Source: an uncultured Candidatus Saccharibacteria bacterium (GTDB lineage: Bacteria > Patescibacteria > Saccharimonadia > Saccharimonadales > UBA4665). From it: 46,588 bases of DNA. Below are positions 1-46,588 of this stretch, in pieces. A program made the position numbers and the translations under genes. Position 1 is the first letter of the stretch, and the number at the start of each line of letters is the position of its first letter. The stretch is from assembly GCA_946482575.1 (NCBI GenBank), contig CAMLRZ010000009.1, positions 1 through 46,588 on the forward strand, in the 5' to 3' direction. Below the pieces are notes generated by a model. It was not told the DNA's origin and made no database searches. It worked only from the letters and a program-made list of their open reading frames with translations.

Positions 1-69
1 GTCGCCAAGTGGTAAGGCACCGGGTTTTGGTCCCGGCATTCGGGGGTTCGAATCCCTCCATCCCAGCCA
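1..69 (+). tRNA. tRNA-Gln(TTG), 5' end cut by the window
   Basis: The anticodon arm CCGGG-TTTTGGT-CCCGG gives anticodon TTG. A T arm (GGGGG-TTCGAAT-CCCTC) and the 3' strand CATCCCA-G-CCA follow. About six bases of the 5' acceptor strand lie outside the window. The CCA end is encoded. Confidence 0.95.
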
Positions 70-82
70 AAATTATTCAATC

Positions 83-114
83 AAAAACCACCTCTGTAAT
101 AGGGGTGGTTTTTT
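83..114 (+). terminator. Rho-independent terminator after tRNA-Gln
   Basis: A 12-bp stem (83-94 with 102-113, one G.T pair) with a 7-nt loop closes directly into a T run at 109-114. Confidence 0.85.
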
Positions 115-170
115 GTGGTTTGGAATCTCATAAGGAAGAAAGAACGTCCAAACTTTATATCTATTCAAAT

Positions 171-199
171 TTGACTAGTTTTTTAATCTCGTGTACTAT
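171..199 (+). promoter_or_regulatory. promoter of the PadR gene (leaderless)
   Basis: TTGACT at 171-176, a 17-nt spacer and TACTAT at 194-199. The expected transcription start falls on the ATG at 206, which supports that start rather than the upstream GTG at 191. Confidence 0.75.
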
Positions 200-205
200 C
201 AGAAT

Positions 206-766
206 ATGATTATTCGACTATTAATTTTAGGAATTCTCAAACGACGCGGTTCGGCCCACGGCTATCGCATGTATCGCGATCTAGTAGAATGGCGTGTCGA
301 AACCTGGACAGTCATACGCCCCGGATCTATCTATCATGCGCTTACTCAGTTGGAAAAGCAGGGTTTTATCGTTGAGGTCTCGAAAACAACTGACAAAAAG
401 TTAGGTCCATCCAAAACCGAATATAAACTCACCGTACAGGGCGGACAAGAATTCACTCGTTTACTGGAGCTGGCGCTAAAAGATATTAACCTTATCGAGC
501 TATCTGTTGGTATTGCCTTTATGGAATACCTGCCGCGACAAGAAGTAATATCTCACTTAAGACAGCGATTGGAAGCGCAAAAACAAATTCCTACATTTTT
601 ACATATGCTACCGACTGAAGAGTCCCCCACAACTCCAGCGAAACATCCTGAACTTATTCGTATCTGGGCCGATTCCTACACCGATGCCGCGGTAAGCACC
701 GAAAAACTCATTCAAGCTATTCAATCTGGAAGTTATGTATTTAAAAACGAGGAGAAAAAGAAATGA
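206..766 (+). CDS. PadR-family transcriptional regulator
   Basis: This 186-aa protein opens with the PadR winged-helix domain (about residues 1-85): the segment IIRLLILGIL, the pair HGY in helix 2, and a GSIYHALTQLEKQGF recognition region. A helical C-terminal half (about 90-186) is of the PadR C-terminal type used for dimerisation and effector binding. PadR proteins usually repress a neighbouring gene. Its stop overlaps the next ATG by 4 nt (ATGA), so it is co-transcribed with the alpha/beta hydrolase, a plausible target or partner. I chose ATG 206 because a strong promoter leaves no room for a leader; the GTG at 191 lies at the -10 box. The family is clear; the ligand is unknown. Confidence 0.85.
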   Translation: MIIRLLILGILKRRGSAHGYRMYRDLVEWRVETWTVIRPGSIYHALTQLEKQGFIVEVSKTTDKKLGPSKTEYKLTVQGGQEFTRLLELALKDINLIELSVGIAFMEYLPRQEVISHLRQRLEAQKQIPTFLHMLPTEESPTTPAKHPELIRIWADSYTDAAVSTEKLIQAIQSGSYVFKNEEKKK

Positions 767-1614
767 AAACAATAACCGCAGCGTTACATGACGGCGCTAA
801 AATCGACGTAGAAATATCCGGCTCTGGCCCAGCCATATTACTCCCTGTTAATCCGGTTTCGCTAACAGGTGAAGAAGCTGAAGCAAAGCAAAAATGGGGT
901 GTCGATCCCGCGCTTGGCCGCCATTTGATTGATGGACTTAACGACAAGTTCACAATTATCGCTTTTGACTACGAGGGGTTCCGCATGCAGCATCCGGCAG
1001 CTGAAACACTAACGCCGGATAATATCGTGAAAGACTTTTTGGCCGTAGCCGACGCGGCTGGCGCTGAAAAGTTTGCTTACTATGGCTACTCGTGGCTGGC
1101 ACTATGCGCGTTACAGCTCGGCATTCGCACGGATCGTTTATGGGCACTTGTTATGGGCGCGTATCCTCCAATTGATGGGCCGTACAAAGAAATGTGGGCA
1201 GTCACAAAAGCCACCTATGAGATGGCGCTTCATCCAGAAAAACAAGATTGGCCAACCGCTCAAAAGTCTGATGATGAATATGATTGGGACTCTGCAAAAA
1301 TATCACTTTCAGGTGAGCAAACCAAGCAATTTTTTACACTCTACAATACCCTGCAGGACTTCGATGATCGCGCTGTCCAGGATAAGTTGACTTGCCCTCG
1401 TCTTTGCTTTGTTGGCTCGAACGACAAGCAGGAATATAGCGAGAAATGGGGAGGTGTAATAGTAGATATGGCCACGCCGCTCGTTAAGAAAGCTAACGAG
1501 TTAAAGGAATATGGCTGGGATGTGCAAGTGCTTGAGGGGCTCGATCATATTAGCGCAATGCAGCCGACAAATGCATTGCCAGTGATTAAACAGTGGCTCA
1601 TCGACAAAGCTTAG
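763..1614 (+). CDS. alpha/beta hydrolase fold protein
   Basis: This 283-aa protein has the layout of a soluble alpha/beta hydrolase: an early strand with a GSGPAILL segment near residue 20, a nucleophile elbow GYSWL near residue 110, an acid-bearing segment LCFVGSNDKQE, and a late histidine in GLDHIS. The elbow departs from GxSxG by ending in Leu, which may narrow the site or mark a changed chemistry. There is no signal peptide, so it is probably cytosolic. It overlaps the PadR gene by 4 nt and is likely regulated with it. The substrate cannot be told from sequence. Confidence 0.75.
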   Translation: MKTITAALHDGAKIDVEISGSGPAILLPVNPVSLTGEEAEAKQKWGVDPALGRHLIDGLNDKFTIIAFDYEGFRMQHPAAETLTPDNIVKDFLAVADAAGAEKFAYYGYSWLALCALQLGIRTDRLWALVMGAYPPIDGPYKEMWAVTKATYEMALHPEKQDWPTAQKSDDEYDWDSAKISLSGEQTKQFFTLYNTLQDFDDRAVQDKLTCPRLCFVGSNDKQEYSEKWGGVIVDMATPLVKKANELKEYGWDVQVLEGLDHISAMQPTNALPVIKQWLIDKA

Positions 1615-1824
1615 TCGCAATCCAGTAAGCGCCTGATCTCCTCTATTTCTTGGCTGATTTCAGTTTCATCTTGTGGCTCAAAAGTTTGGAATAGGGAACA
1701 GTCATTCTATGCATTGTGTTGGTTTAATAATTTGCCCGAACCAGATAAAACCAAGATACTTTCCTATCCTGAGCGTGATGGAAATCATGCTGGTAAGAGC
1801 GACTACTGTACGAATTGGCATTAA
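1615..1824 (+). pseudogene. open stretch without a start, possible gene remnant
   Basis: The 289 bases between the hydrolase stop and the promoter at 1892 hold no convincing gene. One + frame stays open for 69 codons after the TAG at 1612 to the TAA at 1822, with no plausible start or ribosome site; part of it reads like protein (e.g. LPEPDKTKILSYPERDGNHAG). The minus strand of 1611-1680 also reads like the acidic C-terminus of a protein (EISQEIEEIRRLLDCD, stop) but is closed upstream by a TAG. One of these may be a decayed gene end; both are weak. Confidence 0.25.
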
Positions 1825-1891
1825 GGGTCAGGAACGGCTCTTAAAACGAACGTAATCCTTCCTTGATGTTGTGCCTCGTATTACGCTCCTT

Positions 1892-1897
1892 TATACT
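1892..1897 (+). promoter_or_regulatory. -10 box of the Pr6Pr-like gene
   Basis: TATACT lies six bases before the ATG at 1904. No good -35 is visible at 16-18 nt. There is no ribosome site, so the mRNA is probably leaderless. Confidence 0.55.
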
Positions 1898-1903
1898 TAG
1901 ACT

Positions 1904-2521
1904 ATGGATAAACGTAACCTTGTAGCTTATCTGCGTATAGGTTTTAGCCTCTTGGTGGCCGCCGCGCTAGCCGTTCAGGTATACAGCACGCTTGAGCAAG
2001 GGCGCAGTTTGCTCAACTTCTTTAGCTTCTTTACTATTCAAAGCAACATCATTGCGGGAGTTGTCTTGCTTATTGTTGGTGTGGGAACGCTTCTGAACGT
2101 AGAAGCTAATCGTCAATTCGCGTTCATCCGTGGCGCAGCCACGCTCTACATGGTGATCACCGGTATTGTTTTTGCGTTGCTGCTGGCCGGACTGGCAGAG
2201 CGCCTGCAGCTCACCGTGCCTTGGGTCAATATGGTACTCCACTATCTAATCCCAATCGTAATGCTCGTGGACTGGCTGCTGTTTCCGCCCAAGTTCAAAT
2301 TTTCGCTTCGGCACACTATTTTATGGCTCGCTTTTCCGCTTGCGTACCTCGCGTACACACTTATCAGAGGCTCAATTGTCAATTGGTATCCCTATCCATT
2401 TCTGGATCCGCCGCAGGTGGGTTGGGTAAGTGTTATTGTGACGAGCATTGCTATTGCTATTGGCGCGGCAGGCCTGGCGTGGCTATTAGCACTTCGGACG
2501 CAACGTAGCCAAAGCAGATGA
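1904..2521 (+). CDS. Pr6Pr-family integral membrane protein
   Basis: This 205-aa protein has about six transmembrane helices (roughly 8-28, 37-62, 72-98, 108-124, 134-152 and 172-196). The residues FFTIQSNII in the second helix region and the HYLIPIVMLVDWLLFPP segment are typical of the Pr6Pr (FAR-17a/AIG1-like) membrane family. Function in the family is unsettled; hydrolase activity is known only for distant eukaryotic members. It stands alone with a leaderless-type promoter and is convergent with the DUF2277 gene. Confidence 0.65.
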   Translation: MDKRNLVAYLRIGFSLLVAAALAVQVYSTLEQGRSLLNFFSFFTIQSNIIAGVVLLIVGVGTLLNVEANRQFAFIRGAATLYMVITGIVFALLLAGLAERLQLTVPWVNMVLHYLIPIVMLVDWLLFPPKFKFSLRHTILWLAFPLAYLAYTLIRGSIVNWYPYPFLDPPQVGWVSVIVTSIAIAIGAAGLAWLLALRTQRSQSR

Positions 2522-2547
2522 GTCACGGGTAGCTCGGCAATTATTTA

Positions 2548-2817
2548 TTATTTGCCGAAGCGCTTGAGCGCCCGGGCATGAGCCTTGGCAGCTTCTTCTT
2601 CACGGTTATGCGGATGGGCGTTGGTAGTTAGCGACACCATCAGCTCTGACGTAGCTTGCGCCACGGCCGCTATAGCCTTGTTAAATGCTTCTTGATTGGC
2701 CTCCGAAGGCGTATGAAAGCCAGAAACCTTTCGCACGTACTGCAGGGCAGCCGCCTCAATTTCTTCATCCGTGGCAGGCGGTTCAAAGTTAAATAATGTC
2801 TTAATGTTACGGCACAT
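2548..2817 (-). CDS. DUF2277 family protein
   Basis: This 89-aa protein starts MCRNIKTLFNFEPPATDEEI and contains ALQYVRKVSGF, the signature of the small DUF2277 family. Members are single-domain cytosolic proteins of unknown function and about this length. An AGGAG site sits about 9 nt before the start, so this gene has a leader, with TACTAT at 2840-2845 as a likely -10 on the minus strand. It is divergent from the anchored protein gene at 2894. Confidence 0.8.
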   Translation of the reverse strand: MCRNIKTLFNFEPPATDEEIEAAALQYVRKVSGFHTPSEANQEAFNKAIAAVAQATSELMVSLTTNAHPHNREEEAAKAHARALKRFGK

Positions 2818-2857
2818 AGTGCTATCTCCTTATATAGATATAGTACTAAATAATCGG

Positions 2858-2887
2858 TTGCGTTAGACAGTCCAAAAACGGTAAGCT
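2858..2887 (+). promoter_or_regulatory. promoter of the 2894 gene (leaderless)
   Basis: TTGCGT at 2858-2863, an 18-nt spacer and TAAGCT at 2882-2887, with six bases to the ATG at 2894. The same unusual TAAGCT -10 is seen for the oxidase gene at 8663. Confidence 0.45.
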
Positions 2888-2893
2888 ATATGT

Positions 2894-3418
2894 ATGACAG
2901 CATTGCAGTGGGTGAACGCGGCCATCGTAGCGATAGGGCTGCCGACGATTGTGTCGGCCTTGATTTATATTGGTCGCAAACTGCAAGTACTCGACAACCT
3001 CAAAGACGAAATTGACGCCAATATCCGCCCCGACCTCAAGGATGTTCGCGAGCGATTGGCTACCTGGGAGGGTAAAAGCGCCGGGCTGTATCAATCACAG
3101 TCGCCAATCAGTCTGACCAAAGAGGGCAGGCGCTATTTGCAAGAAAGTGGCTTGTTGCGTTTTATCGACGAAAATCAGGAAGACCTGATGCAGCAATGCG
3201 ATCACGACCGCAGCATGCGGACACCCTATGACGTGCAACATATTGCGTTTGAATTCTTTGACGAACTGGAGCTGCCCGATGACGTGGAGTTGCAAGTAAA
3301 AACGTTTGCATACAATCACGGTGCCAGCATGGATTCGATGCGCCGGATTGGCGGCATTTACTTCCGTGATCTCTGCCTGAAGGCTCACCGCCTAAACATC
3401 CACGAAATTGATGACTAA
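2894..3418 (+). CDS. membrane-anchored protein of unknown function
   Basis: This 174-aa protein has one N-terminal hydrophobic helix (about residues 5-26), then a short charged linker (about 30-58) that may form a coiled coil, then a mixed alpha domain rich in acidic residues. I recognise no catalytic motif. The arrangement is that of a bitopic protein with a cytosolic C-terminal domain. It lies alone between a divergent DUF2277 gene and the LCP gene. Confidence 0.6.
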   Translation: MTALQWVNAAIVAIGLPTIVSALIYIGRKLQVLDNLKDEIDANIRPDLKDVRERLATWEGKSAGLYQSQSPISLTKEGRRYLQESGLLRFIDENQEDLMQQCDHDRSMRTPYDVQHIAFEFFDELELPDDVELQVKTFAYNHGASMDSMRRIGGIYFRDLCLKAHRLNIHEIDD

Positions 3419-3432
3419 AACACGTCAAAAAG

Positions 3433-3462
3433 TTCTTTTGTCTATTGTGCTCATGGTATACT
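3433..3462 (+). promoter_or_regulatory. promoter of the LCP gene, extended -10
   Basis: TTCTTT at 3433-3438, an 18-nt spacer, and TATACT at 3457-3462 preceded by TGG (extended -10). The start site would be near 3469, giving a leader of about 40 nt. Confidence 0.55.
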
Positions 3463-3509
3463 AGGAACTAAGCTTTTCAACATAAAAAGCATTGAGGAAT
3501 TTTTGTTTC

Positions 3510-5186
3510 GTGCAAGATACGCCACCACGAAAGCCACAATATATTGATGGATTCGTCCGAAATCGTCAACGCCGTTCAGTGGTGTCATCAGCATCACAGG
3601 CCGTGCCTATGCAACCTGGTCGGTTACAGCGCCAATCTGGCCAGACCGTTATGCCGCGTACAACCATGGGCAATTTTCAGCCCACACAAAAACCTGCGCC
3701 ACATGTTGGTCAACCTGGCGAACGCTCGCTCCTAAATACTTCTTTGCCCGTACGCGATATGCAGCTTACCAACAAGCGCACCTCGCGTTTTGGCAAAAAA
3801 ACAAAAAATCCGCGTAGCTGGAAAACCATCGCCAAGCGCAGCGCACTAGTGGTGCTGGCCTTATTTATGGTGAGTGGCGGTTGGCTAGGCTGGAAGGTAT
3901 ACCGTAACAGTGCCAAGGTATTTGGTAACAACAACCCGCTCAGCGTGCTAAGCGCCTTCAAACCCGTAGAGCTCAAAGGGCAGTCCAATGGTCACGTTAA
4001 CATTTTGCTAGCTGGTAACTCTGCCGACCGAACCGACGGCAGCGGCGGTAGTTCGCTTATCGACTCCATGATGGTCATAAGCATCAATACCAAAGAACAC
4101 ACCGCTTTTATGATGAGCATCCCGCGCGACTTGTGGGTTGACGTGCCGGGCTCAGGCTACGGCAAATTAAACACCGTAGGCAATGCCACCGGTTTTAGTG
4201 AATCGGGCTACCCGCAAGGCAATATGGGTGCCCTCGAAAAAATTGTTGCCGACAACTTGGGTATTAACGTCAATTATTTTGCGCTGGTAAACTACACGGC
4301 ATTTAAGGACGCAGTAAATAGCGTTGGCGGTATCGACGTCAACATACAAAGCGAGGACCCGCGCGGTCTGCATGACCCCAGCTTCTTACCGAGCGAAGGC
4401 GGAGCGCTCAAACTTGCTAATGGCGTACAGCACCTGGATGGCCAAACCGCACTAAATCTGGCTCGCGCTCGAGGCGACCCCTTTAATGGCAAATATGGCG
4501 CCTATGGATTCCCCAAGAGTGACTTTGACCGCACCGAGCACCAACGCTGGATGATGTTAGCTCTAAAAGAAAAAGTAATCAGCGCTGGCACGCTCAGTAA
4601 CCCAGTAAAAGTGGGCAAGTTGATGGATGCCATTGGCGACAACGTAAAGACCGACTTCCAGATTAACGAGCTGGCCAGTCTGTACTACCTGATGAAAAAC
4701 GTAAAGAGTTCGGATATTGAGTCGCTGAGCCTTAACGATGCCGATGGCGCTAACTTACTTGCCAACTACACGGGGTACGGTGGACAATCCGCCTTGGCAC
4801 CAGCAGCCGGCGTGGATAACTATGAAGTTATTAAGCAGTTTATCGCCAAGAAGTATAACGCTAATAAAGTCACCAAAGAAGGTGCCAAAGTAGTCGTGTT
4901 GAACGGCGGGCAAACCGTGGGTCTTGCTAAAACATACGGCGACTTACTAGCCAAAAAAGGCCTCACCGTTGCACAAGTCGGTGACGCCCCAGCAGCCGCA
5001 GCCAGCACCGTGATTGTCGATAATTCAGCTGGCAAAAAGCCCAACACCAAAGCGCTGCTCAAGAAAACCTTTGGCAATGGCAGTTCGGCAGATGTCGCAC
5101 TTGCGCAACAATACAGTGCTGACTTTGTGGTGATCCTGGGCGCCAACCAAAGCGATCCAAGCGCTACTGCCGCAGGTACAAACTAA
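3510..5186 (+). CDS. LytR-CpsA-Psr (LCP) family glycopolymer ligase
   Basis: LCP enzymes move glycopolymers from a lipid carrier onto the cell wall. This 558-aa protein has a basic cytosolic N-terminus (about 1-105), one membrane helix (about 110-130), then the extracellular LCP domain with the conserved SLIDSMMVIS strand, the SIPRDLWVDVP segment with its Arg-Asp pair, and the DFDRTEHQRWMM helix with conserved arginines. A C-terminal LytR_C domain (about 455-535, KVVVLNGGQTVGLA) follows. A TTG at 3492 is in frame, but GTG 3510 has an AGGA site 11 nt upstream. Transcription ends at a hairpin inside the 3' end of the opposing gene. Confidence 0.88.
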   Translation: MQDTPPRKPQYIDGFVRNRQRRSVVSSASQAVPMQPGRLQRQSGQTVMPRTTMGNFQPTQKPAPHVGQPGERSLLNTSLPVRDMQLTNKRTSRFGKKTKNPRSWKTIAKRSALVVLALFMVSGGWLGWKVYRNSAKVFGNNNPLSVLSAFKPVELKGQSNGHVNILLAGNSADRTDGSGGSSLIDSMMVISINTKEHTAFMMSIPRDLWVDVPGSGYGKLNTVGNATGFSESGYPQGNMGALEKIVADNLGINVNYFALVNYTAFKDAVNSVGGIDVNIQSEDPRGLHDPSFLPSEGGALKLANGVQHLDGQTALNLARARGDPFNGKYGAYGFPKSDFDRTEHQRWMMLALKEKVISAGTLSNPVKVGKLMDAIGDNVKTDFQINELASLYYLMKNVKSSDIESLSLNDADGANLLANYTGYGGQSALAPAAGVDNYEVIKQFIAKKYNANKVTKEGAKVVVLNGGQTVGLAKTYGDLLAKKGLTVAQVGDAPAAAASTVIVDNSAGKKPNTKALLKKTFGNGSSADVALAQQYSADFVVILGANQSDPSATAAGTN

Positions 5187-5188
5187 GA

Positions 5189-5743
5189 TTACACGTTACG
5201 ACGAGTGAACAGCACGAATGTCGTAACGTTATTCTTTTCGGATTGAATATTCGTTGCGTGCACTGTTAGGGCATAACGCTCGGCTGCGGCACGACTGGCA
5301 ATCGCAGCTTTGTGCGGGTTGGCCCACTGGGCAATGTCTTTTGCGGCACCTGCCGTATCGGCGTGACTAACCGGCGCAGCATCGGGTAGATAGGCTGACA
5401 AATACGCCTGGCACTGAGCCAACGCCACAGGGTGTGAATATACTTCGCGGATATCGGATAGCTGCGCGCCAGGAACAGTGAGCAGACATTGCTCTACAGT
5501 AACCGTCGTTTGCGCTTCAATCTCTACATTGTGCATGTCAAACAACTTTACACTGTCGTGAATTGGACCGTAAATGCTGTTACTCACGGCCACGACGCCA
5601 TATTCTGCGCGACCTTCGGCAACAGCGGTGAATACCGACAAAAAGGTATCACAACACACCAAAGCAAGGTCGTCACCCAAAAGCTGACGAGCCGCAACAT
5701 CATGAAATGAGGCTTCATAGCCCTGAATAGCAACAGTGGTCAT
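5189..5743 (-). CDS. pheA: prephenate dehydratase domain protein
   Basis: Prephenate dehydratase makes phenylpyruvate from prephenate. The 184-aa protein covers the catalytic PDT domain only: VAIQGYEASFHDVAA at the start, GVVAVSNSIYG in the middle, and NNVTTFVLF at the end. It lacks the ACT domain that gives phenylalanine feedback. In the usual T-R-F motif the Thr and Phe remain, but the Arg is Thr here, so activity is uncertain. No other aromatic amino acid gene is in the window. TACTAT at 5750-5755, six bases before the start, points to a leaderless mRNA. Confidence 0.75.
   Translation of the reverse strand: MTTVAIQGYEASFHDVAARQLLGDDLALVCCDTFLSVFTAVAEGRAEYGVVAVSNSIYGPIHDSVKLFDMHNVEIEAQTTVTVEQCLLTVPGAQLSDIREVYSHPVALAQCQAYLSAYLPDAAPVSHADTAGAAKDIAQWANPHKAAIASRAAAERYALTVHATNIQSEKNNVTTFVLFTRRNV
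5193..5238 (+). terminator. terminator of the LCP gene, inside the 3' end of pheA
   Basis: A perfect 10-bp inverted repeat ACGTTACGAC / GTCGTAACGT (5193-5202, 5220-5229) with a 17-nt loop is followed by TATTCTTTT on the + strand. Confidence 0.65.
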
Positions 5744-5749
5744 TTAACT

Positions 5750-5755
5750 ATAGTA
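5750..5755 (-). promoter_or_regulatory. -10 box of pheA
   Basis: TACTAT on the minus strand, six bases before the start at 5743. No ribosome site is seen, as in the other leaderless genes. Confidence 0.5.
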
Positions 5756-5791
5756 AAACACGAGGTCATAAAAGTTACAAATGGGGGTAGT

Positions 5792-5807
5792 GCAATCCGT
5801 TCATCGT
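5792..5807 (+). repeat. left 16-bp inverted repeat of the GC-rich cassette
   Basis: GCAATCCGTTCATCGT at 5792-5807 is the exact reverse complement of 6931-6946. GC-rich DNA starts directly to its right. Confidence 0.85.
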
Positions 5808-5830
5808 AGTGGGGCCTGGTGGCCATAGCA

Positions 5831-5898
5831 AGCACAGCCGCCAGCAGAGCGCATGTTGACACAGGCGTGTCAGCTCTGCTGGCGGGTATGTCTGTGCT
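5831..5898. terminator. long two-tier hairpin after the cassette genes
   Basis: AGCACAG (5831-5837) pairs with CTGTGCT (5892-5898), CCGCCAGCAGAGC (5838-5850) with GCTCTGCTGGCGG (5873-5885), and inside these TGACAC (5857-5862) with GTGTCA (5867-5872). It lies just beyond the minus-strand stop at 5906 and has no T run, which resembles U-less terminators of high-GC bacteria. Confidence 0.55.
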
Positions 5899-5905
5899 CA
5901 TGCGA

Positions 5906-6487
5906 TCAGCGCGTCGTACGCCTCCGTACGGGAGCGGCGGTCGTCTTCTTGGCGACCTTCTTGACGGCCTTCTTGGTTGCCTTGGGGGTCTTTGCCGAAC
6001 CTGTGGTGGAGGTGGGCGTGGAAGCCGATGCGCTCGCCTTCGGCGAGGTGGTCGTCTTCTTGGTCGCCTTTTTCTGCGGCGTACGCGCGATCATCATCAC
6101 CGCCTTGACGTCGTGTTGCTTGCAAGCGGTGTTAAACCACTCGCGGAGCTGGTTGACGTACTCACGGCGAAGGCTTGCCTGCGAGTCACCAGGGCGGACC
6201 AGCTGATCGCTGACGATCGTCGGGTTCACCGGCAGACCTGCCGTGATCCAAAAGTGCTTGTGGACTTCCAGCAACTGCGTGCGCAGTACCGAGAGCGCCA
6301 GAGTCGGAAATCGGCTCAGTGCGGTCTGCGTGTTGCCCTTCTTGCCGTACGGCGCGAACGTGATCTCGAACGGTCCCGTCGCCCTGAAGGTAACAAGGAT
6401 CGTCACCATGTCGTTGCGCAGGGGCTGTGGCGGCGGCTTTACCACCGACCGCTGGGGTGGCTTCCTGCGGCTTCGAGGTGCACCCAT
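5906..6487 (-). CDS. unknown protein with a histone-H1-like basic tail
   Basis: I do not recognise this 193-aa protein by name. Residues 1-24 are basic and proline-rich. About 25-133 form an alpha/beta domain: two strands (MVTILVTFRATGPFEITF), a helix (LSVLRTQLLEVHKHF) and a helix-strand end (EYVNQLREWFNTACKQ, then VKAVMMIART). About 134-193 is a Lys/Ala/Thr/Pro tail with KKATKK and KKAVKKVAKK repeats, like histone H1 or actinobacterial HupB tails, so nucleic acid binding is likely. Its domain layout resembles that of the gene 18 nt upstream. An AAGGAAG site precedes the start. Codons are much richer in G/C at third positions than in the neighbours, a sign of transfer. Confidence 0.65.
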   Translation of the reverse strand: MGAPRSRRKPPQRSVVKPPPQPLRNDMVTILVTFRATGPFEITFAPYGKKGNTQTALSRFPTLALSVLRTQLLEVHKHFWITAGLPVNPTIVSDQLVRPGDSQASLRREYVNQLREWFNTACKQHDVKAVMMIARTPQKKATKKTTTSPKASASASTPTSTTGSAKTPKATKKAVKKVAKKTTAAPVRRRTTR

Positions 6488-6505
6488 GAGCTTCCTTCTT
6501 TCTGC

Positions 6506-6913
6506 CTACCGGCAACAGTCGTTGATGCAGTCGGTGTCGGCGAAGCGCAGCTTCACGGTGAAGTTCGGCTGCAGCTTCTGCATGTGATCGGCGATCTGGG
6601 CCAGCACCCAGTCACGGTCGGTGACGGGTTTGTCGCCTTCGCTGAGGGTGACGCAGCTGTTGTTGTGCCAAACCGGCTCGGCCAGACCGTGATCCGCGGC
6701 CGTCTTGCATACCTCGGCCACAGCAGTGCGCAGCTTGTTGCGCTGGCTGACAGAGAGGGGATGCGTGACGATCCGTTGGTTGGTGGACCGGCTGAACTCG
6801 TGCACACCGCTCACAAAAACGGTGAAAGCACTGCTCCGCGGTTCGTACACCAGATAGAGGGTGTGGTTTGCCTGCGGGTTGCAGCGACGACGAGCAGAGG
6901 ATTTTGCAGCCAT
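6506..6913 (-). CDS. unknown protein, first gene of the GC-rich cassette
   Basis: This 135-aa protein has a short basic start (MAAKSSARRR) and a single alpha/beta domain: two strands (HTLYLVYEPRSSAFTVFVSG), a helix (SVSQRNKLRTAVAEVCK) and a helix-strand end (DWVLAQIADHMQK, then FTVKLRF). The order and spacing match the core of the protein encoded downstream, suggesting tandem paralogs. There is no signal peptide or membrane segment. It ends in a Cys-containing tail (DTDCINDCCR). A GGAG site lies 5 nt before the ATG. Base composition is that of the cassette. Function unknown. Confidence 0.6.
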   Translation of the reverse strand: MAAKSSARRRCNPQANHTLYLVYEPRSSAFTVFVSGVHEFSRSTNQRIVTHPLSVSQRNKLRTAVAEVCKTAADHGLAEPVWHNNSCVTLSEGDKPVTDRDWVLAQIADHMQKLQPNFTVKLRFADTDCINDCCR

Positions 6914-6930
6914 GGCGGCTCCATGTGTGA

Positions 6931-6946
6931 ACGATGAACGGATTGC
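6931..6946 (-). repeat. right 16-bp inverted repeat of the GC-rich cassette
   Basis: ACGATGAACGGATTGC, the exact reverse complement of 5792-5807. It sits between the promoter at 6975-7003 and the first cassette gene. Confidence 0.85.
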
Positions 6947-6974
6947 TGCTTTCCAATTATCGGAGAGCGACGAT

Positions 6975-7003
6975 ACTATACCTCAAAATTGGGAAACTTG
7001 CAA
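6975..7003 (-). promoter_or_regulatory. promoter outside the cassette, pointing into it
   Basis: On the minus strand TTGCAA (7003-6998), a 17-nt spacer and TATAGT (6980-6975). The start would be near 6968, outside the inverted repeat. It is AT-rich and resembles the native promoters of the window. Confidence 0.65.
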
Positions 7004-7013
7004 GCGGTGCTGG

Positions 7014-8663
7014 CTAAAAATGGTCGCGAATGTGGCCAAAGCTGTAGTCCCAGTTGGCATTGGCTTTTTTGTGTGGGTTAAAAATACCCAGGGGATCCAT
7101 AATGTCTTTGGTTTGGCGGAAAAGACGCAACACTTCGGTGCCATACATTTGTTCCAGCCAAGGGCCGCGTACCAAACCGTCGTTGTGCTCACCGCTCAGG
7201 CTACCACCGTATTTTAGGACCAGCTCGTTCACTTCTTTCATGGCAGGTAATAATTTGGCGCGATCGCTGGGATCCTCCAGCTTCATGAGCGGAATAATAT
7301 GGAAGTTGCCATCACCCATATGACCGGCAATGGTCGCCATCAGATCATACTTTTTAATAATTTTGCGGATTTGGGGCCAAAATTCCACCAAATGCGGCGG
7401 ATTAACCACCAAGTCATCAATGAATGGGGCAGTGTGCTTGTCTTTGACTTTGCTGCGCAATAATTGGAAGCTGTATCGGCGCATCAGCCAAAACTTTTCA
7501 CTTTTTTGCGCCGTGTTATCGCGTTCCATGGGCATGCGGTAGGGTTTAAGGATTTCATGCATATTGTTGATTTTGTCGTCGACTTCTTGCTGGGTCTGAC
7601 CGTTAAATTCGATCATCAAGATCAATTTTGGAATACCGCGCAGGAGCATAAACCCATCAGGGATCAGGCTAATCAGCAACTTAATAAAACCCGCAACACC
7701 CAACATCTTCATAAAGCTAGGCATAAACCGGATTGACAGCCACAGCGTAGCGTCATCGAATGACTCGAACGTTGCCGGCTTTTGGGCCACCACTTTGTTA
7801 ATGATCTCGCCCAAAGGCCTGATGTCTTTCATAAAGCACACCAGCAAGCCGGTGTACGGGCGGGTGGGAACGAGGCGGAAATGAATATTAGTAACAAAGC
7901 CTAGCGTTCCTTGAGCACCCACAATCAATTTTGTCAGATCAAAAATGCCGGTTTCGCGGTCCCATACATCCCATAAATTATAGCCGGTGGAGTTTTTGCT
8001 TACGCGAGGCTTGGCGGCCTTAATTCGGTCATAATTTTGCTCGATCAGCTCAAATAATTGCTTGTATACCTGGCCCTCAAAGTCTTTTTGCGCCATTTTG
8101 ATAGTCAGCTCTTTCTTTTCGAGCGGCTTGACGGTGCGTTCTACGCCATCGGCAAATACCACGCGCAACTCGGTGACAAAATCTTCGGTTTTGCCATACT
8201 CCAACGATTTTTCACCTCCGGAGTTGTTGTTGACCATACCGCCAATGGTGCAAAGATCACGGCTGGCTGGGTAGGTGGGCATAAGTGCCTGATACTTAAG
8301 CGTTTCTTTTTCAAAGTCACGATAGAATACGCCAGGTTGAGCATGCGCAGTCGTAGCAGTAACGGTCTGAATATTTGTAAAATGCTTGTTAAAATCCACG
8401 ATAATCGAATCGTTGATTGCGCCTCCCGACATATCCGTGCCAGCCGAACGAGCCGTGAGTGACAGTGCCGGATTTTTCTTTTTAGCCTCCGACACCAGGG
8501 CTACCAAGTGCTCAACATCCTGGGCGTCTTTGGGGGATACCACCAATTGCGGCGTGATCTCGAACATCGACGCGTCGTGGCTATAGGTTTCAAGGGTTGC
8601 GGCCGAAGTGTCGGTTTCGCCGCTAAAACCAACCTTCTGCAATTGTTTAATTATGTCATCCAT
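7014..8663 (-). CDS. FAD-linked oxidase (GlcD / D-lactate dehydrogenase type)
   Basis: These flavoproteins oxidise 2-hydroxy acids such as D-lactate or glycolate and pass electrons to a quinone or other acceptor. The 549-aa protein has the N-terminal PCMH-type FAD domain (about 35-220, with ARSAGTDMSGGA and TIGGMVNNNSGGEKS) and the C-terminal FAD-oxidase domain with GHMGDGNFH and a final SGEHNDGLVRG in place of the usual GEHGIG. There is no membrane helix, so it is cytosolic or peripheral. TTGCGA and TAAGCT on the minus strand (8701-8673) leave only 9 nt to the start. The exact substrate is unknown. Confidence 0.82.
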   Translation of the reverse strand: MDDIIKQLQKVGFSGETDTSAATLETYSHDASMFEITPQLVVSPKDAQDVEHLVALVSEAKKKNPALSLTARSAGTDMSGGAINDSIIVDFNKHFTNIQTVTATTAHAQPGVFYRDFEKETLKYQALMPTYPASRDLCTIGGMVNNNSGGEKSLEYGKTEDFVTELRVVFADGVERTVKPLEKKELTIKMAQKDFEGQVYKQLFELIEQNYDRIKAAKPRVSKNSTGYNLWDVWDRETGIFDLTKLIVGAQGTLGFVTNIHFRLVPTRPYTGLLVCFMKDIRPLGEIINKVVAQKPATFESFDDATLWLSIRFMPSFMKMLGVAGFIKLLISLIPDGFMLLRGIPKLILMIEFNGQTQQEVDDKINNMHEILKPYRMPMERDNTAQKSEKFWLMRRYSFQLLRSKVKDKHTAPFIDDLVVNPPHLVEFWPQIRKIIKKYDLMATIAGHMGDGNFHIIPLMKLEDPSDRAKLLPAMKEVNELVLKYGGSLSGEHNDGLVRGPWLEQMYGTEVLRLFRQTKDIMDPLGIFNPHKKANANWDYSFGHIRDHF

Positions 8664-8672
8664 ACTGCTTAT

Positions 8673-8701
8673 AGCTTAAGCGTAAAGGGGGTTTGTCGCA
8701 A
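8673..8701 (-). promoter_or_regulatory. promoter of the FAD-linked oxidase gene
   Basis: On the minus strand TTGCGA (8701-8696), a 17-nt spacer and TAAGCT (8678-8673), nine bases before the ATG. Confidence 0.55.
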
Positions 8702-8796
8702 GAGCACAATAGGTGAGAACGTTCATCAAATGTTTGACACTTTGGGCAACTTACTGGATAATCCTAGCAAATTAAATAAACCTGAAAGGCTTATAC

Positions 8797-9120
8797 GTGG
8801 ACCGTCAAACTGAGGCAATACGCGCTTACTACAGCGCTCAAAATTTTGCGTATTGGAGCTTTTCGGGGTTGTTTATTCCGGCGTTGGGCATCGTTCTGGG
8901 ACTTATCGGACTTTCTAGGTTAAAGCAGTTAGCTCCTGGCAATGAACAAGAACGAGCAGACATTAAACGAACTGCGGTGCTTGCTAAAGTCGGCGTAGGA
9001 ATCTCCATCTTTCATCTTCTTATTACTATCATCGGTGGTATTTGGTGGTTTCACACAGTCACGCAGGTTATGGAAACCGAGTGGGAGTCCCAGAACGCCG
9101 TTCAGTACCAAGAAGAGTAG
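8797..9120 (+). CDS. small membrane protein with two helices
   Basis: This 107-aa protein has two hydrophobic helices (about 18-42 and 64-88) joined by a charged loop (LKQLAPGNEQERADIKRT), and an acidic C-terminus. I know no function for it. The GTG start at 8797 has AAAGG about 7 nt upstream; no better start is available. It precedes the anchored protein gene at 9179, which has its own promoter. Confidence 0.55.
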   Translation: MDRQTEAIRAYYSAQNFAYWSFSGLFIPALGIVLGLIGLSRLKQLAPGNEQERADIKRTAVLAKVGVGISIFHLLITIIGGIWWFHTVTQVMETEWESQNAVQYQEE

Positions 9121-9140
9121 CGAGCTCTTTTGAAGCCTAG

Positions 9141-9169
9141 TTGTGGCGACTTGCCATTAATTGTATAAT
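9141..9169 (+). promoter_or_regulatory. promoter of the 9179 gene
   Basis: TTGTGG at 9141-9146, a 17-nt spacer and a consensus TATAAT at 9164-9169, nine bases before the ATG. Confidence 0.75.
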
Positions 9170-9178
9170 TGAAGGGTC

Positions 9179-9946
9179 ATGTTCCTCATTTTCAGCCATC
9201 TCATTAGGAACGCATTAACCAGTTTAAAGCGGCTATTGCTGGAGCCCAAAAATATCGGCATCGCTTCGGGACTGGCCGCGCTGGTAGTGGTTGCTAGTGG
9301 TCTATGGACACACTCGGCAGCCATTCGAAACGCGTCACAACAAGACAATCAAAGCAGCGTAACCAAAACGCAAGAGCTGCAAAGCGATCATGCGCAGAAA
9401 TCTGCACAGGCACAAACCGACGCTTCTGGCGCAACTACTCAGTCCGACGGCACTGCCAGCCCCCAAAGCAAAAGCTCCTCCAGCGATGGCAGTTCTAAGT
9501 CATCAGATGCAGCCGCAGCCAGCCAGCAAAGTTTTAGCACCGTTATTACTCATGCCGGGCAGGTAAGCGCCGGCACGCTCATTGCCTATAACGCAAACAA
9601 AAACGAAAAGACCTATTATGGTGGTGACTTAGCGCTCAGTGCCACTGCTCTGACTATTTCCAAGAGCAATTCCACGGCCGAGTCGCGGACAGTAACTATT
9701 TCGTCTCCCGACGGCCAGACACTCGGCACGCCAACGTCTCCGTGGGACGACAAATCACCTTATTTTTGGATTACCGCCGATTCGTCCAATGCCAAATCAT
9801 CGGGCACATCATTTGACATGCTGGTGGACTTTTCATCCAATGTCCCCACGGGCACCTACCAACTACACCTAACCAGCGGCAGAGCGCAGCAACCTGCTGA
9901 CAACTGGCGCTATGACAACTTTATAACCATTACGGTCACTGATTAA
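9179..9946 (+). CDS. membrane-anchored surface protein with Ser/Gln-rich stalk
   Basis: This 255-aa protein has a short basic start, one membrane helix (about 29-45), then a low-complexity stalk rich in Ser, Gln, Asp, Lys and Ala (about 50-118), then a C-terminal beta-rich domain (about 120-255) with alternating strands (LALSATALTIS, RTVTISSPDG, FDMLVDFSS, GTYQLHLTSG, FITITVTD) like an Ig-type sandwich. The topology fits an extracellular domain on a flexible stalk. The specific function is unknown; a role in surface contact is inference only. Confidence 0.6.
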   Translation: MFLIFSHLIRNALTSLKRLLLEPKNIGIASGLAALVVVASGLWTHSAAIRNASQQDNQSSVTKTQELQSDHAQKSAQAQTDASGATTQSDGTASPQSKSSSSDGSSKSSDAAAASQQSFSTVITHAGQVSAGTLIAYNANKNEKTYYGGDLALSATALTISKSNSTAESRTVTISSPDGQTLGTPTSPWDDKSPYFWITADSSNAKSSGTSFDMLVDFSSNVPTGTYQLHLTSGRAQQPADNWRYDNFITITVTD

Positions 9947-9952
9947 AATCAG

Positions 9953-9982
9953 TTGTGACAGCTGACCACGGTTCTGTATAAT
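9953..9982 (+). promoter_or_regulatory. promoter of the NDH-2 gene (leaderless)
   Basis: TTGTGA at 9953-9958, an 18-nt spacer and TATAAT at 9977-9982, seven bases before the ATG at 9990. Confidence 0.75.
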
Positions 9983-9989
9983 CGTAAGC

Positions 9990-11195
9990 ATGACTGAAAC
10001 TCCACCAAATGTAGCTGCAAAAAAGCGCGTGCTTGTGGTTGGTGGCGGCTTTGGCGGGCTCAAAACCGTCTTAGAGCTGGCAAAACACCACGACTACGAC
10101 ATAACGCTGCTGTCCAAACAAGATACGTTTCGCTATTATCCGGCGCTCTACCACACCGCTACCGGCGGCTTGTACGAACAGTCTAATATTCCCTTGGAAG
10201 AAATTGTTACAAACAAAGCCAAGATTGTAAAAGGCACCGCCGTCACCGTAGACCGCAAACAAAAAGTCGTAACCACCCAGGAGGGCCAAAAACTTCCGTA
10301 TGAAATTTTGGTGCTCAGCTTGGGCGTAACCGTAAACTACTTTGGCATTAAGGGGCTTGAGGAATTTTCGTACGGTATAAAATCATGGGAGCAGATCCGC
10401 CGCTTTAAGCACCATTTGCACCAACAATTATCCGACGACCAAGCGCCTGACCTCAACTACCTGATTGTGGGCGCTGGGCCGACTGGCATCGAATTAGCTG
10501 GAGCACTGCCGGCATATCTTCAAGAAATCATGCAAAAGCACGGTCTAAAAGGCAAAAAAGCCAACATTACTATTATTGAAGCGGCGCCGCGATTGTTGCC
10601 GCGTTCTGATCCGCGTATATCACTGGCTGTAGAGAAGCGCCTGCAAAAATTGGGCATCACGCTCAAACTTGGTCAAAAAGTAGAGGGGCAAACGGCCGAC
10701 AGCCTGATGGTGAGCGGCGAGCCTATCAAGAGTCGCACCGTGGTGTGGACTGCTGGCACCGCCAATAATCCGTTCTTTACTGCTAACAACTTTGCGCTGA
10801 ACGAGCGTGGAAAAGTGGTAGTTGACGAGTATCTACGTGCCGAGGAAGGCGTCTACGTCATTGGCGACAACGCCGCGACTGAATTTAGCGGCTTGGCTCA
10901 GACTGCGCTTCGCGATGGCCAGTTTGTTGCACACGATATTGTTCGGCGCGCCAAGGGCGAAAAACTAGAGGCCTACGAACCCAAAAAGCCAATCAGCGTC
11001 ATTCCGGTGGGGCCCAACTGGGCTGCAGTGGAGTGGGGTACTCGAACATATACCGGACTAATCGGCTGGTGGCTCCGTCAGGCAGCTGACTGGGTCGGCT
11101 TCCACGACCTAGAACCCTGGTGGAAAGCCAGCGCACAGTGGATGACCGAGTTTGGTGAATCCGAAGAGTGTCCAACCTGTCTGCAGAAGAAGTAG
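9990..11195 (+). CDS. ndh: type II NADH dehydrogenase (NDH-2)
   Basis: NDH-2 oxidises NADH and reduces a membrane quinone without pumping protons. The 401-aa protein is of normal length: an N-terminal FAD site (VLVVGGGFGGLKT, about 14-26), a second Rossmann motif for NADH (LIVGAGPTGIELAG, about 157-170), the YVIGDNA segment that closes the flavin site, and a C-terminal region with amphipathic helices (GLIGWWLRQAADWVGF) used for membrane docking. With the FAD-linked oxidase upstream and the ATP synthase downstream it fits a short quinone-linked chain. Related flavoproteins in this superfamily cannot be fully excluded. Confidence 0.85.
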   Translation: MTETPPNVAAKKRVLVVGGGFGGLKTVLELAKHHDYDITLLSKQDTFRYYPALYHTATGGLYEQSNIPLEEIVTNKAKIVKGTAVTVDRKQKVVTTQEGQKLPYEILVLSLGVTVNYFGIKGLEEFSYGIKSWEQIRRFKHHLHQQLSDDQAPDLNYLIVGAGPTGIELAGALPAYLQEIMQKHGLKGKKANITIIEAAPRLLPRSDPRISLAVEKRLQKLGITLKLGQKVEGQTADSLMVSGEPIKSRTVVWTAGTANNPFFTANNFALNERGKVVVDEYLRAEEGVYVIGDNAATEFSGLAQTALRDGQFVAHDIVRRAKGEKLEAYEPKKPISVIPVGPNWAAVEWGTRTYTGLIGWWLRQAADWVGFHDLEPWWKASAQWMTEFGESEECPTCLQKK

Positions 11196-11197
11196 CG

Positions 11198-11203
11198 TAT
11201 AAT
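11198..11203 (+). promoter_or_regulatory. -10 box of the helicase-nuclease gene
   Basis: TATAAT at 11198-11203, seven bases before the ATG at 11211. It overlaps the end of the NDH-2 coding region and its -35 is poor. Confidence 0.55.
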
Positions 11204-11210
11204 ATCACCC

Positions 11211-14200
11211 ATGGGACGCTACGAGGAGGCACTAGCTGGGCTAAATGATGCTCAAAAAAAAGCCGTCACAACCATTGACGGTCCTGTTTTGGTGATCGCC
11301 GGCCCGGGCACTGGCAAGACCCAGCTGCTTACTACTCGCATTGCGCATATCCTGGCAACCACCGACACGCTGCCCGAAAACATTCTCTGTCTAACTTTTA
11401 CCGAGTCCGCCGCAGCCACCATGCGGCAGCGCCTTGCCAGCATGATCGGTCAGGCTGCCTACAACATTACCATCAGCACGTATCACGCTTTTGGTAGTGA
11501 TTTACTGCGCCGGTACCCCGATTATTTTGCCGACTTAAGTGATCAAAAGCCGGCTGACGATCTAAGCATTGATGCGATTTTTCGTCATATTGTAGAAGAG
11601 TTGCCGTACGGTAATCCGTTAAAATTTGCCGACACCTACCTGGGCGACATCAAAACCTTTGTTTCCGACGCCAAACGCGCGCTGCTAACTCCTGACGATA
11701 TTCGCATTATCGCCAAGAGCAACGCAGACTTTATTGTGCAAGCGCAGCCTTTGGTCCACAATTGCTTGGCAAGCATGGTGCGCGTTGACAAAAAATCGCT
11801 CGACTTATTTATGAATTTAGAGCAAGCATTGGCGCCGTTGTCTGTGGCTATGCCACTGCCGCAAGTGGCGCCGCTTAGCAGCATGGTGCTTACCACCTTA
11901 CGCGAGGCAATCCAACAGGCCGAAGAGAGCGGCAAAACCATGGCTCTGACTAAATGGAAAAACACCTGGCTAGTCAAAGATGACGCCGGGGCTTTTACGT
12001 TGGACGGTCAAAAAACGACTCAAAAATTGCTGGCAGCCGCCGATATCTACGAGCAATACCTACAGGCGCTGAACGAGCGCAATCTTTTTGACTACGACGA
12101 TATGATTTTGCGAGCTGTACGCGGCTTGGAAACCAACGACGATCTGCGCTTTACGCTGCAAGAACGCTACTTATATATTTTGCTCGATGAATTTCAGGAC
12201 ACAAACGGCGCTCAGCTGCGATTGGTAGAATTGCTCACCGATAACCCAGTGTTGGAAGGCCGGCCAAACGTTTTGGCCGTGGGCGACGACGACCAGGCAA
12301 TTTATGCGTTTCAGGGGGCTGACTACTCGCATATGCTGCAATTCCGCGACCTGTACCGTGATGTTGTACCGGTGGCGCTCACCAAAAATTATCGATCACA
12401 CGCCCACATTTTGCACGCCGCACGCGGCATTGCCGAACAGATTGAAGAGCGATTGCATCATCATTTTCCAGAAATTGAAAAAACCTTAGAAGCGGCAAAT
12501 CCGGCCCTGCAAAAATCGGCCACCGTGGAGCGCCATGAAGCAAAAAGTGACGTGGGTCAGTTTGCCTGGACCGCGCATAAGATTGCCGAGCTTGTGCAGT
12601 CTGGTGTACCGGCCAGTGAAATTGCCGTGCTGGCACCGCAGCACAAATACCTAGAACCGCTCGTGCCGTATTTGCAAGAGGCAGGTGTGCCTGTGCGGTA
12701 CGAGAAACGCGAAAACGTACTCGATGACGCCTGCGTGCAACAACTTCTGACCATGAGTAGTTTGGTGCAAGCCTTGCGAGCAGGCGATTTTGCCAGTGCA
12801 AACGCGCTCTGGACCGAAGTACTAAGCTACCCGTTCTGGGGTCTTCCCACCAGTATGCTCTGGCAACTTAGCTGGCAGGCTAATGACGACCGCGAAAATT
12901 GGACCGAGACGCTGCTGGCTCACGAACAGCTCAAACCCATTGCGCTTTTCTTTATGCGTCTGAGCATGCTGGCCGAAACCGAAACCCTGGAAACCATGCT
13001 CGACTACATTATAGGAGTGGCACCGCTCGATTTGGCGGAGCCTGGTTTTACCACTTTCCGTTCGCCATTGTATGTACATTACTTTCAAGAAAATACCGCC
13101 GAACTGGAAAACGTTGGTTCGTTCTGGGACTTGCTGACCAACTTAACTATCTTGCGTGCACGACTTCGCGAGTACAAAGCGGACCAAAGCGATTGCTTGG
13201 TTTTGACCGACTTTATCGACTTTGTGGCTGCTCACCGCGCTGCCAATATTAAGATCGTGAACACCAGCCCCTACCAAGAGGCCGACGAAGCCGTACAGCT
13301 CATGACCGCCTTTAAGTCCAAAGGTATGGAGTTCGCTGCGGTGTTTGTGTTGGCAGTTAACGATGAAGCCTGGGGTGTCAGCGCCCGAGCCCAAAGCTCA
13401 CGCTTAAGCCTGCCGCCTAACTTGCAATTTATTCGCTATGCTGGCGCTACTAACGACGAGCGGCTACGACTGTTTTACGTAGCAGTTACGCGCGCTAAGA
13501 CACAACTGTATTTGGTGAACTACCAGGCAACCTACAGCGGCAAAGCCCTGTCCCGGTTGCGTTACTTGAACGAAGTTACCGAGGGCAAGCAGGGCAAGAG
13601 TCCGCTACTCCCCGATACCTCGCAAACAATTTTGCCCGCCGAAGGCGACGAATTGCAAAATCCACAAAATGACCTGGCCGCCTACTGGCAACAGCGACAC
13701 CACCGTGCACTCACCAAAGAAGATGCGCGTGCGTTGTTGCAACCACGACTCCAGCAATTCCAGCTGAGCCCCACGCACGTAAACTCCTTTATAGACCTGG
13801 AATATGCCGGCCCGGCAAGCTTCTTTATTAACACTATTCTGCGATTCCCTAAGGCGCCGACTGCCACCGGGCAATTTGGTAATGCTATTCACGAGACGCT
13901 GGAGTGGATTCATCTGCACCATAAAAAACAGGGAAGTGTGCCGGATATTCGTCGCGTGTTTGCGGCGTTTGAACAGCGCTTGCGCGCAAAACGTCTGAGT
14001 ACTCAGGATACAGCTCAGATGATCGATCGAGGGCAAACCTGCCTGCGCGCTTATCTGGCGCAGCGCCAGCATACCATTGCCAGTACCAACGAATGCGAAA
14101 TCTCGTTCCGCAGGGAAGGCGTATTTATTGGCGATACGCACATGGCCGGAAATATCGACAAGCTCATAATTGACCCCGAGCGCAAAACAATTACCATTGT

Positions 14201-14585
14201 GGACTACAAAACGGGCACCAGTTATCAGCGCTGGCAGCACAGCACCAAGCTGCACAAGTATAAACAGCAACTTTACTTGTACCGCGCGCTGATCGAGGGC
14301 TCACGGCGTTTTGCCGGATATACGGTAGAAGATGCCTATTTGGAGTTTGTGGAGCCTAATGAAGCAGGCGACATTGTGGAGCTGCATTTGGTATTTGACG
14401 CCGACGAATATCAGCAAGTTAAGCAATTGGCGCAAGCTGTGTGGCGCCGAATTATGCAGGTAGACCTGCCTGATGTAAGCGCCTTCAGTCCCGATATGAA
14501 AGGCATCGAGCAATTCGAACACCTCTTGCTTTCCGAGCTAATCAGCACCACTCCGGCAGATAGCCAAGCCACGCTGAACCTATAA
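11211..14585 (+). CDS. UvrD/PcrA-type helicase fused to a RecB-like nuclease
   Basis: This 1124-aa protein is a superfamily 1A DNA helicase with a C-terminal PD-(D/E)XK nuclease, the AddA/RecB-like layout. Visible motifs are the Q motif (LNDAQKKAV, 11-19), Walker A AGPGTGKT (30-37), DEFQDTN (about 326), GDDDQAIYAFQGA, the late helicase motif VAVTRAK, and near 870-1000 the nuclease residues HETLEW, GNIDKL and IVDYKTG. It would unwind and degrade or resect DNA ends in the cytosol. No AddB- or RecC-like partner gene is adjacent, so it may act alone. The stop abuts that of the convergent gene. Confidence 0.85.
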   Translation: MGRYEEALAGLNDAQKKAVTTIDGPVLVIAGPGTGKTQLLTTRIAHILATTDTLPENILCLTFTESAAATMRQRLASMIGQAAYNITISTYHAFGSDLLRRYPDYFADLSDQKPADDLSIDAIFRHIVEELPYGNPLKFADTYLGDIKTFVSDAKRALLTPDDIRIIAKSNADFIVQAQPLVHNCLASMVRVDKKSLDLFMNLEQALAPLSVAMPLPQVAPLSSMVLTTLREAIQQAEESGKTMALTKWKNTWLVKDDAGAFTLDGQKTTQKLLAAADIYEQYLQALNERNLFDYDDMILRAVRGLETNDDLRFTLQERYLYILLDEFQDTNGAQLRLVELLTDNPVLEGRPNVLAVGDDDQAIYAFQGADYSHMLQFRDLYRDVVPVALTKNYRSHAHILHAARGIAEQIEERLHHHFPEIEKTLEAANPALQKSATVERHEAKSDVGQFAWTAHKIAELVQSGVPASEIAVLAPQHKYLEPLVPYLQEAGVPVRYEKRENVLDDACVQQLLTMSSLVQALRAGDFASANALWTEVLSYPFWGLPTSMLWQLSWQANDDRENWTETLLAHEQLKPIALFFMRLSMLAETETLETMLDYIIGVAPLDLAEPGFTTFRSPLYVHYFQENTAELENVGSFWDLLTNLTILRARLREYKADQSDCLVLTDFIDFVAAHRAANIKIVNTSPYQEADEAVQLMTAFKSKGMEFAAVFVLAVNDEAWGVSARAQSSRLSLPPNLQFIRYAGATNDERLRLFYVAVTRAKTQLYLVNYQATYSGKALSRLRYLNEVTEGKQGKSPLLPDTSQTILPAEGDELQNPQNDLAAYWQQRHHRALTKEDARALLQPRLQQFQLSPTHVNSFIDLEYAGPASFFINTILRFPKAPTATGQFGNAIHETLEWIHLHHKKQGSVPDIRRVFAAFEQRLRAKRLSTQDTAQMIDRGQTCLRAYLAQRQHTIASTNECEISFRREGVFIGDTHMAGNIDKLIIDPERKTITIVDYKTGTSYQRWQHSTKLHKYKQQLYLYRALIEGSRRFAGYTVEDAYLEFVEPNEAGDIVELHLVFDADEYQQVKQLAQAVWRRIMQVDLPDVSAFSPDMKGIEQFEHLLLSELISTTPADSQATLNL

Positions 14586-15182
14586 TTACGCAGCTGGCGG
14601 AAAGTCCGGGTCAGGAGAGTGATCAAAGTACTCCAGCAGCCCATACTGCTCTAGTTGCTGAAAGCGATACAGCCTGTCCGCAGCACAACATCCAGTAATA
14701 TGCTGGGTCACTACAGCATGAATCATGTCTATGGTCGCGCCGCCCGTCTCAGGCCGAATCTCCGCGGCCTGAGCACGCGCACGCAGCAATGGTGCAATCT
14801 CTGGCGTGGCCACATGCCCGCCATCCCAGTAGGCACTCGTAACATACAACGCCGCTTCTTCTAGCACTATCGTATCCGCCGGATTGGAATCTGCGAGTGC
14901 AAAGAGCGTTTGTATATTATTCTGGGCCTCTTGGTGGTCGGCAGGTGGTTGCTGTAAGTCTTGCACTGCCCGATCAATACGAACCTCAAGCATCTCTGCC
15001 GCGAGTCGGTTCATCTTTCGTTGAGCAGGCAGCGAGCGCAACACAGCCACTTCTGCGTGTTGCTGGCGGCGGCGCAAGTGTGCAAAATGCTCAACCTTTT
15101 GTAACAGCGTCGGCTGTTCTTCAGCCTCTGGCGTATACCCGCTTTTTTCATACGTGGATGGAAAAGCAATGACTCTTCCCAT
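14586..15182 (-). CDS. hypothetical protein, mostly helical
   Basis: I do not recognise this 198-aa protein. It is soluble, Ala/Gln/Glu-rich and mostly helical, with a basic helix near residues 28-55 and long amphipathic stretches. A Cys pair (ITGCCAADR) lies near residue 165. An AAGGA site sits about 9 nt upstream of the start. It is convergent with the helicase gene and follows the aquaporin terminator. Confidence 0.5.
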   Translation of the reverse strand: MGRVIAFPSTYEKSGYTPEAEEQPTLLQKVEHFAHLRRRQQHAEVAVLRSLPAQRKMNRLAAEMLEVRIDRAVQDLQQPPADHQEAQNNIQTLFALADSNPADTIVLEEAALYVTSAYWDGGHVATPEIAPLLRARAQAAEIRPETGGATIDMIHAVVTQHITGCCAADRLYRFQQLEQYGLLEYFDHSPDPDFPPAA

Positions 15183-15200
15183 AAAGCATATCCTTATCTT

Positions 15201-15236
15201 TGATAGTAAAAAGGGCCTCCGGTTAGGAGGCCCTTG
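15201..15236 (-). terminator. terminator of the aquaporin gene
   Basis: AAGGGCCTCC (15211-15220) pairs perfectly with GGAGGCCCTT (15226-15235) around a 5-nt loop. On the minus strand TTTTTAC follows. It separates the aquaporin gene from the next minus-strand gene. Confidence 0.85.
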
Positions 15237-15254
15237 CTCATACGAGCAGCGTCG

Positions 15255-15911
15255 TTACTTTTTCTTCTTGGCTGAACCAGCAGCTTCGTCTTTTGCGTAT
15301 GGCGCAAATAGGAAGCCGTAAATGTTGAAACCAATAATGGCACCCAAGATTGGACCAAGCACGTATACCCATGAGAATGAGCGTACGCCCAAGGCAACTG
15401 CGGGGTTCAACAGGCCGTATGATACAGCAGATGCCACGATAGCACCAAGCATCAAGCCAATACCAACGACGGCAGCAGCTTTGCCCACCTCAAGACGCTG
15501 GTAGGCTGCGGCAGCCCAGGCAATGCTAAAGATCAGCGCGCCTACAGCTTCGGCAATCAAGATTTTAGCCTCGAACTTACCGGTAGCGTTGCTCCAGCTT
15601 TGGCCAATAAAGTAGGTGTAGAGCCAATAAGCTGCACCACCACCGGCCATTTGGGCGGCAACATAGGCCAACGCAGGCACTGTCTTAACCTTGCGAACGG
15701 TCCACAAACCAAGCGTAATTGCTGGGTTTAAATGAGCGCCAGACACTGCGCCCAACGCTAATGTCATAGCTACCAGCACCAAACCTGCGGCAATTGCCAC
15801 AAAGTATGGAATACCAATCGTTGATTTACTTACTGCTAAGACAACAAGTGTCAAAACGCCGGTGCCGAGAAACTCCGCCACAAGCATGGCGATTTTCTTT
15901 CTTCCGAACAT
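15255..15911 (-). CDS. aquaporin / MIP-family channel
   Basis: MIP channels let water or small solutes such as glycerol cross the membrane. This 218-aa protein has six membrane helices and both half-helix motifs, HLNPAITLG (about residue 62) and LLNPAVALG (about 168). The length and the arginine after the second NPA region (GVRSF) fit the aquaporin type more than the longer glycerol facilitators, but selectivity is not settled by sequence. It ends in a Lys-rich tail. A GGAGG site lies 5 nt before the ATG. Confidence 0.88.
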   Translation of the reverse strand: MFGRKKIAMLVAEFLGTGVLTLVVLAVSKSTIGIPYFVAIAAGLVLVAMTLALGAVSGAHLNPAITLGLWTVRKVKTVPALAYVAAQMAGGGAAYWLYTYFIGQSWSNATGKFEAKILIAEAVGALIFSIAWAAAAYQRLEVGKAAAVVGIGLMLGAIVASAVSYGLLNPAVALGVRSFSWVYVLGPILGAIIGFNIYGFLFAPYAKDEAAGSAKKKK

Positions 15912-15943
15912 ATACCCTCCATATGGTTTTACGTATTACCATT

Positions 15944-15972
15944 AGCGTACGATAAACGCGCGCAATTGTAAA
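15944..15972 (-). promoter_or_regulatory. promoter of the aquaporin gene
   Basis: On the minus strand TTTACA (15972-15967), a 17-nt spacer and TACGCT (15949-15944). A leader with a GGAGG site follows. Confidence 0.5.
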
Positions 15973-15979
15973 GTTTTAC

Positions 15980-16924
15980 CTAATACGCAGGTAATTCAAC
16001 GGGGCGAGCAGTGCCGGAAAGCATGGCGCGCATGTCTTGGTTCACGATGTTTTTGGTAAGCATGGTGGTGTAGGCAACGGCTCGAGCAACATGCAAGGCT
16101 GCGTCGCGCGGCGTATAACCGTCAGCAATGCGTTCTGCAAAGGTTTCGTGAACATATTTTGCCAGCGCAACACCAAAAGCTTGCTGCTCCTGGCCGTGCT
16201 CATCTGAGTGGTCTTGGGCAAATTTACGGTTGTTAAAGGCTCTGTCCTCGTCCATTTCCAGGCCAACAAGCCGTTCGTTGTGATCGCCAGGCAGGGCTGC
16301 GTATTGCGCGCCATTCTCCACGGCGATATCAATAGCTTCTTCGGGGGTAACATCCCACATGTCGTCGCTTTCAGCTGCGTGGCCACCGGCGGTGATAGAT
16401 TCGGTCACGTCGTCAACAGTAATCCAGCGGTCTAAGCCAAACGCTTCACCCACGGCCCACACCGTAGGTGCAACAACGTCTACGTTGGCGGCACCGTATG
16501 CCAAGGTGTCTCGCATTTTGGCGTTAGCTGCGCAGCCAGCTTTACCACCATGGCCAACAGCACCGTGTACCACCACTGTTTTGCCATGAGCAATTGCTCG
16601 ACGAGTGTTAACGGCAACTGATTCGCTCAAGCGCACAGCGCCTACTTTGCGGCTATCCATGAAGTCCGCAGCCGTGTTGGTTATCGGCAAGCTACCAGGA
16701 GTTTGTGGGTCGGCCTCGTTCGTCTCGGGAGCATCCGCATCGCCGCGACCGTCAACACAAATCCATGTGTCAGTTGCTGGCTGATGATATTCTGCGCGAG
16801 CCGCGTCGGCATACAGGGTCTCTGTATTGGTCTCGGGAGTCGGGCCAAACGCGCCGCGATTCTCTGTGCCCAAATCAATAATAGTAGTAGGTACAACGGC
16901 CTCGGCCGTGTGATAGTGTTCCAT
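15980..16924 (-). CDS. zeta-type (cadmium) carbonic anhydrase-like protein
   Basis: Carbonic anhydrases interconvert CO2 and bicarbonate. The 314-aa protein contains CVDGRGDAD (about residue 57), then VVVHGAVGHGGKAGC (about 119-133), and later PGDHNERLVGLEMDED. As I recall the diatom cadmium carbonic anhydrase, it has CVDGRGSD, HGDHSSDMLGC and GSHEEK in the same order, with metal bound by Cys, His and Cys. Here the His-to-Cys spacing is one residue longer. There is no signal peptide. A GAGG site lies 6 nt upstream. The call rests on motif order only, so it may be a non-enzymatic relative. Confidence 0.55.
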   Translation of the reverse strand: MEHYHTAEAVVPTTIIDLGTENRGAFGPTPETNTETLYADAARAEYHQPATDTWICVDGRGDADAPETNEADPQTPGSLPITNTAADFMDSRKVGAVRLSESVAVNTRRAIAHGKTVVVHGAVGHGGKAGCAANAKMRDTLAYGAANVDVVAPTVWAVGEAFGLDRWITVDDVTESITAGGHAAESDDMWDVTPEEAIDIAVENGAQYAALPGDHNERLVGLEMDEDRAFNNRKFAQDHSDEHGQEQQAFGVALAKYVHETFAERIADGYTPRDAALHVARAVAYTTMLTKNIVNQDMRAMLSGTARPVELPAY

Positions 16925-17021
16925 AGAAACCTCAAAGAATGGTTTAGATTTTTTTACTTACCATCACATGATAGTCCTGTTGTAGCAAATGTCAATACTT
17001 TCACACGAACACATCTTGGCC

Positions 17022-17027
17022 TATACT
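17022..17027 (+). promoter_or_regulatory. -10 box of the 17035 gene
   Basis: TATACT at 17022-17027, seven bases before the GTG at 17035. A weak TTTCAC lies 17 nt upstream at 16999-17004. Confidence 0.6.
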
Positions 17028-17034
17028 ATATGTA

Positions 17035-17451
17035 GTGTCAGAACATATCTTTGACAACACTACATCTGTCATGATCGCCTATAGTGAGCATGACCTACGA
17101 ACCACGGCGTCCTTTGAATGGGCTTTAAGCCAGCCGCAAGACACGTACACTATTGATGTTGCACCGAATGTATCTCTGGAGTTGGATCGCCATTTTCCCA
17201 TACGGCCAGCGAGTATTGGCGTGCAAGATCCCGACGGCACGTGCGAGGAAGCGCTTATTCCGTATGTCGGGGAAGAGCTAAGCGCCGCCATTGCCGCCGC
17301 TCCGCGCGTTGGCTTTTCGGTGATCAACCTGGTGCTTTCGCCCGAAAACCGCAGTCGCATTGCGCAGCTGCAGGCACATAGCCCGTCAACACCGCCGGTA
17401 GTGCGCCGGGCCTGTCAGTTTATACTGCGCAACCACCATATAATCGAATAG
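17035..17451 (+). CDS. hypothetical small soluble protein
   Basis: This 138-aa protein has no motif I recognise. It seems soluble and mixed alpha/beta, with a hydrophobic strand VGFSVINLVLS near residues 90-105 and a C-terminal helix (VVRRACQFILRNHH). The GTG start is set by a -10 box seven bases upstream. It is divergent from the carbonic anhydrase-like gene and convergent with the ATP synthase operon. Confidence 0.55.
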   Translation: MSEHIFDNTTSVMIAYSEHDLRTTASFEWALSQPQDTYTIDVAPNVSLELDRHFPIRPASIGVQDPDGTCEEALIPYVGEELSAAIAAAPRVGFSVINLVLSPENRSRIAQLQAHSPSTPPVVRRACQFILRNHHIIE

Positions 17452-17480
17452 AAAACACCCGGCACTTGTCCGGGTGTTTT
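17452..17480. terminator. bidirectional terminator between 17035 gene and atpC
   Basis: A perfect 11-bp stem AAAACACCCGG (17452-17462) / CCGGGTGTTTT (17470-17480) with a 7-nt loop gives A and T runs on both sides, so it can stop both converging transcripts. Confidence 0.9.
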
Positions 17481-17498
17481 GTTGGAACGTCTCGCGAG

Positions 17499-17927
17499 CT
17501 AGCGGCGTTCGCGGTGACGACGGCGAAGGCCAGCCACTTGGATACGAACAGCATGGCGATCGATAAGTGCCTGAGCTTTGTCCAGTTCAACTTGACTCTT
17601 AGCGTCTTTACGCAGACGAACTGCTTCGTCGTGCGCTCTTCGCGCCTCGGCTTCGTTGATCTCATCGCCGTGGGCAGCCTCGTCAACCAGAACTCGCACG
17701 CGATCCTTGCCCACTTCGAGCACGCCGCCATAGGTGGCGTAATGCTCTATGTGGTGATCCGGGTCGTTGCGTTGCTTGCGAATGCTGATCACGCCGGGCA
17801 CCAACTGACTCAGCAGCGGTTCGTGATTTGGCAAAACCGTAATCTGACCAGCTGCCGTAGGCAAGATGATCGAGTAGGCTTCTGCGCTAAACTTGACGCC
17901 ATCGAGTGATACTAATTCTAACTGCAT
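17499..17927 (-). CDS. atpC: ATP synthase F1 epsilon subunit
   Basis: Epsilon is part of the central stalk and couples and inhibits F1. The 142-aa protein has the N-terminal beta sandwich (ITVLPNHEPLLSQLVPGVI is the hallmark) and a C-terminal two-helix region rich in Glu and Arg. It is the last gene of the atp operon, 33 nt after atpD, and ends just before a strong terminator. Its tail is very basic (LRRRHRERR). Confidence 0.93.
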   Translation of the reverse strand: MQLELVSLDGVKFSAEAYSIILPTAAGQITVLPNHEPLLSQLVPGVISIRKQRNDPDHHIEHYATYGGVLEVGKDRVRVLVDEAAHGDEINEAEARRAHDEAVRLRKDAKSQVELDKAQALIDRHAVRIQVAGLRRRHRERR

Positions 17928-17960
17928 AGTTTTTCCTAATCGTTAAGGATTGCAAGCGGC

Positions 17961-19373
<1,413 letters not shown>

Positions 19374-20243
19374 TTATTTCATTGCCTCCGCGCCACCAGT
19401 AATTTCGGCCAATTCCTGTGTAATTGCTGCTTGGCGAGCGTTGTTGTACGCCAGCGTCAGGTCATCAATCAGGTCGGAGGCGTTATCGGTAGCACTCTTC
19501 ATGGCCAGCATGCGCATCGAGTGCTCAGATGCAATGGCGTCCAAAAATGCCTGATAAATTTGAGCTTCCAGCAGTCGCAGTGCAGCTGAACGCAACAGCG
19601 ACTCTGCTGATGGCTCGATTTCGGCACGAGACAGCTCATCGCTTAACTCTACTTCTTCAAAACCAGCAGGCAGCAGTTGTTTTAGCTGTACTTCCTGCGA
19701 GATAGTCGACTTAAAGTGCGTGTGAATGATGTCCACTTTGTCTACCACGTTGTCGGCGAATAGACCAACAACTGAGCTCAAAATGGGGCGCAGTTGGTCG
19801 GCGGAAGGGTGGTCGGGCATTTCTTGATACACGGCCTCTACGTTCACGCCGCTCAGCGTTGCAGCGGTGTGTGCAGCCTTGCGGCCAATAGCGATTACCG
19901 ATGTTTTGACGCCTTTATCGTGATCGGCACGAGCTTCATGAATCATCATGCGCAGCACGTTAGCATCGTAGGCACCAGCCAAGCCAAGGTCGCTGGTCAT
20001 AACAATCAGCAACCGATGTTTGACGGGGCGGGCAGTAAACAGGCGGAATTCGCTATCGTCGGCGGCCAATTGACGCAGGCGAGTTAAAATCTCGCGAGCC
20101 AGCTGCGCATAGGCGCTCGGGCCGGCCGCAGCTTCTTGGGCGCGGCGCAATTTGCTGGCTGAAACCAGCTGCATGGCGCGCGTAATCTGCTTGGTGTTTT
20201 TTACCGAGCCGATTCGCTGCTTAATTTGTTGCCTTGAACCCAT
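19374..20243 (-). CDS. atpG: ATP synthase F1 gamma subunit
   Basis: Gamma is the rotor shaft inside the alpha3beta3 ring. The 289-aa protein starts with the typical IKQRIGSVKNTKQITRAMQ helix and ends with the conserved MLAMKSATDNASDLI and LAYNNARQAAITQELAEI helices that contact the ring. The length is normal. It starts 9 nt after the atpA stop and is followed by atpD. Confidence 0.95.
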   Translation of the reverse strand: MGSRQQIKQRIGSVKNTKQITRAMQLVSASKLRRAQEAAAGPSAYAQLAREILTRLRQLAADDSEFRLFTARPVKHRLLIVMTSDLGLAGAYDANVLRMMIHEARADHDKGVKTSVIAIGRKAAHTAATLSGVNVEAVYQEMPDHPSADQLRPILSSVVGLFADNVVDKVDIIHTHFKSTISQEVQLKQLLPAGFEEVELSDELSRAEIEPSAESLLRSAALRLLEAQIYQAFLDAIASEHSMRMLAMKSATDNASDLIDDLTLAYNNARQAAITQELAEITGGAEAMK

Positions 20244-20252
20244 AGCTGGCTA

Positions 20253-21809
20253 CTACTCCTTGGCCTTTGTGGCTTTTTTGGCGCTTGCAAACGAGTGCGC
20301 TACCTTTTTGGCAACGTCCAGAATAGTCTTGGTCGTTGCTTCTTCGGGCTTGCCACCCTTGTCGAGCTCAGTCATAACCTTGTGGTGGTCTTTATCTAAG
20401 GCGCTTAGCAGTTCAGCCTGGGCGTCCTTGATTTTGGCGGTTGGTACTTCGTCGAAGGCACCTTGGTTGGCGGCCAACAACGAGGCAGTTTGTTCAGCAA
20501 CACTCAATGGAGAGTACTGTTTTTGCTTCAACAGTTCGGTCAAACGCTGACCACGCTCAATGCGGTGCTTGGTTTCAGCGTCCAGGTCAGTTGAGAACTG
20601 GGCAAATGATGCCAATTCACGGAACTGCGCCAAGGACAACTTCAGACCGCCGGATACGCTTTTAACCGCTTTGGTCTGAGCAGCACCACCCACGCGGGAC
20701 ACCGACAAACCAACCGAGATAGCTGGGCGGATACCCTGGTAGAACAGGTTAGTCTCCAGGAAGATCTGACCATCGGTAATAGAGATAACGTTGGTAGGGA
20801 TGTATGCGCTAATGTCGCCAGCCTGCGTCTCGATAATTGGCAATGCGGTCAAAGAACCAGCGCCAAGTTCGTCGTTCAGCTTAGCGGCACGTTCGAGCAA
20901 ACGAGAGTGCAGGTAGAATACGTCACCAGGGTACGCCTCACGTCCCGGTGGACGGCGAAGCAACAGCGACATCTGGCGGTAGGCAACAGCGTGCTTAGAC
21001 AAGTCGTCAAAGACAATCAAGGCGTGCTGTGCGTTATCGCGGAAGTATTCACCCATGGCCGCACCAGCGTATGGCGCCAAGTACAGCAATGGAGCTGGGT
21101 CAGCTGGGCTGGTAGCCACGATGATGGTCTGGTCCATCACGCCTTCGCGCTTCAAGCGCTCAACCAAGGCAGCAACCTTGGAAGATTTTTGCCCTACAGC
21201 CACGTAGACGTTAACAACGCCAGTTTGCTGCTTAGCCTGGTTGATCATAGTATCAATGGCAATAGCGGTTTTACCGGTTTGGCGGTCACCAATGATCAGC
21301 TCACGCTGGCCACGACCGATTGGGACCATTGAGTCGATGGCCAAAATACCGGTCATCAATGGTTCGTGGACTGATTTACGAGCCATAACCCCAGGGGCAG
21401 GACGCTCAATCAGACCTTTTTCTTTAGCCTTAATAGGACCTTTGCCGTCGAGTGGGCGACCTAATGGGTCAACCACGCGGCCGATTAGCTCAGGGCCTAC
21501 AGGCACCTGCAAAACTTCACCGGTCAGTGAAACTTTGGCACCAGCGACCACGCTGGCGTCATCGCCCAGCAAAACGGCACCGATTTCGTCTTCGAGCAAG
21601 TTAAGCACGAAGGCGGTTACCGTACCACCGTCTTTGGTTTCGATGTCGACTACTTCGTTGTAGCCGGCGCTGCGCAAACCATAAATCCAGGCCACACCGT
21701 CACCCACGCGGGTAACAATGCCAGCCTCTTCCAAGCCTTTGGTGGCCCGCAAGCTCTGGATGGCGTCGCGCAACTCGTTTGATAGTTCTTGGATTGCTAA
21801 ATCGCTCAT
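20253..21809 (-). CDS. atpA: ATP synthase F1 alpha subunit
   Basis: Alpha holds the non-catalytic nucleotide sites. The 518-aa protein has Walker A GDRQTGKT (about 173), [13 protein letters not shown], the [17 protein letters not shown] segment and the signature [18 protein letters not shown] Lys/Ala-rich C-terminus is slightly extended. It follows atpH and precedes atpG. Confidence 0.96.
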
Positions 21810-21845
21810 GTTCTTTCTTACTTTCTCCTTGTGCCTTCTGGTGCC

Positions 21846-22244
21846 TTACTTGATTGCTGCCAGCTGGTTTAGTTGCGAACGCACGCTTACGTCGAGCACT
21901 GCATCAGGCGTCCGAGCTATTACGCCACCGATCAACGACTGATCTGTGTGCTCAGTTATAACAACTTTTTTAGCCTCAGTCGCCTCGTGCAGCGCCTTTT
22001 CGACTGCCTTGCGGACAGCGTCTGTCAGCGGGTGAGCGCTGGTTACGTCAGCGAGCAAGACGCCAGTTTTGGCAAAATATTCGCGGGAAATATCTGCCAG
22101 CAACATGTCAACCGTGTCAATTTGTCGCTGTTCAACCAAATAGGCGGCCAACACCTTTACCCAGTGGGCTTGACGTGTTGGTTCGTCAATTAATTTGGCT
22201 ACGAATGCGCGAGCAACGACGCGGCGGGACAACTTGCTGTTCAT
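21846..22244 (-). CDS. atpH: ATP synthase F1 delta subunit, short form
   Basis: Delta links F1 to the peripheral b stalk. At 132 aa it is clearly shorter than the usual 170-180. The C-terminal part with GGVIARTPDAVLDVSVRSQL (the usual GG.....D.....D/S...L pattern) is intact, so the loss is in the N-terminal helical domain. The start overlaps the atpF stop (ATGA), which argues against a missed upstream start. Position between atpF and atpA supports the call. Confidence 0.85.
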   Translation of the reverse strand: MNSKLSRRVVARAFVAKLIDEPTRQAHWVKVLAAYLVEQRQIDTVDMLLADISREYFAKTGVLLADVTSAHPLTDAVRKAVEKALHEATEAKKVVITEHTDQSLIGGVIARTPDAVLDVSVRSQLNQLAAIK

Positions 22245-22774
22245 GCCTGCTCCTTGGCGGTCAGTGCGCGCTCAATAAGACCGGCGTCTTTTTTGCTGTC
22301 GATCTTTTCGTGCACGATGTGCGCGGTTGCGGCTGCAACCAACTGAACCGTTTCAGACTTGAGCGCACGACGAGCCTTGACTACGTCAGCTTCAAGCTGC
22401 GCACGAGCGTCAGTTACAATCTGTTCAGCGCGTTCTTTGGCCTTTGCTTCAGCGTCGGCAATAACTGCACCGGCTTCTTGGTGGCTGCGAGCCAGCAGGT
22501 CATCGGCGTCTTTACGAGCTTCGGCGATCATGTCGGCAACTTTTTGCTCGGCTTGCTCCAACGCTTCCTGGGAAGCTTGAGCTTCTTTCATGCCAGCTTC
22601 GATTTGGTCGCGACGAGTGTCGATTGCCTTGGTCAGAACGGGGTAGACAAACTTGCCCAAGATCCAAACGAGGATCAAGAATGCAATGCCTTGCTCCAGG
22701 AGCAATTTCCAGTTCAAGCCAAGCGCCTCAAACAAACTAGGCTGGCTGGTGCTTGCAATTATTAGGTTATGCAT
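22241..22774 (-). CDS. atpF: ATP synthase Fo b subunit
   Basis: The b subunit forms the peripheral stalk. The 177-aa protein has one N-terminal membrane helix (about 25-45, IAFLILVWILGKFVYPVL) and a long charged coiled coil (about 50-150, rich in Ala, Glu, Lys and Arg), as usual. A GGAAGG site lies 11 nt before the ATG. It overlaps atpH by 4 nt. Confidence 0.93.
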   Translation of the reverse strand: MHNLIIASTSQPSLFEALGLNWKLLLEQGIAFLILVWILGKFVYPVLTKAIDTRRDQIEAGMKEAQASQEALEQAEQKVADMIAEARKDADDLLARSHQEAGAVIADAEAKAKERAEQIVTDARAQLEADVVKARRALKSETVQLVAAATAHIVHEKIDSKKDAGLIERALTAKEQA

Positions 22775-22801
22775 ACTTGCGGGAACCTTCCGTAGTAAAA
22801 A

Positions 22802-23017
22802 CTATTTCAGGAACTTAATAATAAGAGCAACAACCAAACCGATGATAGCCAGGGCGTCGATGAAGGACATAGCCACGATCATCAAGGTACGAATTTGACC
22901 GATTGCTTCTGGGTTGCGACCTGATGCCTGCATTGCACCAAAACCAACCATGCCCAAACCGATACCACAAAGACCTGCAGCGATTGCGTAGGTAAAACCA
23001 AATGCGAGTGAATCCAT
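22802..23017 (-). CDS. atpE: ATP synthase Fo c subunit
   Basis: The c subunit makes the rotor ring. The 71-aa hairpin has two membrane helices (about 5-30 and 45-70), the polar loop GRNPEAIGQIR that touches F1, and Asp in SFIDALAIIG as the ion-binding carboxylate, the same residue as in E. coli. The Gln and Glu/Ser-Thr ligand set typical of sodium-binding rings is not seen, so protons are the likely ion. An AGGAG site lies 9 nt upstream. Confidence 0.95.
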   Translation of the reverse strand: MDSLAFGFTYAIAAGLCGIGLGMVGFGAMQASGRNPEAIGQIRTLMIVAMSFIDALAIIGLVVALIIKFLK

Positions 23018-23078
23018 TATTTTATAACTCCTTAATTACTACTTATTTATACCATATATGATTTAAAACTATTGCCTG

Positions 23079-23894
23079 CTAGGCGGACTTCTCCGATTTC
23101 ATAGCTAGGCTTTCCGATTCGGTTCCGTCGCCATGCTTGTCGTCGGGGCTCGGAAGGCCTAGTGAAATAAAGGCAATAGTCAACATAAAGAACACGTACG
23201 CTTGTACTGCGCCCACGAACAGCTCCAGACAGTAAAAGATGGGGAGCGCAAGCGGTGCAGCAAAGCTCGTAAGGAAGGCAATAACGGCCAGCAGTACTTC
23301 GCCACCGAACACGTTACCAAAAATACGGAAGGCGAGGGCGGCAGTACGGGAAAATTCGGCAATAAACTCAAGGAAGCCCTCAAAGAAGTGCATAAAGTCT
23401 TTGAACGGGTTGTGGAAGTAGCGGCCAAGGTTTCCAAAGAAACCGCGGCGTTTGATAGCCCATATCTGGACCGTTATCATGCTGATCAACGCCAATGCCA
23501 GGGTGGTGTTGAGGTCGGCGGCGACGCCTCGGAACAGTTCATGACCGTCGTAGGTAACCGAGCCCACCATCGGCAAAATTCCCAGCCAGTTGTTGATCAT
23601 AAAAAAGAACATAAGAGTTACAGCCAGGGGCAGAACTTTTTTGGCAACATGTTTGTCGCCGATTACCTCTACGGTAGTGTCATACAAGTTCTCGAACAGC
23701 CACAATACAGCATGCATAAAACGACCGCGTTTGCCTTTGCGTACCGCGTTTGCCACGCCAAATAAGATACCTACCAGTATCAGGGTGCCAATAGCGCCAA
23801 GCACTTGGGCATTCGTAATTTCCAGCGGTCCAACATGAAACAACGTCTCGGCCGAGAGACTGATGTGGGGTGTTTCTGATGCAAAATACATCAT
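23079..23894 (-). CDS. atpB: ATP synthase Fo a subunit
   Basis: The a subunit holds the proton half-channels. This 271-aa membrane protein has about five to six helices, with the essential arginine in the SRTAALAFRIFGNVFGG region (LRLFGN in other species) and a polar helix near residues 225-250. Its ATG overlaps the stop of the AtpI/Z-like gene (TAATG), so the two are translationally coupled. The C-terminus is a charged tail. Confidence 0.94.
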   Translation of the reverse strand: MMYFASETPHISLSAETLFHVGPLEITNAQVLGAIGTLILVGILFGVANAVRKGKRGRFMHAVLWLFENLYDTTVEVIGDKHVAKKVLPLAVTLMFFFMINNWLGILPMVGSVTYDGHELFRGVAADLNTTLALALISMITVQIWAIKRRGFFGNLGRYFHNPFKDFMHFFEGFLEFIAEFSRTAALAFRIFGNVFGGEVLLAVIAFLTSFAAPLALPIFYCLELFVGAVQAYVFFMLTIAFISLGLPSPDDKHGDGTESESLAMKSEKSA

Positions 23895-24160
23895 TATGAT
23901 TTTGGTTCCTTCCCATTAACGGCACGCAATTGTCGTTTGACCAACAATACTGCGCAAAACATTCCAAATGCCATGCCCACTAACGTCATCCATGGTTTAG
24001 TAGGGGCGTGCATGTCAATAAGCAATCCAGCGCCGGCAAATAACAGCGTCGGGGTTATGATGCGCCACGTCGTATCAAGAAGATCGCGAGTTAGCGCCCC
24101 CAAAGAAAACGTGTTGTTATCACGAGAAGGTTTAGTCGTCGGATCGGCGGCTGTGCTCAT
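23894..24160 (-). CDS. AtpI/AtpZ-like small membrane protein
   Basis: The 88-aa protein has a polar N-terminus and two membrane helices (about 33-50 and 57-73), the layout of AtpI/AtpZ proteins that open many atp operons and help assemble the c ring or carry Mg2+/Ca2+. It lies directly upstream of atpB with overlapping stop and start. Sequence similarity is weak, so context carries most of the call. Confidence 0.7.
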   Translation of the reverse strand: MSTAADPTTKPSRDNNTFSLGALTRDLLDTTWRIITPTLLFAGAGLLIDMHAPTKPWMTLVGMAFGMFCAVLLVKRQLRAVNGKEPKS

Positions 24161-24169
24161 TTCTTATGT

Positions 24170-24199
24170 ACTATACCAAATAACCCTGTTGCATTGCAA
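24170..24199 (-). promoter_or_regulatory. promoter of the atp operon
   Basis: On the minus strand TTGCAA (24199-24194), an 18-nt spacer and TATAGT (24175-24170) preceded by TGG (extended -10). Nine bases separate it from the first start codon and there is no ribosome site. Confidence 0.7.
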
Positions 24200-24213
24200 T
24201 GACTTCTCAGATT

Positions 24214-24235
24214 GCGTGCTTACTGTAACGCACGC
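24214..24235. repeat. GC-rich palindrome between atp promoter and Crp-like site
   Basis: GCGTGC-TTA-CTG-TAA-C-GCACGC: a 9-bp dyad with one extra C on the right arm. It lies between two divergent promoters. It could be an operator or a small hairpin. Confidence 0.35.
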
Positions 24236-24248
24236 CAGGCAGCATGTT

Positions 24249-24264
24249 CGTGACATGGATCACA
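24249..24264. promoter_or_regulatory. Crp-like operator upstream of the glutaredoxin gene
   Basis: CGTGA-CATGGA-TCACA matches the CRP consensus TGTGA-N6-TCACA at 9 of 10 positions. It is identical to the site at 40741-40756 at 13 of 16 bases. Its centre is about 31.5 nt upstream of the -10 box start, near a class II activator position, and the promoter has no clear -35. Confidence 0.6.
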
Positions 24265-24287
24265 CCCGTGCGAGGGCATTTACATGC

Positions 24288-24293
24288 TATACT
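24288..24293 (+). promoter_or_regulatory. extended -10 box of the glutaredoxin gene
   Basis: TATACT preceded by TGC, eight bases before the ATG at 24302. No -35 is seen, which suits activation from the Crp-like site. Confidence 0.65.
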
Positions 24294-24301
24294 AAATATA
24301 T

Positions 24302-24538
24302 ATGAGCAAAAATGTTACTATCTACAGCGCCGATTGGTGTGCCTACTGCCACGCAGCAAAAGACTACCTCAACAAAAAGGGCATTGCCTTTACCGAAAAA
24401 GATGTTGAGTCCAACCCTACTTTCGCCCAAGAAGCGGTGCAAAAGTCTGACCAAATGGGTATTCCTGTGTTAGATATTGACGGCACCATTATCGTGGGCT
24501 TTGACCGCCCCAAAATTGACGCCGCCCTAGGCCTCTAA
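24302..24538 (+). CDS. glutaredoxin-like thiol-disulfide protein
   Basis: Glutaredoxins reduce disulfides using a CxxC site. This 78-aa single-domain protein has the redox pair CAYC at residues 13-16 after the first strand (NVTIYSADW), the cis-proline in MGIPVLDIDG, and the closing strand IIVGFDRPKIDAAL. The Tyr-Cys end of the motif fits glutaredoxin or NrdH-like proteins; the electron donor is unknown. A Crp-like operator upstream suggests control by the Crp-type regulator at 40088-40732. Confidence 0.85.
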   Translation: MSKNVTIYSADWCAYCHAAKDYLNKKGIAFTEKDVESNPTFAQEAVQKSDQMGIPVLDIDGTIIVGFDRPKIDAALGL

Positions 24539-24544
24539 ATTCAT

Positions 24545-24573
24545 TTGTTTCTTTCACCAGCAGAGCTTATAAT
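24545..24573 (+). promoter_or_regulatory. promoter of the 24596 operon
   Basis: TTGTTT at 24545-24550, a 17-nt spacer and TATAAT at 24568-24573. A short leader with a strong AAGGAGG site follows. Confidence 0.7.
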
Positions 24574-24595
24574 GCAGCCAATTTAAGGAGGTCGC

Positions 24596-25120
24596 ATGGG
24601 GGAAAGAACACTACAGGCCAAAGATTTTCCAGAGCCAGCAAGGCTTGTTGGAGCATTGCAGTCTTATTTACGACTCACACCAGGTGCCCCGGAATACGGC
24701 GCTATTGGCGGCAGAGGGTACGACAGAGTGGTCTACGGGCCGCTTTTTACTACCTTTGTATTAGGGCAAACGTGCAGACTGTTTCAGGAAGAGTGCGATC
24801 CTCAGGACATTCAAGCACAAAGTGATGCGGTTCATGAGCAAACCGGGACGCTACGTTTTGAAACAGGTCGTATTATTCCAAGTGTCGGCCGCCAGGTACT
24901 CCGTGAATACGCCCAGAATCATATGGCTGACCCCAGGGTAGAGGTCGCCCGCAGACTAGCAGTCGGGCTAGAAGAGCAGGACCATGAAAGCGTGGAAGTA
25001 GCAAAAGACGTGCAAATAATACTGAGCCGCGTAGCCCTGGACGGTGGCTTTGGTGAAGTGCTAAGCCTACCCGAACAAGATCCAAACAGTTTGCAAGCAC
25101 CGATTCCTGATGTAGCATAG
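24596..25120 (+). CDS. hypothetical protein at the head of a three-gene operon
   Basis: This 174-aa soluble protein is not one I recognise. It is mostly helical, with a Gly/Tyr-rich segment (GAIGGRGYDRVVYGPLF) near residues 38-55 that might bind a ligand, and acidic helices after it. A perfect AAGGAGGTC site precedes the ATG, in contrast to the leaderless genes around it. The cob(I)alamin adenosyltransferase-like gene follows after 5 nt, then the kinase-like gene, so the three are one operon. Confidence 0.55.
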   Translation: MGERTLQAKDFPEPARLVGALQSYLRLTPGAPEYGAIGGRGYDRVVYGPLFTTFVLGQTCRLFQEECDPQDIQAQSDAVHEQTGTLRFETGRIIPSVGRQVLREYAQNHMADPRVEVARRLAVGLEEQDHESVEVAKDVQIILSRVALDGGFGEVLSLPEQDPNSLQAPIPDVA

Positions 25121-25125
25121 TAACC

Positions 25126-25695
25126 ATGGCTTACGAGGACTTCAAGACAAAAGAATCAGTAGTGCTCGTGTATACCGGCGATAGCAAGGGCAAAACCAGC
25201 GCTGGACTCGGTTTATTGGTGCGAGCACTGGGCAATCGCTGGAACGTAGCATTTATTCAGTTCATCAAATACTGGGGCGTGGGCGAGCATGTATTTATTC
25301 GCGACATCATGCCGCTTTTTGGTGATCAATTACATTTTTACAAAGGTGGTAAGGGGTTTTATAACGCTGGCGACATTAGCGCCACCGATATTACCGAGGC
25401 CCAGCACAAACAGGCTGCGCTAGAGACCTACCAAGAAGCGCTGCAGGCCGCCACCAGCGGCGATTACGACCTTGTTATTTGCGACGAGATCAACAACGCG
25501 GTTCACGACGGCCTATTGGACGTTTCGCAGCTACGCCATCTTATTGAGCATCGCGCGCCACACACCAGCCTTTGTTTGACCGGGCGTAATTTTCCTAAGG
25601 AACTTGTGCCATTGGCCGATATCGTTACCAACATGACCAAAGTTAAGCATCATTTTGACGACAAGTTCGTAGCCAACAAGGGCATCGACTTTTAG
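25126..25695 (+). CDS. CobO/BtuR-type corrinoid adenosyltransferase-like protein
   Basis: CobO-family enzymes transfer the adenosyl group of ATP to cob(I)alamin. The 189-aa protein has the family P-loop (YTGDSKGKTSAGLG, about 17-30), the FIQFIKY segment, Walker B-like LVICDEINNAV (about 115), the LTGRNFP strand and the terminal VTNMTKVKHHF / KGIDF signature. No other cobalamin gene is present in the window, so its substrate in this cell is open. It starts 5 nt after the preceding stop and ends 3 nt before the next start. Confidence 0.8.
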   Translation: MAYEDFKTKESVVLVYTGDSKGKTSAGLGLLVRALGNRWNVAFIQFIKYWGVGEHVFIRDIMPLFGDQLHFYKGGKGFYNAGDISATDITEAQHKQAALETYQEALQAATSGDYDLVICDEINNAVHDGLLDVSQLRHLIEHRAPHTSLCLTGRNFPKELVPLADIVTNMTKVKHHFDDKFVANKGIDF

Positions 25696-25698
25696 CGT

Positions 25699-26703
25699 AT
25701 GGAGCTTGAGCCTGCCAACCTGGTAGCAGTCGAGCCACCTGATGAGCTGTTGGTTATTCGCAACCCCGTAAGCGCCAATAGCCAGCGTGCCCAGCATCAG
25801 ATTGCCGAGCTGCAGGAGGCGTATTCGTTCCGAGCTGTGGACGTTCTGCCCACGCTGCATGATCCTGACGCTGCCCCTGGTGAGAACCGGCGTAATAATC
25901 AGCGACGCATTATAAATGAGCTGCAGGAGCGAGTTGACCCCAATAATCCAGACGATTCACGGCGCTGTTGGCTGGTAATAGCTACCGGTGATGGCACAAT
26001 TCGCGATGCCTCCGAAGCGCTACTGGATGCCGACGACGCCATTCGTAAGGTGCCTATTTTGCCCTTGGCCGGTGGTGGAGGGAACGACTTTAGCAGTATG
26101 ACGCATGGGTTTTGGGGCAAACGATGGCCCGTATCGCTCATGGACAAGGCACGCATTGAAGCGGTGCAGCCGCTCGAATTTACCATCGTACATCCCGACG
26201 GCAGCATCGAAAAAAAATACGCCAACAGCTATGGGAGTATCGGTGAGCTCATTGCCAAGGCAGCCAAAGTTATCGACCAAGACCGTGGCTACAGTCGGTT
26301 CGTGCATCTTGTACGCGAAAAGGTTTTGGCGGCAAGGTCCGTTTCAGAAGCCAGGCCTACAACCATCCAAGAGCGGGGCATCAAACGTGAAATTGGTGAG
26401 TTAGTATTTTCGAATGGACGACGCATGGCTAAATATTTGCGCTGGGATCAAGAGCTTGGTGATCCTCAGTTTTTGCGCACTGAAGTGCCCAGCGTTACCA
26501 AACTACAAGTGGCCGTCTCGGGCATAAAGTTAGCACTAGGCAGGCATCGCAGCACTGTTGTGCCGGATGGCAACCACGTGCACATCCAAACTGCCAGCGA
26601 CACATGGATACAACTGGATGGCGAGGCGTTTCCATTACTCACGGACACCTCTGTTACCGTACGCCGCTCACCAAAGAGCCTCAATATAGTTCATCTTCGG
26701 TAG
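25699..26703 (+). CDS. diacylglycerol-kinase-like lipid kinase
   Basis: The DAGK/YegS family phosphorylates lipid alcohols such as diacylglycerol or sphingosine. This 334-aa protein has the family's start (VIRNPVSANSQRAQ, about 20), an ATP-site motif ATGDGTIRDA (in place of GGDGT) and LPLAGGGGNDFSSM (for LPLGTGNDFA), followed by the beta-rich C-terminal domain with VVPDGNHVHI and QLDGEAFP. A 10-20 residue insert (ENRRNNQRRIINELQERVDP) precedes the ATP motif. It is the last gene of the operon and probably acts at the inner membrane face. Confidence 0.75.
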   Translation: MELEPANLVAVEPPDELLVIRNPVSANSQRAQHQIAELQEAYSFRAVDVLPTLHDPDAAPGENRRNNQRRIINELQERVDPNNPDDSRRCWLVIATGDGTIRDASEALLDADDAIRKVPILPLAGGGGNDFSSMTHGFWGKRWPVSLMDKARIEAVQPLEFTIVHPDGSIEKKYANSYGSIGELIAKAAKVIDQDRGYSRFVHLVREKVLAARSVSEARPTTIQERGIKREIGELVFSNGRRMAKYLRWDQELGDPQFLRTEVPSVTKLQVAVSGIKLALGRHRSTVVPDGNHVHIQTASDTWIQLDGEAFPLLTDTSVTVRRSPKSLNIVHLR

Positions 26704-26714
26704 CCAGAAAGCAT

Positions 26715-26742
26715 TTGCTTTTTAGGCAGAGCTGGGTATACT
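26715..26742 (+). promoter_or_regulatory. promoter of the SNase gene (leaderless)
   Basis: TTGCTT at 26715-26720, a 16-nt spacer and TATACT at 26737-26742, seven bases before the ATG at 26750. Confidence 0.65.
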
Positions 26743-26749
26743 TGCCGAC

Positions 26750-27373
26750 ATGCAGACGCAACGAATGCTCAAGACAGCTTTTGGACGCAAAAAAACACCG
26801 CTATGGGCAGTGCTGCTTGTGGCGCTTTTTGTGGGAGCGCAATATATGGGATGGCTGCCAGGAGCCCCAGACGAGACACCTACGGTACAGCAGGCCACTC
26901 AGACCGCCACAGACACGCAGCCGGGCACATATACGGTAGATCGCTTTGTAGACGGCGACACCATTGCGGTAAATATGAACGGCAAGACTGAAACTGTCCG
27001 CATGATCGGCATCGACACCCCCGAAACTCACAAGCCCAATACGCCCGTGCAATGCTACGGACCCGCCGCGGCAGCCTATACCAAACAGCTTATTGGCTCC
27101 AGCCGAGTGCGACTGGAGGCTGACAGCCAAAGCACTAATCGCGACCGCTACGACCGCCTTTTGCGGTATGTTTATCTGCCCGACAATCGACTTGTAGAGG
27201 CTGAGCTTATTAAAAATGGCTATGGGTTTGCGTACACCCAATTTCCGTTTGGCAAGTCTGAAGAATTTGTGCAATTACAAGCGAGCGCTAAGGCCGCCAA
27301 CAAAGGCCTGTGGGGTAACTGCGCGCCGTATCAACAAAGCAATGGCCGCTGGCAAACCAACAATCAATCGTAG
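26750..27373 (+). CDS. membrane-anchored thermonuclease (SNase family)
   Basis: Staphylococcal-type nucleases cut single- and double-stranded DNA and RNA with Ca2+. The 207-aa protein has a basic start and one hydrophobic helix (about 18-36, anchor or signal), then the OB-fold nuclease domain (about 60-195): DRFVDGDTI, VRMIGIDTPET with the catalytic Arg and Glu region, DRYDRLLRYVYL with the second Arg, and KAANKGLWG at the end. It is probably outside the membrane, where it could degrade host or environmental DNA for nucleotide salvage; that role is inference. Confidence 0.85.
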   Translation: MQTQRMLKTAFGRKKTPLWAVLLVALFVGAQYMGWLPGAPDETPTVQQATQTATDTQPGTYTVDRFVDGDTIAVNMNGKTETVRMIGIDTPETHKPNTPVQCYGPAAAAYTKQLIGSSRVRLEADSQSTNRDRYDRLLRYVYLPDNRLVEAELIKNGYGFAYTQFPFGKSEEFVQLQASAKAANKGLWGNCAPYQQSNGRWQTNNQS

Positions 27374-28227
27374 GCAATATGCACGCCAAACAATCGGGCA
27401 AAACGCTTTAGCTGATAGGCAATATAGCTAGTGCCAAAAAAAATGATTCCAGGGATAGTTAGCGCAAACGCCCACAGCAACCATGTGCGCCAGCGCGGGT
27501 AAAAAAGAGCCCCGGGCTGACCATAGAGGCCCATGCTTTTATGGCGCTGCCTTGTAATGGTGCGCCGTTTTTTGTACGCCCACAGCTTTGGCCATTTATG
27601 ATATTCGCGACCGTCTTTGTGAATACGTAGTTGGTTATCTTGGCGTGTTTTCCAGCCATGGCTGGCCAGCAACACCGAAAGGTCTAAATCTTCGTGAACC
27701 TCGGCATCATGGAGGGCTGCCTGGGGCTTAATCTGCTCCCATGCTTTACGGCGAAGTGCCATATTGGCACCCCACAGAACCGGCATTCTAAACGTTGCGC
27801 TACTTCCCAAGAAATACATGCGACACCACAATGTGCCTTTCCACGGAGCGTGCTCCAACAAAACAGCAACGTCGTAGCCAGTTACACCACCCAGCTGCGG
27901 GTCTTTTTCAAAATTAACCATAGCTTGCTGGATCCAGTTTGGCTCCAAGATTGTGTCGGCATCGATGCGCACCAAAATATCACCTGTAGCCGCAGCGAAT
28001 CCGGCGTTCCGAGTAGGGATCAAACCCTGTTCGGTTGTTTGGCGCAACACCGTAACAAAAGGAAACGAGGCGGCGATCTTAGCCGTGTCGTCAGTGGATT
28101 TATTGTCTACCACGATCACCTCGTCGGGCTGCAACGACTGCGCCGCCACAGAACGGAGGCAATCACCGATATGTTTTGCTTCGTTCCATGCTGGTATAAT
28201 AACGCTAACACGCACGTGTTGTTTCAT
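27364..28227 (-). CDS. family 2 glycosyltransferase
   Basis: GT2 enzymes transfer sugars from nucleotide sugars. The 287-aa protein has the GT-A fold start (VSVIIPAWNEAKHIGDCL), the VVDNKSTDDT strand, the DxD-type metal motif RIDADTI (about 93) and a later ED in HEDLDLSVLL. A C-terminal hydrophobic stretch (about 248-275) anchors it to the membrane. It is divergent from the glycosidase-like gene with only 18 nt between starts, and the two may share a role in surface sugars. Confidence 0.85.
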   Translation of the reverse strand: MKQHVRVSVIIPAWNEAKHIGDCLRSVAAQSLQPDEVIVVDNKSTDDTAKIAASFPFVTVLRQTTEQGLIPTRNAGFAAATGDILVRIDADTILEPNWIQQAMVNFEKDPQLGGVTGYDVAVLLEHAPWKGTLWCRMYFLGSSATFRMPVLWGANMALRRKAWEQIKPQAALHDAEVHEDLDLSVLLASHGWKTRQDNQLRIHKDGREYHKWPKLWAYKKRRTITRQRHKSMGLYGQPGALFYPRWRTWLLWAFALTIPGIIFFGTSYIAYQLKRFARLFGVHIAYD

Positions 28228-28230
28228 TCC

Positions 28231-28241
28231 TATACAGTGTA
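28231..28241. promoter_or_regulatory. overlapping divergent -10 boxes
   Basis: On + TACAGT (28233-28238) is seven bases before ATG 28246. On the minus strand TACACT (28241-28236) is eight bases before the start at 28227. The two boxes share three base pairs, so the promoters probably exclude each other. Confidence 0.5.
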
Positions 28242-28245
28242 ACGT

Positions 28246-29364
28246 ATGCTAAAGCATTTTTCTTCATTTTTTGCAAAAATCGCAGCCTTTCTTGGGGCGC
28301 TGCCAGGCCGGGTATGGTGTGGCCTAACCAGGGTGTGGCGCAAAAACATCTGGGGCAAAGTGGCACTTACCGCCTGTGCTGTGATGATTGTGTTGCTGGG
28401 CACCGCCTATGGCATTGCCCGATGGTATATTGCCAGCGAACGCAACAAGCCCTTTACGCTGGGAGCCACTTTTATCCCCGCCTACGCGCAAAGTCTGGGG
28501 CTCGACCCACAAAAAACAATGGACGCGCTACTTAACGATGTACAGGTTAAAAATCTACGCCTAGTCAGCTATTGGAACCAGTTGGAGCCGCAAAAAGGGC
28601 AATACGATTTTAGCTTGCTCGACTGGCAATTCCAAAAAGCCGAGGCCGCGCATGCCAAGGTTACGTTGGCCATCGGTTTGCGCCAGCCGCGCTGGCCGGA
28701 ATGCCACATGCCGTCTTGGGCTCAAAATGAACCAGTATCACAGTGGCAACCGCAGCTCAATACGTTTATTAAAACAGTGGTCGAACGCTATAAAAACTCG
28801 CCCAGCCTTGATAGCTACCAGCTAGAGAATGAGTATTTCCTGGAATCATTCGGCACCTGCAAAGACTTTAGCAGGAGTCGCCTTACCACTGAGTTTAACT
28901 TGGTTAAAAAAACTGACCCCCAACATCCAATTATCATGTCGCGGAGCAATAACTTCCCAAGCTGGATTACGGGCCAGCCACAGCCCGACATCGTAGGTAT
29001 GTCGGTATATCGTCGTGTATGGGACGGCACAGTAACGCACAAATACTTTACCTATCCGTTGCCAGCATGGTATTACGCGTTTTTGGCGGGCACGCAAAAG
29101 ATATTGACCGGCAAAGATTCTATGGTGCATGAGATGCAGGCCGAACCGTGGCCGCCAAACGGTAAATCCATTACCGAAATTGGCTTAGACGAGCAAAATA
29201 AAACGTTTAATAGCACTAGTCTGCAAGATCGCGTGTCGTTTGGCAAAGCCACTGGCATGCGGCAGGTGTACTTGTGGGGTGCCGAATATTGGTACTACCG
29301 CATGGTAACCGAACACGACTCCTCGGCCTGGGACGCAGCCAAAAAAGCTTTTAACCAACATTAG
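28246..29364 (+). CDS. membrane-anchored glycoside hydrolase-like (TIM barrel) protein
   Basis: This 372-aa protein has a 40-residue cytosolic basic part, one membrane helix (about 41-63) and an extracellular barrel domain. The segment VKNLRLVSYWNQLEPQKGQY (about 97-116) is typical of clan A glycosidases, where YDFSLLDW follows. QLENEYFLE (about 190) carries the likely acid/base Glu after Asn, and VHEMQAEPW (about 290) a likely nucleophile Glu. The family (GH5, GH42 or related) is not clear. It is probably a surface enzyme acting on glycans. Confidence 0.65.
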   Translation: MLKHFSSFFAKIAAFLGALPGRVWCGLTRVWRKNIWGKVALTACAVMIVLLGTAYGIARWYIASERNKPFTLGATFIPAYAQSLGLDPQKTMDALLNDVQVKNLRLVSYWNQLEPQKGQYDFSLLDWQFQKAEAAHAKVTLAIGLRQPRWPECHMPSWAQNEPVSQWQPQLNTFIKTVVERYKNSPSLDSYQLENEYFLESFGTCKDFSRSRLTTEFNLVKKTDPQHPIIMSRSNNFPSWITGQPQPDIVGMSVYRRVWDGTVTHKYFTYPLPAWYYAFLAGTQKILTGKDSMVHEMQAEPWPPNGKSITEIGLDEQNKTFNSTSLQDRVSFGKATGMRQVYLWGAEYWYYRMVTEHDSSAWDAAKKAFNQH

Positions 29365-30371
29365 TTTTGCGCCAACGTGCGAGCCTCAACCAAAGCCAGG
29401 GCCACGCTGTGGTCACCAAACTCGTGGCCAAACCCGGGAACCTCCAGGCTGGCTAAGCGATCGCCTAAATAGTCGCGGGTATTCGCAACCATGGCCTCGT
29501 ACGGTTCTTTGGGGGTGACTGTGCTATTTTGAGCACGCATTAAACCAAATTGAGCATCGTTGCCACATGCTGCTTGTAACAAAACTGAACCAAAGGTGGC
29601 AAAACGCATCCCCCGGGCCAGAGCCTGGTTTTCGGGAATCCATACGGTGCGCATATACTGGCCAAACTCACGCGCCGACGCCGCTCGACTAACCGGCGTA
29701 ACTGATTGGCGCAGGAATGGAATTGTGGTGTGGTCCATGGCCTGGACGTAGCTATTCATGCCTGTGCGCACAAAATCAGCGGCAAAGCGTCCGGCGCTTC
29801 GTTCTACCACGGTAGGCATATCCGACAAGGCTGCTGCTTCTAACTGTTGACCACCTAACGTACTGACCGCCCTGGCAACACTAGCCGCCACAACCGCTCC
29901 CTGAGAATAGCCAGCCACACTCACGCGCTCTATCTTCTCGTTATCCAGAAAACGAGCTACTTTTTCTTCCAGCGGAGCCAAGTTACCACGAGACATAAGG
30001 TGTCGCTCATGGCGCGTATACTGCGTAGCGAGCGTACCGTGAACGCTATTAGGCAGTGCAATCATGCGCTGACCACCACCCAGTGCAGCATTGAGCAAGT
30101 CTACCCGAGCCGCCATGTGCGGACGCCAGCCAGTCGCAAAGGGAATGGGCACGATTACCGCGCTTTTTTCATCTTCCACGCTATGGGGGTCGTGCTTGAA
30201 GGTATCGGCATAGTGAAGACCGCCGACACTTCGCTGCACAGCAGGCATTGTGGCAGCATACTCCTGGAAGTCAGTGGATTGTAACTGGGCGTGGCGTTCT
30301 TGCAGGGTGGGATTGATTTCCCAATCAGCGACTAAGCAATCGGGTAGCACGGGCGGAATAACTTCGGACAT
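29361..30371 (-). CDS. alpha/beta hydrolase-like protein
   Basis: The 336-aa protein has a nucleophile elbow VSVAGYSQGAVVA (about 165, GxSxG intact) and a possible late histidine in VPGFGHEFGDHS (about 315). The length between suggests a helical cap. No signal peptide is seen. An in-frame upstream start at 30398 is possible, but ATG 30371 has AAGGAG 6 nt upstream and is preferred. Its stop overlaps the end of the glycosidase-like gene by 4 nt. Substrate unknown. Confidence 0.7.
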   Translation of the reverse strand: MSEVIPPVLPDCLVADWEINPTLQERHAQLQSTDFQEYAATMPAVQRSVGGLHYADTFKHDPHSVEDEKSAVIVPIPFATGWRPHMAARVDLLNAALGGGQRMIALPNSVHGTLATQYTRHERHLMSRGNLAPLEEKVARFLDNEKIERVSVAGYSQGAVVAASVARAVSTLGGQQLEAAALSDMPTVVERSAGRFAADFVRTGMNSYVQAMDHTTIPFLRQSVTPVSRAASAREFGQYMRTVWIPENQALARGMRFATFGSVLLQAACGNDAQFGLMRAQNSTVTPKEPYEAMVANTRDYLGDRLASLEVPGFGHEFGDHSVALALVEARTLAQN

Positions 30372-30388
30372 ATTTCTCCTTTTGGGCA

Positions 30389-30439
30389 AGTATAGCAAAG
30401 GGCATTTTATTGCAAAAGGCCCTTTGCTGATTGTATACT
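30389..30439. promoter_or_regulatory. divergent promoters sharing a TTGCAA element
   Basis: The palindrome TTGCAA (30410-30415) serves as -35 for TATACT at 30434-30439 on + (18-nt spacer, toward the lipoprotein gene). It could also serve an extended -10 (TGC TATACT) at 30394-30389 on the minus strand, though at a short 15-nt spacer. Confidence 0.55.
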
Positions 30440-30497
30440 ACTGCGGTCTTTAGCCGACCCGGCTCTAGACATCCGTTCAGAAGGAAGGCTTCTTCAG

Positions 30498-31046
30498 ATG
30501 AGCCACGTCAAGGCACGGGGAACCGCGCAGAACCCGCCGCGTCCGCCGTTTCGTCCACGCAATGCGTTCCTCGCCGGCGCAGCGATGCTTCTCGCCTCGC
30601 TGCTGATCACCAGCTGCGGCTCCGAAAGTGAGCCCACCGGCGACAACGTGGACGACGTCAACGGTACGAGCGCCGGCGCCACAGCGAGCAAGCAGGCTGG
30701 CGGCGACCCCATCTACGGCGGTGGCGACACGACCGACACCCACAAGCCGGTGGCGAACTACGTCGACAACCGCACGGGCGTCCAGATCTTCGGCAGCAGC
30801 ACGTTCGGCGCCTACACCAAGGGCTCCAGCGACCACGCCCCCTTCGGCGTCAAGCTGAACGTGACGTGCTACGTCCTCAACAACACCGGGGAGTACGCCT
30901 CCGTCAACGCCCTGTACCACATCAAGGGTGGCAAGTGGGACGACGGCTGGGTTCCGGCCAACGTCATGCTCAACGACCCGAAGGCCAAGGTCGGCGACGT
31001 CACCACACCGGCCCTGGACCCCCGCGTCAAGGAGTGCAGCTCCTAG
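30498..31046 (+). CDS. GC-rich lipoprotein with an SH3-like domain
   Basis: This 182-aa protein has a basic start (about 1-24), a hydrophobic signal helix and a lipobox LITSC (Cys about 41), so it is a lipoprotein. A short polar linker follows (to about 75). The rest (NRTGVQIFG...VTCYVLNN...WVPANVML) looks like a bacterial SH3-type domain. Codon use is strongly GC-rich, unlike the flanking genes and like the cassette at 5.8-6.9 kb. An AAGGAAGG site lies upstream. Transfer from an actinobacterium-like donor is possible but not shown. Confidence 0.6.
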   Translation: MSHVKARGTAQNPPRPPFRPRNAFLAGAAMLLASLLITSCGSESEPTGDNVDDVNGTSAGATASKQAGGDPIYGGGDTTDTHKPVANYVDNRTGVQIFGSSTFGAYTKGSSDHAPFGVKLNVTCYVLNNTGEYASVNALYHIKGGKWDDGWVPANVMLNDPKAKVGDVTTPALDPRVKECSS

Positions 31047-31082
31047 CCAGACCTTTGCGGTCCGGCACTGAACGGTGAGCTC

Positions 31083-31120
31083 TGGCTCGCGAACCCGCAC
31101 GTCAGTGCATTCGCGAGCCA
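31083..31120. terminator. two-tier GC-rich hairpin after the lipoprotein gene
   Basis: TGGCTCGCGAA (31083-31093) pairs with TTCGCGAGCCA (31110-31120). Inside, GCAC (31097-31100) pairs with GTGC (31105-31108). There is no T run, like the hairpin after the first GC-rich cassette. Confidence 0.6.
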
Positions 31121-31140
31121 CCTCATCACCACGATTTTCG

Positions 31141-31169
31141 ACCTCCGTTACCACGGAGGTTTTTATTTT
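31141..31169 (+). terminator. Rho-independent terminator upstream of smpB
   Basis: ACCTCCGT / ACGGAGGT (31141-31148, 31153-31160), 4-nt loop, then TTTTATTTT. Confidence 0.85.
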
Positions 31170-31183
31170 ACGGCAACATAGGG

Positions 31184-31189
31184 CATACT
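31184..31189 (+). promoter_or_regulatory. -10 box of smpB
   Basis: CATACT, seven bases before the GTG at 31197. The -35 region falls in the T run of the preceding terminator. Confidence 0.45.
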
Positions 31190-31196
31190 AGGGGTA

Positions 31197-31649
31197 GTGA
31201 AAAAGAAAGTTGCCCAAACCAAGCAAATCGTCAACCGTCGAGCTCGTCATGATTACGAACTGGGCGATAGCTTGGTGGTGGGCATACAACTTTCCGGTGC
31301 CGAAACCAAGGCGCTGCGAATGGGCCACGGCCAACTGCGCGGCTCGTACGTAACCATCAAAGACGGCGAATTGTGGCTTTTTAACGCCAGTATTCATGGC
31401 AGCGCCGGCATTCCCATTGGCGAGCAAGCAGCTACTCGCAATCGCAAATTACTGGCCAAAAAGCGCGAAATTGATGCGATTATCGAAGCCAAACAACAGG
31501 GAAAAACCGTGGTCCCTCTGGAGGTGCTCACGCAAGGCCGCTACATTAAGGTGCGCATTGCGGTCGGGCGGGGCAAAAAGCAATATGACAAGCGTGAGAC
31601 CCTCAAAAAACGAGACATGGAACGTCGCGTTCGCATCGTTGCTCGCTAA
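31197..31649 (+). CDS. smpB: SsrA-binding protein SmpB
   Basis: SmpB binds tmRNA and brings it to stalled ribosomes. The 150-aa protein has NRRARHDYELGDSLVVGIQL at the start, the GAETKALR segment, GSYVTIKDGELWLFNASI, and the basic C-terminal tail KKQYDKRETLKKRDMERR that enters the empty mRNA channel. Length is normal. The GTG start fits a leaderless mRNA. No tmRNA gene was seen in this window. Confidence 0.95.
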   Translation: MKKKVAQTKQIVNRRARHDYELGDSLVVGIQLSGAETKALRMGHGQLRGSYVTIKDGELWLFNASIHGSAGIPIGEQAATRNRKLLAKKREIDAIIEAKQQGKTVVPLEVLTQGRYIKVRIAVGRGKKQYDKRETLKKRDMERRVRIVAR

Positions 31650-31770
31650 GTTACGCATCTGTGCAATATTCGTAAAATATTCGTAAAACATGCACTATAA
31701 AATGTATATACACATTTACGGTGCAGCGTGAGTGTGTTTAAATTAATTCGTTAGATTGTGTAAGGATTAA

Positions 31771-33036
31771 ATGAACATTGCCATGACAGTTCGCGGTTAC
31801 CTACCGGTACCGCGGCCCACTGATATGATCTACGCTCCGATTGATCTTGCTGCAGCAATTGCGCAAGGCATGACCGAACGAGGACATACGGTAGATCTCT
31901 ACGCGCCGCTTGGAAGCGAAGTTCGCGGCGTTCATATAGAAACCTGTAATCTACGGCCCCTGGCTAAGAACCAGAGCGAATTTGCCGATTTTTTGAGCAA
32001 TGGTGAGCGGCTCAACCACTATGTACCCAGCTTGTGGGACAACTACATGGTTGACGCAATGTTTACTAAGGCGCGCAAAGGCCAATACGACCTGTTGCAT
32101 TTTCATCATCCCGAAATCGCGCTGCCATTGTCGAGGGAGCACGACGACATTCCCGTAGTACATACGCTACATGACCCTGTGTACCCATGGTACAAAGAGT
32201 TGTTTGAGTTGTACGATTCACCAAACCAGCATTTTATTTCTATCTCTAATAATCAGCGGCGCGACGCACCCGACTTACGCTACGCGGCTACGGTATACAA
32301 CGGGATTAACCTAGACGAGTGGGCATTTGGTGACACCGCCGAAGATTACCTGCTGTGCGCTGGGCGCATTGTGCGTGAAAAAGGGTTTAAAGAAGCGGTT
32401 GAGGTAGCTCAAGCCACCGGGCATCGCCTGCTAATTATCGGCCCGGTCTATCCGGACCACCAGGGATACTTTGACCAATACATCAAACCACACCTTAACG
32501 ACAAAATCCTGTATCTTGGCTATATTGAGCGCGAGCAAATGTACCGCTACTACCAAAAAGCCAAAGCATTTTTGATGCCGATTCAATGGGAAGAACCATT
32601 TGGCCTAACCGTTACTGAGGCCATGGCTTGTGGCACGCCAACTATCGCTCTGCGTCGTGGCGCCATTCCTGAAGTTATCAAAAACAATAAGACTGGTTTT
32701 ATTGTGAACAGCATCGCCGATATGATCGACGCCGTCGGCAAAATAGATCGCATTGACCGGGCTGCCTGCAGGGAGCACGTGGCTCAGAATTTCTCGGTAG
32801 AAAAAATGCTCGATGGATACGAGGCAGCGTACGAAAAGATTTTGCGTTCACGCAAGAAGCTTACGCGGCCATACGTTCGTTCGCAAATGCGCAAAGTGGT
32901 ACCAGAGGCTGTACGCGAAACCATGCGCGAGACTGCCGCCAAAACCAAATCGACCAAGTTGGGCCAAAAAGTGAGCCAGGTTAGCAAGGTGGCCAAGAAC
33001 ACCAAGTCGACTGGCAAGAGCAAAAAAGAGCAGTAG
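31771..33036 (+). CDS. family 4 glycosyltransferase
   Basis: GT4 enzymes are retaining sugar transferases of the GT-B fold. The 421-aa protein has the N-terminal acceptor domain (DLAAAIAQGMTERGHTVDLY), a nucleotide-sugar domain with CAGRIVREKGFKEAVEVA, and the EPFGLTVTEAMACGTP motif (about 278-293) with the two family glutamates. It ends in an unusual Lys/Arg/Ser/Thr-rich tail of about 65 residues (from about 357), which may bind the membrane or nucleic acid. An AAGGA site precedes the ATG. Confidence 0.88.
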   Translation: MNIAMTVRGYLPVPRPTDMIYAPIDLAAAIAQGMTERGHTVDLYAPLGSEVRGVHIETCNLRPLAKNQSEFADFLSNGERLNHYVPSLWDNYMVDAMFTKARKGQYDLLHFHHPEIALPLSREHDDIPVVHTLHDPVYPWYKELFELYDSPNQHFISISNNQRRDAPDLRYAATVYNGINLDEWAFGDTAEDYLLCAGRIVREKGFKEAVEVAQATGHRLLIIGPVYPDHQGYFDQYIKPHLNDKILYLGYIEREQMYRYYQKAKAFLMPIQWEEPFGLTVTEAMACGTPTIALRRGAIPEVIKNNKTGFIVNSIADMIDAVGKIDRIDRAACREHVAQNFSVEKMLDGYEAAYEKILRSRKKLTRPYVRSQMRKVVPEAVRETMRETAAKTKSTKLGQKVSQVSKVAKNTKSTGKSKKEQ

Positions 33037-33050
33037 CACTGCGGTTTTTA

Positions 33051-33080
33051 GGGCTGGCGGTATTGCCAGCCAGCCCTTTC
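33051..33080 (+). terminator. terminator of the GT4 gene
   Basis: GGGCTGGC (33051-33058) pairs with GCCAGCCC (33069-33076); TTTC follows. The loop holds the -35 box of the next promoter. Confidence 0.65.
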
Positions 33081-33091
33081 TCGGGTATAAT
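33063..33091 (+). promoter_or_regulatory. promoter of the tRNA-Asn gene
   Basis: TTGCCA at 33063-33068, a 17-nt spacer and TATAAT at 33086-33091. The start would be near 33098. Confidence 0.8.
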
Positions 33092-33161
33092 CACCCTTGT
33101 TACTTGAGATGCGGTGTCATCAGCACATCAACAATTTGGCGAATAACTCCCTGGTATGTAT

Positions 33162-33468
33162 TCCGGGGTAGCTCAGCGGTAGAGCGGGTGGCTGTCAAAG
33201 GCAGCCTATGCGCGTAATCGTATAGTGAAGAACGAGGTGAATTGCGGGAAAGCTACGTCCATTTGGATATGCCAATCCGCAGCCAAGCCTGATCTATATC
33301 AGGAAGGTTCAGAGACTATTCCGTAAGGAAGTACTATCCGGCAACGGATGGGAAGCGCCTCGCACCCTATCTGCTTACAGAGGGTGATGATATAGTCCAC
33401 ACGCGTATGAAAATACGGGAGATTGTGTAACCACTAGGTCGCTGGTTCGAATCCAGTCCCCGGAGCCA
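33162..33468 (+). tRNA. tRNA-Asn(GTT) interrupted by a group I intron
   Basis: Exon 1 is 33162-33195 and exon 2 is 33428-33468. After splicing the acceptor stem TCCGGGG/CCCCGGA, D arm, anticodon arm GGTGG-CTGTTAA-CCACT (anticodon GTT) and T arm GCTGG-TTCGAAT-CCAGT all form, with G73 and an encoded CCA. The intron breaks the anticodon after its second base. Confidence 0.9.
33196..33427 (+). ncRNA. group I self-splicing intron, 232 nt, no ORF
   Basis: P1 is GGCTGT (exon) with GCAGCC (33201-33206), giving the U.G pair at the 5' splice site. P3 is CGAGG (33233-33237) / CCTCG (33358-33362), P4 TGCGG (33243-33247) / CCGCA (33277-33281), P7 GACTA (33314-33318) / TAGTC (33393-33397), P8 ACCCT (33364-33368) / AGGGT (33381-33385). 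P9 is a CGTAT-GAAA-ATACG hairpin. The intron ends in G at 33427. Two hairpins with GTAA and GCAA tetraloops lie between P7 and P3', as P7.1/P7.2 do in subgroup IA. It holds no homing endonuclease gene. Confidence 0.88.
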
Positions 33469-33504
33469 GGGAATTGTTCGTCAAATTAGTCCAAAACAAA
33501 ATAT

Positions 33505-33528
33505 GGAGCCGTTCAACGGCTTCTTTTT
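33505..33528 (+). terminator. terminator of the tRNA-Asn gene
   Basis: A stem of about 8 bp (33505-33512 with 33516-33523, one G.T pair, 3-nt loop) is followed by a T run to 33528. The next gene's -10 box starts two bases later. Confidence 0.7.
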
Positions 33529-33529
33529 G

Positions 33530-33535
33530 TATAAT
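33530..33535 (+). promoter_or_regulatory. -10 box of the DUF1801 gene
   Basis: TATAAT directly after the terminator T run, seven bases before the ATG at 33543. Confidence 0.65.
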
Positions 33536-33542
33536 CGTAAGT

Positions 33543-33929
33543 ATGGATAAGCAAACACCGACAACCGTTGATGACTATATTACTAGCTTTTCAGGGGAGG
33601 CCAAAGCTCGCTTGGAGCAGCTCCGCGCCCTGATCCGTGCAGAAGCCCCCGATGCGCAGGAGGGGATTATGTATGGTCTGGTCGGCTACAAATTACACGG
33701 CAAACCGCTGGTGTACTTTGGTGGCTTTGCTCATCACACTGGGTTTTATGCAACGCCTGCCGGACACGAAGCGTTCCAGGCAGATCTGGCAAAATACAAG
33801 CAGGGAAAAGGATCTGTCCAATTTCCGCTTACGCAGCCACTGCCACTTGATCTGGTACAGCGAATGATCGCTTTCCGGCGCGATGCAATCAGCCCTACGC
33901 AAGAACATCCGCCACACCAACTCGGTTAA
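33543..33929 (+). CDS. DUF1801 / YdhG-like protein
   Basis: This 128-aa protein has the DUF1801 (YdhG-type, frataxin-like fold) layout: TVDDYITSFSGEAKARLEQLRALI at the start, EGIMYGLVGYKLHGKPLVYFGGFAHHTGFY in the middle and KGSVQFPLTQPLPLDLVQRMIAFR at the end. Bacterial members have been linked to iron handling, but the role is not firm. The ATG at 33543 is set by a TATAAT seven bases upstream. Confidence 0.8.
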   Translation: MDKQTPTTVDDYITSFSGEAKARLEQLRALIRAEAPDAQEGIMYGLVGYKLHGKPLVYFGGFAHHTGFYATPAGHEAFQADLAKYKQGKGSVQFPLTQPLPLDLVQRMIAFRRDAISPTQEHPPHQLG

Positions 33930-34044
33930 AAACCTAACAGCCAACCACGCCCAAACCGCCTACACTAGCAAAGAGGTGAGCTAGCGCGCCGACCATCCAG
34001 ATGCTAACTAGAGTGTATCTCTCGGACAATAAGGAGGTTAGGAT

Positions 34045-34779
34045 ATGCGAATTATTAAGAAATTATCGGTGTTTGCCGTGGGGCTGAGCACCGTGACCAT
34101 GATGGCCAGCGTGCCGGTATCGGCACAGAGTAACCACAACGGTGACCGCAATAATAATGAACACCGCATGGGTGCGCCACACTCGTTACAAAGTGTTCGC
34201 AAACATAACGTGGTAAAACTGGATCAGTCGAGCGGAGCGGCTGTTGACATCACTACTGAGGCGGATTGCAGCACGCACACGCTGACAGCCCAGGCCACAA
34301 ACAAAACCGATGCCAAAATCATACCAACAGTAACTTTTAACGGCGATCAGCCAACGCTGCCATCAAATACTCCCATTGAGCCCGGCAAAACTGGCTACTA
34401 CTTTTACAACTTTAGCAGCAACCACTTCATGGTCAAAACCGAAGTACATGTTGATGGCCAAGCGCCTGTAACTGTTTCGCCGACCATACATTGCCAAGAG
34501 CCAGTCAGCTTTCGAGTTGATGCCGTCAGCACCAGTGCTGTAACTGGCTACCTGACCAACAACAGCTCGCTGGTCTCACAAACAGTTTTGACTCGCGTTA
34601 ATAATGGCAACATTCGCACAGAGTCGTTAGCGCCCGGCGAGACTCGTCTGATTGCACTACCATTTAATGGTCAAGAGGGTCAAACTAGTGCCTACGTAGA
34701 AATCGGCACCACCAACGGCTATGCGGGCAACTACACTGTAGACCTCAGCAAGCCAATCGTGCGACCGCTCGAAAAATAA
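34045..34779 (+). CDS. secreted protein of unknown function
   Basis: The 244-aa protein has a classical signal peptide (KK at 5-6, hydrophobic core about 8-24, cleavage after VSA near residue 27). A short His/Asn-rich stretch (HNGDRNNNEHRMG) follows, then two beta-rich halves of similar kind (about 60-150 and 150-244), each with one CxxxT or HCQ cysteine region, so a disulfide is possible. No enzyme motif is seen. An AAGGAGG site precedes the ATG. It probably ends up outside the cell. Confidence 0.65.
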   Translation: MRIIKKLSVFAVGLSTVTMMASVPVSAQSNHNGDRNNNEHRMGAPHSLQSVRKHNVVKLDQSSGAAVDITTEADCSTHTLTAQATNKTDAKIIPTVTFNGDQPTLPSNTPIEPGKTGYYFYNFSSNHFMVKTEVHVDGQAPVTVSPTIHCQEPVSFRVDAVSTSAVTGYLTNNSSLVSQTVLTRVNNGNIRTESLAPGETRLIALPFNGQEGQTSAYVEIGTTNGYAGNYTVDLSKPIVRPLEK

Positions 34780-34795
34780 CATCTTCACAAAATCC

Positions 34796-34826
34796 GTCAG
34801 GCCTTTCGGGGCCTGACTTTATGTTT
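34796..34826 (+). terminator. terminator of the secreted protein gene
   Basis: GTCAGGCC / GGCCTGAC (34796-34803, 34810-34817) with a 6-nt loop, then TTTATGTTTT. Confidence 0.8.
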
Positions 34827-34854
34827 TGCCAGCATACAGACACTCTTATATACT
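34826..34854 (+). promoter_or_regulatory. promoter of the S51 peptidase gene (leaderless)
   Basis: TTGCCA at 34826-34831, a 17-nt spacer and TATACT at 34849-34854, seven bases before ATG 34862. The -35 starts in the T run of the preceding terminator. Confidence 0.8.
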
Positions 34855-34861
34855 GCCTAGT

Positions 34862-35497
34862 ATGAAACTGTACCTATCTTCTTACCGCGTACCGACTCCT
34901 AATGATTTAGTTGCACTTGTGGGCCCGCAAACCACTGATATTTCAATGGCACTTATTAGCAACGCGCAAGATTACTACGCCGAGCGAGCCCGGGCATTTA
35001 AGGTTGCCAACGCCATGCAATATATGCAGCAAAAGGGCTTCAAAGTAGAAGAAGTTGACTTGCGTGATTACCGCGACCCTCAAACTCTCAAGGCAAAACT
35101 AGCCAACTTTGACATCGTCTGGACCATGGGCGGTAATACTTTTAACGTACGTCACCAGATGCGCCGTAGCGGTTTTGAACTCATCATCCGGGAATTATTG
35201 GCGCAGGGCGTGGTGTATGGCGGCGACAGTGCAGGCGCATTAGTGGCAGGCACGTCAATTGGCGGTATAGAGTCAGCTGATGAACCAGCGTATGCCGAAG
35301 AAGTAATCACCGAGGGCCTGAGCCTGGTGCCCTATGCTATTTTGCCGCATGTAGACAACCCAGAATTTGCCAATGTACTACCCGTATTTACAGATATGCA
35401 TGCCGACAGTGACATCATAAAACTTAAAGATTCTCAGGCCGTGATTTTCAATAACGCCGAACATCACATCGTAGAGGGTACATCAGAAATCTCATAA
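34862..35497 (+). CDS. peptidase E-like (family S51) protein
   Basis: S51 peptidases cleave Asp-X dipeptides or related acyl bonds. The 211-aa protein has the Rossmann-like start (KLYLSSYRVP), WTMGGNTFNVRHQM (about 94-107) and the nucleophile elbow GGDSAGALVAG (Ser about 122), followed by PHVDNPEFANV with a likely catalytic His. No signal peptide, so cytosolic. Leaderless promoter geometry fixes the start at 34862. It precedes the PhnB-like gene by 12 nt and is probably co-transcribed with it. Confidence 0.8.
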   Translation: MKLYLSSYRVPTPNDLVALVGPQTTDISMALISNAQDYYAERARAFKVANAMQYMQQKGFKVEEVDLRDYRDPQTLKAKLANFDIVWTMGGNTFNVRHQMRRSGFELIIRELLAQGVVYGGDSAGALVAGTSIGGIESADEPAYAEEVITEGLSLVPYAILPHVDNPEFANVLPVFTDMHADSDIIKLKDSQAVIFNNAEHHIVEGTSEIS

Positions 35498-35509
35498 AAG
35501 GAGTACACG

Positions 35510-35968
35510 ATGCAAAAAATTACACCAAATTTATGGTTTGACGGTAACGCTCAAGAAGCGGTAGATTTTTACTTGTCAGTGTTTCCGAACAGCAAAATAC
35601 TGAACACGTCGCATTACCCCAACAGCGCCGAAGAAGGTTTGGCCGACTTTCAATTAAACATGGCGGGTAAGCCGCTCTCGATTGACTTTGAACTAGATGG
35701 CATGGGTTTTACCGCCATTAACGCAGGTCCCGAATTTAAATTTAACGAGTCCGTATCTTTTGCAGTCACCTGTAAAGACCAAGAAGAAATCGACTACTAC
35801 TGGGAAAAATTGTCGGCCGTACCTGCCTCTGAACAATGTGGCTGGTGCAAAGATCAGTTTGGTCTGAGCTGGCAAATTGTGCCCCAAAATATGGGTGAAC
35901 TCATGCAACGTCCCGACGCTTTTACGCACATGATGCAGATGAAGAAAATTGTCATCGCTGATTTTTAG
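35510..35968 (+). CDS. PhnB-like VOC-fold protein
   Basis: The 152-aa protein starts ITPNLWFDGNAQEAVDFYLSVFPNSKI, the mark of the PhnB / 3-demethylubiquinone-methyltransferase-like branch of the vicinal oxygen chelate fold, and ends with CGWCKDQFGLSWQIVPQNM, also typical. Enzyme activity in this branch is rarely proven despite the name. An AAGGAG site is at good distance. It lies between the S51 gene and the GH15-like gene, both on the same strand with short gaps. Confidence 0.85.
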   Translation: MQKITPNLWFDGNAQEAVDFYLSVFPNSKILNTSHYPNSAEEGLADFQLNMAGKPLSIDFELDGMGFTAINAGPEFKFNESVSFAVTCKDQEEIDYYWEKLSAVPASEQCGWCKDQFGLSWQIVPQNMGELMQRPDAFTHMMQMKKIVIADF

Positions 35969-35973
35969 CGCTC

Positions 35974-37365
35974 ATGCACGAACGATACGCTGCACTGGAT
36001 ACACCACCTTTAACCGTTGAGCAGTTTGCCGACAATCCTCCCGGACTGCGTGAGTTCCTAGAAGAGCGTGGGGCGCTGGATTTTCCGGCCTACGAAAGTC
36101 ATTTATTCCCAGCTAGTGTGTTGCCACCAGAACTAGAGGCAACCGATATGGGCATGGTGTGGCGGCGCGACAACTCGCACATTATTAACGCGCTGTTTGA
36201 GGCAGGGCGGCCCGATTTGGCAATCCCGGCAGCCCAGTCGCAGTTGGAGTCATTGCACCAAGAGCGTGATGTGCTTGACGGCGTGGTCAACGGCACACGT
36301 AATCCCGCTGAACCTGGTGGTCGGCTGTCGGTGCGCGTCCATGGCAAAACCGGCGAGCGCGATCACGAGTTCAGAGTGCAGAATGATTCCGTTGGGTATC
36401 CGTTATGGGTGACCAGCAAACTGATGGTGCATGACGCCATTCGGCCAGACGCCGCAAAGTTAGAGACGCTCGCGCAGACTGCTCGATATTTAGGAAAGGT
36501 CAGTTATTGGCAGGACCGCGACGCAGGGCATTGGGAAGAGGAAATGAGTGTGCACGCTCCTAGCATCGGCACCGCTGTTGCCGGGCTAGAGGGATTGCAG
36601 CAGGCGTTTACTTACGTTGGCTACCAACACGACGTGCAATTTGCCGAGCTTATTGCACGCGGCCGCAACACCCTCAACGCTATGATTGAGCTAGGGTACG
36701 CCAGTGTGCCTAGTATCCCTGAATGGTCGCTGCGCGACGATGGGGCTGCCCCCAAAAACAAAGACGCAGCAGATTTTTTGCATACTTTTTCGGCAGATTA
36801 TCGACGCTTGGATGCCGCCATGCTATTTCTGGCTGAGCCGCTCAATGTAGTCAGCCGCCATCACGCAGCCAAGATTGTAGACGCCGTTGAAACTCAGCTC
36901 GTCCGCGAACGAGGCGTTATCCGCTATCCTGGCGATACATATTGGAGTCCGCGCTTTAAAGATATTATGAGTATCGACGAACGCACTTCGCAAGCCGAAG
37001 GCCGGCTGGAACGACGCAATCAGATAATGGGCGGTGTGGCGCTCAGCCACACCGAGGCGCAGTGGACCCTTTTTGATTCGCCGCTTTCAACCTACCACGG
37101 CAAAGAATATCAGCGAACAGGCAGTCGCGTAGCGCATAGCAAGCAGCTTATTTTCCTGAACCGCGTGTTGGCACAAATGGTTCCGCAAGAGAACTCTGGC
37201 GGCACGCCACGATTGCTATTACCAGAGGCATTTTATTTGGATCGCGTACCCGTACCATGTGGCAGCCCAACCAATCAATGGGTACCCAACGACCACACAC
37301 CTCTGTTGTGGGCCCAGGCTAACTTGCTCGTGGCGCTCAAAACATTTGAAGAAACTGGCGTATAA
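35974..37365 (+). CDS. GH15-like (glucoamylase / phosphorylase-kinase-type) protein
   Basis: The 463-aa protein resembles the (alpha/alpha)6 barrel family GH15: MVWRRDNSHIINAL (about 53-66), RVQNDSVGYPLW (about 132-143), YWQDRDAGHWEEEMSVHAPS (about 183-202) and HTPLLWAQANLLVAL (about 442-456) are close to the glucoamylase and phosphorylase-kinase alpha-subunit patterns. It has no signal peptide, so an internal alpha-glucan or oligosaccharide is the likely substrate; it may also be non-catalytic. The start is 5 nt after the PhnB-like stop. Confidence 0.65.
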   Translation: MHERYAALDTPPLTVEQFADNPPGLREFLEERGALDFPAYESHLFPASVLPPELEATDMGMVWRRDNSHIINALFEAGRPDLAIPAAQSQLESLHQERDVLDGVVNGTRNPAEPGGRLSVRVHGKTGERDHEFRVQNDSVGYPLWVTSKLMVHDAIRPDAAKLETLAQTARYLGKVSYWQDRDAGHWEEEMSVHAPSIGTAVAGLEGLQQAFTYVGYQHDVQFAELIARGRNTLNAMIELGYASVPSIPEWSLRDDGAAPKNKDAADFLHTFSADYRRLDAAMLFLAEPLNVVSRHHAAKIVDAVETQLVRERGVIRYPGDTYWSPRFKDIMSIDERTSQAEGRLERRNQIMGGVALSHTEAQWTLFDSPLSTYHGKEYQRTGSRVAHSKQLIFLNRVLAQMVPQENSGGTPRLLLPEAFYLDRVPVPCGSPTNQWVPNDHTPLLWAQANLLVALKTFEETGV

Positions 37366-37413
37366 AATCCGGTGTTTGGAAAAATAGCCCCACAGAGGTA
37401 GGATAAGATTACG

Positions 37414-38073
37414 ATGCAACATTCCAAATTCTATAAAGATGACGGGGAAATTCGCGTTCCGGATGACATACGGCAGTATTTGGACGCACACTTTATACCC
37501 AAGCTTCATAACCTCAAGGTATCGCACCCCAAATTACTCGTAGTGTTTTCGGGCGGCAACGCCATGGGCAAAAGCACTATTTCTGCGCGGCTCGCCCAAG
37601 ACCTGCAGGCGCTCGTATTAAGTAATGACGACCTCCGCCAGGTGATCGAACAACAGTGGCCCACGTTATCCCGAGACGAAGTAAATCGATATATGTGGCA
37701 ATACATGTTTGATCTTTATGGCAGCCTAGACGGTGTCACGCCCAATGGCCTGGTTGTGCGCGATGGCGTTATCGACTGGTACCACGACAAAATACTGCCG
37801 CTTTTTGCAGCCCACGGCTACGATATTTTTATTATTGCGTTTGATATTCCCCGCGAAAAGCGCGTTAAACTGGTTAAGGCTCGAGGCGATACCGAAGTCG
37901 CAAAAGTGAGCGGGCTGCTTGCCATGTTGGACGACCACCTCGTGTACGAGCAGAAGTTTCGGGCGCTGCATAATCCGGACCTCGTCATAACAGCCGATAA
38001 TCTGTATGACCATGATCGTGTTGTTCGGGCAGTGCAAGAACGCCTGGAGCAACTGCAAAAATATCCATTGTAG
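37414..38073 (+). CDS. P-loop kinase (zeta-toxin / AAA_33 type)
   Basis: The 219-aa protein has a Walker A GGNAMGKST (about 46-54) after the strand LLVVFSG, then LVLSNDDLRQVI (about 69-80) with the Asp-Asp typical of small-molecule or sugar kinases of this group, and FDIPREKRVKLVKARGD as a lid arginine region. It has no antitoxin-like partner next to it, so a metabolic kinase is more likely than a zeta toxin. It is the next gene after the GH15-like gene. Confidence 0.7.
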   Translation: MQHSKFYKDDGEIRVPDDIRQYLDAHFIPKLHNLKVSHPKLLVVFSGGNAMGKSTISARLAQDLQALVLSNDDLRQVIEQQWPTLSRDEVNRYMWQYMFDLYGSLDGVTPNGLVVRDGVIDWYHDKILPLFAAHGYDIFIIAFDIPREKRVKLVKARGDTEVAKVSGLLAMLDDHLVYEQKFRALHNPDLVITADNLYDHDRVVRAVQERLEQLQKYPL

Positions 38074-38085
38074 TTATGCTTACTG

Positions 38086-38091
38086 TATAAT
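38086..38091 (+). promoter_or_regulatory. -10 box of the beta-helix protein gene
   Basis: TATAAT preceded by TG, six bases before ATG 38098. No good -35. Confidence 0.6.
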
Positions 38092-38097
38092 GGAAAT

Positions 38098-40086
38098 ATG
38101 CAAGATCCACAACAACCTTCAACGCCGTCCAAGAAAAAAGATGACACGCCGGCCGAACCAGATGTAACCCAATCTGATGCTGCCACCAGCGATAAGCCCA
38201 CCGCCTACAGCGACGAAGTAGGCAAGCCGGTTGAATCTCCAGCCGAGCCAACAAACGATGCACCCGCTCCAGAAGAGCCAGCCGTCCCTGATGCAGATGA
38301 GAAGTTACTTCCTGCCCAAGCAAGCGAGGACGAACCTCAGGAAGAACTCCAGGAAGAACCCAGCGTACTCGCTGACACAACTTCTCAAGAAGCAGAAGCA
38401 GAGCCAGCGGCGGACGCAAAACCTGAAATCCCTGACACTGAGCTTCCAAGCTTAGAGGCTGAAGAGCCAGCGATCATACCTGATGAATCTCCAGCCAGCA
38501 CGGCCGCCGCTACACCAGCGCCCTCGGCGGACAACACCAAACCAGCACCGTCCCAAAACGACAGTAGCAAACCAGTTTCTATTTCTGTCAACTCACCCAA
38601 GCCTGAGTCTGCCAAACCGACAGTACCAGCCGCAGCTCCCGAACAAACGCCAGTTCAAATGGCTCAAAATGCCTTCCAGCCAGACAACCCAAGCGGCGTC
38701 GTTGGAGTGGCAGGCGGTATGGTCTCCACGAAGCCCAAAAAATCTCGCGCCAAAAAAGTAGCGCTTGTTTTGGCATTGCTTATTCTGTTGGGCGGCGGCG
38801 CAGGTGCTTATTACTGGTGGACCAAGCACAAAGAGACCGACAAAAAAGTTACCCAAAACAATTCGAACGTCATCAACACAACAACCGACGACACGTGTAG
38901 CCAGCCAGTAAAAGCCGGTGGCACTGCCTACAGCCAAACAGGCGGCACCATAAGTAAAGAAAACCAGGCTTACACCGCCAGCGCAAAGGACGTTTCGGCC
39001 GTCAAAGTAGCTAGCGGCGGAGCACTGACGCTCACTAACCCCACCATTGTTAAGTCTGGCGATACCTCATCCAGCGACAACAGTAGCCTTACCGGACAAA
39101 ATGCTGGTGTGCTGGCCACCGACAGCAGCAAAATCACCATCACCTGTGGCACTATCAACACCACGGGCACAGGCGCAAATGGCGTCTTTGCCTACGGCTC
39201 AGGCTCCAGCGTAACGCTCGCAAATCTTGTCATTAAAGCCAGCGGCCAATACTCCCACGGTGCTATGGCCAGCGGTGGCGGAGCGCTGACACTCAGTAAC
39301 GTCATTCTTGGTACCACCGGCGCCAACAGTGCGCCCATTGCAACGGATCGAGGTGGCGGTACTGTAACCGTGGAGGGTGGCGCTGCCACCAGTACCGGTG
39401 CTGACTCACCTGGCATATACTCAACCGGCACCATTACCGTAGCCAACGCCACTATTGCCGCTACCGGTTCTGAGGCTGCCGTAGTGGAGGGTTCCAACAA
39501 GATTGAGCTAACCGGAAGCACACTGAGCGGCAGTAAAAAATCTGGCGTCATGATTTTGCAGAGCACCTCAGGCGACGCGCAGGGAAGTACCGGCGTATTC
39601 ACCATGGGTGGCGGCAAGCTCAGTGCTGCAGACGGCCCACTATTCTACGTTACGAACGCAACCGGAGTCATTTCGCTCAAAAATGTAAACCTTACGGCAA
39701 CATCTGGCATTTTGTTGAAGGCCTCGGCTGACCAGTGGGGAACAAGCGGCAAGAATGGCGGCACCGCTACATTAAGCGGCGATAGCCAAACGCTCGTGGG
39801 CAATGTAGTCACCGATGGCATCAGCTCGGCGGCATTAATTCTTAAGAATAGCTCGTCGCTCAAAGGCAGCGTTAATAAAGCAGCGCTCACCCTGGACGCC
39901 TCAAGTAGCTGGAACGTTACCAGTGATTCAGTTATCACCACACTGAGCGGAGCCACCATTTCGGGCACATCTATCTCGAATATTACCGGCAATGGCCACA
40001 CAGTACGCTACGACAAAAACCTCAACGCCAGTTTGGGCGGTAAAACATATAGCCTAGCCGGTGGCGGCACACTAATGCCTCAATAG
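38098..40086 (+). CDS. large anchored surface protein with a predicted beta-helix
   Basis: The 662-aa protein has a Pro/Glu/Ala/Ser-rich acidic region (about 1-190), a basic stop (KPKKSRAKK), one membrane helix (about 218-240, VALVLALLILLGGGAGAYYWW) and an outside part of about 420 residues. The latter has many short Gly/Ser/Thr repeats with a recurring strand-turn pattern (ITITCGTINTTG, VTLANLVIKASG, LTLSNVILGTTG, ITVANATIAATG), as in right-handed beta-helices of adhesins and pectate-lyase-like domains. Two cysteines lie early in it. There is no cleaved signal peptide; the N-terminus stays inside. A role in host contact is inference. Confidence 0.7.
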   Translation: MQDPQQPSTPSKKKDDTPAEPDVTQSDAATSDKPTAYSDEVGKPVESPAEPTNDAPAPEEPAVPDADEKLLPAQASEDEPQEELQEEPSVLADTTSQEAEAEPAADAKPEIPDTELPSLEAEEPAIIPDESPASTAAATPAPSADNTKPAPSQNDSSKPVSISVNSPKPESAKPTVPAAAPEQTPVQMAQNAFQPDNPSGVVGVAGGMVSTKPKKSRAKKVALVLALLILLGGGAGAYYWWTKHKETDKKVTQNNSNVINTTTDDTCSQPVKAGGTAYSQTGGTISKENQAYTASAKDVSAVKVASGGALTLTNPTIVKSGDTSSSDNSSLTGQNAGVLATDSSKITITCGTINTTGTGANGVFAYGSGSSVTLANLVIKASGQYSHGAMASGGGALTLSNVILGTTGANSAPIATDRGGGTVTVEGGAATSTGADSPGIYSTGTITVANATIAATGSEAAVVEGSNKIELTGSTLSGSKKSGVMILQSTSGDAQGSTGVFTMGGGKLSAADGPLFYVTNATGVISLKNVNLTATSGILLKASADQWGTSGKNGGTATLSGDSQTLVGNVVTDGISSAALILKNSSSLKGSVNKAALTLDASSSWNVTSDSVITTLSGATISGTSISNITGNGHTVRYDKNLNASLGGKTYSLAGGGTLMPQ

Positions 40087-40087
40087 T

Positions 40088-40732
40088 TTATAGCTCGGCG
40101 TGCGCAGATAGCACAGCTGGCTTGACCAGAACAACGCCTCGTTTGGATATTTCCACGAGGTTTTGTTCTTTAAGGGCGGTTAGCTCCCGGCTGATTGTCT
40201 CGCGTGCTAACCCTGTCTGCTGAGCTAGTTGATTCTCGGTTATATGAACTTCGATTGATTCATCGGCCAAGCGCTTGCCAAACCGCTGCGCGATAATGGT
40301 AAGCTCTAGCAAAAGGCGATGGGCGGCATTGCCGGATTTGAGCTGCATTAGTTGACGCAACAAGCCGTCGGTGCCACGGTAAACGCGCGACAACAGATCA
40401 AGTACAACATCGGGATTTTGCTGCAAAAAGTCCAGGACCTCTTTGGCTGGAGCGCATCGCACAGTGGTTGGCGTTACCGCCTCAAAAAAGTACCGGTTTG
40501 GCACAGCGTTCAAGGCACTGGAAACAGGGAAGAACGCCTGGGGCTTAAAGGTGTTAAGTGTAATGCGATCGCCAGCGTCAGAAATGTCATACTGCGCAAC
40601 CAAGCCTGACTCCAAAAAATAAATCGGCGGAACGGTGTCGTCAGCAAAGATTATCATATCGCCCTTGTGGTAAGTGCGTAACGAATAGGCATTAAAAAAT
40701 GTGGCGATTTTGGTATGAATAGTCTCTTGCAT
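40088..40732 (-). CDS. Crp/Fnr-family transcriptional regulator
   Basis: The 214-aa protein has a cyclic-nucleotide-binding-type beta roll (about 18-110) and a C-terminal winged helix (about 150-210) with ENQLAQQTGLARETISRELTALKEQ. The recognition helix RETISR parallels RETVGR of E. coli CRP, whose residues read GTGA. The sequence has only one Cys, so it is not an iron-sulfur FNR. The cAMP-phosphate pocket is not obvious, so the ligand is unknown. A GTGA-N6-TCAC site lies 8 nt upstream of its start, between it and the divergent VKOR gene, which suggests autoregulation. Confidence 0.85.
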   Translation of the reverse strand: MQETIHTKIATFFNAYSLRTYHKGDMIIFADDTVPPIYFLESGLVAQYDISDAGDRITLNTFKPQAFFPVSSALNAVPNRYFFEAVTPTTVRCAPAKEVLDFLQQNPDVVLDLLSRVYRGTDGLLRQLMQLKSGNAAHRLLLELTIIAQRFGKRLADESIEVHITENQLAQQTGLARETISRELTALKEQNLVEISKRGVVLVKPAVLSAHAEL

Positions 40733-40740
40733 TGCTTGTC

Positions 40741-40756
40741 CGTGACCGCGATCACA
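40741..40756. promoter_or_regulatory. Crp-like operator between crp-type gene and VKOR
   Basis: CGTGA-CCGCGA-TCACA. Its centre (40748.5) is 29.5 nt upstream of the start of TATTAT at 40778-40783, so about -41.5 from a start near 40790, the class II activator distance. Confidence 0.7.
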
Positions 40757-40777
40757 TACGAATGGCGGCTTTAGCTT

Positions 40778-40783
40778 TATTAT
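40778..40783 (+). promoter_or_regulatory. -10 box of the VKOR-pyrD operon
   Basis: TATTAT without a good -35, downstream of the Crp-like site. A leader of about 26 nt with an AGGAG site follows. Confidence 0.5.
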
Positions 40784-40815
40784 GACACCGTACGCTAACT
40801 AAATCCAGGAGTGTC

Positions 40816-41418
40816 ATGCAAACCGGAAAGCTCGATCGCATTCTGCCCTATATCCTTATTGTTGCAAGCATCGTCGGTCTTGCTGCATCATTTGCACTTA
40901 CCTACGATAAAATTCATGTCATCGAAGACCCACAATATCAGGCGGGGTGTAACATTAACCCCATTCTTAGCTGTGGTTCAGTTATGAAGACAGAGCAATC
41001 CATGTTGTTTGGTGTACCTAACACCATTTTTGGACTTGTCGCATTCGCCATGCTGGGCGTCGCCGGTGTACTCCTTGCAAGCGGCACGCAGTTTAAGCGT
41101 TGGATTTGGCGCAGCCTGTGGGCGGGCGCCGCGCTTGGCATGGTCTTTATGCACTATCTATTTTTTGAAAGCGTCTTTCGCATTCACGCCATCTGTCCCT
41201 GGTGTTTTGGCGTCTGGATGGTAACCATCGCTGTGTTCTGGCCGCTCACTACCTACATGTTGCGTCACCATGTCACCATGCCTCGGTTGTGGGGTGTGCG
41301 GCATCTGCTGCAGGTGATCCGAGATCATCCGCTGGATGTGCTGGCGCTCTGGTATGTGTTAATTTTGGGCACATTGCTTATAAAGTTCTGGTATTACTGG
41401 CGCACGTTAGTGCCCTAA
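40816..41418 (+). CDS. vitamin K epoxide reductase (VKOR) family protein
   Basis: Bacterial VKOR reoxidises DsbA-like proteins and passes electrons to quinone, driving disulfide formation outside the cytoplasm. The 200-aa protein has five membrane helices, the outer loop cysteines at about 45 and 53 (CNINPILSCGSVM) and the active CPWC at about 127-130. There is no fused thioredoxin domain, and no DsbA gene is in the window. An AGGAG site precedes the ATG. pyrD follows after 9 nt, so both share a promoter and likely a quinone pool. Confidence 0.85.
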   Translation: MQTGKLDRILPYILIVASIVGLAASFALTYDKIHVIEDPQYQAGCNINPILSCGSVMKTEQSMLFGVPNTIFGLVAFAMLGVAGVLLASGTQFKRWIWRSLWAGAALGMVFMHYLFFESVFRIHAICPWCFGVWMVTIAVFWPLTTYMLRHHVTMPRLWGVRHLLQVIRDHPLDVLALWYVLILGTLLIKFWYYWRTLVP

Positions 41419-41427
41419 GGAGGTTTT

Positions 41428-42564
41428 ATGATTCGAGTAGCAAGCACCGCATCACGGGTTGTATATGCTCGAGTGGCCAAGCCACTGCTGTTCGCACAAC
41501 AACCCGATAAGGTACATGAACGCATGATGCACGTAGGCGGCCGGCTGCAAAAACACTCTGGCGCACGAGCGCTACTGCGCGCCGGGTGGGCCTATCAAAA
41601 TCACAACGTACTCCAGCAAACGATTCACGGCATTACCTTTAAGAATCCGGTAGGCCTAAGTGCCGGATTTGATAAAAACTTTCAACTTCCACCATTGGTA
41701 AAAGCCATTGGTTTTGGATTTATGGAAGGTGGATCGGTAACGTATCACGCCTGCAGCGGCAATCCAAAACCCTGGTTTTACAGGCTGCCACGCAGCAAGT
41801 CGCTGGTGGTGAATGCGGGGCTCGGTAACAATGGCGTTGTCCGAAGTTTGGATCAAATTCGCCGCTATGGACGCCAGACATTTTTTGATTTTCCGCTCAA
41901 TATTTCGGTGGCCAAAACGAACTTACCGCGAGTCTTTACCGAGCAAGAAGGTATCGACGATTTTGTCGCGTGTGTTCGCACACTAAAAACTGCCGGCGTG
42001 GGCGATATGATTACACTTAACATTTCGTGCCCCAACGCGTTCGGTGGCGAGTCTTTTACCGACCCCCACAAGCTTGACCATCTTTTGCAGGCAATAGATG
42101 CACTGGAGTTATCGCAGCCATTATTTATCAAAATGCCGAGCGACTTAGCCTGGCCAGCCTTCAAAAAGTTGCTAGCCGTTATCGACAAACATGAGGTAGC
42201 CGGCGTGACTATTAGCAATCTGGCCAAAGACCGCTCCAAGTTGTCGTTGGCCGATCCGTTGCCCGATTCAATCAAAGGCAACTTGAGCGGTAAGCCTACG
42301 TGGGATCTAAGCAATATGCTCATAGCACGAACGTACCAAACCTACGGCTCACGCTTTGTCATTATTGGCGTGGGCGGCATTTTTTCGGCACAAGACGCCT
42401 ATACCAAAATTCGACTGGGTGCGAGCCTGGTAGAGCTAATCACCGGTATGGTTTTTGAAGGGCCACAGCTCATTGGTCAGATCAACCGGGATCTGGTGGC
42501 GCTTATCAAAAAAGATGGTTTTCACAATGTCCACCAGGTCATTGGCAAAGACGCCATAAAATAA
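41428..42564 (+). CDS. pyrD: dihydroorotate dehydrogenase, class 2 (quinone)
   Basis: This step of pyrimidine synthesis oxidises dihydroorotate to orotate and, in class 2, reduces a membrane quinone. The 378-aa protein has an N-terminal helix pair (about 5-60) of the class 2 type, FKNPVGLSAGFDKNFQ (about 71-86), GFMEGGSVTYHACSGNPKPW, VNAGLGNNGV, TLNISCPNAFGG (about 196) and VIIGVGGIFSAQDAY (about 311) for FMN. AAGGAGG lies before the ATG. It is co-transcribed with VKOR. No other pyrimidine gene is near, so salvage of dihydroorotate or a redox role is possible. Confidence 0.88.
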   Translation: MIRVASTASRVVYARVAKPLLFAQQPDKVHERMMHVGGRLQKHSGARALLRAGWAYQNHNVLQQTIHGITFKNPVGLSAGFDKNFQLPPLVKAIGFGFMEGGSVTYHACSGNPKPWFYRLPRSKSLVVNAGLGNNGVVRSLDQIRRYGRQTFFDFPLNISVAKTNLPRVFTEQEGIDDFVACVRTLKTAGVGDMITLNISCPNAFGGESFTDPHKLDHLLQAIDALELSQPLFIKMPSDLAWPAFKKLLAVIDKHEVAGVTISNLAKDRSKLSLADPLPDSIKGNLSGKPTWDLSNMLIARTYQTYGSRFVIIGVGGIFSAQDAYTKIRLGASLVELITGMVFEGPQLIGQINRDLVALIKKDGFHNVHQVIGKDAIK

Positions 42565-42574
42565 TCATAAGCTT

Positions 42575-42603
42575 TTGCTAACTTGGGCAACTCATGATAT
42601 GAT
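42575..42603 (+). promoter_or_regulatory. promoter of the HIT-like gene
   Basis: TTGCTA at 42575-42580, a 17-nt spacer and TATGAT at 42598-42603 with TGA before it. The start would be near 42611, giving a leader of about 60 nt. Confidence 0.7.
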
Positions 42604-42647
42604 TTTTTTGAGCTACAGAAATTCTTACGTTTCTTGGGGCTAGAGTC

Positions 42648-42666
42648 GGCCACTCATGGAGTGGTC
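42648..42666 (+). promoter_or_regulatory. leader hairpin covering the ribosome site of the HIT-like gene
   Basis: GGCCACTC (42648-42655) pairs with GAGTGGTC (42659-42666) around a 3-nt loop. The GGAG site (42658-42661) for ATG 42670 lies at its loop and 3' arm. Confidence 0.5.
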
Positions 42667-42669
42667 GTT

Positions 42670-43104
42670 ATGTGTGTAAAGAAGGGCAATCGAATGTTTC
42701 GTTATCGTAAAAACTATAAAAATTACAAGAACCACAACGACGGTCAGTGTCCTTTTTGCCACCCCATCAAACAAAATATTATCGAGGAAACCCAGCTTTC
42801 GCTGGTAGTAAAAAGCACGTATCCCTACAGCCTGTGGGAGGTGCGCGATGTTATTGAGCACAACTTGATTGTTCCCAAGCGCCACCGGGGAAGTCTGGCC
42901 GACCTGACTGCCGCCGAACAACAAGATATCGTCCGTCTTATGGCCAAATACGAAAAAGCGGGCTATGACGTCTATGCCCGAGGTACCGGCAGCGTACAGC
43001 GCACGATTCCACTGCATCAACACACGCACTTGTTCAAGACGAGTCGCAAAGCAGCTCGCGTAGTATTATTTAGCAAAAAACCGTACTTTTTGTTTAAAGT
43101 CTAA
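42670..43104 (+). CDS. HIT-like protein
   Basis: HIT proteins hydrolyse or transfer nucleoside phosphates. The 144-aa protein has CPFCHP (about 27-32, a possible metal site), the strand EHNLIVPKRHRGSLADL (about 71-87) and the His triad LHQHTHLF (about 119-126). Between them KYEKAGYDVYARGTGSVQRT replaces the usual GxNxG segment. The ATG 42670 has GGAG 8 nt upstream; ATG 42694 in frame is an alternative and would remove eight basic residues. The Cys motif suggests a galactose-1-phosphate uridylyltransferase-like branch. Confidence 0.7.
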   Translation: MCVKKGNRMFRYRKNYKNYKNHNDGQCPFCHPIKQNIIEETQLSLVVKSTYPYSLWEVRDVIEHNLIVPKRHRGSLADLTAAEQQDIVRLMAKYEKAGYDVYARGTGSVQRTIPLHQHTHLFKTSRKAARVVLFSKKPYFLFKV

Positions 43105-43106
43105 GT

Positions 43107-44762
43107 TTATTCGCCAATAATAACTGTTTCGCCGCCCATTTTTTGTGTAAAGTAGCTGTCGTGCGAAATGTACAAAATAGCGCCATGGTAATCTGCCAGG
43201 GCCTGTTCCAGCTCTTCAATACTCGGCAAATCAAGGTGGTTGGTGGGTTCGTCCAACACTAAAATTTGTGGATCATTAGCCAACATGGCAATCAACTGAA
43301 AACGTGCTTTTTGGCCGCCGCTCAGCTGCTCAAGCGGAACCTCACCATCGCTGACCGGATTAAATAAATAGTCGCTCAACAGCTGCATCACGCGTTGCTG
43401 CGTAATGTTTTGACCTTTGTGAGCGTAGACTTGCTCGATTGCCTCAGCCAACGTTAGCTCCAGATACTGGGAGTCGATTTCTTGTTCGTAGTAGCCTAGA
43501 TTCAGTTCTTTTTCGGTGGCAATGTGGCCAGCAAATTTAGTGCAGGCCAGGGGAGTCCCATGAACCATAGACATGATGGCGTTAACTAACGTGGTCTTAC
43601 CAGCACCGTTGCGGCCATGCAGGCGAATGCGGCCGCCTTCGCGCAAGCTAAACGTTACGTCGCTAAACAGCGGCGCTTCGTAGCCTAATGAAACTTTGGT
43701 TACGTCCACCAGCAGACGCTCGGAACTCGTGTCTTTGGTGCGCGTGCGTACACGAATATTGCGTGCTTTGTGCTTGTCGTAAGCCGTGGCTAATTTGTCG
43801 TTCATGTCTTGTGTTGACTCGCGGTCAATCCAAAATGATGGTTTTTCTTTGGTCTCAAGCTGGGCTAATTCTTTTTCGGCACGTTGTTGCTGGCTCTTGA
43901 ATCGATGAATCGTGCCCGGATCGCGCGCTTTTTCTTTCATACGCTTAAAGCGAACCACGTCAGCCCGCAGATTTTCAATGCGGCGCTGCGTAACGTCATA
44001 TTCATTGATTTGCGAGATAACCTGCGTTTTGTTGGTCTGCAAATAGGCGTCGTAGTTGCCCTTAAATACAAAAGCCTGGCCGTCACGAATTTCGATAATT
44101 TTGTCTACTTGGCGCAATACGTCGCGATCGTGGGTGATCACCAATATAGCCTCGGAAGCTTGCGTAAACCACGTAATAAACGCTGTCTTAGCAATGTAGT
44201 CCATGTGGTTGGTGGGCTCGTCAATTAAAGCTAGATCAGCGCGAGAGCGCTGGATTTTCATTAGCTCCACCAATCGCTTTTGGCCACCGCTCAGCTCACC
44301 AATGGTATGGTCCAACTTGGCGTCATCTAATTGGTATTCGGCACACAGCTGCCGAATCTCGTCCTCCACCTGGTAATACCCCAGCTGCGCAAAACGTTCC
44401 AAAGCGTCGGCGTATTGCTGCATTTTGTGGTTACTTGCGCCCATATGTTCCGGATACGTGGTGATAATGTGGTGCAAAGCTGCGAATTCTGGCAGGTCGC
44501 CTTGGATGTATTCCAGCACCTGTTTGTGTTCCAGACCGTGATGTTCCTGCCGACTGGCAGCCACAATGGCGTTGCGACGCAGAGTAATATCGCCCTCAAA
44601 GTCTTTGTCCTCACCGGTGATAATGTGAAACAACGTTGATTTGCCCATGCCGTTGCGGCCAATCAGGCCAACTTTTTCGCCGGGCTGCACCGAAAAATGC
44701 AGGTCGTCATACAAGACCTTGTTGCCAAACGATTTTTCGGTCACATCAACAGATAAAAGCAT
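43107..44762 (-). CDS. ABC-F family ATPase
   Basis: ABC-F proteins have two ATPase domains and no membrane part; they act at the ribosome in translation or antibiotic protection. The 551-aa protein has Walker A GRNGMGKST (about 35) and GRNGAGKTT (about 386), signatures LSGGQKRLVELM and LSGGQKARFQLI, and DEPTNHMD and DEPTNHLD. The linker between domains (about 245-320) is charged and helical, as usual. No arm insert as long as that of EttA is evident. A TAGTAT box lies six bases before its start. Confidence 0.9.
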   Translation of the reverse strand: MLLSVDVTEKSFGNKVLYDDLHFSVQPGEKVGLIGRNGMGKSTLFHIITGEDKDFEGDITLRRNAIVAASRQEHHGLEHKQVLEYIQGDLPEFAALHHIITTYPEHMGASNHKMQQYADALERFAQLGYYQVEDEIRQLCAEYQLDDAKLDHTIGELSGGQKRLVELMKIQRSRADLALIDEPTNHMDYIAKTAFITWFTQASEAILVITHDRDVLRQVDKIIEIRDGQAFVFKGNYDAYLQTNKTQVISQINEYDVTQRRIENLRADVVRFKRMKEKARDPGTIHRFKSQQQRAEKELAQLETKEKPSFWIDRESTQDMNDKLATAYDKHKARNIRVRTRTKDTSSERLLVDVTKVSLGYEAPLFSDVTFSLREGGRIRLHGRNGAGKTTLVNAIMSMVHGTPLACTKFAGHIATEKELNLGYYEQEIDSQYLELTLAEAIEQVYAHKGQNITQQRVMQLLSDYLFNPVSDGEVPLEQLSGGQKARFQLIAMLANDPQILVLDEPTNHLDLPSIEELEQALADYHGAILYISHDSYFTQKMGGETVIIGE

Positions 44763-44768
44763 GGTTCA

Positions 44769-44774
44769 ATACTA
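44769..44774 (-). promoter_or_regulatory. -10 box of the ABC-F gene
   Basis: TAGTAT on the minus strand, six bases before the start at 44762. Confidence 0.45.
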
Positions 44775-44791
44775 CCACGTATCAGAGGTAA

Positions 44792-44821
44792 TTGACAGAT
44801 GCTGCAAAAATGTTTTATATA
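44792..44821 (+). promoter_or_regulatory. promoter of the 44830 hydrolase gene (leaderless)
   Basis: Consensus TTGACA at 44792-44797, an 18-nt spacer and TATATA at 44816-44821, eight bases before ATG 44830. Confidence 0.7.
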
Positions 44822-44829
44822 AGTGCTAC

Positions 44830-45777
44830 ATGTCCGAAGCACCGCCCGCATCATACAAATACAACAAGATATTCGACGATCTTCCAACGCCCGTTTTGAT
44901 GGTGCGTACCCCAGATGGTCGTGATTTAGCGGTCAACCCGCTCGCAACATACGACCATAATCCGTCCATATTTCTACTGCACGGGAGTCCGGGCTGCCGA
45001 TTAGGCCCCTTGCCGCGCAAATTCGCATTACACACCTTGGGCGTTAACGTTATTTCGTATGACCGGCCCGGCTATGGCCGATCTACTCGGCTCGAAGACA
45101 GGTCGGTTGCCGATGCAGCCCAAGACGTGGCGGCTATAGCCGACGCATTCGGGCTGGAGCGTTTCAGTGTTATCGGCAGATCAGGAGGCGCTGCGCACGC
45201 CCTCGGGTGTGCCGCGCTGCTAGGTGATCGCGTAATAAGCGTTGCCGGGCTAGTGGGCATTGCACCGCCCACCCCATCTTTTGACCGATACGATGGCATG
45301 GCTTCCAATAATGCCGCCTTATATCAGCAAAGTTCCGCCGAACTACAGAGCCAGTACGCTGCATTCGCGGAAGCAGTAGCTCACAATCCTAGCTCTTTTC
45401 TTGACGACTTTTTGCTAGAGCTAATGCCAGACGTAGACAAACGAGTCATCGCTGACGCCGGTATTCGCGCGCTGCACCTAGACGCATACCATGAGGCGCT
45501 CATACCCCAACAGGGGATTGGGTGGGTTGACGACACACTAGCATTACGTCGCGACTGGGAATTCAATTTAAGCGATGTGCAGCAGCCCACCTTACTGTGG
45601 CATGGTGAATCCGATCAGTTCTCGCCGTACGCTAATTCTTTATACATGGCCGAGCAGATTCGTGCTGGCGGTAATCAGAACGTGCACACACAAGTCACCC
45701 CAAATGCCGGCCACTTTGGTGCACTCAGCGAAGCAATTCCTGTTCTAGCCTGGCTGCGTGAACAGCATGAGGCATAG
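44830..45777 (+). CDS. alpha/beta hydrolase
   Basis: The 315-aa protein has the oxyanion-type strand IFLLHGSPGCRLGPLP (about 50-65), YDRPGYGRST (about 80), the elbow SVIGRSGGAAHALG (Ser about 121), the acid segment LLWHGESDQFSPYAN (about 260) and the His in TPNAGHFGAL (about 298). All three catalytic positions are in place, as in epoxide hydrolase or haloperoxidase-like esterases. It is cytosolic. I chose ATG 44830 because the promoter ends eight bases before it; an open frame extends upstream but overlaps the promoter. Substrate unknown. Confidence 0.82.
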   Translation: MSEAPPASYKYNKIFDDLPTPVLMVRTPDGRDLAVNPLATYDHNPSIFLLHGSPGCRLGPLPRKFALHTLGVNVISYDRPGYGRSTRLEDRSVADAAQDVAAIADAFGLERFSVIGRSGGAAHALGCAALLGDRVISVAGLVGIAPPTPSFDRYDGMASNNAALYQQSSAELQSQYAAFAEAVAHNPSSFLDDFLLELMPDVDKRVIADAGIRALHLDAYHEALIPQQGIGWVDDTLALRRDWEFNLSDVQQPTLLWHGESDQFSPYANSLYMAEQIRAGGNQNVHTQVTPNAGHFGALSEAIPVLAWLREQHEA

Positions 45778-45887
45778 CTACGAGGATTATTACACATACA
45801 CGTCTAATTTTTGGCAACCATTGCCAAACAAGTTCACTGCATTTTTGGCCGGCAAACTATACAGTAGACAAGGGAAGGAGGTACGTT

Positions 45888-46493
45888 ATGCAACCGAATA
45901 GCCCAACCACACCACCTATTGACCCCAACGGCATGATGCCGGGTTTTACCACACCCGCCGAGGAGGCGTATAAACAGCAAAAAATTGGCAATTTGCCCGA
46001 GCCCCAGGCCGAAAAATTATTATCTAAGCCGCTGCTCATTGCGCGCAATCCGTGGGCGCTGGTAGTACGAATTGTGGGCATGATCATTTTTGCTGACCTC
46101 AGCCTGATGGTCGCAGGTAGCGTTGGCGTGTACCTGTTCGCCAACACCGACCAGTACTACATGCTCGCAATTATTGGTGCGCTGGTGCTTATAAAAGCTA
46201 TTTTGCTGGTGGCCATTGTGTTCAAAATGACCGTGGATTGGGTCCCCGATGATTACCAGTTAACTGAGCGCCAGCTGATAACCCGCCAGGGCATCGCCAA
46301 CAAAGAAGACAAAACGTATGAGCTCGCCAACATTCGTCATGTGGGCGTTAACCAAACTATGGTTGGACGACAGCTAGAGTTTGGCGACATTACGTTGCTT
46401 ATTGCCACCGCCGGACTAAACGAAACCATTCTGCTGCGCGACGTTAAAGACCCGCACCATTACGAAGAGGTTTTCAGGCAATACCTGGGCTAA
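45888..46493 (+). CDS. membrane protein with a bacterial PH domain (bPH2)
   Basis: The 201-aa protein has a Pro-rich cytosolic start, two membrane helices (about 60-88 and 92-118) and a C-terminal bPH2 domain (about 122-201): DWVPDDYQLTERQLITRQGI, YELANIRHVGVNQTMVGRQLEFGDITL and the final VKDPHHYEEVFRQYL are typical of YdbS/YdbT-like proteins. Function is not well known. AAGGAGG lies before the ATG. Its stop overlaps the stop of the opposing gene. Confidence 0.8.
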   Translation: MQPNSPTTPPIDPNGMMPGFTTPAEEAYKQQKIGNLPEPQAEKLLSKPLLIARNPWALVVRIVGMIIFADLSLMVAGSVGVYLFANTDQYYMLAIIGALVLIKAILLVAIVFKMTVDWVPDDYQLTERQLITRQGIANKEDKTYELANIRHVGVNQTMVGRQLEFGDITLLIATAGLNETILLRDVKDPHHYEEVFRQYLG

Positions 46494-46588
46494 GACTTTT
46501 TCTTGGCCACGCTTTTGACAGCGGCAGTGCCAGCAATGCCTACCAAACTCCAGATCGCTAGATCAGCAAAAAATGCTTTAAAGCTGAT
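46490..46588 (-). CDS. C-terminal end of a gene running off the window
   Basis: On the minus strand 32 codons read in frame from the window edge to TAG at 46492-46490: a hydrophobic segment (FFADLAIWSLVGIAGTAAV) followed by a basic tail KSVAKKKS. It looks like the last membrane helix of a small membrane protein. The stop overlaps that of the convergent PH-domain gene by two bases. Confidence 0.55.
   Translation of the reverse strand: MSFKAFFADLAIWSLVGIAGTAAVKSVAKKKS

Follow-up and report, generated by a model that had tools for sequence, protein, structure and literature searches.

The perfect inverted repeat bounding a small GC-rich cassette in the window (the whole 46,588-nucleotide stretch of Candidatus Saccharibacteria DNA under analysis) is likely to be a pair of complementary arms, one in the 5' UTR and one in the 3' UTR of a single transcription unit. 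The cassette itself is a probable divergent member of a class of panhandle mRNA cassettes for which computation on related genomes demonstrates a recurring layout, arm complementarity maintained as arm sequence varies, covariation within a leader, association with hammerhead ribozymes and predicted pairing of the arms.

The repeat consists of GCAATCCGTTCATCGT at positions 5792-5807 and its reverse complement at 6931-6946, matching perfectly over 16 bp as an earlier, preliminary description of this DNA had reported; the only other match to GCAATCCGTTCATCGT within the window carries three mismatches. Maximum-likelihood segmentation places the high-GC segment at 5811-6922, with two-log-unit support limits of 5774-5839 and 6792-6972, and since the arms fall inside these limits, both lie at the GC borders, as that description had held. 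Its further judgment that such a match is unlikely to arise by chance is upheld by counts from related DNA. Specifically, 80 related loci (1.46 Mb) contain 17 inverted repeats that match perfectly over 15 bp or more and are spaced 200-3000 bp apart, as compared to 3 reversed, non-complementary control repeats. When the window and the 80 loci are searched for inverted repeats that reach 12 bp and coincide with a GC contrast of 0.12 or more, 5 are found versus 0 in the control, two of these five (L023 and L001 4527-4982) not being taken as cassettes.

The same description attributed to the cassette two genes with foreign codon use, a long hairpin and no recombinase, all of which proved accurate: GC3 is 0.787 and 0.794 in the cargo genes versus 0.546 (sd 0.044) in the 41 other ORFs taken as genes of the window, the hairpin lies within a 121-nt stretch (5790-5910) that folds at z -5.4, and no recombinase gene is encoded inside the cassette. 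Both cargo genes are judged to be genuine because relatives of each occur in public protein sets, the 135-aa family comprising 11 clusters, the window's own included, and the 193-aa protein having 6 relatives; P0005, a relative of the 135-aa protein, is labeled as coming from a Saccharimonadales MAG. Equal contig sizes, the one feature on which linkage was judged, suggest that the two genes are also linked elsewhere (P0003/P0013 on 6423 bp and P0012/P0014 on 2867 bp). Distribution of the 135-aa gene is sporadic, and both genes are absent from 80 FAD loci. Neither protein scores above cut-off in Pfam, NCBIfam or PHROG, the structure model of the 193-aa protein is of low confidence (pLDDT 45), and both are rare orphans. 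In the 135-aa family, all 11 aligned proteins share an unusual, fixed C-terminus, exactly C.N.CCR. On one side the cassette is neighbored by an FAD-oxidase gene (7014-8663) that is closest to Ca. Saccharibacteria genomes, with up to 76% identity, and on the other by a prephenate dehydratase gene; the latter has no match in the 80 FAD loci, of which some are short, and the 30 prephenate dehydratase loci, each about 3.5 kb, contain no FAD match.

Read on the minus strand, the parts of the cassette fall in the order given in Table 1. The position of the leader hairpin assumes that transcription starts six bases past the -10 box, and its predicted stability (-7.8 kcal/mol, z -4.0) is equaled by 2 of 1000 shuffles. 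When the cassette is folded as one 1209-nt transcript, the arms pair at a mean probability of 0.998, as compared to 0.00-0.03 for three shuffled arms placed in the same transcript.

Table 1. Predicted features of the GC-rich cassette and of the second GC-rich island, in window positions.
Unit	Feature	Position	Strand	Remark
Cassette	Promoter-like TTGCAA-17-TATAGT	6975..7003	-	9/12 consensus positions; just outside cassette, reads inward
Cassette	Predicted 5'-terminal leader hairpin GCTCTCCGATAATTGGAAAGCA	6947..6968	-	22 nt; adjoins 5' arm
Cassette	5' arm GCAATCCGTTCATCGT	6931..6946	-	Predicted 5' UTR
Cassette	Cargo gene 1, 135 aa, orphan family	6506..6913	-	ATG at 6913
Cassette	Cargo gene 2, 193 aa, orphan family, Lys/Ala-rich basic tail	5906..6487	-	
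Cassette	GC-rich 3' hairpin	5833..5890	-	Just inside 3' arm
Cassette	3' arm ACGATGAACGGATTGC	5792..5807	-	Predicted 3' UTR
Island 2	Promoter-like TTGCAA-18-TATACT	30410..30439	+	Upstream of island; read from sequence
Island 2	Predicted 5'-terminal leader hairpin	30446..30470	+	25 nt; -10.9 kcal/mol, z -4.0
Island 2	5' arm CCGTTCAG	30473..30480	+	8 bp; overlaps ATCCGTTCA
Island 2	Cargo gene, 182 aa, lipoprotein-like	30498..31046	+	GC3 0.90
Island 2	3' arm CTGAACGG	31068..31075	+	8 bp
Island 2	Terminator-like hairpin with T-rich tail	31141..31170	+	

Scanning of 80 loci for inverted repeats with GC contrast revealed that L001, the best FAD relative, carries two GC-rich cassettes (6379-7421 and 7568-9835) adjoining the same FAD gene. 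Their boundaries are formed by GGCAGATTTTGAAACA and AGCAGATTTTGAAACAT together with the complement of each, and the arms share GCAGATTTTGAAACA as their basis. A similar layout recurs with different arms in L079 (18 bp), L042 (13 bp) and L039 (12 bp), and a promoter-like site precedes the 5' arm in the cassettes of all four loci. A search with the arms identified one more cassette in the L001 genome; arms differ among cassettes of one genome, as seen upon comparison of L193 with L001, both from G002.

A covariance model of the leader, R1, was constructed from six aligned leaders (56 positions, 10 pairs) and searched against an order set composed of the 392 genomes of the order to which the genome of L014, a Ca. 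Saccharibacteria record, belongs. Matches with E up to 0.01, of which about 4 are expected by chance, occur in 49 of the 392 genomes, with up to 10 per genome, and in 2 of 230 genomes drawn from the phylum, one of the two (G029) being in the order set as well. Within the 80 FAD loci, a refined leader model recovers only the L001 pair and L039, missing L079 and L042. Analyses were carried out on 64 of the 74 R1 matches, following removal of nine below 18 bits and one duplicate locus (L039 = L252); a set of 40 stretches was chosen from the better-scoring R1 rows and not at random.

Ahead of 63 of the 64 leaders lies a -10-like box (731 of 2000 random positions), accompanied in 37 by a -35-like box (67 of 2000). 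Within the leader helices 94.6% of cells are paired, and double changes are present in 8 of the 10 pairs (71 distinct rows). The covariation score of 0.378 exceeds those obtained after shuffling (0.218) or after sliding the pairs (0.057 or less); because the alignment was fitted to the model, the score is biased in the model's favor. Leaders can occur in clusters, with seven in about 15 kb of L244 (G008:C9:8001-28000). At most about 0.8 kb upstream of leaders are tRNA genes in L236, L240, L247 and L258 and, in L262, a tmRNA-like match that scores below the Rfam cut-off; ARAGORN finds no tRNA genes in the window.

The leader model at no point included the 3' arm, which was sought downstream of each of the 64 leaders as the longest stretch, within the next 120-3000 nt, exactly complementary to part of a 50-nt zone. 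A complement of at least 11 bp was found for 39 leaders and of at least 12 bp for 37, as compared to 1 and 0 when the zone was reversed, and to 7 and 3 when another leader's zone was used. Direct copies of at least 11 are found for 8 of the 64, because tandem leaders repeat the motif. Leaving out the training leaders, 36 of 58 retain a complement of at least 11 bp; 25 of the 64 lack an arm of this length. Some of the 39 armed leaders are not independent, including the orthologues L224/L263 and L227-L229 as well as two tandem L258 leaders that share one 3' arm, and in L246 the arm, CACAAGATGAGA, could instead represent a hairpin motif.

Twenty-nine distinct 5'-arm strings were recovered, several of them length variants, and 21 lack the commonest core, AAGCAGA. 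A change that preserves pairing is observed in the homologous cassettes of L247 and L262 (49% protein identity), whose arms are TGACAAGCAGACA / TGTCTGCTTGTCA and TAACAAGCAAA / TTTGCTTGTTA, respectively, such that two G-C pairs in one are replaced by A-U pairs in the other. Among the 30 of the 39 armed units that measure up to 1100 nt and were folded, the arms are predicted to pair (p>0.5) in 23 and not to do so in 7.

Of the 43 units whose arms reach 10 bp, a structural search assigned a downstream type III hammerhead to 19, as compared to 38 of 4000 random stretches, and in 18 of the 19 the predicted cleavage site falls 7-15 nt past the 3' arm (73 nt in L248). These putatively self-cleaving hammerheads contain the CUGANGA and GAAA core elements, stems I-III and an NUH cleavage site; that of the first L001 cassette, one of the 19, has an off-consensus core, CCGACGA. 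The L225 hammerhead (UUCGCU-C^CACAAAU...AUUUGUG-CUGAUGAG-UCC-GAAA-GGA-CGAAA-GCGAA, where ^ marks the putative cleavage site) matches Rfam Hammerhead_3 with an E value of 1.6e-6. Rfam hammerhead matches lie below the gathering score in the loci scanned and above it in 2 of 50 genomes. At positions 1682-1764 of L225, just past the 5' arm, there is also a weak match to the RAGATH-10 RNA (E 0.0034, below cut-off).

Genome-wide, Hammerhead_3 is found in 18 of 25 leader-positive genomes versus 4 of 25 leader-negative genomes (Fisher p 1.5e-4). Leader-positive genomes contain 54 of these hammerheads, and 23 follow a leader of the same strand at a distance of 0.2-2.6 kb; the corresponding controls are 1 with strands opposed and 3 upstream. 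Among 39 hammerheads that lack an R1 leader, upstream complements reaching 11 bp were detected for 9 (1 with the zone reversed, 0 with the zone of another hammerhead) and not for the other 30; one of the 9 (L273) resembles a local hairpin repeat. Because such complements occur without R1, leaders other than R1 exist and the class is wider than R1; in some of these units, such as L279, a plain hairpin leader follows TATAAT, as in the window. Terminators located directly past the arm are seen in L224, L263, L079 and L042, though they are not clearly enriched (6 of 43 units versus 90 of 1000 controls).

In 27 of 31 units the cargo has a higher GC3 than chromosomal genes do (mean 0.69 vs 0.54), and cargo GC3 follows genome GC. 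Five of 20 cargo proteins reach the Pfam cut-off, namely an ion channel (L250), DUF2807 (L247 and L262), Band_7 (L232) and DUF6197 (L224); a further two match below threshold (Fe-S_biosyn and Mucin), and the remaining 13 have no match. A sister type with arms GCTCTCGGTC was observed at L079 13392-13756, L080 6605-7146 and L071 14838-15061. Its 5' arm sits close behind a -10-like box, its 3' arm occupies the loop of a hairpin whose sequence changes (GGTTGC/GCAACC, GTTTATG/CATAAAC), and small membrane ORFs are present in two of the three loci (L079 and L080); the sister type could represent a type I toxin mRNA.

The window's cassette shares with the class complementary 5'- and 3'-UTR arms within one predicted unit and, at its predicted start, the succession of promoter, hairpin and arm. 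The R1 and R2 leader models find no match in it, neither a hammerhead nor a terminator past the 3' arm was found, and its transcript may run on into the prephenate dehydratase gene. Units lacking R1 are found elsewhere also. Since the layout is common to the class but the conserved leader, the hammerhead and a clear terminator are lacking, membership of this cassette is probable rather than proven.

A second GC-rich island of the window (30410-31170) may be another cassette on the same plan; it is the weaker of the two and was noticed after the fact. Its leader hairpin is equaled by 0 of 1000 shuffles, its arms have a predicted pairing probability of 0.33-0.64 per base pair, and its 182-aa protein has a weak relative (32%) in L014. 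The 9-base sequence ATCCGTTCA (30471-30479) is common to both units, in each case 31 nt from the -10 box; sharing of this kind arises in 29 of 20,000 shuffles and in 9 of 3210 window tiles, the arms themselves included. Further along the plus strand, at 33186-33419, lies an intergenic group I intron (92.9 bits, well above the Rfam cut-off).

In the plan proposed for the class, a promoter would lead into a hairpin located at the predicted start, then a 5' arm, one or more cargo genes of mostly raised GC, and a 3' arm, with the 3' end produced by a hammerhead in many relatives and by a terminator in a few. The product would be a single RNA with both ends hidden by means of a 5'-terminal hairpin, a zipped arm duplex joining the ends, and a 3' end made by ribozyme or terminator. 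We infer that such RNAs exist in the cell and undergo cleavage and arm pairing there. That end sealing is the purpose of the units is given a little less than an even chance, and the plainest use of sealed ends would be longer mRNA life through resistance to decay from either end.

The main rival, to which a minor but appreciable probability is assigned, is translational control of the Hok/AapA kind, whereby 5'-3' pairing silences the full-length mRNA until its 3' end is processed. In the available portions of PMC6733600, long-distance pairing of the 5' and 3' ends and the importance of 3'-end processing are documented for the hok and aapA type I toxin mRNAs, and end pairing, here predicted, is the likeness between those mRNAs and the cassettes. 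The small membrane ORFs of L079 and L080 are consistent with such control, as is a Shine-Dalgarno-like GGAG in some of the arms identified by way of a hammerhead (L296 and L272). In the window and among the units listed, however, the arm lies upstream of, and not over, the likely ribosome site, and the cargo, varied and often multigenic, consists mostly of something other than small hydrophobic peptides, with a strongly hydrophobic stretch in 15 of 50 ORFs of at least 60 aa. Compared with hok and aapA as described in those portions, the cassettes also differ in having a 3' hammerhead in many units and a conserved leader in this order set.

It is rather unlikely that the window holds an ordinary horizontally acquired operon with a chance inverted repeat, the cassettes of relatives being a separate matter. 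Absence of the conserved leader and hammerhead from the window fits this explanation, whereas the placement of 16 bp at both GC borders, the near-certain predicted pairing of the arms, the hairpin at the predicted start, and the element and spacing common to island 2 all argue against it.

The preliminary description had proposed a new class of small non-autonomous cassette, or an invertible segment. A small cassette of a new class is what emerges; its mobility is not supported, and it is quite unlikely that the arms are terminal inverted repeats mobilized by a transposase acting in trans. Their position at the GC borders, the foreign codon use, the sporadic occurrence of the 135-aa gene and the absence of both genes from the 80 FAD loci are compatible with mobile DNA. 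No target-site duplication is seen, however, when the flanks of the window's arms are inspected by eye, and the GCAATCCGTTCATCGT 16-mer is not seen to be conserved in the 392 genomes of the order set, occurring there near chance level (0 exact matches and 11 with one mismatch, never two per genome). Moreover, the conserved unit of the recurring class reaches past the arms on both sides, to the promoter and leader hairpin upstream and, often, a hammerhead downstream; the arms are internal to the predicted transcript, and their sequence varies, even between the L193 and L001 cassettes of G002, with complementarity kept. Integron gene cassettes are likewise small and hairpin-bearing, and the present units, which are sometimes clustered as in L244, resemble them in this respect, yet each has its own promoter and the arms differ between cassettes.

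Combination of arms with a self-cleaving ribozyme, here predicted, is also what would be expected of a circular mRNA, in which the arms position the ends for a ligase to close the circle following ribozyme cleavage. In engineered Tornado circular RNAs, a ribozyme-made end adjoins complementary arms. The cassettes, in contrast, are natural and often multigenic, and a self-cleaving element on the 5' side was not recognised in the loci scanned. Circularization is disfavored because RtcB was found in only 1 of 30 order-set genomes (9 of 14 control genomes are positive), and is considered very unlikely. More improbable still is the notion that the units are export-grade mRNAs, end-sealed, ribozyme-finished and with codon use shifted to high GC, that epibionts pass into host cells for translation there. 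Least credible is a segment whose inversion turns the two genes on or off relative to the outside promoter: genes flanked by inverted repeats with a promoter outside would suit it, but no recombinase lies inside and the layout recurs with unrelated arms, orientation of the units being uninformative because they were found via the promoter-side leader.

The separate parts of the design, hammerheads near genes and 5'-3' pairing of mRNA, are already known. In the portions of PMC3088659 available, bacterial and prophage hammerheads are described as bounding single genes or short gene blocks, their function being called unclear in 2011, and the purpose of bacterial hammerheads is described as unclear in available portions of PMC6154101 as well. 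The present set differs from known gene-flanking hammerheads in that in 18 units a 3' arm complementing the 5' UTR is followed, 7-15 nt on, by the predicted cleavage site; the main text of PMC3088659, as far as available, does not contain the word 'complementary'. In the portions available of the open-licence PMC literature, no description of the whole paired-arm design was found, and cassette units of this kind, many ending in a predicted self-cutting ribozyme, in related tiny host-dependent bacteria seem to be undescribed there. In this bacterial group, then, many hammerheads recur at one set position of an mRNA design, where they would complete messages whose ends are predicted to pair, and a concrete role for them, sealing of mRNA ends, thereby becomes directly testable. 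The class also marks out a set of cargo genes, for the most part orphans with raised GC, in bacteria that depend on hosts.
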